This document shows positions 1 through 64,000 of a stretch of 64,000 nt of DNA, piece after piece. The DNA comes from Phycisphaerae bacterium. Lineage in GTDB: Bacteria > Planctomycetota > Phycisphaerae > UBA1845. Below the pieces are notes generated by a model. It had not been told where the DNA came from. It did not search any database and saw only the letters and a program-made list of their open reading frames with translations. The position numbers were made by a program, and so were the translations under genes. The stretch lies in NCBI GenBank assembly GCA_029260235.1, contig JAJDDP010000014.1, positions 1 through 64,000 of the forward strand, given 5' to 3'. The stretch's first letter is position 1, and each line of letters opens with the position of its first letter.

Positions 1-125
1 AGCTCCTCAGTGGAGCTTCCCTAGTCCGCGCTGAACGCTCGGCACAAATGTATCCCTTTCGTGCAACTCGGTCAACGCGGTTCATCCCAGTGGCTGCGAT
101 TGCCCTGTGAGTTTTTGTAGGCGTA

Positions 126-164
126 GCGCCCAAAAAGAGAAACCCCACCCCTCCACCGGTTCTT
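126..164. repeat. Imperfect direct repeat copy 1 (gcgcccaaaaagagaaaccccacccctccaccggttctt)
   Basis: Near-identical to 2098..2135; shares a 17-bp exact core cccctccaccggttctt. Confidence 0.7.
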
Positions 165-288
165 GTGATGCATTGCTTGGGTCGTTCGACACGAGAGGCG
201 CAGGCGCCCATAATGAAATTTCCTCAACAGCTGGGCCGCCGGATCGGCAGGCATCGTTCCAGCCACGGTAGGGACTTCTCTGTGAGAT

Positions 289-1155
289 ATGTGCGTGCGA
301 GTGTCGTCTTGGAAACCCGTTTGCCCGGATTGCGGGTACCCGGTGCGGGGATTGGCCACTCCCCGTTGCCCAGAATGCGGGGTTGATTTCCCGCCTACTC
401 ACAAGGCATTCCGGCGATGGGCTGTTCAACGGGTTGCTTGGGACCGGATCAATCGCGGTTCGATCTTGGCCTCCTACCTGAGAACGCTGACTGTGATCCT
501 TTTTCTTCCATGGCGGGCAGGCCGAGGGCTTGTCATTCCTGATAGGTGGCCCCGTTGTATTCGCTGGGCCGTTGTTCATATCGGGCTGGCCGCCCTTGCC
601 GGGGCACTACTCGGCGACGGAGAGCATACGCTCTATTGGCTCGTGGAGAACATATCTCCGTCGTCATTTCATCCGCCCCAATGGGAAGACCCGGCTGACG
701 CATCTGCTGCGTTGGCATTGATCTGGTTCGGCCAGTCACTCACAGCTTGGGCTATCGTAATCGTGTTTTCGGTCGGGCTTGGATCGCTGCTCAGTCTTGG
801 TCTTCCTGGACGGCACCGCGGGGCCAAGCTCGGTGGCGTCAAGTGGAGCTTCTACCTATCTCCTTTGTTCATTGTGATGCTCGCAGCATGGTTCGGCTAC
901 TATGTCCTGAACCCGCTGCAGGCACAATCACAGTGGCCGTTTGACTTTACCTACACGCTGCCGACGCCCGTTCCGCCGGCGAGGCTGCTTGCCGGCGCGT
1001 ATGGCGTATGGTGGGCAGCGGGGATGGCCGCGAATCCCTACAACCGCGCGCGGACGCTTGGCGTATTCGTCCGATTCGCACTGCTGTATGCTGGATCATG
1101 GGCCATCATCGCCTGGGTTCTGTTTCCGGCTGGAGCGTTGGATTCGCTGCTATGA
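289..1155 (+). CDS. Membrane protein with N-terminal zinc ribbon (CPDCGYPVRGLATPRCPECG)
   Basis: Long ORF with two CxxC motifs followed by several hydrophobic segments; common planctomycete architecture. Confidence 0.7.
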   Translation: MCVRVSSWKPVCPDCGYPVRGLATPRCPECGVDFPPTHKAFRRWAVQRVAWDRINRGSILASYLRTLTVILFLPWRAGRGLVIPDRWPRCIRWAVVHIGLAALAGALLGDGEHTLYWLVENISPSSFHPPQWEDPADASAALALIWFGQSLTAWAIVIVFSVGLGSLLSLGLPGRHRGAKLGGVKWSFYLSPLFIVMLAAWFGYYVLNPLQAQSQWPFDFTYTLPTPVPPARLLAGAYGVWWAAGMAANPYNRARTLGVFVRFALLYAGSWAIIAWVLFPAGALDSLL

Positions 1156-2009
1156 ACACGTTGCTGGAACGAAACTGCTTCGATTCACGAGCACGCGAGT
1201 TGCGACTCCTCGCTGTTGCTGCTCTTGTCCTGCTCGTAGTCAGCACTGTGTGGCACGGAGTTAGAGGCGCAGTTCTGTATAGAGTTGCGTGCAGTAGTAT
1301 TGGCTGTCCGGGTCGGCAAGATCTGGTTGCCGCAGTGCTTCGCCAGCGAGAGCCCCAGTTTTTCGACCACGACCCGCAGTTCGGGAACGTCAGTTGGGCA
1401 AAACCGGAATGGATCGCGTGGTCGTCCATGCGAGGGCACCATTTGCCCGAGTACCCCACAACGCCTCCGAAGTGGGCAGTTACGGTGACGGATCGCCACC
1501 TCACAGTAAGGGGAGGGTTTGTGGCGGCCCGACCGTCTCGCCCTCCTGCCGACCGCGACGGCGATGGCTATTGCGAAGTTGTCATAGAGGTCGGCCTACC
1601 CCAAGAGGTTCCCGGCCTAGACATCGTTTGGTGGGTCGTTTTGCGCATCGGAGAAAGTCACAATGAGATCGTTTGGGCGGGGCTAATGGACGAGAGCATC
1701 TGGCACTCTCGCCGGATACGGCTCCAACCGGTTTGGCGCGACGAGGACGGTGACGGCCGAGATGAGTTTGTTTTCATTACGGTCGAGACTGTCACAACGC
1801 CCGCAAGCGGCCTGGTATTCAAACCACCCCAGACGATTGCCGTGTTCGAGTGGGCCTCGCAGGGGGGAATCCTGCGCACCCGGTTACTGCCTGACGACTG
1901 CGGCATAAGCCTATGGCGTCCAGAGGGCCTCGTGCCGATGCGAGTCGATCAGACGGCCGACCTCGATCCGTTTGTGCGCGAACTGCTTCCTGTCACTGCG
2001 GTCCCGTAG
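1152..2009 (+). CDS. Hypothetical exported or anchored protein with FG-GAP-like DxDGDG motifs (DRDGDGYCEVVIEV, DEDGDGRDEFVFI)
   Basis: ATGA overlap with the preceding gene; N-terminal hydrophobic segment; internal start preferred over the longer ORF at 1008. Confidence 0.65.
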   Translation: MNTLLERNCFDSRARELRLLAVAALVLLVVSTVWHGVRGAVLYRVACSSIGCPGRQDLVAAVLRQREPQFFDHDPQFGNVSWAKPEWIAWSSMRGHHLPEYPTTPPKWAVTVTDRHLTVRGGFVAARPSRPPADRDGDGYCEVVIEVGLPQEVPGLDIVWWVVLRIGESHNEIVWAGLMDESIWHSRRIRLQPVWRDEDGDGRDEFVFITVETVTTPASGLVFKPPQTIAVFEWASQGGILRTRLLPDDCGISLWRPEGLVPMRVDQTADLDPFVRELLPVTAVP

Positions 2010-2097
2010 CGGCTAGATCCATCGCTGCGCGCCACCTTCTGCTCACTGCTCCAAAGCTTGATTGGCGGGGATGAGGAGATCCTGTGGACGAGAATCA

Positions 2098-2135
2098 GCG
2101 CTCCAAAAGAAAACCCCGCCCCTCCACCGGTTCTT
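2098..2135. repeat. Imperfect direct repeat copy 2 (gcgctccaaaagaaaaccccgcccctccaccggttctt)
   Basis: Matches 126..164; same orientation. Confidence 0.7.
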
Positions 2136-2195
2136 CCGGGGGAGGAGTGGGGGATATGCTGTAGTTACAGCGTCAAATGGGCAACGTCTCGCAGC

Positions 2196-5100
2196 TTAGG
2201 CGGCTGGAAGACTGCGTTTGGTGCCTAGCTCCTTGCTGATGGCGATCGCCAGGGCGATGGCTGTAATGCCGCCGACGATGCTGGTGACCAAGGTGCTCTC
2301 AGAGGCCACCGAGACCACGCCGACCAGGCCAAGAGCAAGCAAGACGTACACGATGAGATTGAGTACCGCCGGGCAACGCAGCAGCGGGGCTGCTATGCCG
2401 ACGGAGCTGTAGGTTCCAACAATCACACCGACGACCAGGGCATAAGCGAACCCGTGAACGCCCGGGCCTCCGACGAAGTAGAGGATGGCTACGACAATGA
2501 ACGTGGTCGCCGAGGTGAGCAAGGTTCGCGACAGGGTCTGATTGATGCTGTCGTTGATCATGCCGTCAGTCAGTGAGCTCATCTTGCCGCGGTTGTCACG
2601 GATGCGGTCGAACACCACGATGGTGTCGTTCAAGCTATACCCGATGATGGTCAGCATGGCTGCGATCATGGCCAAGTCGATCTTGAAGTCCTGGATCAAG
2701 AGCATGCTGCCGATGGCTCCGCCCTGGAAGAAGTCACTCAACGTAATTAGCCCAAGAGTGATGCCGACGTCATGAACCAAGGCAACGATGGCGGCAAGCC
2801 CGTAACGCATGCTGCCGAAGCGAATCCAAACGTAGGTAACGATGGCTAGCAGGGCTACGAAGATGGAGATGATCGCCTGATTCTTGGTTTGGGCGGCGAC
2901 CTGAGGAGCGAATTGAACCACCTTGCGGAGCGTTTTCTCTGACTGCAGCGCCTGGGTAGCCTGTTCCATCTCGGGCAGGGCAACCTCTTCACGCCAGCGA
3001 TCAACGTCCTCGTAGTAGGGTAAATCCTGATCGACAACCACCAAGGCAATCCTGGTAAATTGCTCGTCCTCACCCTGCCCACCATGAGAAGCCAGCCCGA
3101 ATATGCCGTATTCACGCCACTTGTACTGTTCGTAGCCAGGCTGGAGGCGGATCTCTCTGACGCGTGTCTGAATGTCCGACACGCGCTGAGGCGGATCGAG
3201 TTCATCGAAGAGCAAGGCTACGCCGCCCTTGTACTGGCGGACATCGAAGTTGGCTTCGGTTCCGATGACGTCGGTCAGGTAATGGGCGTCATCGTCGATC
3301 GGATAAAACCCTTCTGGATGGGCGGCATCTCTGACCGGCGTGAAGCCGACAGGCCTTTCTACAGTCAACATATCGCCCATGGCAGCCACCACAGCCGCCT
3401 GAACCAGTTCCTTGTTGGTCTCGACCGTGATGATCTCGTAAGCGTGAGACTCTCCGGCTTTGTCGTCCACGTCTGAGACGGTCTGAATGCGGGCTCCGCC
3501 CAAGTTGTCTGCTGCGACGGATGCGTAACTGGCCGCAACGCCCACAGCGGTCTTGAACTCATCAAGGGTCATGCTGCGATCCACGGTTTGCCCTTGATCT
3601 GCCTCGTCATCGCCGGTCTTGACCTCGCGGGTCTTGATGTCGAAGCGTGCCAGATTGCCTTCGATGGCAATACCGCCGCCCTCGAATCGATCCATCAGGG
3701 CATCTTTTTGGCCTCGCTGCTTGGCCTGCAGCAGTGCCGCAATTTGTCCACCGGTCAGCTTGTCGCTGGACACAACAAACCGATTGGCTGAATCTCCCTG
3801 AGAAATGGAGGCCTCAACCAGCCAGGTAGACGCACTACGCAACCACGAGGCGGCAGAGCCTTCCTCGTCAGAGGTGATCATTGAACGCACGCCTTCATCG
3901 TTCAAGGAAGTGTCCTTTTGGAGTTCGATCTGTACGCTCGTGCCGCCCAGAAACTCGATGTCGTAGATGGCTTCGCTGTCGGTGACCGAAGTGGCTACGA
4001 AAGAGCCAATACCCACCGTCACCAAGACCAGTGATACAGGCCAAAACCTCGTTCGCAGGCTTACCCAGTTGATGCTCGGTCTGCCGATCAACTTGAACAT
4101 CTTGAGGTCTTTGAGCCAACCGCGATCCATGAGTGTGATGAAGATCAAGCGGGTCACGAACAAGGAGGTGAACATACTGCTGACGATGCCAAAGCCCAGC
4201 GTCATGGCAAAGCCCTTGACCTCTTCGCTGCCTACGTAGCCCAGGACGACGCAGGTAATCAGCGTGGTCAAGTTGGCATCGATGATGGTGGACAGGGCTT
4301 TCTCGTAGCCCAGCTTCAACGCGCGCTTGAAGGCGGTGCCCTTCTCTCTCTCCTCCCGGATACGTTCGAAGATGAGTACGTTCGCATCCACGGCCATGCC
4401 TACGGTGAGGATCAGGCCGGCGATGCCCGGCAACGTGAACGTCGCCTGCATGGTGGCCATGATTCCCAGAACAAAAAGCAAGTTCAATGCCAGGGCAATG
4501 TTGGCTACCAAACCGGCGAACATGTAGTAAACGAGGATGAAGCCCGCGACCGAGATCAATCCGTACACCGCTGCTCTGATGCCCAGTTCCCGGTTGGTCT
4601 TACCCAGGGATGGTCCAATGTTCTTCTCTTGCAGCGGTGTTTCCTTGAGGCGGCCCGGTAATGAACCTGCTTCAAGGGTCTGGATCAATTGCTGTACTTT
4701 TTCAGGCGTGAAGCTCTCACCGGCGATCTGACCGCGTTGGGTGATGCGTGAGTTGATGGTCGCGCTGCTCATGGCTGAATCGTCTAGCATGATGCAGAGT
4801 TGACGCTTCAGGTTGCTCTCGGTCAGTTTGCCAAAGAGCTGTCCGCCAATGGGATCAAGGGTAAAGGCTACGCAAGGTCGGCCGTTCTGGTCGCGCTGAA
4901 AAAGGGCGCTCTTGAGTTTCCATTTTCTGCTGGAGTCTTTGAGAAGCCCAAACTTCGATTCGGCGTGAGAGAGGACGTACCACTTGCCGGCGTACTGAGA
5001 GACGATGACGCCTTGGGTGCGGGCGTCGAGTTGCGCGAGCTGGGCCCTGGAATCCAAGTACAAGAAAGCGACCGGGTCTTCCATCTCAAACCAGCGATAG

Positions 5101-6038
5101 CGATCACCCGCCTTGGGTCTTGGGCCGTAGTGCTCAAGTTGATCGAGGTAGGCCTGGATCGGTTGACGCAGTGAAGGGTCATCATCAGAACGAATCATCG
5201 AGGGATTGGTTGAATCACGCTCAGGCAGGATACGAAACTCGAGTACGCCCGCTCCGCGGATGAGGCGCTTCAAGTCAGACGGATCCTCGAGGGTCGCCTT
5301 CTCCTCGGTCCATGCCATGAACTTGCCTTCGGCATCGTCGATGAGATCCGCGTAATCGGGATAGGCTTCCTTTACGGCACCAACCTGCTCGTTCCGCTCC
5401 TTGGTGCTGTCCAGACGAAACAGTTCGGTGACATGTCCAGGATCCAGCGAAGTCTTGAGCACCGCGTCGAATGCCTCTTCGTAGGCTTGGCGGGCGGTTT
5501 CTTCTGCATCGATATCGGCACCATCGCGTACTGCCCGGAAGGCGTTGGAGGCCTTAGCCAAGGTGACCAGCTTGTCCGCCCTCGCTTGTACGCCTCGAAT
5601 AAGGCCGTCCAGCGTACTGCCGCCGGACTCAGCCGCTGCACTTAGTGCCAGCTCGATTTCCAGCCGTCCTACGTTCTTGGCCCGAATCTCGCCCAATACC
5701 TCTTCGTAATTTTCGCGTCGCTCGCGCGCGTGTCGCGGAGGCCGCGGCATCTGGATTTCCAGGCGGGTGTTGCCTATCGGGCGCCAAATCAGATTCAGTT
5801 GGGCGTTAGGGTCAACGCGTTTTTGGAGGATTTCCTTGACGCGGCTAGCCAGGCCGCCGCCAGCGCGGATTTCGCTGCCCTCCAGGCCGGTGGTATCGAT
5901 CTCATAGAGAAGGCTAAAACCGCCGGCTAGGTCGATTCCACCTTTGAGCTTGTCCTGGGGGGGGATGATGGCCAATACGGCGCCAACAATGAGCACCAGA
6001 ACCATGAGCCACATCATCAAACGACTTTGTTTTTCCAT
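2196..6038 (-). CDS. secDF: Protein translocase SecD/SecF fusion
   Basis: SecD motifs (GGIDLAGG, GMAVDANVLIFERIREE) and SecF motifs (FLGGTSVQIEL, GYSLNDTIVVFDRIRDN) in one ORF; start set to MEKQSR. Confidence 0.93.
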   Translation of the reverse strand: MEKQSRLMMWLMVLVLIVGAVLAIIPPQDKLKGGIDLAGGFSLLYEIDTTGLEGSEIRAGGGLASRVKEILQKRVDPNAQLNLIWRPIGNTRLEIQMPRPPRHARERRENYEEVLGEIRAKNVGRLEIELALSAAAESGGSTLDGLIRGVQARADKLVTLAKASNAFRAVRDGADIDAEETARQAYEEAFDAVLKTSLDPGHVTELFRLDSTKERNEQVGAVKEAYPDYADLIDDAEGKFMAWTEEKATLEDPSDLKRLIRGAGVLEFRILPERDSTNPSMIRSDDDPSLRQPIQAYLDQLEHYGPRPKAGDRYRWFEMEDPVAFLYLDSRAQLAQLDARTQGVIVSQYAGKWYVLSHAESKFGLLKDSSRKWKLKSALFQRDQNGRPCVAFTLDPIGGQLFGKLTESNLKRQLCIMLDDSAMSSATINSRITQRGQIAGESFTPEKVQQLIQTLEAGSLPGRLKETPLQEKNIGPSLGKTNRELGIRAAVYGLISVAGFILVYYMFAGLVANIALALNLLFVLGIMATMQATFTLPGIAGLILTVGMAVDANVLIFERIREEREKGTAFKRALKLGYEKALSTIIDANLTTLITCVVLGYVGSEEVKGFAMTLGFGIVSSMFTSLFVTRLIFITLMDRGWLKDLKMFKLIGRPSINWVSLRTRFWPVSLVLVTVGIGSFVATSVTDSEAIYDIEFLGGTSVQIELQKDTSLNDEGVRSMITSDEEGSAASWLRSASTWLVEASISQGDSANRFVVSSDKLTGGQIAALLQAKQRGQKDALMDRFEGGGIAIEGNLARFDIKTREVKTGDDEADQGQTVDRSMTLDEFKTAVGVAASYASVAADNLGGARIQTVSDVDDKAGESHAYEIITVETNKELVQAAVVAAMGDMLTVERPVGFTPVRDAAHPEGFYPIDDDAHYLTDVIGTEANFDVRQYKGGVALLFDELDPPQRVSDIQTRVREIRLQPGYEQYKWREYGIFGLASHGGQGEDEQFTRIALVVVDQDLPYYEDVDRWREEVALPEMEQATQALQSEKTLRKVVQFAPQVAAQTKNQAIISIFVALLAIVTYVWIRFGSMRYGLAAIVALVHDVGITLGLITLSDFFQGGAIGSMLLIQDFKIDLAMIAAMLTIIGYSLNDTIVVFDRIRDNRGKMSSLTDGMINDSINQTLSRTLLTSATTFIVVAILYFVGGPGVHGFAYALVVGVIVGTYSSVGIAAPLLRCPAVLNLIVYVLLALGLVGVVSVASESTLVTSIVGGITAIALAIAISKELGTKRSLPAA

Positions 6039-6238
6039 CAGTAAGATTCTCCAATGGGTGCCACAACATGGCACCGTTTCGATACTGCTTGAACAGGACG
6101 TCGGTCGGATGAGAGCAAAAGCCCCTCAATCGCTTGTCGATTCCATAGAGCGATCAGCCAGGAACAGCGACTTGATCCTGCGGTGCAGGTTCAACTCCGG
6201 GTGTCTGCCGCTTTGAAGGTCATGAATGATTCAGCCAG

Positions 6239-6646
6239 TCAGATGATCGAGACGGGCGGGCCGTGCGCAGCATGCTCGGTGAACAGTCCCTCTGTTGTCA
6301 TGACACACAACGTCGAAGAAGTGCTGGCCACCAACCCAAATGAAGCTGAGGATCGGATGATCCGAGCCAGCATGCGGCTGCGGGTTAATCGCTGCATCGA
6401 CGCTTGGGGAGGTGGGCCGTTGATGGTGCGATCCCATTGGCAGCAGGGCCGCAGGTTGGCCATCCCCGCGTCGCTCGATTCGGGCGCTTCGGAATCCTCA
6501 GCCGCAGCATTCGTCTGCTGAGAATGGGCTTCCTCCAGGCAGGATTGGACGGCTGACGCGTACTGGATGGGTGCCCAGACGCCGCCTGTACAAACTCCCA
6601 GACAGAGCGAGACCGTAAACCAAGATCGGAGGATGGTCTGAACCAT
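6239..6646 (-). CDS. Hypothetical small exported protein
   Basis: ORF with signal-peptide-like N-terminus (MVQTILRSWFTVSLCLGVCTGGVWA). Confidence 0.35.
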   Translation of the reverse strand: MVQTILRSWFTVSLCLGVCTGGVWAPIQYASAVQSCLEEAHSQQTNAAAEDSEAPESSDAGMANLRPCCQWDRTINGPPPQASMQRLTRSRMLARIIRSSASFGLVASTSSTLCVMTTEGLFTEHAAHGPPVSII

Positions 6647-6913
6647 GAGGGCCGGATTATAGAGCTTCTGATTGGGCCATCAAGGATCGCCTGCCACACG
6701 GCACGGTTTCAGGCATTTTTGCCGGCCTGGCTGTAAGTCTCCTCATTTTGGGGGTTTGGGTGGTTTCGGGGCTGCCTGACCGAGAAGACCTAGTTCGGGT
6801 GCATTCTGCGTTGTATTTCCTGCGGTCAGCCAATTATCATTGCGGATGCCCCGGAACGCTAGCGGCTCAGCGTCGTTGGGTATGGAACTGATTCCTATGG
6901 GTCTCTGGAACGG

Positions 6914-7633
6914 ATGTTTGCCTCAGACATGACTAAAGACGAATCCAAGCCGCTGCGTATCTTGATGGTTGAGGATGACGAGTCCGTGGTTCAGGCGGTT
7001 CGTGATGGGCTTGGCCCCGGGGCCATCGAGCTGATTCACGCGGCGACCATCGCCCAGGGCAAACGGCATCTGGGACAGGGCGTGTTCGACGCGGTGATCC
7101 TGGATCTCAATCTTCCCGATGGCGATGGGGCTGAGATCGCCGTGGCCTGTCGTGAGGCGGGCAGCCCCATTCCAATTCTGATGATCACGGCTAAGGACAG
7201 TGTGGATGACCGCATTGCCGGCCTGGGCTTGGGGGCGGATGATTACATTTGTAAGCCCTTTGCGATCGAAGAATTGTCGGCTCGGCTTGAGGCGGTGCTG
7301 CGAAGGTATCGACGCCGCGGCGATCATGTCTTGCGGTACGCAGATGTCGAGCTTGACTTGCTGCGGCGATCCTTGAAACGAAGCGAGCTGGAAGAGCAGC
7401 TCTCTGCCCGAGAGGTCGACTTATTGGCCTTCCTGCTCAACCACGCTGAAGAAGTCATGACCAAAGAGCAAATCCTCAAAGCGGTGTGGGGTGATGACGA
7501 TCAGCAGGACAGCAACGTGCTGCACGTCTATGCCAACTACCTGAGGAACAAGATGGAAGGTGGTCGATACAGCCGGCTTCTTCACACCGTTCGGGGAATT
7601 GGCTATGTGCTTGCCCAAGAAGAACCTGGGTGA
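6914..7633 (+). CDS. OmpR-family response regulator (receiver plus winged helix)
   Basis: MVEDDE, VILDLNLPDGDG, ICKPFAIEELSARLEAVLRR and C-terminal winged helix; alternative start at 6929. Confidence 0.9.
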   Translation: MFASDMTKDESKPLRILMVEDDESVVQAVRDGLGPGAIELIHAATIAQGKRHLGQGVFDAVILDLNLPDGDGAEIAVACREAGSPIPILMITAKDSVDDRIAGLGLGADDYICKPFAIEELSARLEAVLRRYRRRGDHVLRYADVELDLLRRSLKRSELEEQLSAREVDLLAFLLNHAEEVMTKEQILKAVWGDDDQQDSNVLHVYANYLRNKMEGGRYSRLLHTVRGIGYVLAQEEPG

Positions 7634-7883
7634 CAATTGATTCTCAGGGCATCTCCAATCGCTGGCCAATAGCTGCCTTGTTGGGCAGATGCCCGCCGCA
7701 GATTCTCGGACCACGCCAATAATATGAAGCGGCGAATACCTGAACTGCTTGGGCGGCCTGTTGGGCGGTTTGCTTAGAGAAAACTAATGTGCCTAAGCGG
7801 TCAAATCGTCTTGTACGAGGGGGTATCGCCCTGCTACAGTCGGGTGTGGTTGTGATCGTTTCTTAGCCCTGGGGCCCGGTTTT

Positions 7884-9461
7884 GTGGACCCATTTCAGTT
7901 TGAAAGCAACATGCTCTACACCCTAGCCACAAAACAAGCGAGGTCTGCAATTTGGTCGGCTTGCCGAGGAACATGGTTGGCCATGATTGCGCTTGTCCTT
8001 GCAGGCACGGTTTCAAACGCAGCCCAAGGGCAACAAGTCATCGTCGATCTTCCTTGCGACGCGCTGATTCGCCCCACGGACCCGGGGGCTGACGCGCCGT
8101 TCGATCCGAATCTGCATCGGCTCATTGAATTGCTGGAGACAACGCTCGGTAAGTGGAAGCCAGTCGATGCTGCAGTTGATCCGTTCGCCGGCAGTTTTCT
8201 GTCCCAAGGTCGGTTCCTCCGTTTGGATTTGGTCTTGGACGGACTGGTCAACCCGCCCGGCGACGCGAGGCCTGGTTCTTTCGCCCCCTTCGCTTACGGC
8301 GATCACCCTGTTTACGGGTTCGTCGAGATCGACATGGACCTTGATCGTGGCACGGGCGGAGAAGTAGACGCCCCAGAGTTTCGATACCTGGGCAACATTG
8401 CACGGTTCGGCGGCTTGCCCGATGACAGCGTGTTCGATGGTCGGCTAGCCCTGGACGCATCGGCGTTCGATGGCAACGTTGCCACATTTCCGTTGGTTGA
8501 TCGGCACGGCGAGGAATTCCACCTGAGTCTTCTTGGTGATCTATTTGGTAGCGGCGACATCATCGAAATCGTTGGCAACGGCGACCTGATTTTTGATGCC
8601 GATGAGACGTGGGTGATCCGGGCTGCTTGGTTCCACCGTGCTCATGCGTTCGAGCCGTTCAGCTTTGCCTCGGGCGGGGGAGGCCCCGGTGAGTATGCCC
8701 CGATGTGCGATCTCCGGTTTGCCCATGATTCGTTGGCTGATCAAACCCACATCTCGCTGGTGTTTCCACTGGATAACACTGGAGCAGCTGAGATGCTCGG
8801 GGAGATGCCCGAGCCGAATAATAGCGATCCGTCTGACCAGGCATCGGTGCGTGAAGCCTTGGCAGATTTGCGACTGAGCGCCGATTTCTTCTTCCAGTTC
8901 CCCAGCGGTGATCCTCAGGAGGTCATCATCATCGATTGGTATGACAAGAATCCAGTGGATTTTCTGGATCCATCGGATTGGCGGGTGACCGTTTTGCTGG
9001 GCAGCAGCTTCACCTCGCCAGATCCAGCCGGGGAGTTTTTTGTGTGGACCGATGCGTACCCCAACGCCATCCGCGGTGATGTGAACGGCGAAAACTCGGT
9101 CAGCAGCGATGATATGCAAGAGGCTGTGCAGTTCATCAGCGAGAACGACGCGGCGGATGGGATGGTGGATGGCGCTGTGGACATCCTTGCCTTTGCGACG
9201 GATTTCAGCGTTTTTGACGTAAATTATGACGGTCGCGTCGATGACGACGACTTGTTTCTGCTGGTTGAACCGGGTGACAGCGACGGCGACGGGGACGCGG
9301 ATCTAGCCGATTTTGCGGCCTTCTTGGCCTGCTACAACGGCAGCGGCTCGCCAGGGAATTGTGCCCGGGTGGATATGAATGGCGATGGGGATGTGGATTC
9401 ATGTGATTTCCAAAGCTTCCAGATCCAGATGTCGGGCCCTGATTTGTCATCAGGAAGTTGA
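7884..9461 (+). CDS. Secreted protein with C-terminal dockerin-like/EF-hand repeats
   Basis: Hydrophobic N-terminus; GDSDGDGDADLADFAAFLACYNG and VDMNGDGDVDSCDFQSFQIQMSG. Confidence 0.75.
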   Translation: MDPFQFESNMLYTLATKQARSAIWSACRGTWLAMIALVLAGTVSNAAQGQQVIVDLPCDALIRPTDPGADAPFDPNLHRLIELLETTLGKWKPVDAAVDPFAGSFLSQGRFLRLDLVLDGLVNPPGDARPGSFAPFAYGDHPVYGFVEIDMDLDRGTGGEVDAPEFRYLGNIARFGGLPDDSVFDGRLALDASAFDGNVATFPLVDRHGEEFHLSLLGDLFGSGDIIEIVGNGDLIFDADETWVIRAAWFHRAHAFEPFSFASGGGGPGEYAPMCDLRFAHDSLADQTHISLVFPLDNTGAAEMLGEMPEPNNSDPSDQASVREALADLRLSADFFFQFPSGDPQEVIIIDWYDKNPVDFLDPSDWRVTVLLGSSFTSPDPAGEFFVWTDAYPNAIRGDVNGENSVSSDDMQEAVQFISENDAADGMVDGAVDILAFATDFSVFDVNYDGRVDDDDLFLLVEPGDSDGDGDADLADFAAFLACYNGSGSPGNCARVDMNGDGDVDSCDFQSFQIQMSGPDLSSGS

Positions 9462-9517
9462 GACTCACGGCGAAAATGAGGTACACTGTAGACTGGACGG
9501 AGTGCGTCTATTGATCG

Positions 9518-10384
9518 GTGGTGGGAATGATGGCCAAGCATAGCCAATCGGCCGAACATCGAGCCATGCCTCTTGGCTGGTCGGGCAACCTGCGCCGTTC
9601 GTCTACCCACGCCAAGCCCCGGCCTGGGGCGACTGCGTTTACTCTCATCGAAACCCTGGTGGTCGTCTCCATCATCGCCATACTGCTGACGCTCTTGATG
9701 CCCAGCCTGAGCAATGCCCGATCTCAAATGAAGACGCTCAAGTGTACGTCCAACATGAGGAACATCGCGTTCACTTTTCAGCTCTTCAATGAAGGAGAGA
9801 CGGCCGAGGGTAAGGGCGACAGCGAGCGCCTCGGTTCTGGGCGGGCTTATATCAACGACTTTCAAGACAGCCTTTATCGGGTCGATGAGTTCTGGAGTAA
9901 CGAGGGTTCGGACCAGGTGGTTATGGAAGCCCGCAACGAGATCATGCTTTGTCCAGCCGGTACATCGCAATTGACCAAGAAGAGGGGCTTCCCCTGCGGC
10001 AGCGAAGCCATTGGTCCGGTAGATGAAGTAACGGTGGCTATGAACATGCGCCTCTACCGGGCGGTGATTCAATTCGGAAATTTCAATTTGCTGGCCCCGG
10101 TGCAAGCGACCCAATTGCGCAGGAACATCTCCAACCATCCTTATGTCCCCCTGGCCATCGATGTGGATGCCAAAGTTGCCCTCTCCAAAGGGGCGGACCC
10201 CTACTACATTGCCCCGCCCTTGGGCGAAGAAGGCGGACCCTACGCCACGGGTATGTACTGGTCACCATCTGATCGGCATGGCGGAAAGACGAATGTCGCT
10301 TTCGTTGGTGGGCAGGTTCTCTCCAGCAAGAACCCTCAACGCGAATCATGGAACTGGGCTTACCAAGCTGATACGGGCAATTGA
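9518..10384 (+). CDS. Type II secretion/type IV pilin-like pseudopilin (N-terminal methylation motif)
   Basis: ATAFTLIETLVVVSIIAILLTLLMPSLSNAR and C-terminal RHGGKTNVAFVGG. Confidence 0.88.
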   Translation: MVGMMAKHSQSAEHRAMPLGWSGNLRRSSTHAKPRPGATAFTLIETLVVVSIIAILLTLLMPSLSNARSQMKTLKCTSNMRNIAFTFQLFNEGETAEGKGDSERLGSGRAYINDFQDSLYRVDEFWSNEGSDQVVMEARNEIMLCPAGTSQLTKKRGFPCGSEAIGPVDEVTVAMNMRLYRAVIQFGNFNLLAPVQATQLRRNISNHPYVPLAIDVDAKVALSKGADPYYIAPPLGEEGGPYATGMYWSPSDRHGGKTNVAFVGGQVLSSKNPQRESWNWAYQADTGN

Positions 10385-10567
10385 TTGTCTCGATGGTCCC
10401 GGTCTCTTGCCGGTGAAGAATGCTGGCTAGGAAGCCAAATGCCGCAGCTTCCAACGGACTGCTGGTCAGCCCTTGTGCTTGTTAGGGCTAATACACGCTG
10501 CCTGTGCGATTCTGAGCAGATTCATGTTGATGGATAAGAATCGGGTGATGGTTGGTGGAGGTGCAAG

Positions 10568-12451
10568 ATGAGTTTGCGGCGCAAGCTCATCCTCTTGCAT
10601 ACCGCCTTCGCCGTGTTTGCGGTGGGATCGGCGGTGGCCACCATCTATGCCGTCCGCCTGCACGTCCAGGATGCAGCCAACGGCTTTGAACAGCTGGTGG
10701 ATCAAACCCGCTTGGTTGAAACGTTGCGTCATGATGGTCAGATGTTGGTGGTCCAGTTGCACCGCATCCTCGACGGGCATGCCCAGGCCGACGAATCCTA
10801 TCGCGCCCGGGCAGATGCATTCTTCACCCGGATTCGCGAAGTCGCCCACTTCTCCACAGACTCAATGAATGCCGATACCTGGGTCTTGATTGGCGAATTG
10901 GGCGAACAGATGCGACGTGCCTCTGATGAGTGTCTATATTTGGCACTTGAAGGAGGGATGGGCGACGCCCAAACAATGCTCGCCGATCAGCTTGAAGGCA
11001 ATCTCGTCATTGCCCTGGACCGCCGGTTGCAAACCGTTTCTGAGCGTTTGGTTGGGGCTCGAACCGAATCGGTGAATCAGTTTGTTTCGGTCAACACTCA
11101 GTTGCTGGGTTTGGCCACGATCGTTGGAGCGCTTGGCGTCGCTTTAGTGGCGGTCGGGGCCATCGTAGTACGTCGATGGTTCATCTTGCCGATTACTAGC
11201 CTGCACGGTGCTACTCTTGAATTCGGTAGCGGAAATCTGGACCACCGTGTGCGGATGGCTAGCCATGACGAACTGGGCGAGCTGGGCTCTGCCCTTAATA
11301 CGATGGCGTCCTCGCTGCGGGCGTCCGAAATCAAGTATCGATTGTTGTTCGAGAATCTGCGGGATGCGGTGATCATCTGCAACCCCAACGGGACCGTCGT
11401 GGAATGCCACGACAGCGACACAAAGCTCTTGGGTATCGATCCTGAAGATGCGATCGGGCACCATTTGCTCGACGCTTGGCCCCTTTGGAGGGTTTCGACG
11501 TGGGATTGGCAATTGCTCGTGGACCGCGTGGTTGGCGAGGGCGCCCGTGTTTCAGCTGTCGATGTCGAGTTTCCCATTGAGCAGCGAAGGACGAAGGTCA
11601 TCGATGTGATCGCCTATTCGGTGAATTATGGGGGCGGGCATTACGCAGCCATCGTCTTGCGAGATGTGACCGAGAGAAAGCGCCTGCAGCGCATGGTTAG
11701 CCAATCAGAGACTATGGAAGCTTCCTTGAATCTGGCTCGGGGTGTTGCCCATGATTTTAAGAATCTGCTCAACAGCGCGGTCACTACGCTGTCTTTGATC
11801 TCGCAGATGCCCAAGGCTGAGAAAACCAGCGCCCGTGCCCAGACAGCCCTGGCTGCCTGCCGCCAAGCGGCGAGCTTGTCTCGTCGGCTACTCAATTTCG
11901 CCAGCAGCGATCAGGGGAATCCGGAAGTCTTTTGCCTTAGCGAAACGGTAGACACCATTCTTAGTTCGCTCGATGAGGTGTTCGTCGAGGACTTGACCAT
12001 CGAGACAAAGTGCGACCGCCCCGTACTGATTCACATGGACAGGGATCAGCTGACCCAGGTGATTTTGAACTTGGTCCGCAACGCGCGTGAGGCCATGCCG
12101 GAAGGCGGAACGCTGACGGTCGCAGCCCAGACAAGGATGGCAGCCGATCCGCTTGCGCATACGGCACCGGCTAGCCACGCTGTCCTAACCGTTACCGATT
12201 GTGGTTCTGGGATGACCGAAGAAACCCGCGAGCGCCTCTTTGAGCCGTTCTACTCGACGAAGCCTCGCACCGGCCAAGGTGCCCGAGGCATGGGCTTGGC
12301 TGCGGTGTATGCAGCCGTTCGCAACGCCGGCGGGTTCATTCAACTGGAGAGTCAGATCGATCAGGGCACCACGTTTCAGGTCTACCTCCCCAGTGGAGAA
12401 GGCCTGCCCACCAAAGTGCTCTCTGGCACGTCCACACGATCAGAAAGCTAG
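10568..12451 (+). CDS. Membrane sensor histidine kinase (HAMP-PAS-HisKA-HATPase)
   Basis: HAMP region, PAS, ARGVAHDFKNLLNS H-box, NLVRNAREAMPEGG N-box and GMGLAAVY G-box. Confidence 0.92.
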   Translation: MSLRRKLILLHTAFAVFAVGSAVATIYAVRLHVQDAANGFEQLVDQTRLVETLRHDGQMLVVQLHRILDGHAQADESYRARADAFFTRIREVAHFSTDSMNADTWVLIGELGEQMRRASDECLYLALEGGMGDAQTMLADQLEGNLVIALDRRLQTVSERLVGARTESVNQFVSVNTQLLGLATIVGALGVALVAVGAIVVRRWFILPITSLHGATLEFGSGNLDHRVRMASHDELGELGSALNTMASSLRASEIKYRLLFENLRDAVIICNPNGTVVECHDSDTKLLGIDPEDAIGHHLLDAWPLWRVSTWDWQLLVDRVVGEGARVSAVDVEFPIEQRRTKVIDVIAYSVNYGGGHYAAIVLRDVTERKRLQRMVSQSETMEASLNLARGVAHDFKNLLNSAVTTLSLISQMPKAEKTSARAQTALAACRQAASLSRRLLNFASSDQGNPEVFCLSETVDTILSSLDEVFVEDLTIETKCDRPVLIHMDRDQLTQVILNLVRNAREAMPEGGTLTVAAQTRMAADPLAHTAPASHAVLTVTDCGSGMTEETRERLFEPFYSTKPRTGQGARGMGLAAVYAAVRNAGGFIQLESQIDQGTTFQVYLPSGEGLPTKVLSGTSTRSES

Positions 12452-12552
12452 ACCGGATCGGACAGCCACGGGTTTCTACGGGCCTTGGTGCTGTGGCTGC
12501 TTTGACTGGGCGTTCGCTCTTGGCCCGTCAGCAGTTGCGACTATTGTCGGGC

Positions 12553-13302
12553 TTACCCGGATATGCCTGCAACGGCATCTTGAAACAATACGACATTGAA
12601 CGGTTCCTCGTCGTCGCCTGCTTCGACGGTCCCCGAGGCGAAGAATGTATAGACGTGGCCCTCTTCGAGGGTGACGATGCCGATCTCTAAGGTAACTGCG
12701 TCGCCGGCTAACGGCAGGGCGATCAAATCGTAGGTGCCAGCGGCGACCGCGATGTAGTCGTAGTCGTCCGGTTCGTTGTAGCGGACATCGTCGAAGAGAG
12801 TGATGCCCCCTTGGTCCTGAACATCCAAAGCCAAGGAACCGGGGCTGGCGTTGATCAGCCTGACCCGTGCTCGGCCTGGATCGGTCGGGGAATTGTCGTC
12901 CTCGAGTTGGATTGGCTCGCTCTGGTCGGGCAGCATCACAAAGGTGTAGTCTCGTAGGCGGGTGATGGTAAAGGTGCCGCCAACGATCTGATCATCGTCG
13001 CAGGCTGCCCCGGCATCGACGCCCCGTAAGTCAACGGTGCCAGCCCGGATTTCGGCGTATCCGGTGACTTGGCCAAAGCGGATGTTGGGGATAGCCAAAT
13101 CGTCGTCAGCGCAAACGTCGAAGGCTGCCAATTGAGGGGCTGCGTTGGCAATGCGAACTTCGGTTACACCGGCTGTCGCTCCGCCACCGCCTCCATCGCC
13201 TTGACCCGGCGCCATGACCTGGCAACCCGAAGTAGCTGAGCCCACCAATATCCCAAGAAGCGCCTTGCTGATTGTAGTTCTCATGGTTCTATTGCTCCGC
13301 AC
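12553..13302 (-). CDS. DUF4397-like lipoprotein
   Basis: Lipobox-like SATSGC; two repeated domains of the VRIANAAP / VRLINASPGS type. Confidence 0.75.
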   Translation of the reverse strand: MRSNRTMRTTISKALLGILVGSATSGCQVMAPGQGDGGGGGATAGVTEVRIANAAPQLAAFDVCADDDLAIPNIRFGQVTGYAEIRAGTVDLRGVDAGAACDDDQIVGGTFTITRLRDYTFVMLPDQSEPIQLEDDNSPTDPGRARVRLINASPGSLALDVQDQGGITLFDDVRYNEPDDYDYIAVAAGTYDLIALPLAGDAVTLEIGIVTLEEGHVYTFFASGTVEAGDDEEPFNVVLFQDAVAGISG

Positions 13303-13519
13303 GAATTCGTGGCCTGTTGTAGTCTAATGCCCTGGGGAATGCCGTCATGTAGCTGGTTGCGTGTGCCGCGCAGCTCACAACCAACAGCCCGGGCGACTCC
13401 CAAGGACCTACTGACCGAAGCATCGCCGAGGATGAGTGGCCAATCAAGCCCTTTCGATGGGCAGAGCCGGATCTACCTACCCATCGTGTCGGCGAGAGAA
13501 CACGAGTTCGGCGGGCGTT

Positions 13520-14155
13520 CTACTTTCGCCTCACGTATTTGACTTCGATTACCTTGTAGTCGTCGCCCGCGTGCAGGTCGAAAATCTCGAAGGTGAAGTG
13601 ATCGGCGTCTGTTGGCGTGGTGACGTACTTGATGGTGCGGCCATGGACGTTGAGTGGCGGTTCGTCCATGAGCCCGTACATCGTCACTACGCCGGTTTTC
13701 GGATTCCGGCTGCCAGCCATTTGTAACATTTCGGTGCCCATGTTGGAGTACCATGTCCCAACGTAGAGGTTCTTGTAGTTGTCATAGCCAGTCATGCCAA
13801 CGCCGTTGTGGGGCATGCCCATCATCGAGCCCGAGTGCTCTTCCATGACCCAACTGCCGCCGAGAACAGACTTGATGGTCGATACGCCGGTTGACTCCAT
13901 CGGCTCGGTTCCAGGTCCGCCCATCCACATTTTGGTGGTCGTATCCCATACGCCGACGTGAGCCTTCAGGATTTCATGTGGTTCGCCTGGCTGCATGAGT
14001 TTCACGTACTCCTGCATCTGGGCCTCCTCTTCAGCCGACATGGCCGGCGCGCCCTTGTTCTCTTTCGAGCCCTCCTCTTGAGATAGAGCTTGGCTCGAGG
14101 TTGCTATACACACACCGATTGCCATCGCAACAGTCCATGAGTATTTTGCGCGCAT
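13520..14155 (-). CDS. DUF1579-like exported protein
   Basis: Signal peptide MRAKYSWTVAMAIGVCIATSSQALS; HVGVWDTTTKMW and GLMDEPPLNVHGRTIKY pattern. Confidence 0.75.
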   Translation of the reverse strand: MRAKYSWTVAMAIGVCIATSSQALSQEEGSKENKGAPAMSAEEEAQMQEYVKLMQPGEPHEILKAHVGVWDTTTKMWMGGPGTEPMESTGVSTIKSVLGGSWVMEEHSGSMMGMPHNGVGMTGYDNYKNLYVGTWYSNMGTEMLQMAGSRNPKTGVVTMYGLMDEPPLNVHGRTIKYVTTPTDADHFTFEIFDLHAGDDYKVIEVKYVRRK

Positions 14156-14321
14156 GATTCTGGCTCCTTCGAAGACAGCGTGTCTTCTGGTTAGTGATGA
14201 ACTCGTATTTAGAAACTGGACAACCCGTCGGCCGAACATCAACGGGGGATCCTACCGCGCAGGCCAGCCTGGGCCAATGTGCTGGGGTTTGAATGAATCG
14301 CTGTGGGTCTGCGCGATGCTT

Positions 14322-16349
<2,028 letters not shown>

Positions 16350-17083
16350 GGGGCATCATCCTATTGAGTTTTGGAACGACGTTGGGCTAGTAGTATAGCA
16401 GTATTTGCAAACCAAAGTGATTGATCAGGCCGACTACATTACGTTGCAAGGCTATGCCCCCACACCGAACGCACCAACTAGGGCGAAAACCCCACCGAAG
16501 GCGAAAGCGGCTGTGCACAGCCTCGCACGGAAACATCGCGGATCTCCGGATTGCGTTTGGGCCATCGCAAATGCAGCGCTCTTCTGGAGTCTCTGGCTCA
16601 TCCAATTTGTTGCACAAACCTGAAAGGCACTGCCCGGCGCAAGGCCTCTTGTTGGAATGGCTTGTCAAAACGACCGCCGTACGCCGAGCAGTTCGTTATA
16701 AACAGCAGCCAAAAATAGCGAAGGCCTCGCGGGTCGGCTGCCGATCAAGTCGCAGCGGACGATGATGCATCGTTCATGTGGGCGGACCTGGAGTTGTTCG
16801 GGCTCCCCGCCGACTTCACAACTCGCTGCAGGATTCAATCTGGCCCCAGACGACAGAGCGGCCGGCCAAAACTCAAGGACATGGGAAGAAGAGACGCAGG
16901 GCGCTTGTTGGCCGCGCAGATTTCTGGAGAGGAGATCCGCATCTGAGTTGGCCAACCTCGGCCAGGAATCATCTCGCAACTGGCGCGAATCGGCATGCAG
17001 CAGAATAGCCTTCTCCAGTTTCGGCGTAGGAGCGACATGCGAACTCTTGTACTGCGATTCGCTCCGGGCAAAGAGAGGACAAC

Positions 17084-18058
17084 ATGAACCTCATCATCGT
17101 CTCGGCTCTGTTTTTAGGCTATGCGGCAGCGCCACCTCCACCACAACTAACCGTGGACGCTCTTGAGTTCTATCCTCTTTCCCCAGAAGTGGTCGAGATT
17201 GGACAGGCCGGCCAAGCGTCGGTCGACTACACCTACGAGATAAGCAAGTACGAGATAACCAACCACCAGTACGCCCAGTTCTTGAATGCAGTGGCCACAA
17301 TTGAAGACACGCATGGGCTGTATGATGACCGCATGCGGATTAACACCAATGTCTACGGCTCATACAGCGTACGCAGAGTCAACAGGAACAAGCCGGTCAA
17401 TTTTGTAAGCTGGTTCGATGCAGTCAGGTATGTGAACTGGCTGCACAACGATAGGCCCGAGGGACTGCAAGACGCAACGACTACTGAGGCAGGGGCCTAC
17501 AGTTTGACCGGAGATATTTTCTACTACAACGGAGAGAGGAGTCCCGACGCCCGATGGGCGTTACCCAACCACGATGAGTACAACAAGGCTGCTTTCTACG
17601 ACCCTGCGACCCAATCTACTTGGAGCTATGCCGTGCAAACGGATGGTTACCCGAGCGCCAGCACAGCCACATCCTCTGGTGATATTGAGTTTCCAGCGGA
17701 CGATGTAGCCAACCACGGGAGCGAAGCCAATTGGGATTTCTCAACCAACGGCAAGGTCACCACCGTTGGAAGTTGTCAATCTCCATCAGCCTACGGCACG
17801 TTCGATCAAAACGGCAACGTAGCCGAGTGGACAGAAGAAGTCGTTTGTATCGGAGATGAAGAATACTGCACGGATTCCGATGAGGTTCTCTGCTTCTGTG
17901 GCCGGATCATTCGGGGAGGTTCCTATGCAGCAGTTCCCCCTGCCAACGGAGATATCGTCGGCGGCTTGGATGTTGAACCTGCTCCGGCCTATGGGCTAGA
18001 TGATGGAGAACATGCTTCTTCTGGACAATGGGGATTCAGAGTTGTGAAGTTGGACTAG
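17084..18058 (+). CDS. Formylglycine-generating enzyme (SUMF1)-domain secreted protein
   Basis: YEISKYEITNHQYAQFLNAV, QNGNVAEWTEEVV, RIIRGGSY, WGFRVVKLD. Confidence 0.85.
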   Translation: MNLIIVSALFLGYAAAPPPPQLTVDALEFYPLSPEVVEIGQAGQASVDYTYEISKYEITNHQYAQFLNAVATIEDTHGLYDDRMRINTNVYGSYSVRRVNRNKPVNFVSWFDAVRYVNWLHNDRPEGLQDATTTEAGAYSLTGDIFYYNGERSPDARWALPNHDEYNKAAFYDPATQSTWSYAVQTDGYPSASTATSSGDIEFPADDVANHGSEANWDFSTNGKVTTVGSCQSPSAYGTFDQNGNVAEWTEEVVCIGDEEYCTDSDEVLCFCGRIIRGGSYAAVPPANGDIVGGLDVEPAPAYGLDDGEHASSGQWGFRVVKLD

Positions 18059-18337
18059 CTGTGTTGCAAGCATCGATCCCAAGCCGACCCCGCCCTGAAA
18101 CTCCCACCTAGCCCGCGTGCAAACCCCACAGACTACCCAGACACGGCGCATCTTACCGACAGGCCAGTGATCCACGCTATCGGACCCAGCCCAGGGCTTG
18201 CCTGCAGGCAGCCTTTTGAAGCTCAAGGCCATTCCCCGCGAATAAACCTTCGGGGGGAGCGTTTCGGTTATAGTTGGTGCGTCGATACTATCTGGAAATT
18301 GGCTGCCGACTAGACCGCGGGTCAGGGGGATGTCGAG

Positions 18338-19939
18338 ATGAAGTTTCGAACGAGTGTTGGTTGCTTGGTGGCTCTGGGATTCTTGGCTAGTCCCAGTCGG
18401 GCGGCTGACGTCTTGCGCAAGACCCAGCAATGGGATCGGAGCAGGGCAGGTCATCTTCTTGCCCGGGCTGGGTTCGGCGGCACACCCCGGCAGATCGATT
18501 ATCTCTACAAGCTGGGGCTAGACCGGGCTGTTGATTACATGGTCGACTATCAAAGCATCCTACCCAGTGATCTGGACTTCGTGCCTGTTACCCAACCCAA
18601 TCCGAAGGAAATGAACAAGCTTCTCCATGAGTTGGAAGATGAGCGCCGCACGGCTGCCCGTCAACGGTTGAATCTATTGAACCGGCGTCAACTTGAAGAC
18701 CTGCAGGCGTGGTGGCTGCGCAGGATGATTACGACGCCTCGCCCGTTCGAGGAGAAGATGACTCTCTTTTGGCACGGACACTTTACCTCCGGTGCTCGTC
18801 AAGTGCGCAACTCAACTTGGATATGGAATCAGAACCAGCTCTTTCGTAAGGGCGGTTTGGGATCGTTCCGCGAGCTGCTCGTACGGGTGAGCCAAGACCC
18901 AGCCATGCTTCGTTACCTGGACAACGCCAGCAACCGCAAGGGCCATCCCAATGAAAACTACGCCCGCGAATTGCTCGAGTTGTTTACGTTGGGCGAAGGG
19001 AACTACAGCGAGAAGGACGTAGCCGAAACGGCGCGGGCCTTTACCGGGTGGACGACAGGGCCTAAAGGCTTCCGACTCGCTCGAGGCCAGCACGATGATG
19101 GCCAAAAAAATATCTTGGGCACGCGGGGTAGAATCGGCGGCCAAGAAGTCATCGGTATCATCCTGGATCAACCCGCCGCGGCCCGCCACTTGGCCCGAAA
19201 GTTGTTGAGATTCTTCGTGGTCCCCGAACCGACGAATGAACTTGTCGAAGCCTTCGCTACCGCGCTGCGCCGTAATCGGTACGAATTGCGAGAAAGCATG
19301 CGGGTACTATTCAAGAGCGAGGCTTTCTACGCCCAAGAGGCTATCCACGCCTTGGTCAAAAGCCCGGTAGAGATGGTTGTATGTTCGTTCCGCCTGCTCA
19401 ACGCAAAACCCGCCGATTATCGCGGCATGGCTCTTTCGACGTTGAGCATGGGGCAAGAGCTGTTCCAGCCGCCGAACGTCAAGGGGTGGGATGGCGGGTT
19501 GAAGTGGCTTAACACTGCCACCCTGTTTGCCCGCTACAACTTCGTAGCTGCCATGATTCAGGGTTCGCCCGAAGCAGAGTTTGAGCGCCGCAGCCAGCGG
19601 CAAAAGAAGCGGTTCAAGCGGCTTGAGAATCTGGATGAATTCATGGTCTACTTTCCCGGACTGTCAGTGCCCCCGCAAAACGTACCCCACAAACGTCAAC
19701 CGATGTTCGACCCGCTGCCCATCACGAGGCAGGAGAACCTCGTCTCGACTGAGGCTGTGATCGAATATTATTCAAAGAGGCTGTTAGCCGGGGAACTGAA
19801 ATCGGTGCAGCGTGCTACCCTGGCGGAAATCTTGGAAGGTAGCTCCGAAACCTTCATGAGAGATGCGGACGATGCCCCACATCGGATTCGGCAATTGATT
19901 ATCGCGATCATGCGTCTGCCTGAGTACCAGGTCAACTAA
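18338..19939 (+). CDS. DUF1800 domain-containing protein
   Basis: HLLARAGFGGTPRQIDYL, WHGHFTSG, NENYARELLELFTLGEGNYSEKDVAETARAFTGW. Confidence 0.93.
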   Translation: MKFRTSVGCLVALGFLASPSRAADVLRKTQQWDRSRAGHLLARAGFGGTPRQIDYLYKLGLDRAVDYMVDYQSILPSDLDFVPVTQPNPKEMNKLLHELEDERRTAARQRLNLLNRRQLEDLQAWWLRRMITTPRPFEEKMTLFWHGHFTSGARQVRNSTWIWNQNQLFRKGGLGSFRELLVRVSQDPAMLRYLDNASNRKGHPNENYARELLELFTLGEGNYSEKDVAETARAFTGWTTGPKGFRLARGQHDDGQKNILGTRGRIGGQEVIGIILDQPAAARHLARKLLRFFVVPEPTNELVEAFATALRRNRYELRESMRVLFKSEAFYAQEAIHALVKSPVEMVVCSFRLLNAKPADYRGMALSTLSMGQELFQPPNVKGWDGGLKWLNTATLFARYNFVAAMIQGSPEAEFERRSQRQKKRFKRLENLDEFMVYFPGLSVPPQNVPHKRQPMFDPLPITRQENLVSTEAVIEYYSKRLLAGELKSVQRATLAEILEGSSETFMRDADDAPHRIRQLIIAIMRLPEYQVN

Positions 19940-19968
19940 GATGGGTCGCCAACTAGACGGAGTGTAGA

Positions 19969-21213
19969 ATGATGTCTGAAACCATGCATACATCCCGTCG
20001 CGACTTCATGGGCAAGTCCCTGACTCTCTTGGGCGCGTCAGCCACCGTCCCTGCTTTCCTTGGACGAGCGGCTGAGGCGCTGGCCCAAGCGCAGGGGAAG
20101 ACTGAGGGTCAGCGCATTCTGGTCGTGGTTCAACTGGCAGGCGGCAATGATGGGTTAAATACGGTTATTCCTTTTGGCAATGATCACTACTACCAGGCAA
20201 GGCCAAAGCTAGCCATCCGAGCGAAGGATGTTCTTCGCATCAACGATGAGCTGGGGTTTCACCCAGCGGCCGACGGGTTGAGGTCGCTCTACGATGATGG
20301 CCAACTCGCTCTGATCCAGGGGGTTGGCTATCCCAATCCCAACCGCTCCCATTTTGCAAGCATGGACGTGTGGCATTCAGCCTCTGCCGATGGACGAATC
20401 CACGAAGGTTGGCTGGGTCGCTATTTTGATGCCTGCTGTTCGGGACAGGATTCCAAACTGGGCGTCGCCCTGACGGCTGAGGCACCGATGGCTTTGCGGG
20501 GCCAAGAATTCGTACCTCTCTCCTTTCAACGTCCCGAAAACCTGCGCATCCGAGGGGGGCAAAAGTCGTCAACCGCATCCAAGGACGATCTCAACCACTT
20601 GGCTAACTCTGGATCTAGTGGGTTGACGACCACACTCGACTTCGTGCGGCGGTCAGCCCTCAAGGCTCAGGTGAGTGCTGATGCCATTCGCAAGTCGGCG
20701 CGCCACGACGCCCACAGTATTAGCTTTCCCGGCAGCGCGCTGGGCAACTCGCTGCGCACTGTGGCTCGAATGATCGCCGGGGGCATGCCCACGCGGGTTT
20801 ATTATGTTTCGCATTCTGGATTCGACACACATGCCAACCAAGCCGGCGCACATCGGCGGCTGATGGGTGAGATTGGCTCAGCCTTGCGGGCATTTGTTTC
20901 TGCGCTAAAGCAGCAAGGTGATCTGGATCGCACGCTCATCATGTCCTTCTCAGAATTTGGGCGTCGGGTTGAGGAGAACGCCTCGGGTGGCACCGACCAT
21001 GGCGAAGCTGCGCCCATGTTCCTGATCGGCCAGGCTGTGAAACCCGGCATCTATGGGGAAATGCCCAGCCTCAGCAAGCTTCACCGCGGGGATCTTGCTT
21101 TCAATCTTGATTTTCGACGAGTCTATGCATCCATCCTACGCGACTGGCTCGATGCGGATGCCGAGGCTATCTTAGGCGATCATTTCAAGCCGCTGCCGAT
21201 CTTGCGGGGCTGA
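19969..21213 (+). CDS. DUF1501 domain-containing protein (Tat-type signal)
   Basis: TSRRDFMGKSL twin-Arg signal; VVVQLAGGNDGLNTVIPFGNDHYYQARP; directly downstream of the DUF1800 gene. Confidence 0.93.
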   Translation: MMSETMHTSRRDFMGKSLTLLGASATVPAFLGRAAEALAQAQGKTEGQRILVVVQLAGGNDGLNTVIPFGNDHYYQARPKLAIRAKDVLRINDELGFHPAADGLRSLYDDGQLALIQGVGYPNPNRSHFASMDVWHSASADGRIHEGWLGRYFDACCSGQDSKLGVALTAEAPMALRGQEFVPLSFQRPENLRIRGGQKSSTASKDDLNHLANSGSSGLTTTLDFVRRSALKAQVSADAIRKSARHDAHSISFPGSALGNSLRTVARMIAGGMPTRVYYVSHSGFDTHANQAGAHRRLMGEIGSALRAFVSALKQQGDLDRTLIMSFSEFGRRVEENASGGTDHGEAAPMFLIGQAVKPGIYGEMPSLSKLHRGDLAFNLDFRRVYASILRDWLDADAEAILGDHFKPLPILRG

Positions 21214-21367
21214 ATCAGCGGGCCTCTGCTTCGCTGGGATCGTGGTTGAGCTATTGTCGCTTTTGGTGGCAGCCCTCTTGTTCCATTTGCTTCCTTGACG
21301 ACAATGTCGATCTTGAATTAGTTGTTCCAAGACCTTCATTGCCTATCCAAAAGGAAAGGAAGCGAAT

Positions 21368-21970
21368 ATGAAATTTCGCGTCAAACCGACTTGGCTGTTC
21401 ATCCTCCCAATGGCTTTCCCCACTCTGGCCTTCGGACAAGGCGCCCCTAAGGTCGGCGTGGTCAACATCGCCAAGGTCTTTGAAAAATATCAAATGACCC
21501 AGCAGCTGGAGCAGCAGTTCGATGCAAAACGCCAGGCCATCAGCCAGGAAGCCCAGAAGCGGCAAGATGCGATGGAAACTAAGCTCAAAGAGCTCGAAGC
21601 CTTCGATCCCAATAGTCAGGATTTCGCCAATCGCCAAGCTGCTCTGCGGTACTCGCGCATCGAATACCGCGTTTGGCTCGAGGATACCGAAGAGACCCTC
21701 AAGCGCGAGCACATGAATCTTCTGCGAATGATTTACGGGCTGGTCACCGAGGCCATCGCCAAGACAGCCAAGGATCGAGGCCTGGATCTGGTGGTAACAC
21801 AGGATGACTTGTCCCCGGAGGCACCCGATTCGATCTCGCTTCGAAGAGAGATTCTTCTAAAGAAAGTGCTCTACTTCAGCCCGCGCGTTGACATCACCCA
21901 AGAGGTCTTGAACTTGCTCAACGAAGAACTGAGAGCAAAGAGTGGCGCTCCTGCCAAGCCAGCTCCGTAG
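21368..21970 (+). CDS. OmpH/Skp-family periplasmic chaperone
   Basis: Signal peptide; KVGVVNIAKVFEKYQMTQQLEQQFDAKRQAISQEAQKRQ coiled-coil pattern. Confidence 0.85.
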   Translation: MKFRVKPTWLFILPMAFPTLAFGQGAPKVGVVNIAKVFEKYQMTQQLEQQFDAKRQAISQEAQKRQDAMETKLKELEAFDPNSQDFANRQAALRYSRIEYRVWLEDTEETLKREHMNLLRMIYGLVTEAIAKTAKDRGLDLVVTQDDLSPEAPDSISLRREILLKKVLYFSPRVDITQEVLNLLNEELRAKSGAPAKPAP

Positions 21971-21991
21971 GCTGGAACGTCAAGGCAAGAT

Positions 21992-22867
21992 TCACTTCGG
22001 TGGTGGGGCGGCGCTTCGAGGCTTGCGGGGTGGTCGCTCCATCAGGATGGTGATCCGCGCCCGGTCTGCTTCGGATAGGGTGTCGTCCATGACTCTTCTG
22101 GCGACGCGCATGTCGGTTCGCTGGCTAAGGTGGGTGACGACCACATCTGGGCTCTTGATCCGTTCCATGACTTCCGGGAAATCGCGCACATGCATGTGTC
22201 GGCCCGCGCGGGCGCGGGTGATGTGCTCTTGGTCGAAGAAAGTACATTCGATGATGGCGATCTTGGCGTTGCAAACGCTTGGATCATCCAGGAAAGCCCC
22301 AAGGGCTGTGTCGCCGCAGTAGGCAATCAGTGGAATTTCGATGCGGTGTTGAATCTGGATGCCCTTCTTCTTGAGCTCCACCAACTGTGGGCCGCTCAAG
22401 TCTGTGTACTCAGCCTTCAGTTTGCGGCGGACCTCGATGACGCTGAACCCCAGGGCGAATGCTCCGTGGTTGACGGTGAAGGGTCGCACCAGCAGGTCGC
22501 GGCGGATGCTTACATCTTCGCCCGCGTCGACGCCGAGGATCTCGCCGGGCGAGTGATGACCTTCGATGTCGGCCCAAGTGCCCATCAGGGCTTGGATGGG
22601 TTGGGCGAGTTCTCTAGCTACGATGATGCGGCCCGGTCCTGCCCCGATGAAACCGCGCTGCGACAGGTAGTAGGCGATGCCGGCTGAATGGTCCATGTGG
22701 CCATGCGAGAGACAGACGTTGTCGATGGAGATGATCTCGGTCGGCGCTCGACCCACATCAAAACAGACGTTTAGCTCTGGGGCGGCTACTACCGTCTCGA
22801 CCCCGGCGACCGACCGGCCGATCACTTGCAGGTCTCCGATTTTCTTCTTGGCCATCCACGATTGCAT
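21992..22867 (-). CDS. MBL-fold metal-dependent hydrolase (RNase Z-like)
   Basis: CLSHGHMDHSAG motif, YCGDTALGAF, ECTFFDQEH, VVVTHLSQR; start trimmed to MQSWMAKKK. Confidence 0.85.
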   Translation of the reverse strand: MQSWMAKKKIGDLQVIGRSVAGVETVVAAPELNVCFDVGRAPTEIISIDNVCLSHGHMDHSAGIAYYLSQRGFIGAGPGRIIVARELAQPIQALMGTWADIEGHHSPGEILGVDAGEDVSIRRDLLVRPFTVNHGAFALGFSVIEVRRKLKAEYTDLSGPQLVELKKKGIQIQHRIEIPLIAYCGDTALGAFLDDPSVCNAKIAIIECTFFDQEHITRARAGRHMHVRDFPEVMERIKSPDVVVTHLSQRTDMRVARRVMDDTLSEADRARITILMERPPRKPRSAAPPPK

Positions 22868-23081
22868 TCGGACACAATAGGCTCGATTCACCAGTCGTCC
22901 AGACGTCAAAAGCTTTTTTGTTGACACCCTACATGTGGGTCCGTAGCCTGGATCGAATGCTAGATGAAGGATGCTGCGTTCTGAATCATGGCGGAAACCG
23001 GTTTGAGGATGGACTAGATGGTCTGCGATCCTCTTTGAACCGCGACCGTGGGGCTCAAGTCCAACTGAAGGCGATGAGCTG

Positions 23082-23582
23082 ATGCGCTGCCCAGCCTGCA
23101 AGGCGTTCAACGATGATAAGGTCATCGATTCGCGCATGACCGATGGCGGATCAGCCGTCAGGCGGCGGCGCGTCTGCCAAGCCTGCGGTAGGCGATTCAC
23201 CACCAAGGAGCGCATCGAAGCTGAGTTAAGGTTGACCGTCATCAAGCGTGACGGAAACAAGGCTCCCTATCGTCGAGACAAGATCGTGCGTGGCGTGCTC
23301 CACGCTTGCTATAAGCTGGACGTCACCGAACAGCAGATCGAAGAACTAGCCGACCGCGTCGAGGGCGAGATATTTCGAGACCACGAACGCAGTATCCAGA
23401 GTGAACAAGTAGGGCAGTATGTCTCCGCCCAACTCCGAGCGCTAAACCCCATTGCCTATGTCCGATTCATGAGCGTCTTCCGCAAGTTCAAAGAGGTAGC
23501 TGAGTTCGTAGAAGAACTCGAAGACGTGGTCGTCCGCGTAGAAAACGAAACGCCGGATCAGCAATCGCTCTTCGAGGCTTGA
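23082..23582 (+). CDS. nrdR: Transcriptional repressor NrdR (zinc ribbon plus ATP-cone)
   Basis: MRCPACKAFNDDKVIDSRMTDGGSAVRRRRVCQACGRRFTTKERIE and ATP-cone. Confidence 0.98.
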   Translation: MRCPACKAFNDDKVIDSRMTDGGSAVRRRRVCQACGRRFTTKERIEAELRLTVIKRDGNKAPYRRDKIVRGVLHACYKLDVTEQQIEELADRVEGEIFRDHERSIQSEQVGQYVSAQLRALNPIAYVRFMSVFRKFKEVAEFVEELEDVVVRVENETPDQQSLFEA

Positions 23583-23625
23583 GATGACCAGGAGGACCAA
23601 GGTGGGTGCCCGAATCCAACGTGTG

Positions 23626-23703
23626 CCACTGCTGTATCAGCAGTGGGGCTAGTCTTGAGTCCATTGCGGAGTCGAATGCACTGCCCGCAGAGCAGTGGCG
23701 CCC
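23626..23703. repeat. Palindromic intergenic repeat (GTGCCACTGCT...AGCAGTGGCGC)
   Basis: Perfect 9-bp stem/3-nt loop ccactgctg-tat-cagcagtgg at 23626..23646, second cactgc/gcagtg stem at 23679..23697, outer ends also complementary. Confidence 0.7.
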
Positions 23704-23724
23704 GTTCGTTCGTTGAGTCGGCGT

Positions 23725-26064
23725 TCACTTGGAAGTGGCTAGCCGTTCCAAATGCAGTTCGGCCATTTCGCGTACTAACGGATCAACATCGTCGGCGGCC
23801 AATCGCTGTAAGACCGGCTTGAGCTTGTCGCCTTGATTTCTGGCTAAGGCATCGATAGTCAACATCCGTACCAGCCAATGCGAGTCGGATAGCGGCGGCG
23901 CCATCAGTTTGGCGCGATCATCTTTGTGTGGCAATTGGCCTAGGGCGTTGACGCTGCGGGCTTTGACGGTTGGATCAGCGTCACCGATGCCTCTCTCGAT
24001 GATTGCGTTCAAGCCGCGGTGGTCTACGCGGACTGGTTTGTAGTCCAACTTGTCGCGGACCGCCGTCTGCCGCTCAGCCAGCAGACCGACGGCTTTGATC
24101 ACCGACAGGGCACGTCTGTCGCTGTCCTTACCCCGAAGATCGTGCACCAACTGCTGGACCCCAGCCTTCGTGTACTTGATCGGTTGACGGACGAGCTTGG
24201 TCGAGGTGGTCAAGCCTTGGCCATGGGCTGAGACCCAGCCGCCGTCTGAATTAGCCAGCGGATCGAGGATGACGCTAAACTCGATCTCGATGGGTCTCTG
24301 GGCGGCCCGCAACGCAGTGTCAGCCAGTGGCCCTACGTCAAGAGACTGCGTGACCGAAACATCTTGGCCCGGATAGATCACCGGCTGCAGGTTGATGGGG
24401 ATGGTCAACAAGGCAGCGAACGGCCCTGCATCGGGCAGGTTTGTTTTGGCTGACAGCAGCAGTTGTCCGTCGATCATCAGGCCCGGCCCAACAGTGATCG
24501 AGAAGTCACCTTGATTCGCCAGGACAAAGCGGGCTTGCCACGATTCCCCGAATTGGGGACTGGCATCGGTCAATTGCATAGTCAGTTTGAGAAAGTGTTC
24601 GGGATGGTTGCCGAATTTGAGCACGTTCTTGTTGAAGCTGGCCAGCACATCCTTGACGCCCTGGTAGCTAGGCCCGGGCAGCGGAGCGGCGCCCAAGTCG
24701 CGGATCAAGTCTACGATGCGGTCATGGGCTGACCCCGATTGAACGACGCGGGTAGCCTCTTGCATTACATCGAGGGCGGCTGACACCTCGTCGAGGCCCA
24801 GCAATGCCTGCGCCAAACCCCAAGCAGCCTCCATGTCCGGCGGGTCCGCCAGGGCCAAGGGAGCAAGGGCAGTCCGGGCGTCGGCCCAGCGTTCGTTGGC
24901 AACCAGCGCCAGCCCAAACAGCCGACGCGCGGCAGGATCGTCGGGCCGATGCTGGGCAGCCAGTTTGGCGAATCTCAACGCCTCGACGGGATCGGGGTCA
25001 ACTTCCAAGAAGAACCGGGCCAACTCTGCCGTACGCTGCGGATCGTCGCCCACATCCGGCATGGATAACGTTTCCTCGACTTGCCTGCGCATGGCCTCTA
25101 GCAATTCTTGGACACCCTCATCCAGGCCTTCCCTTTGAGCAGCCTCATAAATCGGGATTTTCACGGAGAGCGAATCGCCGTAGTTTTTTTCGATGAAGTC
25201 CAGATGGCGCAACGCCGACACCACCGATTCGGGGCTTGTGTCAAGCATGAGCTGGCCCGCTTCCAGAAGGAGATCCTGTGGGGGCTTCCAGCTGGAATCG
25301 TTCCAGCCATGGGCGGCCAGCGTGCTGCTAATATACCCCAAGCATTCGGCCGCTGCCGCGTTGAGGCCATAGGACTTGAGCAACTGGCCCAAATCCCGCA
25401 TGGTTTGCCACTGCGACGGGGCGGCTGCAATCGAATCGAGCAGATATTGCACGCGGGCTTCGAGGGGCGGGCCGTTTGGCGTCAGGGCGAGCAAAAATTG
25501 ATGGGCTGCGAAGTTGAACCGGTGCTCGCGCAGCGCTGCTTCAGCGTGCTGCCTAGCCTTTGTGGTGTTCCCGGTCCCCAAGAAGGTTTCAGCCAGCATG
25601 CGGTGGACTTCACTGCGCAGCGGGCCTGCCAAGTGGTCCGATTCCAATTGTGCCAGGCAAAATGCAATCCGTTCGTCGGCCGTCTGAATCGCCTGGTAGT
25701 CCACTTCCATCAATGCGATGCATCGGGAGGGGTCGTCGTGCATCTCTTGGCAATAGCTTCGCAGTGCGTGCAATGCGTCAGCCGGTCGGTCCAGGAGTAA
25801 CAGTAAGTCATGCTGATTGCGGTAGGGTTCGGCACGGGTTGGATCAATTCTAGATGCGGCCCGATTCCAGAGCAGCATCGTCCTGGCATCCCCGACGGTG
25901 GGGGGTGTTTCGAGCGAAATCGCGTAGGTCTGGGCCATGTTGACCAGCCACTGTGCTGTCTTCTGGCCCGGGTTTGTCTTGGGACCGGCGGCATCGACAG
26001 GTGACGCAGCGAGAATGCCAAGGCATGGCACCAAAAGGATGCGCGCAGCCGCTCCCATCACCAC
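23725..26064 (-). CDS. Exported TPR/HEAT-repeat protein
   Basis: N-terminal signal-like segment, TPR-like helices, C-terminal HEAT-like DADPTVKARSVNALGQL. Confidence 0.7.
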   Translation of the reverse strand: MVMGAAARILLVPCLGILAASPVDAAGPKTNPGQKTAQWLVNMAQTYAISLETPPTVGDARTMLLWNRAASRIDPTRAEPYRNQHDLLLLLDRPADALHALRSYCQEMHDDPSRCIALMEVDYQAIQTADERIAFCLAQLESDHLAGPLRSEVHRMLAETFLGTGNTTKARQHAEAALREHRFNFAAHQFLLALTPNGPPLEARVQYLLDSIAAAPSQWQTMRDLGQLLKSYGLNAAAAECLGYISSTLAAHGWNDSSWKPPQDLLLEAGQLMLDTSPESVVSALRHLDFIEKNYGDSLSVKIPIYEAAQREGLDEGVQELLEAMRRQVEETLSMPDVGDDPQRTAELARFFLEVDPDPVEALRFAKLAAQHRPDDPAARRLFGLALVANERWADARTALAPLALADPPDMEAAWGLAQALLGLDEVSAALDVMQEATRVVQSGSAHDRIVDLIRDLGAAPLPGPSYQGVKDVLASFNKNVLKFGNHPEHFLKLTMQLTDASPQFGESWQARFVLANQGDFSITVGPGLMIDGQLLLSAKTNLPDAGPFAALLTIPINLQPVIYPGQDVSVTQSLDVGPLADTALRAAQRPIEIEFSVILDPLANSDGGWVSAHGQGLTTSTKLVRQPIKYTKAGVQQLVHDLRGKDSDRRALSVIKAVGLLAERQTAVRDKLDYKPVRVDHRGLNAIIERGIGDADPTVKARSVNALGQLPHKDDRAKLMAPPLSDSHWLVRMLTIDALARNQGDKLKPVLQRLAADDVDPLVREMAELHLERLATSK

Positions 26065-26921
26065 TCCTTATCCCCAGCATCATCAGGCGCACCACCGTGT
26101 TGGTCGGAACGCACATTCTTCAACAACGGGTTGAGCTTGGCGATGATGGGATCCAAGTCAGCCAACAAGTGTGCCCGCTTGAGCAAGTAGGAATGCTCGG
26201 GCTCCATGTCCATGCGCCGGCAGCCTTCAGCCAGCAGGGCATGCACCGTGGCTGACGCTGTCGAGTCCAGGAGTTCAGCCAGCCTAACTTTCTCCTGCAG
26301 TGCTTCGACGATTTCAGCACCGCGGTCGGCAATCAGGTAATAGCGAAGTTCGATGGGTAGCAGGGTTAGTTGATCGTTCAGGCTTAGCCCTTGGTGCTTC
26401 ATCGCCCGGACGATCTGGCCGGCGGAGTCGGCATCGCTGACCATGAGCAGCGAGTCAGCCAGAATTAATTTCGTCCCATTGACCAGGGAGCGCAGCGGGC
26501 CAAAGCGATGGGCGAGAAGTTCACGGCAAATGGCAATCGCCTCTCGGTATTCTTGCCTCAAATGGGCAGCAACAGCCAAGTAATGGCAAGCGAGGATCTT
26601 GTCTGCCCGAAGAGGAGAGACGCGTTTTAACGTCTCCACGAGATGTTGGGTCGCCTCTTGGTGCTTACCCTCAGCCAGCAAGAGCGAGCCCGTCCGGGCA
26701 GCCCGGACCACCTGAATGGATTGGATGGCCAAGATAAACCAGAGAGCCACCATAATCAGCGATACTGCGACCGCCCAGCGATGGTAAGGTCCTTCGAGGA
26801 TGTAGAGGGAAGCGAAGCCGGTGACGAGTGCCAAACTAAGGCACCAGCGGAGCAGGCGGGCCATGCGCATGCGGCCCCTGAACAGGGTTGGTATGGTCGT
26901 ATTGGTCAAGGTGTTTGCCAT
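26058..26921 (-). CDS. Membrane-anchored TPR-like hypothetical protein
   Basis: Two N-terminal TM segments then helical repeats; overlaps the downstream gene. Confidence 0.65.
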   Translation of the reverse strand: MANTLTNTTIPTLFRGRMRMARLLRWCLSLALVTGFASLYILEGPYHRWAVAVSLIMVALWFILAIQSIQVVRAARTGSLLLAEGKHQEATQHLVETLKRVSPLRADKILACHYLAVAAHLRQEYREAIAICRELLAHRFGPLRSLVNGTKLILADSLLMVSDADSAGQIVRAMKHQGLSLNDQLTLLPIELRYYLIADRGAEIVEALQEKVRLAELLDSTASATVHALLAEGCRRMDMEPEHSYLLKRAHLLADLDPIIAKLNPLLKNVRSDQHGGAPDDAGDKEW

Positions 26922-27826
26922 GGAGACTCGTGCTGGTCGTAGCGATCTGCCATAGTTGTTAGCAAGGAGAAGCGATCAATCAGTTTCTCGGGGGCGATGA
27001 GCAAGGTTGCCTCGCTCCAGAGCTTGGCGGCTTCGCCGGGCAAGTCCCGTTGGTCGCATCCAAATGCCAGCAATCCATACCCATAACCGGCCCGTACGGA
27101 CAGGTGGGTACGAAACAGCGTCTGCCGCCGTTCGAGAGAATCAACCACGTCATCGAATTGCCCCATGACCACCTCGCGGTAGAGGCGGACCAACTCCACA
27201 TGGGCTTGCCAAGCCAGGGGCAGGTCTTGCCGGGCAAGTCGATCAATGATTTGGACCGCCTCGGTGAGGTTCTCATTGCGCAACTTGGTTGCAGCCAAAC
27301 CGACGGCGGCTATGTGCACTTGGGTCGGGGGAGCTGATTGGTCACCCATGAGGTGTTCATAAATAAGCTCGCTGGCTATGTGGTTGTGGTTGTGGTCCGC
27401 CACCGCAGCCAATCCGAGGAGTCCTTGGGCCCGAAGGGCGAAGCTGGCAACAGGCTTGGCCAGCAATCCTTGAAGGAGGGTGGCTGCGGTCTCCCACTTT
27501 TCCAGTAGGATGGATTCATTGGCCAGGCTCCAACGCCGGGTCAGATCGACTTGCCGTCTCATGGTGAGCCGAGCAGCGATCACCAGAACACCAACGACAA
27601 TCAGCGGCGCCAGACTGCCAAACGGCGCAGGGAGGGGAACGACTCCAGGCCTAGCCAGTGCGAACCCGACGACAACCCCAGCTAGCAAGAGCAAGGGCAG
27701 CCGAGCACCGCCGCGACGTTTGGGCAATGAACTGTGCAGCAACTGTTCGACCAATTCCGGTGAAATCATGCCTCCGGTTGTAGCCGTAGGACACAAGGCC
27801 TGCAAGCGAGGCAGAGCCATTCGCAC
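26906..27826 (-). CDS. Membrane-anchored TPR-like hypothetical protein
   Basis: Hydrophobic segments LPLLLLAGVVVGFALA and LIVVGVLVIAARL; overlaps 26058..26921. Confidence 0.65.
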   Translation of the reverse strand: MRMALPRLQALCPTATTGGMISPELVEQLLHSSLPKRRGGARLPLLLLAGVVVGFALARPGVVPLPAPFGSLAPLIVVGVLVIAARLTMRRQVDLTRRWSLANESILLEKWETAATLLQGLLAKPVASFALRAQGLLGLAAVADHNHNHIASELIYEHLMGDQSAPPTQVHIAAVGLAATKLRNENLTEAVQIIDRLARQDLPLAWQAHVELVRLYREVVMGQFDDVVDSLERRQTLFRTHLSVRAGYGYGLLAFGCDQRDLPGEAAKLWSEATLLIAPEKLIDRFSLLTTMADRYDQHESPWQTP

Positions 27827-27960
27827 AAACCAGCGATGATTGTCGGAATCTACAGCTAGAACAGGCCCCGGTGCTCGCCGGAGGAAATGAAGGTGTCATT
27901 TCTCAACCCGCAGGCCAACGAGGCTGTCGCACCGCTCCGATCCGCGTGTAGTATGGCCGC

Positions 27961-29322
27961 ATGCGCATGTTGCTTCCGACACAGTTGATCCGTCTCCTGC
28001 TGGATGTGCTGCTGCGACATCTTCCCGAAGACAAGCGGCGCAAGTACAAGCGAATCCTCCTGATGCTCTGCCTGACTCCACTGGCTCTGATTCTCATGTG
28101 GATTGGAATTCAGTGGATCGGCCCGACAGCAGACGTACCCGATGCGGACCCGGTCGAACTGCTCAATCGGCGCGGATCACAACTGCCAGACAACGCCGCT
28201 GAATACTATGCACTTGCAGTCCAGGCCCGAACCTCCCCCCCGTTCCAGGGATGGAAGGACCACTGCTCTTCCGACGGTAAGGAGGTCGATCAACGGCTTG
28301 TGGACTGGCTTGAGTCGAACCCCGAGTCCATTGAATTGACCCGTCAAGCCTCAGCATTGGGCGCGTGTTACTTCGATTTGCACCGATCACGTTCGGGCTT
28401 GCTCGACCTCTTTCCGATTCGTGGCGTCCGTGACCAGGCAAAGTTCATTTCGCTCCGGGCTCGCCTGGCGACGCAGCGCGGCGATTATGCCACGCTAAGG
28501 GACTCGCTATCGATTCTGGGAGGCATGGCGGATCATCTGGCGACCTACCCGGGGGTTCTTGGCGACCTTGCATCCATGGGGGTGCGAGGGACTGCGCTGG
28601 AGCTCAGCGTGCGACCCCTACAACAGCCCGACTCATTCGATGTTGGACGGGATGAGCTTTTGGAACTGCCACGCGCGTGGCTCAACCCGCTGGCGAGCTG
28701 TATGGATCGATTGGATTTCGAACGGGCCGATGCGTGCTGGATACTGGCCAACGCAACGATCACGACGGGCGCTTGGTGGCTCCCCAAGAGACGCTTGGCA
28801 GCGGAAGTTGACCGAGCGATGGCACCCTACTTTCGGTTGGCCGTGGAGCCGCTGGACGTGCAAATGACTCCGTACAACCGCCACTGGCAAGAAATCGATC
28901 GCCTGCGTTCGTGGCCACGCTATTGGATCCAGGGATGGTTCAATGTTGCTCGTGGCTGCGGTGCTGCATTTATCCGGCTGCACGGCTACTTCGAGCTACG
29001 CGCCGCCTTCACGCTGCATCAACGCGCTGTACGGCTGATTGTGGCTGTCCATGAGTTCGAGGCTGAGCAAGGGCGACTCCCCTCAGCCATGGACGAACTG
29101 GACCACTCCGGCCTGCGAGACGATCCATTCTCCGGCAAGTCCCTCCGATACCAGTTGCATCCGAACGACACTGGGTGGACGGTCTACTCTCTAGGTGTGG
29201 ACCGGGACGATGATGGTGGCCACCACAATTCAAAGGCCATTCGTTGGCCGGGCCACCGAGACCAGGATGAGGACACGGAAGGCGATTATGTTTTCTGGCC
29301 CATCCAGGACGATGACTTGTAG
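27961..29322 (+). CDS. Hypothetical membrane protein with C-terminal module (AVRLIVAVHEFEAEQGRLPSAMDEL...DPFSGKSLRYQ)
   Basis: Single long ORF, N-terminal TM segment, planctomycete-type C-terminal module. Confidence 0.7.
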   Translation: MRMLLPTQLIRLLLDVLLRHLPEDKRRKYKRILLMLCLTPLALILMWIGIQWIGPTADVPDADPVELLNRRGSQLPDNAAEYYALAVQARTSPPFQGWKDHCSSDGKEVDQRLVDWLESNPESIELTRQASALGACYFDLHRSRSGLLDLFPIRGVRDQAKFISLRARLATQRGDYATLRDSLSILGGMADHLATYPGVLGDLASMGVRGTALELSVRPLQQPDSFDVGRDELLELPRAWLNPLASCMDRLDFERADACWILANATITTGAWWLPKRRLAAEVDRAMAPYFRLAVEPLDVQMTPYNRHWQEIDRLRSWPRYWIQGWFNVARGCGAAFIRLHGYFELRAAFTLHQRAVRLIVAVHEFEAEQGRLPSAMDELDHSGLRDDPFSGKSLRYQLHPNDTGWTVYSLGVDRDDDGGHHNSKAIRWPGHRDQDEDTEGDYVFWPIQDDDL

Positions 29323-29500
29323 AGGTAAAGGGTGACTCCTTCGATTCTCGGACGCGCGAAAACAACGACTTCGTATGCGGTTTGCCGGCCCCCGAGGCGG
29401 CAATCCCCGACAGTAGTGCCGGGTTGACTTCGGATGTTTGAAATTGATACATTAGGGCTAATAGCAAAATGCAAAGCCCTTCGTTGGCACAAATCATTCG

Positions 29501-30418
29501 ATGATGAAAGGAATTAGCATGATCACTCGAATCGGGCGTATCGTCTGCCTCGGCTTATTGATGTCAGGTGCGACCGCTCAAGCGGGCATCTTGAGTGCAC
29601 CTCAGCTGTTCTTGCCGGCTAATAGCTCATCTCAGGATTGGCGTGTGGTTTTTGCTCCCGACAATTTGTCGTTCTACGTTCTCACCGAGAGAGACGGCCA
29701 TTTCGCCAACACTGAGATCTATGGTTCCGTGCGTCCGGATACCGCGTCGGCCTGGCCAAGTCCCGGCCCCGTTCCGGAGTTGAATTCCAATGCTCAAGAT
29801 CACATTTACTGGGTTTCACAGGACCAAACCGAGGCCTACATGGCTCGGCACGGCAACCCTGCGCCTAGTGCCTTCGGCGACATATACCGCACCACAAGGA
29901 CGACACCCGCTGACCCTTGGGAAACACCACAGATTGTGTCTGAATTGAGCGGGCCGGATTTTGAACGGCAATTTCACCTAACGGCTGACGGACTGTGTGG
30001 CATCTTTTCGTCCAATCGGAGCGGAAGTACCGGTGGGGTCGATTTCTGGGAGGCATCACGATCGGATCTATCATCGCCATGGTCCATCCCCACGTTTCTT
30101 TCAGAGCTTAGCTCTCCCCTTGAGGACCGCGGATCGCAGCTTTCCGCAGACGGCCTGACCCTGTACTTCAGCCGTTTGGGTGAAGGCCTATTTCGAGCGA
30201 CGCGCCTGTCTCGTTCTGGTCTGTGGTCGGACCCCGAGTTCTTAGGTGTTGCTGGGCTTGATCCAACGCTTTCGCCCGATCAAAGCATGCTCTATTACAC
30301 CATGCCCAATGGCTCAGAGTTCAACTACGACATCTACTCCTCAACTATCATTCCCGAACCGAGCTGCACCCTCGTATTAGCTTGCGGTGCCATGATCGCG
30401 CTTCGCCGCCGTAGCTAG
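29501..30418 (+). CDS. Exported WD40/PD40-like beta-propeller protein with PEP-CTERM-like sorting signal
   Basis: Signal peptide; DGLTLYFSR and DQSMLYYTM repeats; C-terminus IIPEPSCTLVLACGAMIALRRRS. Confidence 0.8.
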   Translation: MMKGISMITRIGRIVCLGLLMSGATAQAGILSAPQLFLPANSSSQDWRVVFAPDNLSFYVLTERDGHFANTEIYGSVRPDTASAWPSPGPVPELNSNAQDHIYWVSQDQTEAYMARHGNPAPSAFGDIYRTTRTTPADPWETPQIVSELSGPDFERQFHLTADGLCGIFSSNRSGSTGGVDFWEASRSDLSSPWSIPTFLSELSSPLEDRGSQLSADGLTLYFSRLGEGLFRATRLSRSGLWSDPEFLGVAGLDPTLSPDQSMLYYTMPNGSEFNYDIYSSTIIPEPSCTLVLACGAMIALRRRS

Positions 30419-30914
30419 GTTTGACCGGCGGGTAACCCTATTGGAATCGGGCGGAGCTGGAGCGGGATCCAGGTTAAGAGGGGCATTAATTAGCCTTCCC
30501 TGATTCAATCCCAAATGATTCCGTGGGCGATTCTCCCGCAGTCAGGTCGAATGCCGATGATCGCCGAGTGTGGTATGCACCGCCCGAGATGTGAGCTCGG
30601 TCTTCCCCCCTTGGTTGCGGTGCCCAGCTCGCAGACCGCTGTGATGCAGCTACGATGAGACGCGTTATCGCGGTGCTGTGCTGTGCTGTAGCGCCGGCGC
30701 GACTTCGGGCGCAAGCGGAGAGGCCACATGGCCGAGCGTAAACGAGGTCGCGTCTGGCTTATCGCTGTGGCGCGCAACGCAGGAACACCAATTCTCCACA
30801 TGGCGAACTTAGGCTTTTCGCCGGAATCTGCCGCTAGATCACGCCGCTTGCGTTTACTCTCTTTGGACCTGCACTATAATGAGTCCAGAATTTCTGGGGC
30901 TTTCGAGGACCATT

Positions 30915-31637
30915 ATGGCATTGCTAGGCATCAACATCGATCACGTGGCCACTGTGCGGCAAGCCCGCGGCACCGATGAACCGGATCCGGTCTGGGCAGC
31001 CTCCGAAGCCGAGCTGGGCGGTGCGGACGGCATCACCTTTCATCTGCGCGAAGATCGCCGCCATGTTCAGGACCGCGACGCCCGTGTGCTCCGCGAAACG
31101 GTTTCGGTCAAGCTGAATATGGAGATGGCTATCGCCCCGGCCATCGTCGCATTCGCTCAAGAGCTTCGGCCCGATCAAGCCACTCTGGTTCCCGAGCGAC
31201 GGGAAGAATTGACCACCGAGGGCGGGTTGGACGTACTGCGGCATCGAGATTCGATCCAGCGCGTGGTGAGCGAACTTCGTGGGGCAGGCTGTACAGTCTC
31301 AGCCTTCATCGAGCCGATTGAAGATCAGATCAGGGCAGCCGCTGATTGTGGTTGTGCGATTGTCGAGTTGTGGACCGGCGGTTGGGCACATGCCGGAACA
31401 GCCGACGAGAAAGAAAAGGCTATCTCAGCCTTAGCGAACGGTATCGAGATCGGCAGGTCGCTTGGTTTGGCCGTCGATGGCGGTCATGGGCTGACCTATC
31501 GCAACGTAGCCGCAGTGGCAGGCCTGAAAGGATTCCGCGAGTTCAACATCGGGCATTCGGTGGTATCCCGGGCGGTCTTTGTCGGCATGAGAGCGGCTGT
31601 TGGGCAAATGAAATCGTTACTTGAGAAACACGGATGA
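30915..31637 (+). CDS. pdxJ: Pyridoxine 5'-phosphate synthase
   Basis: MALLGINIDHVATVRQARGTDEPDPVWAA, GADGITFHLREDRRHVQD, FNIGHSVVSRAVFVG. Confidence 0.97.
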   Translation: MALLGINIDHVATVRQARGTDEPDPVWAASEAELGGADGITFHLREDRRHVQDRDARVLRETVSVKLNMEMAIAPAIVAFAQELRPDQATLVPERREELTTEGGLDVLRHRDSIQRVVSELRGAGCTVSAFIEPIEDQIRAAADCGCAIVELWTGGWAHAGTADEKEKAISALANGIEIGRSLGLAVDGGHGLTYRNVAAVAGLKGFREFNIGHSVVSRAVFVGMRAAVGQMKSLLEKHG

Positions 31638-31641
31638 TTGG

Positions 31642-32940
31642 ATGACATCACCCACTAGAATCAACCAACCGGGCATTCCACTGGGGCGAAGCATCAAGCT
31701 TCGCGGCTTGGTCACGGGCATAGTTACATGTTTCGTATTTGGCGGAGTGAGCTTGCAGCCTGCCCAGGCCCAATTGCAGTTGACCGATTCTGACCGGGTC
31801 ATGTTCGTGAGCACCGCCCCGCTTTGGCCGGCCGGTTTCGGGATGCGGGCTGAGAGTTTTCTCGCTGTTCGCTACCCGCAACTAAAGGCGAAGTTCTGGC
31901 ACTTGGCGCCGGCCATGAAACCTACGATGGCCGATGCCCAAGCGCACTTGGGCCAACACCTGAAGGCATTTCATCCAACCGTAGTCGTGCTGAACTTGGG
32001 ACTCTATCACGCCCAAGAGCAGGGACTTCGTAAGTCACGCTTGGGCGTATTCCAGGCCGAGCTTCAGAAGATGATCGACAAGTGCCAAAAGGCTGGGGCC
32101 AGGGTTATCCTGGTCACACCGAATTTTCCCGAGACAGCCGTCAAACAGCACCTAGCCAAGGTCAAGTATGACGATGTGGTCAGTCGCTATGCCGAAACCG
32201 TGCGCAAGGTCGCTTCGAGTCGCGACTTACCCGTCGTGGATTGGTTCGCAGCCACCAAGGCAGTGGCTGAGGCTGGGCTGGGACGGGACAAGAACAAACT
32301 GACCATTGATGGCCTGGTTCCGGCACCCTTGGCCTCTGGAATCGGTGCAGAGCAATTCCTCCAAGCCATCGGGGCTGAGCCGTTTAATGTGCATGTTCAT
32401 GTAGATTGGAAATCGCTACGTGCCCAGGGCAACATCGGCTCGGTTGACGCCACCAAGACGGACGATGGCAAACTCATGCTGACCATGCGGGGATTGCCTC
32501 TGCCCTGGTGTGTTCGAGAATCTGACCGGCGGTTGAAGCCGGCCTACGCAAATTCGGCTATGGGCAGACTCGTGCTGCACGTCGAGAACGCGCCTGACGG
32601 CGCCATGATGATTGTCCGCCCGCAGAAGAAGAAGGTCAGGCCCCTGACCATTGCACCTGCAGAGGTCGCCCGCGGGATTGACCTTGCGGCCATTCACCCG
32701 GTCTACCGCACCATCCCGGTTTCGAGCATGGTGGGCTGGATCATGCGCAAGGCGAAAGTTCAGAACCGGTTTGAGCAATACCTGCAAAAACCGCTCGAGG
32801 GCGATGCGTTCGCAGAAACCAATCGCCTCTATCTCCAGGCAATTTGCGCTGAGGAAGAGGCTACCGAGAAACTCGGCGAAGATCTGGATCGGAGTTTGGA
32901 CATAAGACTGATGCTTTGGCCCGCCTCTGCTGGTCAGTAG
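31642..32940 (+). CDS. SGNH/GDSL-like hydrolase family exported protein
   Basis: VVLNLGLYHAQEQ and block III-like arrangement; hydrophobic N-terminus. Confidence 0.55.
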   Translation: MTSPTRINQPGIPLGRSIKLRGLVTGIVTCFVFGGVSLQPAQAQLQLTDSDRVMFVSTAPLWPAGFGMRAESFLAVRYPQLKAKFWHLAPAMKPTMADAQAHLGQHLKAFHPTVVVLNLGLYHAQEQGLRKSRLGVFQAELQKMIDKCQKAGARVILVTPNFPETAVKQHLAKVKYDDVVSRYAETVRKVASSRDLPVVDWFAATKAVAEAGLGRDKNKLTIDGLVPAPLASGIGAEQFLQAIGAEPFNVHVHVDWKSLRAQGNIGSVDATKTDDGKLMLTMRGLPLPWCVRESDRRLKPAYANSAMGRLVLHVENAPDGAMMIVRPQKKKVRPLTIAPAEVARGIDLAAIHPVYRTIPVSSMVGWIMRKAKVQNRFEQYLQKPLEGDAFAETNRLYLQAICAEEEATEKLGEDLDRSLDIRLMLWPASAGQ

Positions 32941-33061
32941 CTGCTAAGGCCCAGGGGCGATCAGAAGTGTGGTGGTCTCTCGTCAATGTCTTGACCCGCA
33001 AGATTCTGAGGGCGTGTACAGAACAGCCGTCGAAAGTGGAAAGTAAGGTGGGGGCTACATA

Positions 33062-34072
33062 ATGATGCACAGCGGTACGATCATGGTTGGGTACGATCCA
33101 CAATTGCGACTGCAGGACAAGGGGCTATCCCTCCTAGCCTGGGCGATCGGGGTCAGCCTCCTAGTCACGGTGGGCTGGATGGTCCTTGAGCCGCTCGATC
33201 CTCACGGGGCAGTGACAATTGGCGGCACTCAAACCGCAGCGATCTTGGTTCTTGCTGAGATGCTCGCCCTCTCGGTCATCGTGTCAGCCCTTGCGACTGG
33301 CTTGATCGGGAAGAAGCTGCCGGACGCGGGGGTATTTGCCGTAGCACTTGGGCTTGCTGCTTGCAGTCTGCGCGGCGCTACTGCAGAGCATCTGCTTATC
33401 AGCATCACCGGCGCAGATGCGTCAGCCAGAAGCAGCCTGGCCTGGAAGCTTGCCTTTGAAGGCTGCGTCTGGTTCTCGGTCATCGCAGCCGCTATGTTCA
33501 CCAGCGGCGTAACCATCCGCTGGCTGGGCAAGAGTCGCAGCGACGCTGATGACCTGGACTGGGGTTCGTTTTCACTAGCCGAAGCCTCGATCTTTCTGCC
33601 TTGGCTTGGGCCGGCCCCGGACGACAGTGAGGATCGCGAATGGGTTGACGGGCTGAAGGTGACAGCCGTCTCGCTCTTCGCCGCAGCCATCTTGTTCCGT
33701 GTCCTTGCCGCTGGCTTGCCTTGGAGCAGCATCACCCACGGGCAGACCTATTTTGCCCTCATCGCAGCCTCGTATCTGGGGACGTCCTTTGCTTATCGCT
33801 CTTGGCAGGTTCGCTCTGCACTCTGGGGCTGCCTTGCTCCACCGCTGCTCTGCCTTGGTGGCTTTGTGTACAGCGCCTTGGCTTCGTCATCGCAGGGGCC
33901 TTACAGCGATCTAGCCAACATTCCACCCAGCACGTTCTACCGGGCGCTCCCCATCCAATACGTGAGCGTCGGCACTGCAGCTGCCGTCGCATCTTTCTGG
34001 GCGGCCCGAAGACGCTGGGCAATGAACAGTTTGGTTGCCGACAGCGGACCAAGAAAACAAGCCCGGGTGTAA
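33062..34072 (+). CDS. Hypothetical polytopic membrane protein
   Basis: Multiple hydrophobic segments in one uninterrupted ORF. Confidence 0.65.
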   Translation: MMHSGTIMVGYDPQLRLQDKGLSLLAWAIGVSLLVTVGWMVLEPLDPHGAVTIGGTQTAAILVLAEMLALSVIVSALATGLIGKKLPDAGVFAVALGLAACSLRGATAEHLLISITGADASARSSLAWKLAFEGCVWFSVIAAAMFTSGVTIRWLGKSRSDADDLDWGSFSLAEASIFLPWLGPAPDDSEDREWVDGLKVTAVSLFAAAILFRVLAAGLPWSSITHGQTYFALIAASYLGTSFAYRSWQVRSALWGCLAPPLLCLGGFVYSALASSSQGPYSDLANIPPSTFYRALPIQYVSVGTAAAVASFWAARRRWAMNSLVADSGPRKQARV

Positions 34073-34286
34073 CCAACGGGAGGCTGCTGGGTGGCGATCG
34101 AACATCAAGCTCAGCGCAGCGTAAAAATACGTTGCGGTCCTCGACGGGAAGCCTTGGATGGCCCATAATGGAGGCAGAACAATCGGGTGGCCGACGTAGC
34201 GGGAGCAGCGTGGTAGTGAGAGGCCTTGGAACTGGCGATTTGCCGGGCCTTATTTGTGTTCATAATTCATAACCCCAAGGCCTCTA

Positions 34287-35789
34287 ATGCTCCGCTTTCT
34301 TGTTTTCTCCAACGGCGCCCCCGCCAAAAGTGTTGATCTGTCTGGTGCATACCTCGTCGGCAGTGACGGGGTACCAATGCGCGCTGAGCTTGAGTTCCGC
34401 GACGGCATGCTCACCTGCACCAAACGCGCAACCGGACCGGCTGGCTTGGCGATTTCATGGCCCATCCCGGGAGTCGGGCAACTTCTCCTGGAGACCACCC
34501 GCCTTCAGGAGCGAGAGAAGCCCTACGTTCTCCAGCTGGAATTGGCCCGAAACCGGCTGATGCGCCTTTCGCACAAGCAGGAAGATTGGGAACTAGACGA
34601 CCCCCGCTCGCTGGAAAAGCTGAGCGGCAATGTGGTCAAGTCCAGGGACTTGCTGGTCAAAGCCCTGCAGGCTGACACCGACGCCCAGGCCGCTCAACTG
34701 GGCGAAGAATCACTGGCGCTGGCGGTTCGCGTGGGTGAACAACTAAGCCTCCAACATGCCGAAGACGCCCTGCTAAGGAAGCGGGCTGAGAACGGATTTG
34801 CCCGCCGCCTGCTGGGCTGCACCGTCGATTTGAGCAATCAATCCGAAGCCTACCGACGCCACCTGGTCGAAGCCTTCGACTTTGTGGTCATCCCTTTTGT
34901 TTGGCGGGACATTGAACCGTCAGAGCAACAATTCGATTGGAAGCTGTTGGATGGCTGGGTCGATTGGTTTGCCAAACATCGCATCCCCATGAAGGGGACC
35001 GATCTGGTCAACTTCGTCGAGAAGAACGTACCTGACTGGCTCTACATTTGGGAACACGATTTCGAGACCATCCGCGATCTGATTTACGAGCATGTTCGCC
35101 GGGTCCTCCAACGCTATGGCAAGCACATCCAGGTCTGGGATGTGGTCAACGGTATCCACGGCGTCAATTGCATCAGCTTCAATTTCGAACAGCTGATGGA
35201 ACTAACCCGCATGTCAGCCGCCCTGACCAAGAAGTTGTTGCCCAAGTCGTTGACTATTGTCGATTTGGCTGCACCGTGGGGTGAGTATTACGCCCGCAAC
35301 CAGCGGACCATTCCCCCTATGCTCTACGCCGACATGATCATCCAGAGCGGCATTCCCTTCGACGCGTTTGGTCTGCAATGCTACTTCGGGATGAGCATGG
35401 ACGGGATGTATGTGCGCGATCTGTTCCAGATTTCCTCGATGCTTGATCGCTTCGCCCAGCGAGGCAGGCCCATCCATGTGACCGGTGCCCAAGTGCCCTC
35501 TGCGGTGACCACAGACAAGAGCGATGCCTGGGGTGGAGCTGTTTCCATCCGCGACGGCGGGTCTTGGTGGGGCGACTGGAATGAGGAACTTCAGTCGAAG
35601 TGGTTGCGGGGGTTCTACGAGATTGCCCTGTCCAAAATCATGGTCGACACGGTCACCTGGCGGAACCTCTCCGACGCAGGGAACAGCTTCCTGCCGCATG
35701 GAGGCTTGCTGCATGCCGACATGTCCCCAAAGCCCGCCTTCAAGCAGCTAAAAGAAGTCCGCAAAGCAGTTCTAGCCAATGGCAACTGA
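34287..35789 (+). CDS. GH10 (endo-beta-xylanase)-fold protein with an N-terminal extension; catalytic Glu residues apparently absent
   Basis: FVVIPFVWRDIEPSEQQFDWKLLDGWVDWF, VWDVVNGIHG, FGLQCYF, RPIHVTGAQVPS align to GH10 landmarks. Confidence 0.8.
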   Translation: MLRFLVFSNGAPAKSVDLSGAYLVGSDGVPMRAELEFRDGMLTCTKRATGPAGLAISWPIPGVGQLLLETTRLQEREKPYVLQLELARNRLMRLSHKQEDWELDDPRSLEKLSGNVVKSRDLLVKALQADTDAQAAQLGEESLALAVRVGEQLSLQHAEDALLRKRAENGFARRLLGCTVDLSNQSEAYRRHLVEAFDFVVIPFVWRDIEPSEQQFDWKLLDGWVDWFAKHRIPMKGTDLVNFVEKNVPDWLYIWEHDFETIRDLIYEHVRRVLQRYGKHIQVWDVVNGIHGVNCISFNFEQLMELTRMSAALTKKLLPKSLTIVDLAAPWGEYYARNQRTIPPMLYADMIIQSGIPFDAFGLQCYFGMSMDGMYVRDLFQISSMLDRFAQRGRPIHVTGAQVPSAVTTDKSDAWGGAVSIRDGGSWWGDWNEELQSKWLRGFYEIALSKIMVDTVTWRNLSDAGNSFLPHGGLLHADMSPKPAFKQLKEVRKAVLANGN

Positions 35790-36210
35790 CCCTTCATCGG
35801 GTCAAGCCGCAACTGCATCATCACAGCCAGCATCCGCACACCCCGGCGCCGCTTCGACGATGGCGGCACTCTTTGTACCCCTGTTCTGCTTAGGTGTGTA
35901 TAACCTGACCACGACCGTACCTTACGCCGAAGCCACCGGCGGCGCCGCCTCGCGAAAATCAGGGCAACTGCAGATCAACCCCAATACAGCGGAGTGGTGG
36001 GAGTTGACCGTCCTGCCCGGCGTGGGTGCAGTGACCGCCAAGAAAATCGTCGCCTACCGAGACACCTGCCGGCAAGAGCAAAGCCTACCATCTGAGGCCC
36101 CGGTCTTTGAATCCGCAACAGACCTAAGACGCATCCATGGCATAGGCCCGAAGAAGGCAATAGCCATGGAACCGTTCTTGGTCTTCGAGCAACTGCCGCA
36201 GGGGAGGTGA
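35779..36210 (+). CDS. ComEA-like helix-hairpin-helix protein
   Basis: INPNTAEWWELTVLPGVGAVTAKKIVAYRD and LRRIHGIGPKKAIAMEPFL; overlaps the upstream gene by 11 nt. Confidence 0.8.
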   Translation: MATDPSSGQAATASSQPASAHPGAASTMAALFVPLFCLGVYNLTTTVPYAEATGGAASRKSGQLQINPNTAEWWELTVLPGVGAVTAKKIVAYRDTCRQEQSLPSEAPVFESATDLRRIHGIGPKKAIAMEPFLVFEQLPQGR

Positions 36211-36304
36211 AGAAACGGCGGTGCCACGCTTGGCCAGACTCTTTCCACCATTCCCAGCCTGCCAGTGCGCCGGCGTGTATTAGTCATCGCGTTGCAAATC
36301 TGCT

Positions 36305-37828
36305 CTATTCCCCAAACTTGATTCCCTGGGCCAAAGGTAGTTCGGTGCTGTAGTTGATGGTGTTGGTTTGGCGGCGCATGTAAGCCCGCCAGGCGTCCGA
36401 TCCGGACTCTCTTCCGCCGCCGGTGTCCTTCTCTCCACCGAAGGCGCCACCGATTTCGGCGCCGCTGGTGCCGATGTTGACGTTGGCAATCCCGCAATCG
36501 CTACCGGCATGGCCCAAGAATCTCTCAGCCTCGAGCAGGTTCTTGGTGAAGATCGAACTACTTAGGCCTTGAGGTACGCCGTTGTGCAGCCCGATGGCTT
36601 CGTCCAGTGAATCGTACCCGATGACATAGAGGATCGGGGCGAACGTCTCCTCCTGAACGATTTCATACTCGTTGTTGGCTTCGGCGATACACGGGGTGAC
36701 GTAACAGCCGCCGGGATATTGATCGCCGGAGAACTTCTCGCCGCCGCAGAGGATTTTGCCGCCCTCAGCCTTGACCTTTTCGATGGCGTTGAGCAGGTCA
36801 TCTACGGCTGTCCCGTCGATCAGCGGACCCATCAGCGTCCCTTCAGCCAGTGGGTCGCCGATTTTGACCTGCCCGTAGGCGGCAATCAGTTTGTCCACCA
36901 GGGTTTGCTTCAAGGAGTTGTGTACGATGATTCGCCGCGTCGAGGTGCAGCGTTGACCGGCTGTCCCTACCGCCCCAAAGAGGATTGCCCGCATAGCCAT
37001 TTCCAGGTCAGCCTCGGGCGTAACGATGATGGCATTGTTGCCACCCAGTTCCAGGATAGTGCGGGCCAATCGCTCGCCAACGACGGCGCCGATTCGCCTG
37101 CCCATGCGACAACTGCCAGTGGCGCTAACTAGCGGCACGCGCCGATCATTGATCAGTTTCTCGCCGATGGTCGAACCCCGCCCGATGACCAGGCTGAAGA
37201 TAGCAGGATCGACATCGTTATCCCTGCAAACCTGCTCGGCGATCTTGGTGCAGGCGATGGCTGTCAGCGGCGTCTTTGAAGATGGCTTCCATAGGACCGA
37301 ATCTCCGCACACCGAAGCCAAGGCTGCATTCCACGCCCAGACCGCAACTGGGAAATTGAACGCGGACACCACGCCTACCACGCCCAACGGATGCCACTGT
37401 TCGTACATGCGATGGCCAGGCCTCTCCGAGTGCATGGTCAAGCCGTATAGCTGACGACTCAACCCGACGGCGAAGTCGCAGATGTCGATCATCTCTTGAA
37501 CTTCGCCTTCACCTTCGGGCCTGATCTTGCCCATCTCGATGGTGACCAGCGCACCTAGCTCAGCCTTGTAGTCGCGAAGGGCGATGCCCAGCTGGCGAAT
37601 TAGCTCGCCGCGATAAGGGGCTGGCTGCACACGCCAGGATTCAAAGGCAGTCTGGGCCCTTGTGATGATGGCTTCGTACTCAGCCTCGGTCACTTGCTTC
37701 ACCGAAGCGATCACTTTGCCGTCGATGGGAGAGACGGACTCGATTACCTCAGCCCCGCCGACCCATTCGCCGCCAAAGCCGCCCAAGTTTTCTTTCTCGA
37801 TGCCGAGCTTGTTGAGGATGTCTTGCAT
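36305..37828 (-). CDS. Aldehyde dehydrogenase, ALDH7-like (aminoadipate-semialdehyde dehydrogenase type)
   Basis: GVVGVVSAFNFPVAVWAWNAALA, LELGGNNAIIV, GTAGQRCTSTRR, FGGEKDTGGGRESGSDAWRAYMRRQT. Confidence 0.93.
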   Translation of the reverse strand: MQDILNKLGIEKENLGGFGGEWVGGAEVIESVSPIDGKVIASVKQVTEAEYEAIITRAQTAFESWRVQPAPYRGELIRQLGIALRDYKAELGALVTIEMGKIRPEGEGEVQEMIDICDFAVGLSRQLYGLTMHSERPGHRMYEQWHPLGVVGVVSAFNFPVAVWAWNAALASVCGDSVLWKPSSKTPLTAIACTKIAEQVCRDNDVDPAIFSLVIGRGSTIGEKLINDRRVPLVSATGSCRMGRRIGAVVGERLARTILELGGNNAIIVTPEADLEMAMRAILFGAVGTAGQRCTSTRRIIVHNSLKQTLVDKLIAAYGQVKIGDPLAEGTLMGPLIDGTAVDDLLNAIEKVKAEGGKILCGGEKFSGDQYPGGCYVTPCIAEANNEYEIVQEETFAPILYVIGYDSLDEAIGLHNGVPQGLSSSIFTKNLLEAERFLGHAGSDCGIANVNIGTSGAEIGGAFGGEKDTGGGRESGSDAWRAYMRRQTNTINYSTELPLAQGIKFGE

Positions 37829-37892
37829 GGGAGTTCCCTAAAACCAATGTTCAACTGGACAAAAAAAATCCACAGGACAATTCAAAATTCAT

Positions 37893-37980
37893 GTGGCACC
37901 GGCATCTTGCCGGTGAGCTGTGCCGGTGAGCTGTGCCGGTCAATTCACTGGCAAGATGCTAGTGCAACACTGCGCTTGCC
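37893..37980. repeat. Palindromic intergenic repeat of the 'GTGILPV...QDAxAT' type with internal 13-bp tandem duplication
   Basis: tggcaccggcatcttgccggtg versus reverse complement of cactggcaagatgctagtgcaa (18/22), ggtgagctgtgcc twice in tandem. Confidence 0.75.
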
Positions 37981-37987
37981 TAGCCGA

Positions 37988-39124
37988 CTATCCGCCGGCA
38001 GCTATCGCTTGAATGCGATTCAGTTTGACGTCTTGGATTTCCATCATGGCTTCCCAGTCGGGTTCGACCAGCAGCTCGGTGAAGGACTCAGCCGTCATCT
38101 TGGCCACGATGCGGTATTTTGCGATACCCTTGGTGAACTTGTAATTGACTTTCTCGATGCCAGGGGTCTTTTGCAGCTTCTTCTTGATCTTCAATGCCAT
38201 GGGCACCTTGATGCCTGACACCTCGAGTTGGATCTCTCCGCCGGCTGATATTTGAGTTGCCCACTGATTCATGCACGTTTCGTAGACCATGTCGATGATC
38301 TTGGCCCCGGCGTTGGACATGGCCATCTTGCCCGCTTGCTTGTTGGCGGTGAAGTGGCCTCGCGCTCCGCCGCGCCAGTTGGGCAGCGATTCACTGGCTA
38401 GTAGCTTGCCCGTGTCGGTGTAGAACATCTTGACCACGCAGTCGCCGTTATACATAGCCGTCCGCGTGCCGTAGAGGTTCTCGACCCCGGCTGCGTTGGC
38501 GTGGGCACTGCCGGTAACAAAAATCTGCGTGCCAAAATCCTTGGCGATCATCTGCATCTTGGCGATGTCATCTTCGACGGCTGCGTCGGCTGACTCGCGC
38601 TTGGCGATCTCCCGCACCTGGGCGCCGGAGTAGACGTCGAACCCACTCTTGAGCAGCCGTTCCTCGATCTTGGATTCCAGAATACTGCTGTCATCCAGAA
38701 CATCGTCGATGTACTCGCTGATCATGACCATCACCCCAGGTCTGCCAATCTGATCGAGCACATTCTGCACGGCGCCCCAACTGCTGGCAACGGCAGACTT
38801 GCTGACCCTGGCTTTGATCTTGCAGAAATAAGTTCCGCCGGCGCCGGGGCCTTCTTGGAGGACCTGGTAGTCGGTGACAATACCCTCAGCCTTGGAGTAA
38901 ATGGTGTCTCGAACCAGCTCGAAATTCTCCACCTGCGAGTGCGAGAAAATCTCCTGCTTGCCGCCCTGCTCGAGGGCTTTTCGCAAAGCGTCGGTCTTGG
39001 CTGAGTCGGCACTGATCCCCTCGCCGGTCACCTCGACCTCAACAATATCATCCTGAGCCAAAGCAACAGAAGCCGGCAACAGGCTCCCCAATAAAGCAAC
39101 CGAAAGCATCCAACGTGATTTCAT
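37988..39124 (-). CDS. Exported LPP20/FlgT-N-like protein
   Basis: Signal peptide MKSRWMLSVALLGSLLPASVALA; VEVTGEGISADSAKTDALRKALEQGGKQEI pattern. Confidence 0.65.
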   Translation of the reverse strand: MKSRWMLSVALLGSLLPASVALAQDDIVEVEVTGEGISADSAKTDALRKALEQGGKQEIFSHSQVENFELVRDTIYSKAEGIVTDYQVLQEGPGAGGTYFCKIKARVSKSAVASSWGAVQNVLDQIGRPGVMVMISEYIDDVLDDSSILESKIEERLLKSGFDVYSGAQVREIAKRESADAAVEDDIAKMQMIAKDFGTQIFVTGSAHANAAGVENLYGTRTAMYNGDCVVKMFYTDTGKLLASESLPNWRGGARGHFTANKQAGKMAMSNAGAKIIDMVYETCMNQWATQISAGGEIQLEVSGIKVPMALKIKKKLQKTPGIEKVNYKFTKGIAKYRIVAKMTAESFTELLVEPDWEAMMEIQDVKLNRIQAIAAGG

Positions 39125-39762
39125 GGCGTTTCTCCTCGCAAGACAGGGTAACCACATCACCCCCAGAATGATCCCATTTCAGCGTTGGACAAGCCAACAA
39201 CGCAGCCGGTTAGCGTACCGCAAAATAGATGGAGGGGAAACACGCGGAGAATGGCTGGAATTAGGGTCCTGGCAGCGAAGTGCTCTACGTGGAGAGGCCC
39301 TTCAGGTCGCCGCAATTTGACTGAGAACGGCGAGTTCCCAAGACACTGGGAGGTAGTTCGATGTCGAGGCGGGAGGCACCCCTTTTCACGCTGGGCGAGT
39401 ACGATCCTGGCGCAACTGCCGACGCTGCACCAATCGACCGGGCACGCTGAGCAGCGTCACGGGAGTGAGTTGTTGTAAGCTGCGCCTGAGTGACGGCGGC
39501 TTCCAAAAATGAGGAAAGCCCGGGTGCACTCCCGCCTCAGTGGCTAAGAACCGAAGCAGTACTATCAACCCGAGGCTTTCCTCTGGTTCTTGCCCGTCAT
39601 CGATGACGAGGGGCAATGGAGAATCATGAAGCAGGGCGATCCCCTTATGTCTTCAACGCAATCTGTGGTGGGCGCGTTCACAAAATATGAGAACAATTTG
39701 GCGCGGTGCCAGGATTGGTTCCTTGGCGCAGCTCAGTTGGTGCGACAGGCGGCCAGTGGGAG

Positions 39763-40014
39763 TTAGCATCTTTTTTCTCCATCGTGGTGGAAACTAATGC
39801 CCACCTGCCTCGCCAACTCGCAAACTGCTTCCACGGGGTCGTCCGCAAGAACCCACCACTGGTCTCCACCCAAATCGACCGCTGTCGCGATGCAACCCCC
39901 AAGATCTCGCCGCACAGCCACCTCGTACCCAAGATCCTGGATCATGTGGACCAACAGCATCGCAACTTTGGATGGAGTCACCTGGGTCTGCATTATTTCC
40001 CTAGTAGCTGCCAC
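39763..40014 (-). CDS. Hypothetical small protein
   Basis: 83-aa ORF of plausible composition in an otherwise noncoding gap. Confidence 0.3.
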   Translation of the reverse strand: MAATREIMQTQVTPSKVAMLLVHMIQDLGYEVAVRRDLGGCIATAVDLGGDQWWVLADDPVEAVCELARQVGISFHHDGEKRC

Positions 40015-40316
40015 CTGCTAAACAATGGGCCTACTGGTTCCCCCTTGCCTGGCCCACCACGTCCATCGATCAGCGAAGTTCCTGTTGGCTCAGACCATCC
40101 GTAAGCAGCCTCCTGCGGTGATTACTCATCGGCGCACTGGCTAGAAGGCTGTGGGACGGTCCGGTTAGCAACAAACTAAGTTGCTGTGGTATACTGGTTA
40201 CCAACGTGAACTAGTGTCAGCGCGTTCAAGGAATCCTGGCATTTTCTGTGACCGGACTATATTTCGACGGCGGGCACGCTCAACGGTCGCGCGCCGTGAA
40301 TACTTCGAGAGAGCAC

Positions 40317-40922
40317 ATGGATTCTCAAGTCTTGGAAACCCTCCTGGCCAGGGAAGCCCCCCGGCTTCTAAGCCTGGTTCGCAGCCGTCTTCAGCTAAGC
40401 CCGAGGGCGGACATTTGTGCGGAGGATGTGCTGCAGGAAGTGTGGTACTCGGCGTTCAAGAACATCGAGAGTTTCGAGGAACGGCATTCAGGGTCGCTGG
40501 CAGCCTGGTTGACCATGATTACGGAGAACAAGCTGATGGATGCTATCCGCCGTGTTCAAACTGCGAAGCGCGGCGGCAACAATCACACCATATCGGCACA
40601 GCAGGGTGAGGCGAGCTCCTTTATCGACCTCTATGACCTGATTGCATCGCCGGACAGAACGCCCAGTCGGGATCTCTCTGTGGTCGAAGTGTCGCGCGCC
40701 GTGGATCTCGCATTGCGGCAGTTGCCACAATCCAATCGGCTGGCAATGTGGTCGTACTACATAGAGGGAATGTCCATTGCCAAGCTGGCTGAGATGATGG
40801 GAAAAACCAAGGCGTCGATTCACGCTCTATTGCACGCCGGCCGAAAAAACCTTCGAGATCTCCTCGGCAACGGAGAAGAATTCTTCAGCGATGTCTCCCG
40901 AGAGGATGAACCAACCCCGTGA
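40317..40922 (+). CDS. ECF-type RNA polymerase sigma factor
   Basis: DICAEDVLQEVWYSAFKNIESFE (region 2) and LPQSNRLAMWSYYIEGMSIAKLAEMMGKTKASIHALLHAGRKNLRDLL (region 4). Confidence 0.93.
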   Translation: MDSQVLETLLAREAPRLLSLVRSRLQLSPRADICAEDVLQEVWYSAFKNIESFEERHSGSLAAWLTMITENKLMDAIRRVQTAKRGGNNHTISAQQGEASSFIDLYDLIASPDRTPSRDLSVVEVSRAVDLALRQLPQSNRLAMWSYYIEGMSIAKLAEMMGKTKASIHALLHAGRKNLRDLLGNGEEFFSDVSREDEPTP

Positions 40923-42394
40923 AATCTCCTCGACCGAATGTTCCTGGCAGGCCTGGTCGGCCCGCTTCGGGCGGTAGCGATGCATCGCCGGGTGTGTCCG
41001 CCCGAATTGACGAGTTGGTAGCTGATGTCCTTCGGCGGCGCGAAGCAGGTCAGCAATTGCCCATCCAAGAAATCCTAGACCAGAATAGCGAATTGCGCCC
41101 TGAACTGGATGAACGCCTTCGTTTGCTCGAAGGCATTGCATCTGCGCGACGACGGGCTGAGAAAGACCAGCCTCGGTTGCTGGATCGTTGCGAAGCACAA
41201 GCGCTGGAGCGCCGGTACCTTGATGACGCACTCCCGGGTTACCGGCTAATCAATTTGATCTCGCGGGGCGGCCAGGGTGTTGTCTATCGTGCCGTCCAGC
41301 GATCTACCAATCGAATGGTGGCCCTAAAAATTCTGCCTGGAGGGCCGTTGGCTTCGAAGGCTCGCCACGATCGATTTGCACGCGAAGTCGAACTGCTGAG
41401 CAGACTTGAGCACCCGAACATAGTGCGATTGTACGAATGCGGCATAGCACTCCACCAGCCGTATTTTGCCATGGAGCTAATCGAGGGCCATCCAATTGAT
41501 CGGCATGCCGACGCCCGCCGGCTGGACGTGGATAACCGCATCCGGTTGATGCTCATCGTTTGCGATGCAGTGACCGCTGCCCATCAGCGCGGAATCCTGC
41601 ACAGGGATATCAAACCCGCAAACATCCTGGTGGACGAGGAAGGCCAACCGCGCTTGCTGGATTTTGGGCTGGGCAAGTTCTTCCAGGGTGGAGGCGATGC
41701 CGAAGTGCTGACCCTCTCGGTGGCGGGACACATTGCCGGCACACTTCCCTATCTAAGTCCCGAGCAAATTGCCGGCCCTAGCGACCAACTCGACACTCGG
41801 ACGGATGTCTACTCCTTGGGCGTCTTGCTCTTCAGGCTGTTGACCGGCCGGTATCCCTACGACGTGACCAGCGGCGCCGAACAAGCGCGGCTCAACATCC
41901 TCCAGCAAGAGCCGATTCCCTTGCGCCGGGGTCTAGCTGAGGCTGAGCACAATTCTACCACCCGAACGGGCCACATCGGGAAGGATCTCGAGGCCATCGC
42001 TGGCAAAGCGCTCGAAAAAGAGCGAGAGAGACGCTATCAGAGCGTGGCTGACTTTGCCGGCGACCTGAGGCGATACCTGGCGGGCGATGCCGTCACTGCC
42101 CAACCCAATACAGGGATCTATGCCCTGGGCAAGAGCTTGCGGCGGCACCGCTGGTCCGTGCTTATCGCAGCCTTGTTCTTGTTGACGGTGGGCACGCTCG
42201 GAAGCGGTTGGGTTCGCTCGATCACCAGACAGCAGGCTACCTCCGGCTCGCTCTTGAACGAGATCACAACCGAGTCATGCTCGAAGAACTCCACAAGGCT
42301 TGCTTCAAAGGCAACCGGCTGGACGAGATTCGCGATCTACAGCCAGAGTATGCAGCCAAGCACTTGGCGCGCTACAAGCAACCGCCCCTCGTGA
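40919..42394 (+). CDS. Serine/threonine protein kinase (Hanks type) with C-terminal TM segment; probably frameshifted after the TM
   Basis: RGGQGVVYRAVQ, VALKIL, HRDIKPANILVDEEG, LLDFGLGK, LPYLSPEQIAG; GTGA overlap with the sigma factor. Confidence 0.9.
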   Translation: MKSPRPNVPGRPGRPASGGSDASPGVSARIDELVADVLRRREAGQQLPIQEILDQNSELRPELDERLRLLEGIASARRRAEKDQPRLLDRCEAQALERRYLDDALPGYRLINLISRGGQGVVYRAVQRSTNRMVALKILPGGPLASKARHDRFAREVELLSRLEHPNIVRLYECGIALHQPYFAMELIEGHPIDRHADARRLDVDNRIRLMLIVCDAVTAAHQRGILHRDIKPANILVDEEGQPRLLDFGLGKFFQGGGDAEVLTLSVAGHIAGTLPYLSPEQIAGPSDQLDTRTDVYSLGVLLFRLLTGRYPYDVTSGAEQARLNILQQEPIPLRRGLAEAEHNSTTRTGHIGKDLEAIAGKALEKERERRYQSVADFAGDLRRYLAGDAVTAQPNTGIYALGKSLRRHRWSVLIAALFLLTVGTLGSGWVRSITRQQATSGSLLNEITTESCSKNSTRLASKATGWTRFAIYSQSMQPSTWRATSNRPS

Positions 42395-42491
42395 TCTATG
42401 ATGTCGAAGCGCTATTCTTGGCCGACGTGCCGCCTGAGATCGTGACTATGGCAAGCGACCCCGATGGGCCTGATTTCAGCGGGGCGGAGCA

Positions 42492-43565
42492 ATGGTTGGA
42501 CGCGGCATCAAAAAAAAAATGGACCTAATCGCTGGCAAGATCTCCGAGCGTGCGTTGCGTTTCCCGCTGACAAAAATAAATACGTTCATTCTAGGTCGAG
42601 ACACTGGACAGAAAATCGCGGTCATGTGGACTGGGCAGGCCTTCGTCGCACGGGCCTATTGCCACTACTTTTCCGGAAGGCACGGTGCAGCCCTGGCAGA
42701 TCTGTCAGCTGCAAGACGTTTGTCATGCGATCTGGCTGATTGCTTGCCCCTCGGGCAAAAAGACTTCGCTCTGTCAGTCCGTTCTCACATATTTGCGTTC
42801 TTGCGACGCACTCTGACAGAATCGTTCCTTGAGTCGCAGGTCCCGAACGAGTACGTCGCATGGCTGCTCGAAGATCCTGATCTTGTGAGCTACAGTTCCG
42901 GAATCGCCCATGAGGAGACTGGCTTTCTTGAGATTGTCGCCGGCGCATTCGTTGCTGATGCTGATGGAAAGGATGTTCATTTTGACCTGATCAAGCTCGA
43001 TCAGATCTTCGAGGGTTCGCTTGGGGAGTGGGGCGGGATGACACCGCGCCATCATGAGTTTGCCAAAAATCTCAGGCCTGAGGGTGTCCGCCCAATTGCC
43101 CAGTCCATCTTTGGAAGGATGGAGGCATGGGATTCAATAATCCAAACGCAGATTAAGGCTTCAAGGCAAGAGTTCGGTTCCTGGCTGGAGGAGGAAAGGC
43201 GGTTCAATCCACTGCTGTTCCATGTTGGGATTTACGGCTCAATCTATGAGGCTAAGCTGTGCGTCCGCGCCGCGCGCAAAGCCCTGCGCCTGGTCGCCCA
43301 CCTCATCCGATACCGGCAGGACTATGGCGAATGGCCAGGTGAGCGTCTCGCTGACTTACTAGGAGATTGTGAGGAGTGCCTGATCGATCCGGTCACCGGA
43401 GTCCCATTCGAAATCGACTACCCTGGTGGTACTCCAAGAATCAGATCAGCTACTGGCCATGCTGGCCTCTTCTCTGAGAAGGTCCTGAGTTGGATACAGG
43501 GCGCGGCTTGGGTGTCGCCCGGAGATACGCGGCTAACCTACTTCTCGGCGTCGCGCACTTGGTAA
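42492..43565 (+). pseudogene. Apparent C-terminal continuation of the kinase polypeptide in a third frame; may alternatively be an independent CDS
   Basis: Continuous coding character through frames 42208..42528 then 42492..43565, joined at an A10 tract; C-terminal CLIDPVTGVPFEIDYP module. Confidence 0.5.
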
Positions 43566-43941
43566 TTGGTTTGCTCCGCGCACCCGGGCAGGGCTGCGGC
43601 CCATTTCCGGTCAACAGCAGCTAATCTCCGTGCATGGTTTTGCTTCCGGCGTCGAACTTTCAGGTTGCGTGCATCGGGTTGACTCGACACGCAGTTACGC
43701 CCGCTCCAACGGCTCCTTCACGGCTTCAAGATGCGTCGTCCAGCCGCCCTCGGTTCCTTCGCGCATGGCTGGCGAAGCTGTCACCAGCCGCCATCTGCGG
43801 CAGAGATTGCTGACGGACGGGCGTAATGCACAGCAGGCAGGAAAGCATGGACGCCCACCGTAGCTTCCTGCAGCCCCGTCGATGTGAAATTTCGAACCGC
43901 CGCACACGGAGGATCGAACTTGCGAGTCCCGAACGGTTGAG

Positions 43942-43964
43942 GTATACGGCCGCCGGCCGTATAC
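43942..43964. promoter_or_regulatory. Perfect 11-bp inverted repeat with 1-nt spacer upstream of mgtE (gtatacggccg-c-cggccgtatac)
   Basis: Read directly from the sequence. Confidence 0.45.
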
Positions 43965-44027
43965 GTTGCGTTCGAGACAGGACACACGTGGTCGTGTAGT
44001 AACCGATCGAGAGCTGAGGCTTTTACT

Positions 44028-45386
44028 ATGGAACAGACGATGGAACGTACGGAACGGATAGCCCGATTCGCAGCTACCGGCCAAATTGAGCGCGTCGCTG
44101 AAGAGTTGACCCCCCTTCGCGCTGGCGACGCTGCGGCGCTTCTCCGCGATTTGCCCTCACACTTGCGCGTTGACACGTTGCTTGCAATGCCCCCCGGGAA
44201 GGCCGCCGATATCCTGGAAGAGCTTCCGGACGACATGGCTGCCGCGGTCGTCATGAACATGGAGCCGGACGCCGCTGCGCTGATCGTCCAGGAGATGCAA
44301 ACCGACGAGGAGGTGGATCTTCTCTAGGACATATCGGCAGACCATGCCCGGGCGATCCTCGAACACGTCGATCGAAACGACGCCGCTATCGCGCGCGCAC
44401 TCCTCACGTATGACAAGGACACGGCCGGTGGATTGATGCAGGCTGAGTTCATTGCCGTCCCACAGGGCATGGCGGCAGGGGACGCTGTTCGCCAACTGCG
44501 CTCGCGGGCCGGGGAATACGCCGACTATCCCGCTTCATACCTATATGTTGTTGATGAGAACGGATGTCTCGACGGGGTCGTAAGTATGCGGTCCCTCCTG
44601 CTGTGCGAGGCTGATTCGGTTGTCGATCGCCTCAAGTTCTCGGACGCAGTTGCGGTTCCGGCCGACATGTCCGCCGAGGAATTGGTCAAAGTTTTCCGAC
44701 GCTACCATTACCAAGCGGTCCCAGTGCTAAGCGACGACGGGAAGCTGCTTGGCGTGGTTACGCAAGACGATGCCCTCCGCGTCGCCGAAAAGCAGGCCGA
44801 CGAAGAAATGCTTCGGTTAACCGGTATCGCCGGTGGCGACGAGTTCCGCGTGATGCCGTTGCACCGACGATCCGCGCACAGACTGTCATGGCTAAGCGTC
44901 AACATCCTGCTGAACGTTGCCGCTGCGAGCGTGATCGCACTGTATCAAGAGACTCTTCAGGCTGTCATCGCGCTGGCCTTCTTTCTGCCGATCATCTCCG
45001 ACATGAGCGGCTGTTCAGGCAACCAGGCGGTCGCCGTCAGCATTCGAGAGCTATCGCTCGACCGAATCCGTCCCCGCGACTATATCTGGGTGCTGGGCAA
45101 AGAGCTGTCCGTTGGTTTGCTCAACGGCCTCGCCCTGGGCATCATAATCGGCGCCATCGTTTGGGGATGGAAAGGGAACGTGTGGCTTGGAGCTATTGTC
45201 GGGTCGGCCTTGTGCATTAACACGCTTGTGGCCGTGGCGATCGGCGGCCTAGTTCCGATGATCCTGCGCCGCTTCAAGAAAGATCCGGCTATCGCGTCGG
45301 GACCTATCTTAACCACGCTGACTGATGTGTGCGGATTCTTCTTGGTGCTGAGCCTCGCCAACCGGTACCTTTATCTCTTGGATTAG
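44028..45386 (+). pseudogene. mgtE: Magnesium transporter MgtE interrupted by an in-frame TAG at 44325..44327
   Basis: ORFs 44028..44327 and 44433..45386 are in the same frame; the region between reads DISADHARAILEHVDRNDAAIARALLTYDKDTAGGLMQAEF; CBS domains and MgtE TM region follow. Confidence 0.85.
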
Positions 45387-45513
45387 TAATGAAGGACGGG
45401 AGGATGCCAATTCAGCGTATTCCTCCAGAGCGCCCGAGCGCGAAATGACTCGAATTGGTCGGCGACTCATGGCATCGGCTCAACACGGAAGAGGCTTTGG
45501 GGTCAGAGCGCAT

Positions 45514-45772
45514 TTAGCTATTAGCGAGATCCTTTCCCAGTCGATCCACGCGGCGATTGAGGGTTCGGACTGCCTTCTCGATACGACGGACGGCGGTTAC
45601 GACCCCGCCGTGCGAGGTGTAGCCCAGAGTCTCCGTGGCCGGACGTGCGGCGGAGCCAGTCGAGATGCCGGGAACGGTCCCGGTCGTCCTTGATGATGGG
45701 GCGCCGATCATTGCCACGCGACATGACGTGGTAGAGGGCGCAGGCGAACTCGATTCATAAGGGCCTCGCCAT
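45514..45772 (-). pseudogene. Decayed REP-associated tyrosine (Y1/IS200-like) transposase remnant
   Basis: MARPL*IEFACALYHVMSRGNDRRPIIKDDRDRSRHLDWLRR then, frameshifted, LGYTSHGGVVTAVRRIEKAVRTLNRRVDRLGKDLANS. Confidence 0.85.
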
Positions 45773-45901
45773 GGCAGGTAGCGTTCTGCCGCCTTCTACT
45801 TTGGAACTCGATTGTCTCGCGCCCAACCCCACCGCCACGGGAGCGGTAGCTATCACCACATAGGGTCCGAGAACTTGGATCCGCGAGGCGCCCCAACTTG
45901 G

Positions 45902-48148
45902 TCACTTGATGAACAGCAAATCCCTGTAGGAAGGCAAGGGCCAGAGATCGGTGGCCACGCGCGTCTCCAACTCGTCGGCAACCTCTCGCAGGGCATCCAT
46001 CGCCGGCACCACGCTCTGTCGCACATACAGGGCGTCCCCAGATGGATCGTCCTCCGAATGATTGTCCACCTCAGCCAGAGAGTTTAAGGTTGTGTTCAAT
46101 CGAAGTACCAAGCCTACCCACTCCTGAAGCGCCGACTTCTGATCAGGACATTCGACGCCCGCTGCCATCGTGGCTTGAACCGCGCCAGCCAATCGGGCCT
46201 GGTGCTGGATTGCGGCTGGAAGAATCATCTGCCTAGCCATCAACACCATGGTTTCCGATTCGATGTGTACCTGCATGGCATACTTTTCCAAGTAGGCATT
46301 CATGCGGCTGGCGACCTCAGGCCTACTCAATACGTTGTAAGTCTCAAAGAGGGAGAGCGCTTTTTCCTCCAGGAGCTTGGGGATCGCCTCGCTCGAATCC
46401 TTCAAATTCGGCAGTCCTCGACGGGCGGCCTCGTCGTGCCATTCCTGGCGATAGCCATCCCCGTTGAAGATGACCCGCTTGTGCTGCTTGATAAGCTCTT
46501 GCAACACCTGACAAACCGCTGACTCTTGTTCTTTGGCCGTCGGGTTCGGCCCGGCCTCCTCTTCCAGCGCCTGGGCCAGAAAATCCAACGACTCAGCCAC
46601 AATCGTATTCATCACCGTGTTAGGCCAAGCAGATGTCGCCGATGAACCCACCGCCCGGAATTCAAACTTGTTGCCGGTAAATGCAAACGGGGAGGTTCGG
46701 TTCCGATCGCCTGAGTCCCGCGGAATCTGCGGCAGGGTGGTAGCCCCTAGGGTCATTTCTCCGCCCTTCAACGTCCGGCTGGGAACCCCCTGCTCCAACT
46801 GCTCGACAATGTCGGTGAGCATGTCGCCGAGGAAGATGGAAATGATCGCCGGCGGCGCCTCGTTAGCCCCCAGTCGATGATCATTGCCAGCCGAGGCGAT
46901 TGACGCCCTTAGCAAGTCAGCGTGAATGTCGATAGCCCGGATCACCGCACACAAGTAAACCAGAAACTCCATATTCGTGTGCGTCTCGTCCTGGGGATCG
47001 AGCAGGTTAGCCCCGAGATCGGTGGTCATCGACCAGTTGTTGTGTTTGCCCGAGCCATTCAGTTGGGCGAAGGGCTTCTCGTGAAGGATAGCCTGGAAGC
47101 CATAGCGCGGTGCCACCCGCTTGATGGTTTCCATGATCAACATTTGGTGATCGCAGGCTACGTTGGAGGTCTCGAAAACCGGGGCGATCTCATACTGCCC
47201 TGGGGCTACCTCGTTGTGCCGCGTCTTGACCGGAATCCCCATTCGATACAGCTCGTATTCGGTCTCCGACATGCAGGCTAACACCCGCGGAGGAATGGAG
47301 CCAAAATAGTGATCGTCCAGTTGTTGGCCCTTGGGCGGTTGGGCTCCAAAGAGCGTCCGGTCGCACGATACCAAGTCAGGCCTGGCATAATAAAGATGCC
47401 GATCAATCAAGAAGTATTCTTGTTCAGCCCCCACCGTGGTGAAGACCCGTTTGACGCCCTTGTCCGTACCAAAGAAATGGAGAATCTTCATCGCTTGGGC
47501 AGACAAAGCCTCCATAGACCGAAGCAACGGCGTCTTTTGATCAAGCGCCTCCCCGGTCCAAGAAACAAACGCAGTAGGGATACAGAGGGTGACGTTGTTC
47601 TCGCCGTGTATCAGAAAGGCAGGGCTGGTCGCGTCCCAGGCGGTGTAGCCTCGGGCTTCAAAAGTCGCCCGCAATCCTCCCGACGGGAAACTCGAAGCAT
47701 CAGGCTCACTCTGGCACAATTCCGAACCACTAAGGCTCAAAATCACCCCACCCTCACCATCGGGCGTCGCAAATGAGTCATGCTTTTCAGCCGTCAATCC
47801 GGTCAGCGGCTGGAACCAATGCGTATAATGCGTCGCACCGTTTTCAATCGCCCACTCCTTCATGTCCGCGGCGACCACGTCAGCCACCTTCAGGTCCAGG
47901 GGCTTGCCATCCTCCATGGTCTTCATCAGCCGCTGGTAGATGTCTTCGGGCAGCCGCATGCGCATCACCTGCTGGCTGAATACGTCGGCCCCAAAAATCT
48001 TATCGATCTTACCACCGGCCTGCCTTACGCGATCCTTGCCTTGCTGATTTTCGCTCCACCTCGTCGCCGCATCTATCGCACTTAGCTTTGCTTCCAAGGA
48101 TCCCATCACCGTCTTCTCCGTTTCCAATGCTGCCTTGCTCGTCCACAC
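45902..48148 (-). CDS. glnN: Glutamine synthetase type III
   Basis: [78 protein letters not shown]. Confidence 0.97.
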
Positions 48149-48307
48149 ATACTGCTACCGTCAAACCGGTTCGTCCTTCTCTAGAGAGTCGCCCGATCAC
48201 AAGTTCCCGACAAGGGATACGCTGCAATTCCTAGGATTCAACTAATCTGGCCCTTGTACCTCACGAGCACTCTCGGCTCAAGCAAACCGACATCTCTGAC
48301 TGCAGGT

Positions 48308-48326
48308 GGCACCCCGAAGGGGTGCC
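48308..48326. terminator. Strong hairpin ggcacccc-gaa-ggggtgcc between the GNAT gene and glnN
   Basis: Perfect 8-bp stem, 3-nt loop, just beyond the stop codon of the minus-strand GNAT gene; no clear U-tract, so terminator role is tentative. Confidence 0.45.
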
Positions 48327-48366
48327 CCCGCATCAGGGACGTCGTTGGCCAGGAGATGTCCCGCCA

Positions 48367-49083
48367 TCATGTCCTCGAAGTCAGGTCTGATAGCCGCGAA
48401 TGCTGGCCTCCCCGTTTATCGAAGTTGTCGGGATCTAACCAGGACAGAATCGCTTGCTCCAGGGCAGGCCATTCCAAGTCGATGATGGAATACCAAGCCG
48501 TGTCGCGATTTCGGCCCTTGTATGTCGTAGCCTGGCGAAACACCCCTTCAAACGAAAACCCCAGTCGTTCTGCCGCCTTCCGAGAGCCTGCATTCAGTGC
48601 GTCGCACTTCCATTCGTATCGGCGATAACCAAGCTCGAACCCCCGCTTCATCATCAGGAACATCGCCTCGGTAGCGGGGATGCTTTGCTGTAGCCGCGGC
48701 GAGAAATTGATATGCCCGACCTCGATCGAGCCGTTCTGCGGATCAATTCGCAAATAGCTGGCCACCCCGACCGCTCGGTTCGTAGCTAAGTCAACCACTG
48801 CATAGAACAACGGATCGCGCCCTGAGCAGGCCGACTTCATCCAACATCGGTAATTTTCCACCGTCTTGAAGGGGCCGTAAGACAGGTACGTCCAGATTTT
48901 CCCTTCAGTATCTTCGCAGTTGGCAGCATGAAGAGAGTCGGCGTGTCGATCAACATCGAGTCTTTCCAAGCGGCAGGAAGTACCGACCATAGGCTCGATC
49001 CCGGGATACCCCGGCAATGCCCGAGGCTCGACAGAGAATCCGATAGGTTGACCGAGGGCATTATGTCCGTGCTTCCGTTGCAT
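48367..49083 (-). CDS. GNAT-family N-acetyltransferase (RimJ/RimL-like)
   Basis: AVGVASYLRIDPQNGSIEVGHINFSPRLQ and EWKCDALNAGSRKAAERLGFSFEGVFRQA. Confidence 0.85.
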   Translation of the reverse strand: MQRKHGHNALGQPIGFSVEPRALPGYPGIEPMVGTSCRLERLDVDRHADSLHAANCEDTEGKIWTYLSYGPFKTVENYRCWMKSACSGRDPLFYAVVDLATNRAVGVASYLRIDPQNGSIEVGHINFSPRLQQSIPATEAMFLMMKRGFELGYRRYEWKCDALNAGSRKAAERLGFSFEGVFRQATTYKGRNRDTAWYSIIDLEWPALEQAILSWLDPDNFDKRGGQHSRLSDLTSRT

Positions 49084-49254
49084 ATCATGTCTCCGGTCCA
49101 AGAATCACCGAATCAAAGATGGGATGGTACCATGACCACCAATAGATTCTCCCAGCATCCTCCGCCGACAAGGTATAGCTTTTGCAGGCTGCGATCAGAA
49201 TTCAGAAGAGAAGAGTCATTCCTCCATTGATTTTCGCATCGAGGAACCGCCGCT

Positions 49255-50361
49255 CTAGCGGCTTCGCAGGGCATGTTGCTGCTTATTGCGGTGTGGCCTG
49301 TTGCGTTGCCGGGCACACAGTTTGCGCATTACTAGAGCTGGTATCTGCTCGGGGCGGGCTTCGATATCTACTGCACCGCGTTTGTAGGCTTCGCAGGGCA
49401 TGCCGTACACGATGCAACTCTCTTTGTTTTGGCCGAACGTAATCGCCCCTGCGTCATGGAGGTCTTCTAGGCCTTTGGCACCGTCATTTCCCATGCCGGT
49501 TAGGATTATTCCAACGATTTGAACGTGATCGAGCGTTAAGCAAGATTGGAACATGACGTCCACGCTCGGGCAGTGGCGATTAATTAGAGTTCGGTCGCCG
49601 TTTCGCACCTTTAATTTGCCGGCTTCTTGTTTGACCCTCAGTTGGATGTCTCCACGGGCTACGAGCGCCTTGCCGGGCGTTAACACGTCGCCGTCTGCGG
49701 TTTCGCAGACTGACATTGCGGAATAGTCATTCAATCGGTTTGCGTAGGACTCGGTGAAGCCCTCGGGCATATGTTGCACGATGACCGTAGCTGGGAAATC
49801 GGCAGGGACGTTCTCGAGCAATTTCTTGGTGGCTTCGGTACCGCCAGTCGAGGCGCCAATGACAACAAGATAATCGTGGGGATCAAGCCCCGCCTGGTGG
49901 AAGGTGCTGGGCTGGCGCAAGGCTGAGGCCGGTATTTCGGGTGTGTGAGGGCGGGCGACGTAAGCCACCCTGATCTTGTGAACAAGCGTCTCGCCCAAGG
50001 CCCGCATGGCTATTCGCCCACCTTGCTGTGGTTTGGAAATGATATCGACAGCCCCCGCAGCCACGGCTTCGACCGCTCTTCTGCTCGTATTTGGCGTGGC
50101 TGCACTGCACATGATCACCGGCACTGGATAGTGAATCATGAGCTTCTTGAGAAAGGTGATGCCATCCATCCGGGGCATCTCAATGTCGAGGATGATCACG
50201 TCAGGGCGGTGGGTGATAATGAGCTCCCTGGCTTCAAAGGGACTGCTCGCTTCGCCTATCACGGTGAGGTCGTCGTAGCTCGAAAGAACTTTCTTGAGGG
50301 TGGTGCGCACCATGGCAGAGTCATCAACAATCAAAACCTTGATTGGGCCTTGGCGCAGCAT
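49255..50361 (-). CDS. cheB: Chemotaxis protein-glutamate methylesterase CheB
   Basis: Receiver domain with DIEMPRMDG; VIGASTGGTEA; GMGNDGAKGLEDLHDAGAITFGQNKESCIVYGMP. Confidence 0.96.
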   Translation of the reverse strand: MLRQGPIKVLIVDDSAMVRTTLKKVLSSYDDLTVIGEASSPFEARELIITHRPDVIILDIEMPRMDGITFLKKLMIHYPVPVIMCSAATPNTSRRAVEAVAAGAVDIISKPQQGGRIAMRALGETLVHKIRVAYVARPHTPEIPASALRQPSTFHQAGLDPHDYLVVIGASTGGTEATKKLLENVPADFPATVIVQHMPEGFTESYANRLNDYSAMSVCETADGDVLTPGKALVARGDIQLRVKQEAGKLKVRNGDRTLINRHCPSVDVMFQSCLTLDHVQIVGIILTGMGNDGAKGLEDLHDAGAITFGQNKESCIVYGMPCEAYKRGAVDIEARPEQIPALVMRKLCARQRNRPHRNKQQHALRSR

Positions 50362-50456
50362 CGTTCACCTACCAATCGCGCTGATTCTGGCGGGCAAGAG
50401 GCCAGTTGGACGTCCATCGGGGGAAGTCGGATCACATCCCTTGCCGGCTGGGCGGT

Positions 50457-51308
50457 TCATTTCTGAAACACCGTTGGCTCGACATACTTCAGCGGATGAT
50501 TGACGCCGTTGAGGCTTTCGGAATGCCCAATCATCAGATATCCGCCGGGGTTGAGGTGGTCGACCATTTTGTTGATGAGCGTACCTTGGGTTGCTTTGTC
50601 AAAATAGATCATGACGTTACGGCAGAAGATCACGTCGAACGCATTCTTGAATGGAAACTTTGGGGTCATCAAATTGAAGCGGAGGAAGGAAATCTTCTGA
50701 AGCAGCCTCGGATCCAGCTGTCGTTGATCGCTGGTGCGGGCTTGCTTGAGGTACTTGGTCTTTAGCCTGCTCGGGACGGTTTCGCACTTGTCTTCGCTGT
50801 AGATTCCCTGCTTAGCCGTTTCGAGAACATCGGTGCAGATATCTGTCGCCAAGATCTTGTAATCGAAGTTGGTGTGCTTCTGAACGGCGTCGTCGATCAC
50901 CATAGCCATCGAGTGTGGTTCGTCGCCGCTCGAGCAGGCTGAGCTCCAAATCCTAAAGGCATCGCGGTTTTTCCGCCAATCAGCATCTTGAAGCCAAACG
51001 TCCAGCTGCTCCCGCAAGAACTCGAAATGGCGAATCTCACGGAAGAGGTGCGTGGTGTTGGTAGAGATGACATCCATCAAGTCCGAGAGGGCTTTGCCGG
51101 TCGCATCGTTCTTGACCAACTCGTAGTAATCGCGAAATGAATCCAACCCATTCTGACGAACCAATTTGCCTACTCTGGATTGGACGAGATTCTTCTTCTG
51201 GCTGCCAAGGTTGATCCCGCACTTGCGGTAGACCAGATCGCGGAAGAGTTCATACTCCTTGGCGGTTATTTCTTTGTTTTGCGTCTGGAGCATCATCCAG
51301 CCCTCCAT
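50457..51308 (-). CDS. cheR: Chemotaxis protein methyltransferase CheR
   Basis: YRKCGINLGSQKKNLVQSRV, IWSSACSSGDEPHSMAM, FDVIFCRNVMIYFD. Confidence 0.96.
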   Translation of the reverse strand: MEGWMMLQTQNKEITAKEYELFRDLVYRKCGINLGSQKKNLVQSRVGKLVRQNGLDSFRDYYELVKNDATGKALSDLMDVISTNTTHLFREIRHFEFLREQLDVWLQDADWRKNRDAFRIWSSACSSGDEPHSMAMVIDDAVQKHTNFDYKILATDICTDVLETAKQGIYSEDKCETVPSRLKTKYLKQARTSDQRQLDPRLLQKISFLRFNLMTPKFPFKNAFDVIFCRNVMIYFDKATQGTLINKMVDHLNPGGYLMIGHSESLNGVNHPLKYVEPTVFQK

Positions 51309-51339
51309 CCTGGGGGAATTCTTCGGACGGTTTCTTCAC

Positions 51340-51798
51340 TCAAGTCGATAAGGAGTGCCGCAGTTGCAAGCGATTGCCCTCGATGGAAGTTGTGGCTGAG
51401 TCTTCTCCATCACTGAGTGAAGCCAGAGGCGGCTCGCTGAGTTGGCGGACCTGGGGAATAGTCAGATCAAACACATCATCCACGCCATGCCGTGCGGTCA
51501 CATATTGTCCGCAGAGCACGTTCATCAATTCCCTGAGCGCGTCTTCTGCCGACTGTTCGGCATCCTCATCCTCGGGGCTTACGCCCAAGAGATTCGAGGC
51601 CAGGAAAGGGCTGAATTCAGCGGGGCAGTTTAGAGTCAGCGTCCCCGATTTTGGCCCGTTGTAGCTGATGGTTGCTTCCAACCAGGATTGGTCCGGCTGA
51701 GGCCCAGTGGGCTCTTCGTCGTCGAACATGAATGCTAGGTTGGCTAATACCTCAGAAAGCACCGTCGTCAAAGTCGCAGTCTTCTGATCCTGAATCAT
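51340..51798 (-). CDS. CheX/CheC-like phosphatase-domain protein
   Basis: GTLTLNCPAEFSPFLASNLLG...DALRELMNVLCGQ; inside the che operon, overlaps cheY by 47 nt. Confidence 0.7.
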   Translation of the reverse strand: MIQDQKTATLTTVLSEVLANLAFMFDDEEPTGPQPDQSWLEATISYNGPKSGTLTLNCPAEFSPFLASNLLGVSPEDEDAEQSAEDALRELMNVLCGQYVTARHGVDDVFDLTIPQVRQLSEPPLASLSDGEDSATTSIEGNRLQLRHSLST

Positions 51799-52177
51799 CT
51801 TTTACTCCCAAAATGGGCTCGAGCACATCGCGTAATTGCTCGGGCCTGAAAGGCTTTCGGACATAGCCAAATGCACCTTGAGCGCGCAGTTCATCAATGC
51901 GTTTCTTACTTCCTTCAGTGGAGGCGATTACAATTGGGATGTTTTTGAGCTTGTCGTTCTGCTTCACTCGTTGGAGCAACTGAATGCCGTTCATGGTGGG
52001 CATATTGATGTCAACCATCATGACAGCCACCTCATGGTCTGCGAGTTGAGCGAGCGCTTCGATGCCATTGCCAGCCTCGTAGATTTCTCCGATGTCCAGG
52101 CCGGCCATCTGCATCGTTTTCTTCATCATCCGCCGAATTGTAGCGGAGTCGTCAACTATCAATACGTCACAAGGCAT
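51752..52177 (-). CDS. cheY: CheY-like single-domain response regulator
   Basis: VLIVDDSATIRRMMKKTMQMAG, MMVDINMPTMNGIQLL, FGYVRKPFRPEQL. Confidence 0.92.
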   Translation of the reverse strand: MPCDVLIVDDSATIRRMMKKTMQMAGLDIGEIYEAGNGIEALAQLADHEVAVMMVDINMPTMNGIQLLQRVKQNDKLKNIPIVIASTEGSKKRIDELRAQGAFGYVRKPFRPEQLRDVLEPILGVKDDSGSEDCDFDDGAF

Positions 52178-52219
52178 CGGATTGCTCCTACAATCGAATC
52201 GCCGGGTGTTCTCAAACGC

Positions 52220-53071
52220 CTACCCGACACTCTCAAAGAGCTGTTCGGCACGTTTCAATTCAACCAGCATCTGGGCTCCCACATTTTGCATGTCATGCTG
52301 GTTCAGTCCTAATCTCGCTACAACGGCTTCGTCCGCCCGATAGGCCAAGCCATCCAGACCCAGTCCTACGCCAAATAGCATCGCCGTCGTATCTGCAATG
52401 TAGATGACGTCGACCAGCTGACTGGGCGGGTCTATGGAGGTCGGGTCATGGTGGTGACGAATGCAATCGACGATGGGTTCAGGTAATCGCCACTTCTCGC
52501 CGATGGCAGCCCCAATTTCCTGGTGGGAGAAGCCCAACACTGCTTGCTCAGCCTCCAGGAACGACTGCTGTTTGTCGGTCACCAGGCGGACGATTTCTGC
52601 AAAGCCTTCGCGTACGAATTCGTTCAGCACTATTTTGCCGATGTCGTGCAATAGGCCTGCGGTGAAGACGACCCCTTTGTTGGGCATCTTGATCAGCGAA
52701 GCGACCGAGGCCGCAGCCAAGGCGACGCCGACGGAGTGCCGCCACAATGCGCCTGGCTGCAGGCCGTACCCGTCCTGCTCACTCGTGAACAGCGAATTGG
52801 TGTGGACGGACATGACCAACTGCGTGACCTTGGCTGTCCCGAGGCAAACCATGGCATCGGCGAGCGAATCAATTCGGCGCCCCGCGCCAAGATAGGCTGA
52901 GTTGCACAGTCGGAGAACTTCGGTCGTCACTGCCTGGTCATAGCGAATCACTTCGACCAGCTGCTCTACCGTGTTCCGTGGATCATTCAGCACATCCATG
53001 ATCTTCAGTGCAGTATCCGGGAGAGGCGGCAACGCATCTATTTGGCTGACTATGTCTTCACAGGTGATCAC
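52220..53071 (-). CDS. HDOD-domain signalling protein
   Basis: LPPLPDTALKIMDVLND, LRLCNSAYLG, GLLHDIGKIVLNEF, FSHQEIGAAIGEKWRLPEPIVDCIRHHHDP. Confidence 0.9.
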   Translation of the reverse strand: MITCEDIVSQIDALPPLPDTALKIMDVLNDPRNTVEQLVEVIRYDQAVTTEVLRLCNSAYLGAGRRIDSLADAMVCLGTAKVTQLVMSVHTNSLFTSEQDGYGLQPGALWRHSVGVALAAASVASLIKMPNKGVVFTAGLLHDIGKIVLNEFVREGFAEIVRLVTDKQQSFLEAEQAVLGFSHQEIGAAIGEKWRLPEPIVDCIRHHHDPTSIDPPSQLVDVIYIADTTAMLFGVGLGLDGLAYRADEAVVARLGLNQHDMQNVGAQMLVELKRAEQLFESVG

Positions 53072-53739
53072 AGTTCCACCTCGCCATCTCTTGTTTTCAT
53101 TGTTACCGTTCCAGTCGCGATGGACAGACTAATTGTGCGGCTCTTGGACCCACCAACATCTTCGCTGTTGATCAAGATGTTGTTCTTCCAGAACAGCTTG
53201 CGGAGCATCACATAGTTGCGTTTGCCGATGTTGAAGGTGCCGCTGTCGTCCAGGAGTTGAGAGCCACCCGCTACCTTGACAATCATACGTCTCTTGCTCG
53301 CACCCATTTGGTAGGCTTCCTTGAACATTCTGGGAATGCCACTGTTAGCGAACATAGCTGGATTTGCCTTCGCTTTGTCGGGCGATAATGCTGAATCCGG
53401 AAGCATGAAGTGAATCATGGCTCCGACGTGCGTCTCGGGATCCCAGGCGGTTACTCCGATACAGCTTCCCAGCGAATACGTAATCAGCGCAGTAGACGGG
53501 TCGTTGGTCACCACATAGTCGGCGATATCAACGATCAGCTTCGAATTCAACCTCGAGTTGAGACCGGATTGCCTTTCGGTCAACCCCGCCCGAGGTGGAG
53601 CCGGAGAAATTTGTTCGGCACACTCGCCAGGAGAGACGATCTTGCCACCCATTACAGGATCCCCATATGCGAGCGGTCCACACTGTCTGAGGACCGCATA
53701 GTTGCTATTTTCCAATCTACAATTCCGCTGAAGTCGCAT
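53068..53739 (-). CDS. cheD: Chemoreceptor glutamine deamidase CheD
   Basis: LITYSLGSCIGVTAWDPETHVGAMIHFMLP, KVAGGSQLL, FNIGKRNYVMLRKLF, DVGGSKSRTI; true start may be internal. Confidence 0.92.
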   Translation of the reverse strand: MRLQRNCRLENSNYAVLRQCGPLAYGDPVMGGKIVSPGECAEQISPAPPRAGLTERQSGLNSRLNSKLIVDIADYVVTNDPSTALITYSLGSCIGVTAWDPETHVGAMIHFMLPDSALSPDKAKANPAMFANSGIPRMFKEAYQMGASKRRMIVKVAGGSQLLDDSGTFNIGKRNYVMLRKLFWKNNILINSEDVGGSKSRTISLSIATGTVTMKTRDGEVEL

Positions 53740-53826
53740 CTGCAGAGTCCAAGCAGTGCAGCCGCTTAGGACTCGTACGGCCTACCGATCCTGCCTCAGC
53801 GGCACCCGGGACTGTCGGTGCCTTGG

Positions 53827-54336
53827 TCAAGCATCAGTCCCATCTTCAATTTTGACCAGCTCTCCTGAAGTCAATACCTTGTCGATGTCGAGCAAGATCT
53901 TGACTCTCCCGTTGTCGTTGCCCATGCCAAGAATGAAAGTTGCATCCACCGAAGCACCCAGGCGTGGTGGAGGGGCAATCTCTCCCTCTTTGAAATCCCG
54001 GACCTCTTCAACGCTATCGACGATAATCCCCATCATCATGCCCACATCGACGACGATCACGCATGTTTCCTCGGTGTGCTCCACGCGATCAAGCCCGAAC
54101 ATTTCACGGAGATCGACCACTGGGATGACCTTGCCACGAAGATTGAATACGCCCTCAACGAACTTTTCGGTCTGCGGGACCATGGTGACTTCCAGCACGC
54201 CGATGATTTCACGGACTTTCAAAATCTCCAGTCCGTATTCTTCACCACCTAGATAGAAGGTTAGGTACTTGCCCGCCAAGCTCACGTTGCTGGCAACGGC
54301 CGTGGCGGCTTCTGGAGTAGCGACTGCTGCGTCCAT
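53827..54336 (-). CDS. cheW: Chemotaxis coupling protein CheW
   Basis: YLTFYLGGEEYGLEILKVREIIG, VFNLRGKVIPVVDLREMFG, IIVDSVEEV. Confidence 0.95.
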   Translation of the reverse strand: MDAAVATPEAATAVASNVSLAGKYLTFYLGGEEYGLEILKVREIIGVLEVTMVPQTEKFVEGVFNLRGKVIPVVDLREMFGLDRVEHTEETCVIVVDVGMMMGIIVDSVEEVRDFKEGEIAPPPRLGASVDATFILGMGNDNGRVKILLDIDKVLTSGELVKIEDGTDA

Positions 54337-54347
54337 AGTAGATGCTC

Positions 54348-56813
54348 CTAAGTAGCTACGTGTTCTGCGTCGAGGTCGACGCCGATGTCGGTTGTTGCGT
54401 TAACACCTGCCTCGACAGTTGCCGTTGATTGAATCTCAGAATGCGGACTGCATTGAGAGGCTGTGTTGAGGGCGGAGTTGGTTGTCCCGATTCTCCCAGG
54501 CAGCACTTTGGAGTTGTGTAGGGTTTCGATCCCGAGGGTTTCGAGGATCAGGCCGATGCGCCCGTCGCCCAGGATTGCTGCTCCACTGATGCCTCGTAGT
54601 CTTTCAAATCGCTCTCCCAGTGACTTGATGACCACTTGCTGCTGGCCGATCAGTTCTTCGACTACGATTCCAATCTTGCGGTCGTCACACTGGGCGATCA
54701 CAACCATCGCTTCGCAAGGGTCTATCCGGTCGGTGATGCCAAACATCTGCCCCAGCTGAACTACGGGCACTAGCTCACCGCGAACATTGATTAGTTCGCC
54801 TTTGTGCTGGACCGTGGAAATTTGATCAGGCAGCGGCCTGAGTGATTGTTCTATGCTGATTGTCGGAATGATGAACCTGCTTTGTCCGATACGAACAATC
54901 ATCCCATCGATGATTGCAAGCGTGAGCGGCAGGCGGATGGAGAAAGTACTACCCGAGCCTTTCTCCGAGGTGATGTCGATTCGCCCGCGCAGCTGCTCGA
55001 TATTTCGCTTCACCACGTCCATGCCAACGCCCCGACCTGAAATGTCGGTGATCGTGTCTGCCATGGAGAAACCTGACGCGAAAATCAAATGGTAGGTGGC
55101 TTGTTCGCTGATTTCTTCTTCGGGACCGACCACGCCGCGTTCAACCGCTTTGGCGATGAGTTTTTCTCGATCCAAGCCCTGACCGTCATCCTGGATCTCG
55201 ATGACAATGTTGCCGCCGTGGTGGTATGCACTGAGGTGGACGTTCCCGGTCGGGTTCTTACCCATCTCCTTGCGGTCCTCGGGGTTTTCGATTCCATGGT
55301 CTACGGCATTGCGAATCATATGCACCAGCGGATCACCGATCTGCTGGATCACGTTCTTGTCCAGCTCGGTTTCTTCACCCGTAATGTGCAGCTCGACGTT
55401 CTTGCCCGCTTTGCGGGATACGTCGCGGACCAAACGGGCCATTCGCTGGAATGTCGATCCGATGGGTAGCATGCGCATGCCCATGGCGACTTCCTGGACT
55501 TCACGCACAATCTTGCCAACTTGGTTTACATCTTTGGAGAGAAGGGGGTCGTCGGCGATTTGCGGATTCGTACCCACCAGGGTTTGAGCGATTACCAGCT
55601 CACCCACCATGTCAACGAGTTGGTCGAGTTTCTTGGTATCGATACGAACAGATTGTTCAGCCACCGATACTTGTCCGGCAGCGGCCTGGGTTTGCGGCCT
55701 GATCGCCTGACTCACTTGCTTCGGAGTAACCGCCTTATCCTTGATGAGGATCGCGCCAGTCTTCTCTGTGGTCAGGCCGCTCTTTTGGCGATCCAGCGCA
55801 CAGTCAACGACTGCTTGCGATGCAGATCCTTGTTCGACAAGATTCTCGCCGACTTTGCATGCCCCGCTGCCTGGAATTGCCTTAGCCTGAGTGGTCGGCT
55901 CGATCCGCCCAGCGACCACCGCCCGCAGGTGGCCGATCATATCGACGACTGGAGGTTGAGGCACCATTTCGCCATTTGGATTGGCCATGTAATTTGCTAT
56001 GGCGGAAATCTGACTCTTGAGGATATCCACAACCTCGAAAACAAGATCGATCAATCCGCCCGTAATCTTGCGGTCACCTTTGCGTCCTTGATCGAGTAGG
56101 GTTTCGACTTCATGGGTGACACAGTTGATGTCGCGAAGATTCAGGAACCCGGCCATCCCCTTGATGGTATGGAAAGGCCTGAACAGGTCGTTGATCTTGT
56201 CTCCGTCTTCAGGAGCGCGTTCAACTTCCAGGACGGCTGACTCGATTCCTTCGATGTGCTCGGTCGCTTCTTCAATGAAACCCTGTACGAATTCCGTTTC
56301 ACCGCTGTTGATGAACAGTGGCTCTTGGTCGTAGGGTGGCTCGGTCGGTTCAGCTGGCGGTTCTGGCTGCGTCGATGATTCGGCTGAGGCCGTGTCTGGC
56401 TCGGTCGCCGGCTGCGATGTTTCGGTTGCTGCCAGAGGTTCTGTCTGGGCAGGCCCATCGCTGCTTGGATCCGCCTGGACGGATTCGGCAGAAGGACCAG
56501 ACTTCATCGTCACGGCGTCGGTCCCCAGTTCCTGGATCAGCATATGCACTGATTCGAGGGTCTCGTCCGGGTTCTTGGCTGAGCCCAAGACCAGGGCTTC
56601 TAAATGGGTTGCCAGGGTACGCGCTTTTTCAAACATTTCGGCATTGGCTTGGGTGCTGGCCGGGGACGAAAGGTCGGTTAGCGCCTCGGCCCAGCCGTGC
56701 AGCTTGGCCATGGAAATGAGATCGTCCAAATCAAGGAACACAGCTACTTCTTGCATTTGGGCCAAGAGGGACGAAACGTCTCCGCCGTCTTGTTTTGGAT
56801 TATTGTCGCTCAT
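54348..56813 (-). CDS. cheA: Chemotaxis histidine kinase CheA with MshEN-like insertion
   Basis: Hpt PFHTIKGMAGF, VRIDTKKLDQLVDMVGELVIAQ, DPLVHMIRNAVDHGIE, GRGVGMDVVKRNIEQLRG, C-terminal CheW-like domain. Confidence 0.96.
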   Translation of the reverse strand: MSDNNPKQDGGDVSSLLAQMQEVAVFLDLDDLISMAKLHGWAEALTDLSSPASTQANAEMFEKARTLATHLEALVLGSAKNPDETLESVHMLIQELGTDAVTMKSGPSAESVQADPSSDGPAQTEPLAATETSQPATEPDTASAESSTQPEPPAEPTEPPYDQEPLFINSGETEFVQGFIEEATEHIEGIESAVLEVERAPEDGDKINDLFRPFHTIKGMAGFLNLRDINCVTHEVETLLDQGRKGDRKITGGLIDLVFEVVDILKSQISAIANYMANPNGEMVPQPPVVDMIGHLRAVVAGRIEPTTQAKAIPGSGACKVGENLVEQGSASQAVVDCALDRQKSGLTTEKTGAILIKDKAVTPKQVSQAIRPQTQAAAGQVSVAEQSVRIDTKKLDQLVDMVGELVIAQTLVGTNPQIADDPLLSKDVNQVGKIVREVQEVAMGMRMLPIGSTFQRMARLVRDVSRKAGKNVELHITGEETELDKNVIQQIGDPLVHMIRNAVDHGIENPEDRKEMGKNPTGNVHLSAYHHGGNIVIEIQDDGQGLDREKLIAKAVERGVVGPEEEISEQATYHLIFASGFSMADTITDISGRGVGMDVVKRNIEQLRGRIDITSEKGSGSTFSIRLPLTLAIIDGMIVRIGQSRFIIPTISIEQSLRPLPDQISTVQHKGELINVRGELVPVVQLGQMFGITDRIDPCEAMVVIAQCDDRKIGIVVEELIGQQQVVIKSLGERFERLRGISGAAILGDGRIGLILETLGIETLHNSKVLPGRIGTTNSALNTASQCSPHSEIQSTATVEAGVNATTDIGVDLDAEHVAT

Positions 56814-57433
56814 GGTTCACCACTAGGATTCCTAATGCTGGCAGCTGCGATCCGAATAACCGCAGCGCGGGTCAATCCACAAAATCACTATCCAAGACTA
56901 TTCGGTCCATCTCACAAACTCGATGGGATTGAGGTAGCCGTGGGCATCCACATTCTTTTCACGCACGCTTGGCATTGTTGCGACCGACCGACCGCGCACC
57001 ACGCCTGCCGGACGATTCAAGATCCTCTGCTCGCACCGTCAGGGCGCGCGGTCCCGTCATTCACATCGGATGTCCGCGGGGCCACCTAAAACTCTTAATC
57101 GCCTGCAGCAGTCCGAGCAGCCTTCGGATTTTTCCGTGTCTCAGCCTTCGCACAAGCCAAACCTAGTCCAGCTCTTGCGGGCCGCAGTTGGTTCATAACT
57201 CGAATGGGTATGGGCAGTTAGGGCTACACACTTGATGGGGCGGACTTGAGCGGCAGGTCTAGCAAGCTGGACTGGCTGCCGCTTCAGCCTAGAATGCCAG
57301 CGAGATTATGGGGCCATTAGTTTGAGTCAAGCTGTGGGTTTCTTCGTAATCGAAACGACGAACCAAACTCTAACTCCCGTGTGCCCCCCCGTTGGCATGT
57401 ACTCAGGTCGTCGATCCATGAAGGGCTTCTCTC

Positions 57434-59839
57434 TTGGCTGGGATAGCTTTGCAATTCGTCGTACTGGTTTCGCCCGGATTCGGGTTGGCTTGGTTCCCAG
57501 CCGCAGATGAAGATGTGACCTTCCGCATATATAGTATGGGTAGTCCAGCGCCCGGCTTGCCCGGGACCGATAATCCATCAGGGAATCAGTTGCAGTTTAT
57601 CGGTAGCGAGCTTCTTACGTTCGGTGCTGCGAGCATGGCTTCGGCAAGCCCGGATGGATGGATTCCCGATGGGCAAAACGAAACTGCGGGAAACAATGTC
57701 GCCGCCCAGCTGGATCTTGATGCCGACAACATACCGGATGGCCCTAGACCCCAAGGCCTGCCCTATCGCGTTTTCAATTTCACATCGGATCCGCAGATCC
57801 AAGACCCCGCACAATTTCAAGAGGCGGCCGTTGTTCAAGCATTCTACCTGTGCAATCTCTACCATGACCGCCTGTACCTACTCGGTTTCGACGAGGCTGC
57901 TCACAATTTTCAGCAGGACAATTTTGGTTTGGGTGGGACGGGCGGCGACCGAATCGACGTCGATGTTCAGGATGGTCAGAGCAGCAATGGGGCTATGTTC
58001 GCCACCGGAACGCAAGACGGTTCAGCCGCCCGTTTGCAGCTCTACATCTTCCCGGCAACGGCACCTGATCGCGATGGGGCCTTGGAACGGGATCTGATCT
58101 TCCATGAACTGACCCGCGGTGTAGTAATACGCTTACTGGAGTCTTCCGGTGCCGGCGATCAGCCGCTGGCCTTGGTCGAGGGGTGGGGCGATTTCATGGC
58201 GCTTAGTCTTGAGTTTCCGCCCGGCCTCGACCCCCATGCCTGCTACCCATTCGCGCCCTACGTTGCCCGCCAATTCTGGGTCGGGTATGAGGACAACTAC
58301 TATTTTGGCCTGAGGCGATATCCATACTGCACGGACATGACCAAGAACCCACTCACCTACGCGTTCGTCGATCCCGCACAACTCTCGTTTCCACCTGGTG
58401 TTTCGCGCAATGCCAACATTACTTCTCCGGCAAACGACCCCCAGAATGCCGGCGAAGTGTGGTGTATAACCTTGATGGAGTGTCGGGCTGCTCTGATGGA
58501 TCGGGATGGATTCAGCGGAAACGAGACCATGCTGCAACTGGTCGTCGATGGCATGAAAATATCGCCAAGCAATCCAACGTTCATCGAAGCCCGCGACGCA
58601 ATTCTTACGGCTGACTTGGCAAACAATAGTGGAATCAATGTGGACATCCTCTGGCAAGCGTTCGCCAAGCGTGGCCTGGGAGCGGCGTCCCTTTCTCCGA
58701 GCGTCTCAGCCCAGGGTATCGTTGAGAGTTTCCTCGTGCCCGACTTGCTTCTCTTTGGCTACCCAGAAGGTCTACCCGATGTAGTCGTCCCGGAGCAGGA
58801 GGCTAGCTTGTCGGTAGTGATTCGCCCCGTCGGCAACGCAGCGGTCACCCCGGGCAGCGCCATGCTGCATTACTCCATCGACGGAGGATCGTTCGTTGAG
58901 GTGGCTTTGACCCAGACTGGGCTAGGCAGCTACGAAGCCATGATCCCAGGTCAGCCGTGCGGTTCAAGAATCGACTATTACTTTTCAGTGAGCGATGCCG
59001 TATTGGGGGACATCTCCGATCCAGCCACCGCGCCATCTGAATCGTTTGAAACCGTCTCTGCCATCGAGTCCTTCGTTACCCTGTCAGATGACTTTGAAAC
59101 CGACACGGGCTGGAGCGTTGGCGACGTGGGAGACAGCGCCACAGCCGGGCTCTGGTCGCGGGTGGATCCCGAGCAAACCACACAATCAGGTCAAGATGTT
59201 CAACCCGATGATGACCAGACTCCGTCTCCAGGCGTGGCTTGTTGGGTAACTGATGGCGCTGCGGGCGCTTCAGCTGGTGCAAATGATGTTGATGGAGGCA
59301 GCACCAGCCTCTTGTCGCCTCTCTTTGGCGAGGGCGGATCAGATGCGAAGATTAGCTATTGGCGATGGTATTCAAATTCCGCCGGCGCCAATCCCGGGGA
59401 AGATACGTTGGTCGTCTCCCTTTCCAATGATGGCGGACAGAGCTGGGTGATTGCTGAAGTAGTGGGACCGTCCGGCCCACAAACAGAGGGAGGGTGGTTC
59501 TTGGGTCAGTTTTCGGTGTCGGATTTCATGATCCCCACCTCAAGCATGATGCTCAAGTTCGTTGCCTCCGACCTTAGTGGTGGCTCGTTGGTAGAAGCTG
59601 CAATTGATGATGTCACCGTGACCGTGTTCCGTTGTGATCCGCCACTGCCCGGCGATGCTGACCAGGATGGCGACGTCGATTTGGCTGACCATGCCGCCTT
59701 CGACACGTGCTTGTCAGGGCCTGATACTCTTGCACCGTCAACACCGATTGATTGCGAATCAATCTTCGACTTCGACGCGGACTCTGATGTGGATCTTGAG
59801 GACTGGGCTGCATTCGAGCGAGCACTGAGCATGCCGTGA
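57434..59839 (+). CDS. M36 (fungalysin)-like secreted metallopeptidase homologue with C-terminal dockerin-like repeat
   Basis: NLYHDRLYLLGFDEAAHNFQQDNFG, FHELTRGVVIRLL, LVEGWGDFMALSL; C-terminal GDADQDGDVDLADHAAFDTCLSG; TTG start, uncertain. Confidence 0.8.
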   Translation: MAGIALQFVVLVSPGFGLAWFPAADEDVTFRIYSMGSPAPGLPGTDNPSGNQLQFIGSELLTFGAASMASASPDGWIPDGQNETAGNNVAAQLDLDADNIPDGPRPQGLPYRVFNFTSDPQIQDPAQFQEAAVVQAFYLCNLYHDRLYLLGFDEAAHNFQQDNFGLGGTGGDRIDVDVQDGQSSNGAMFATGTQDGSAARLQLYIFPATAPDRDGALERDLIFHELTRGVVIRLLESSGAGDQPLALVEGWGDFMALSLEFPPGLDPHACYPFAPYVARQFWVGYEDNYYFGLRRYPYCTDMTKNPLTYAFVDPAQLSFPPGVSRNANITSPANDPQNAGEVWCITLMECRAALMDRDGFSGNETMLQLVVDGMKISPSNPTFIEARDAILTADLANNSGINVDILWQAFAKRGLGAASLSPSVSAQGIVESFLVPDLLLFGYPEGLPDVVVPEQEASLSVVIRPVGNAAVTPGSAMLHYSIDGGSFVEVALTQTGLGSYEAMIPGQPCGSRIDYYFSVSDAVLGDISDPATAPSESFETVSAIESFVTLSDDFETDTGWSVGDVGDSATAGLWSRVDPEQTTQSGQDVQPDDDQTPSPGVACWVTDGAAGASAGANDVDGGSTSLLSPLFGEGGSDAKISYWRWYSNSAGANPGEDTLVVSLSNDGGQSWVIAEVVGPSGPQTEGGWFLGQFSVSDFMIPTSSMMLKFVASDLSGGSLVEAAIDDVTVTVFRCDPPLPGDADQDGDVDLADHAAFDTCLSGPDTLAPSTPIDCESIFDFDADSDVDLEDWAAFERALSMP

Positions 59840-59879
59840 ATTCAGTTCGTGTCGGTCATGCCCAGCTAAGTGTGGGTGG

Positions 59880-61310
59880 TTATCGCCGCTTTCGGGATTT
59901 TCGCTTGTCGCGTTTGGAGGCTTGGCGTTGTTTTGATTTTGTGGAACCCTTCATGCGAGGCAAGCCGCCGGTCATTGCGGACTGCGACATCTGCGTGCCA
60001 AACTTCATGCGGTCCATCATGCTCATGCCTGCCATCGACTTCATCGCGTCGCGCATCTGGCTAAATGTCTTGACCAGTCCAGACACATCTTGTGGATCGC
60101 AGCCAGCCCCGCGCGAGATGCGTCGGCGCCGGGATGCATCGATGAGGTTGGGGTTTTCTCGCTCTTTGCGGGTCATGGAGTGGATGATGCCCTCCATGCG
60201 GCTCAACTCTCCGTCGTCCATATCCACGTCCCCAAGTTGGCTGCCCAAGCCGGGGATTTTCTTCATGATGCTCTTGATCGACCCCATCTTCTTGATCTTG
60301 CGCATTTGGCCGAGGAAGTCGTCAAGGCTCAAGTTGCCCTTGGCCATCTTGGCTTCGAGTTTCTGGGCTTCCTCTTGATCGAAATGTTCTTGGGCTTGCT
60401 CGACCAGGGTGAGCATGTCGCCCATCCCCAAAATGCGCCCGGCGATGCGATCAGGGTGGAAAGCTTCCAGGGCTTCCATCTTTTCGCCGACGCCGATGAA
60501 CTTGATCGGTTTGCCGGTGATCTTCTTGACCGAGAGGGCAGCACCGCCGCGGGTATCGCTGTCGAATTTGGTGAGGATGATGCCATCGAGTTCGAGACGA
60601 TCATTGAACGCTTTGGCTGACAAGACCGCGTCTTGCCCGGTCATGGCGTCGAGAACCAGGTAGATCTGATGAGGCGTACAAAGCTGAGCGATCTTGGCGA
60701 TCTCAGCCATCATCTCTTCATCGATGGCTAGGCGGCCGGCGGTGTCCAAGATGACTACGTCGCGGTCAGTCTTTCGTGCGTGGGCGATCCCGTTGCGGCA
60801 GACCTTGACGGCGTTCTCGTGCCCGCGCTCCGTATAGACCGCAGCCCCTACTTGCCCAGCCACTACCTCTAATTGGTCGATGGCAGCCGGGCGCTTGAGG
60901 TCAGCCGCGACCAGCAAGGGGCGTTTGGCTTTGCCGATGATCATTCGGGCTAACTTGCCGCAGGTTGTGGTTTTTCCGCTGCCTTGAAGACCGGCCATCA
61001 TTAGCACGGTCGGCCCTGGGGATACATAAGGAATCTGCGGATTCACCGGACCCATGAGCTGCACCAGCTCGTCGTGGACCAGCTTGACCATGAGCTGATC
61101 GGGCTTGAGCGTCTTGATGACCTCCAAGCCGATGGCTTTCTTGTGAATCTCGTCGCAGAAGTCGCGGGCGACATCGAGATGCACATCGGCTTCGAGCAGG
61201 GCGGTGCGGACGGAGCGCATCATCTCCGCAACGTTGTCCTCGGTGATTCGCCCAACCCCGCGGATGCCGCGGAAAGCGTCATTCAGTCGATCTGTAAGCG
61301 ATTCAAACAT
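59880..61310 (-). CDS. ffh: Signal recognition particle protein Ffh
   Basis: GLQGSGKTTTCGKLA, DTAGRLAIDEEMM, TKFDSDTRGGAALS, Met-rich M domain. Confidence 0.98.
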   Translation of the reverse strand: MFESLTDRLNDAFRGIRGVGRITEDNVAEMMRSVRTALLEADVHLDVARDFCDEIHKKAIGLEVIKTLKPDQLMVKLVHDELVQLMGPVNPQIPYVSPGPTVLMMAGLQGSGKTTTCGKLARMIIGKAKRPLLVAADLKRPAAIDQLEVVAGQVGAAVYTERGHENAVKVCRNGIAHARKTDRDVVILDTAGRLAIDEEMMAEIAKIAQLCTPHQIYLVLDAMTGQDAVLSAKAFNDRLELDGIILTKFDSDTRGGAALSVKKITGKPIKFIGVGEKMEALEAFHPDRIAGRILGMGDMLTLVEQAQEHFDQEEAQKLEAKMAKGNLSLDDFLGQMRKIKKMGSIKSIMKKIPGLGSQLGDVDMDDGELSRMEGIIHSMTRKERENPNLIDASRRRRISRGAGCDPQDVSGLVKTFSQMRDAMKSMAGMSMMDRMKFGTQMSQSAMTGGLPRMKGSTKSKQRQASKRDKRKSRKRR

Positions 61311-61893
61311 ATCTAGTGTGTACTCTGTCCTACCCAGGTCGTCATCGAAACCGCCCTTTGTAACGACTAGCCTAGCGAATCGTCAACCGGAGCGGGAATG
61401 CCTGGCCCAATGGGGCTAAGAGGGGGCACAGGGCACGCCCGCTAGGCCAGGTCATCCCCCAAATAGCTCCTGAGTGGGATGAAAACCTGCCATCGCAATC
61501 GGCGGCCTCGACATATCGCGGGTCGCGGCGGGCCCAGCAAGAGTGGATAGAGCGTGAGAAAGTCCTCAGAGCTATTGTCCGCAGATTGTGCAGAATCGCA
61601 CAGGTTGTTGAGAGTGTGGGGGGCTAGGCTCGCTCACAACTTCAGCATTGAGTCTAGCGAATCCAGCCGGTCGAAGCGGTGGCATGCCCTCACCCCAGCA
61701 TTCTAGATGGCGCCGCGGCGAGAATGAGTTGAGTTGGCCGCTGCAGCCAACCTCCCTCGCTGGTCAATTCTTTATGCGGGAACTACACTATCGGTGTGTG
61801 GCGGTGGTGTTAGGCTCGATTCCGCCGTTTCCAGCTTCTTAGCCGATGATGGCTGGCGGCTTCGGGTCGTACGCCCAATGGAGACTCGTTTAA

Positions 61894-63246
61894 ATGGTTC
61901 TCAATGTGTTGCCCAGCGATGGGGAAGAATCTTCCGAAGGCGGATCCGGATCCAGTTCCGAATCCGGGTCCGGTTGTGGCTCCGGCGGCGGCTCTTGCGG
62001 TAATGGCCTGGAGAAGGTCTACCCGAACACAGCCATCCGCTTCGGCGAGATGCGAAGAATCGGCGAGTTCAGCCACCATGCCAAAATGAAATTCACCTGC
62101 GGCGCCAAGGTGGTTATCCAAACGAAGCGCGGGATTGAGATCGGCGAACAAGTCTCCTTGTCGTGCGGCGGGTGCTCGTCTTCGGTGACCCGCGAGCAAA
62201 TTCTGAACTATGTCGCTGCCAGCGGTCCAGACTACTACGAACTGGAATGCGGCCGAATCCTGCGCGAGGCGACGCCCGACGATCTTCGAGAACACGAACG
62301 GATGCAGGGCACTGCCCGCGAAAAGCGGCGGATATGCCAAAATGCAGCCGAGCAGTACGGACTAGCCATGAAAATCGTCCAGTGCGAACCTCTCTTCGGC
62401 GGCGAGCGCATCATTTTCTACTTCACGTCCGAGGGCCGCGTCGATTTCCGGTCATTGGTCAAGGACTTGGCCAAGGAATTCCAAACCCGGATCGAAATGA
62501 GGCAAGTCGGCGCCAGAGATGAAGCACGCCTGGTGGCTGACTTCGAAACCTGCGGGCGGGAATGCTGCTGCAAGAACTTCCTGAAAAACCTGAAGCAGGT
62601 CAGCATGAAGATGGCCAAGCTGCAGAAGGCCACCCTCGATCCATCCAAGGTATCTGGACGGTGCGGCCGGCTAAAGTGCTGCTTGAGGTACGAACACACG
62701 TCCTATGAAGAGTTAGACAAGAAGCTGCCGCGGATGGGCAAGCGGGTGTGGACCGAACACGGCGAGGGCACCGTCGTGGGCAGACAGATTCTGACCCAGC
62801 TACTTCAGGTGGCTGTTAGCGACGGGGGACGATTCGCGGTTGGCATCGAGGAATTGCTACCGCCGGGCACGGCGCCTACGAAGCCCACGCCTGTACCAAC
62901 TCCTCCTCCTGTGAGCCGCGGAACGAAACCCGATGCCAAACCAGACAAACCCGCCAGTACGGACGAAGAGTCTGCTCGGCCAGCCCGGCGGAATCGGCGC
63001 AGGCGTCGCCCTGAGGGCGAGGCGGCCAAGACTGAGCGTCCAGTTCGTCCGGGAGAGGCGCCCCCAGCTACCCCGTCAGTTGAACCAAGAAGTGATGTTG
63101 CTGCCCCTGCGTCAGAGGAGGGACAAAAGAAGAAGCGCCGGCGTCGCCGGAGAAGGCCCAAGCGAAGCGCCGAAGAGGGCAAAGGGCAGTCAAGCGGCGA
63201 TGGGCCGCCGCAGTCCGACAAACCAGGCGAGCAACCCGAAAACTAG
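61894..63246 (+). CDS. RicT/YaaT (PSP1 C-terminal domain) family protein with long Arg/Pro-rich tail
   Basis: GGERIIFYFTSEGRVDFRSLVKDLAKEFQTRIEMRQVGARDEARLVADFETCGRECCCKNFLKNLKQVSMKMAKLQKATLDPSKVSGRCGRLKCCLRYEH. Confidence 0.93.
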   Translation: MVLNVLPSDGEESSEGGSGSSSESGSGCGSGGGSCGNGLEKVYPNTAIRFGEMRRIGEFSHHAKMKFTCGAKVVIQTKRGIEIGEQVSLSCGGCSSSVTREQILNYVAASGPDYYELECGRILREATPDDLREHERMQGTAREKRRICQNAAEQYGLAMKIVQCEPLFGGERIIFYFTSEGRVDFRSLVKDLAKEFQTRIEMRQVGARDEARLVADFETCGRECCCKNFLKNLKQVSMKMAKLQKATLDPSKVSGRCGRLKCCLRYEHTSYEELDKKLPRMGKRVWTEHGEGTVVGRQILTQLLQVAVSDGGRFAVGIEELLPPGTAPTKPTPVPTPPPVSRGTKPDAKPDKPASTDEESARPARRNRRRRRPEGEAAKTERPVRPGEAPPATPSVEPRSDVAAPASEEGQKKKRRRRRRRPKRSAEEGKGQSSGDGPPQSDKPGEQPEN

Positions 63247-63357
63247 CGCTGGGCCGCCTCAGACGTCTATTAATCTAGGCTAACATCTATCCTAAGAGTG
63301 GGCCGATATGCTACAATGGAGCGGGTCAGCAAGAACCGCTTAAAGCCAGGGTCGATC

Positions 63358-63864
63358 ATGGGTCGAAAAGACGACAAGACCGTCGCAGAAGCCGCAAGAA
63401 GCGCAGGCACTTATCCCGAGGAAGCCTACCACTTCGTGCGCGAAGGTCTTAACCATGCCGTTGAGCAAATCCACGGACCGGTGAATCCTGCCCTGATGGC
63501 TCTGACCCAGTTCTTGACGGACAACCAAATTGATCCGGCTGAACTGTACGAGCGAATCGAAGCGGGTTCGATCGATTCAACGTTGGCTGAGGCGATCGAA
63601 GATGCCGGTGGCTATGACAAGCTTAACCGCCACGTAAACGGGCAAGAGTTGTGCTGGGCTTTGCGCGACTTTGCACTCGAACGGTGGGGGACGATGGCTG
63701 ATCTGGTCTTGCGGCGGTGGAAGATTCGAGGCACGCTGGATTTTGGCCGAATTGTGTTCACTCTGATTGAACACGACTTCATGCAAGGTCAGCCGCGTGA
63801 TCGGATTGAGGATTTCAACGCGGTGTACGATTTCTCCGACGCGTTTGAGGTCGTCGAACTATAG
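63358..63864 (+). CDS. Minf_1886-like conserved protein
   Basis: YPEEAYHFVREGLNHAV, VNGQELCWALRDFALERWGTMADLVLRRWKIRGTLDFGRIVFTLIE. Confidence 0.75.
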   Translation: MGRKDDKTVAEAARSAGTYPEEAYHFVREGLNHAVEQIHGPVNPALMALTQFLTDNQIDPAELYERIEAGSIDSTLAEAIEDAGGYDKLNRHVNGQELCWALRDFALERWGTMADLVLRRWKIRGTLDFGRIVFTLIEHDFMQGQPRDRIEDFNAVYDFSDAFEVVEL

Positions 63865-64000
63865 AGCGCGTCCTGCGTTCGTCGATTTCGCCGATTCACA
63901 TCAAGGACACATTGCTGGACGTAGGGCCAGCTCGTGGCTGTATCGCCGTTACATCTGTAGCGAAGAAGGCTAAGGCCACTTCTGTCTGATGAGGCGAGCT

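Follow-up and report, generated by a model that had tools for sequence, protein, structure and literature searches.

A GH10-fold protein without catalytic glutamates is near-universal in two classes of Planctomycetota

A 500-residue protein with a GH10 fold, encoded in a 64,000-nucleotide stretch of a Phycisphaerae genome (the window), is probably a core-genome pseudo-glycosidase of the Planctomycetota, in which catalysis was lost before the classes split and which is kept for a non-hydrolytic role. By computation, the protein has lost both catalytic glutamates and most of the -1 subsite on a GH10 fold, and its gene is near-universal in two classes, under selection and part of an old synteny. 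The protein likely hydrolyses no glycan and may act as a scaffold or binding protein. The finding is larger than first noted, as the gene is no isolated oddity but represents a near-universal pseudo-GH10 of two planctomycete classes.

Domain architecture and fold

The reading frame (34287-35789, forward strand) is uninterrupted from ATG to TGA over 500 residues, in agreement with an earlier reading based on the sequence alone (the sequence-only reading). Pfam PF00331 (GH10) matches residues 177-489 (E=5.2e-16, 59 bits against a 22-bit cut-off), a kinship far above chance, and among PDB sequences GH10 xylanases score best against the protein. An AlphaFold2 model of the whole protein, built from a 23-sequence alignment (pLDDT 91.6, pTM 0.91), consists of an N-terminal beta domain (residues 2-69), a three-helix bundle (82-167) and a barrel (176-496), and in a Foldseek fold search of the PDB the best 50 matches listed for this model are all either GH10 xylanases or designs derived from GH10. 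Both the profile and the (beta/alpha)8 barrel of GH10 type place the protein in the family. The main features are as follows.

34287..35789, + strand: GH10-fold protein without catalytic glutamates, 500 aa (open reading frame, Pfam GH10, AlphaFold2 model, PDB fold matches)
34287..34496, + strand: N-terminal beta domain, residues 1-70 (model secondary structure; without PDB fold match)
34497..34802, + strand: conserved hairpin and three-helix bundle, residues 71-172 (model, conservation; E85 and R88 invariant)
34803..35774, + strand: GH10 (beta/alpha)8 barrel, residues 173-496 (Pfam, model, PDB fold matches)

The protein shares with the GH10 endo-beta-1,4-xylanases (PF00331; PDB 8b73, 7d89, 1vbr) the barrel fold, similarity over residues 177-489 and the structural residues, of which W206, P249, W251, W284, Q436, D463, G473 and K482 are kept, while it lacks both glutamates, most of the -1 subsite, a signal sequence and xylan-related neighbours and possesses an additional N-terminal beta domain and three-helix bundle. 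The N-terminal extension, which the sequence-only reading did not recognise, is a real conserved region composed of the beta domain and three helices. Modelled separately, the N-terminal 172 residues reach a pLDDT of 91.7 with no significant fold match in the PDB (best E 0.034) and nothing in Pfam or NCBIfam. The lack of a recognisable signal sequence suggests a cytosolic location. Beta domain, helix bundle and GH10 barrel together would form a vertically inherited protein.

Loss of the catalytic glutamates and the -1 subsite

The proposal that both catalytic glutamates are replaced by glycine holds for this protein, with a GGT codon at each of residues 289 (within VWDVVNG) and 400 (within IHVTGAQVPS) and the GH10 fold established by Pfam and the model. 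In the AlphaFold2 model, Gly289 directly follows strand beta-4 (283-288) and Gly400 lies inside strand beta-7 (396-402), predicted placements that are as expected for the GH10 acid/base and nucleophile. The replaced positions are listed below.

35151..35153, + strand: Gly289 at the acid/base Glu position (codon GGT; family alignment)
35484..35486, + strand: Gly400 at the nucleophile Glu position (codon GGT; family alignment)
34998..35000, + strand: Thr238 at a -1 subsite His position (family alignment; GH10 subsite list, PMC6163442)
35010..35012, + strand: Asn242 at a -1 subsite Trp position (family alignment; GH10 subsite list, PMC6163442)
35382..35384, + strand: Tyr366 at the -1 subsite His position after beta-6 (family alignment; PMC6163442)
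35661..35663, + strand: Arg459 at the Trp position after beta-8 (family alignment; PMC6163442)

Conservation at these positions was assessed in an alignment of 160 distinct members (158 after removal of L139 and L097, see below) against 17 mostly secreted GH10 proteins from the same phylum. At the acid/base position, all 17 enzymes carry Glu and none of the 158 members carries Glu or Asp; the 92 Phycisphaerae sequences have Gly (83), Ala (5) or Ser (4), and the 66 sequences of the second class have Arg (36), Ala (12), Gly (7) and others. The nucleophile position is likewise Glu in 17/17 enzymes and in a single member (1/158), with Ala (49), Gly (19), Ser (9), 11 gaps and the one Glu (L102) among the Phycisphaerae and a gap in 66/66 members of the second class. 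It is therefore the loss of the glutamates that is conserved and not the glycine itself, residue 289 being G/A/S or mostly R/A/G according to class and residue 400 being A/G/S or absent. The one exception (L102 / L115, genome G075) is the sole member of the Glu-less clade with a nucleophile-position Glu (YVSELKAP) and has Gly at the acid/base position.

The residues of the GH10 -1 subsite (His, Trp, Asn, Gln, His, Trp) are listed in PMC6163442. Both His, one Trp and the Asn are nearly always replaced in the family, as is the Trp after beta-8, and the Gln is kept in about half of the Phycisphaerae, with most second-class members having Glu instead. The 500-residue protein retains Asn288 and Gln364 and, measured as a GH10 xylanase, is without the acid/base Glu, the nucleophile Glu and most of the -1 subsite. 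With the residues that would bind the sugar lost as well, the ancestral subsites seem unlikely to serve in glycan binding.

Distribution and gene neighbourhood

The Phycisphaerae were searched with the 500-residue protein as query, and the second class and the whole phylum with a profile of 37 members (A2). Matches occur in all of the 60 nearest genomes, in 294 of 299 sampled Phycisphaerae genomes and in every high-quality genome among these (232/232). Most of the Phycisphaerae matches are full-length and far below 1e-40; weak or partial matches are found in G184, G212, G290 and G029, with G212 reaching 2.8e-43 against the family profile. The relatives that carry names are Phycisphaerae. In the second class, presumably the Planctomycetia, 281 of 297 genomes match, with weak matches in at least three (G745, G909, G911). 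The orthologue is usually single-copy, and 35 of the 37 members match PF00331. Across the whole phylum about one third of the sampled genomes match, many via ordinary GH10. No other GH10 was found in the source genome of the 500-residue protein, and a search of plasmids returned only partial matches (24-27%) to ordinary xylanases.

Several lineages depart from this pattern. In the second class, where nearly all other families have a convincing member, family f132 has one in 0/9 sampled genomes, possibly through a lineage-specific loss. In family f10 (e.g., G087:C1:75618-77228) and in L100, a single open frame gives separate matches to the N-terminal region and to the barrel, suggesting that an insertion separates these two parts or lies inside them. 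A locus titled Alphaproteobacteria (L038, JANQQE010000007.1) carries the gene with planctomycete neighbours (a divergent purC and a downstream helix-hairpin-helix gene), and the bin is probably mislabelled.

Two neighbours recur, with counts that are lower bounds as the searches used representatives of each neighbour. A divergent purC lies upstream within 3.9 kb in at least 19 of 42 Phycisphaerae loci and at least 21 of 37 loci of the second class, where the gap is always 127-508 bases; there is no purC near the gene in the window. Downstream on the same strand, at least 41 of 46 Phycisphaerae loci have a ComEA-type helix-hairpin-helix gene, against none of 38 loci in the second class; in the window, the first 11 bases of this gene overlap the end of the GH10-like gene. 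The synteny is thus old, with purC in both classes and the helix-hairpin-helix gene in the Phycisphaerae.

35779..36210, + strand: helix-hairpin-helix (ComEA-like) protein (Pfam HHH_3; conserved neighbour in Phycisphaerae)

Also in the window, a 336-aa hydrophobic, membrane-like protein without a Pfam match is encoded directly upstream on the same strand (33062-34072), and a 390-aa protein on the reverse strand (37988-39160) has a sub-threshold match to the N-terminal domain of flagellar assembly protein T.

Evolutionary history and selection

The 36 Glu-less sequences in a maximum-likelihood barrel tree group in a single clade (support 100/96) divided into the two classes. This clade joins L139, L150, L160, L149 and L097 (100/99), apart from the other GH10s, with the branching order of these basal Glu-bearing branches not settled by the barrel tree. 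The secreted Planctomycetota paralogues (e.g., L144-L148, L153-L158) belong to the same family and phylum as the 500-residue protein, but carry Glu/Glu and the -1 subsite, mostly with a signal-like start and a different N-terminal region, and fall in a separate clade. The nearest clade to the Glu-less family is instead that of the non-secreted L139, L149, L150, L160 and L097, of which L139, L149, L150 and L097 have long N-terminal regions, like that of the 500-residue protein, without an obvious signal sequence; homology of this region in L139, L149 and L150 to the N-terminal domain of the 500-residue protein is only partly supported by sequence comparison. PWGEY, a motif of the Glu-less family (see below), is present in L149 and in related forms in L139, L150, L160 and L097. 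These relatives differ from the Glu-less family in their catalytic pairs (Glu/Glu in L139, L150 and L160, Glu/Lys in L149, Gln/Glu in L097) and in retaining the -1 subsite Trp and, in part, His.

As there is one Glu-less clade beside Glu-bearing relatives, catalysis was lost before the two classes split, most simply once. The simplest history would start from a Glu-bearing cytosolic GH10 relative, with catalysis gone before the classes diverged. In L149 (G443:C116:10200-14100), the acid/base Glu is kept and Lys occupies the nucleophile position (WITKMG); its sister L150 is Glu/Glu, and L149 apparently represents a separate loss of catalysis. L097 (G428:C347) combines a Gln acid/base with a Glu nucleophile, the -1 subsite His and Trp and the full N-terminal region, and is a possible evolutionary intermediate.

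Pairs of close relatives have dN/dS ratios of 0.02-0.08, which indicates strong purifying selection. The Glu-less family is a probable pseudoenzyme, a homologue of an enzyme family that is maintained without the catalytic residues. The suggestion in the sequence-only reading of a maintained protein that is not a xylanase is supported by near-universality in two classes, purifying selection, the loss of most of the -1 subsite along with the glutamates and the lack of another GH10 in the genome.

Conserved surfaces and possible roles

Conservation of the cleft was tested by secondary-structure class with permutation. The cleft face (the C-terminal ends of the strands) has a mean conservation of 0.54 in the Phycisphaerae versus ~0.60 for the rest of the barrel, with no excess in the cleft (p 0.98 and 0.73 for a more conserved cleft), and cleft conservation was therefore rejected as a mark of a kept ligand site; a single conserved cleft ligand would be expected to raise the cleft face above the rest of the barrel. 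The barrel strands have a conservation of 0.80 in active-type enzymes and ~0.60 in the Glu-less family, which argues that the special active-site constraint is gone. Conservation within the protein peaks in the block of residues 71-104 (0.69 in one class and 0.68 in the other), which includes the invariant E85 and R88. On the cleft side, two loops, PDWLxxWxxD after beta-3 and PWGEY after beta-5, are still well conserved and, together with charged residues that recur in the second class (see below), may mark a new ligand site or chemistry.

35031..35060, + strand: PDWLYIWEHD loop after beta-3, residues 249-258 (conservation, alignment; W255 and D258 in both classes)
35274..35288, + strand: PWGEY loop after beta-5, residues 330-334 (conservation; also in Glu-bearing relatives)

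As the cleft face is not specially conserved and residues 71-104 are the most constrained, a scaffold or binding role with an N-terminal interface is favoured. In this reading the protein would be cytosolic and would bind or scaffold without hydrolysis, and its putative main contact surfaces are residues 71-104 (the N-terminal hairpin plus first helix) together with the loops after beta-3 and beta-5.

A re-purposed enzyme, with a new active site in the barrel and a small cytosolic molecule such as a nucleotide or sugar phosphate as its possible substrate, is the less likely reading that has most to recommend it, chiefly due to the recurrence of Arg289, Glu364 and Asp242 in the pocket of the second class. 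The acidic and aromatic residues conserved in the beta-3 and beta-5 loops, the old purC synteny and the tolerance of the GH10 barrel for new chemistry (designed Kemp eliminases are among the PDB matches) are consistent with such an enzyme, but the cleft face has no excess conservation and the pocket residues are unlike between the two classes. A relocated catalytic pair using the PWGEY Glu was rejected on this difference in the pocket and because that Glu is already present in Glu-bearing relatives, and so is not a new catalytic residue. A bolder and similarly doubtful extension is that the ancient barrel is a new enzyme or an essential regulator, with an N-terminal fold absent from the PDB, tied to purine synthesis through purC or to DNA handling through the helix-hairpin-helix partner. 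Transposon essentiality data exist for Planctopirus limnophila (PMC10632474), and no such gene is named in the main text of that study.

It is quite improbable that the old cleft still binds a sugar or oligosaccharide, leaving it uncut, with the protein serving as a cytosolic sensor or carrier. The GH10 barrel is intact and ligand-binding inactive glycosidase homologues exist, but both classes have exchanged most of the -1 subsite residues that hold the sugar and the cleft face is under no special constraint. A glycosidase that is still active, by an unusual mechanism or with its catalytic groups at other places in the cleft, is very improbable; the Pfam GH10 score exceeds the curated cut-off and non-standard nucleophiles exist among glycosidases, yet nearly all members have lost both carboxylates along with most of the -1 subsite. 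A decaying pseudogene or sequencing error, for which no support was found, can be dismissed given the open frame in nearly all genomes, replacements common to 158 distinct members and the low dN/dS.

Relation to known pseudo-glycosidases and implications

Pseudo-glycosidases such as Klotho (GH1) and the GH18 chitinase-like lectins have a glycosidase fold without the catalytic carboxylates and are kept for binding or scaffolding, though they belong to other GH families and are mostly eukaryotic and extracellular. Inactive glycosidase homologues are thus already a known theme, and what is unusual here is the near-universality in two classes and the unmatched N-terminal region; to our knowledge, no other pseudo-glycosidase combines a GH10 fold with near-universal core-gene status in bacterial classes. 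No description of a pseudo-GH10 family was found in the openly accessible literature. Exactly one GH10 gene has been reported in each of four Isosphaeraceae genomes (PMC5352709), and these may be the pseudo-GH10 gene described here.

Routine annotation masks the pseudo-GH10 as a 'GH10 xylanase' and makes it easy to miscount, such that CAZyme surveys of the two classes would count a xylanase in almost every genome where none exists. The relatives with Glu/Glu, Glu/Lys and Gln/Glu pairs offer a record of the stepwise loss of catalysis in a glycosidase. With its catalytic machinery removed and the protein kept nonetheless, the family appears to be conserved for another job, and a near-universal, usually single-copy gene in two major classes of Planctomycetota is a strong target for the study of their biology.
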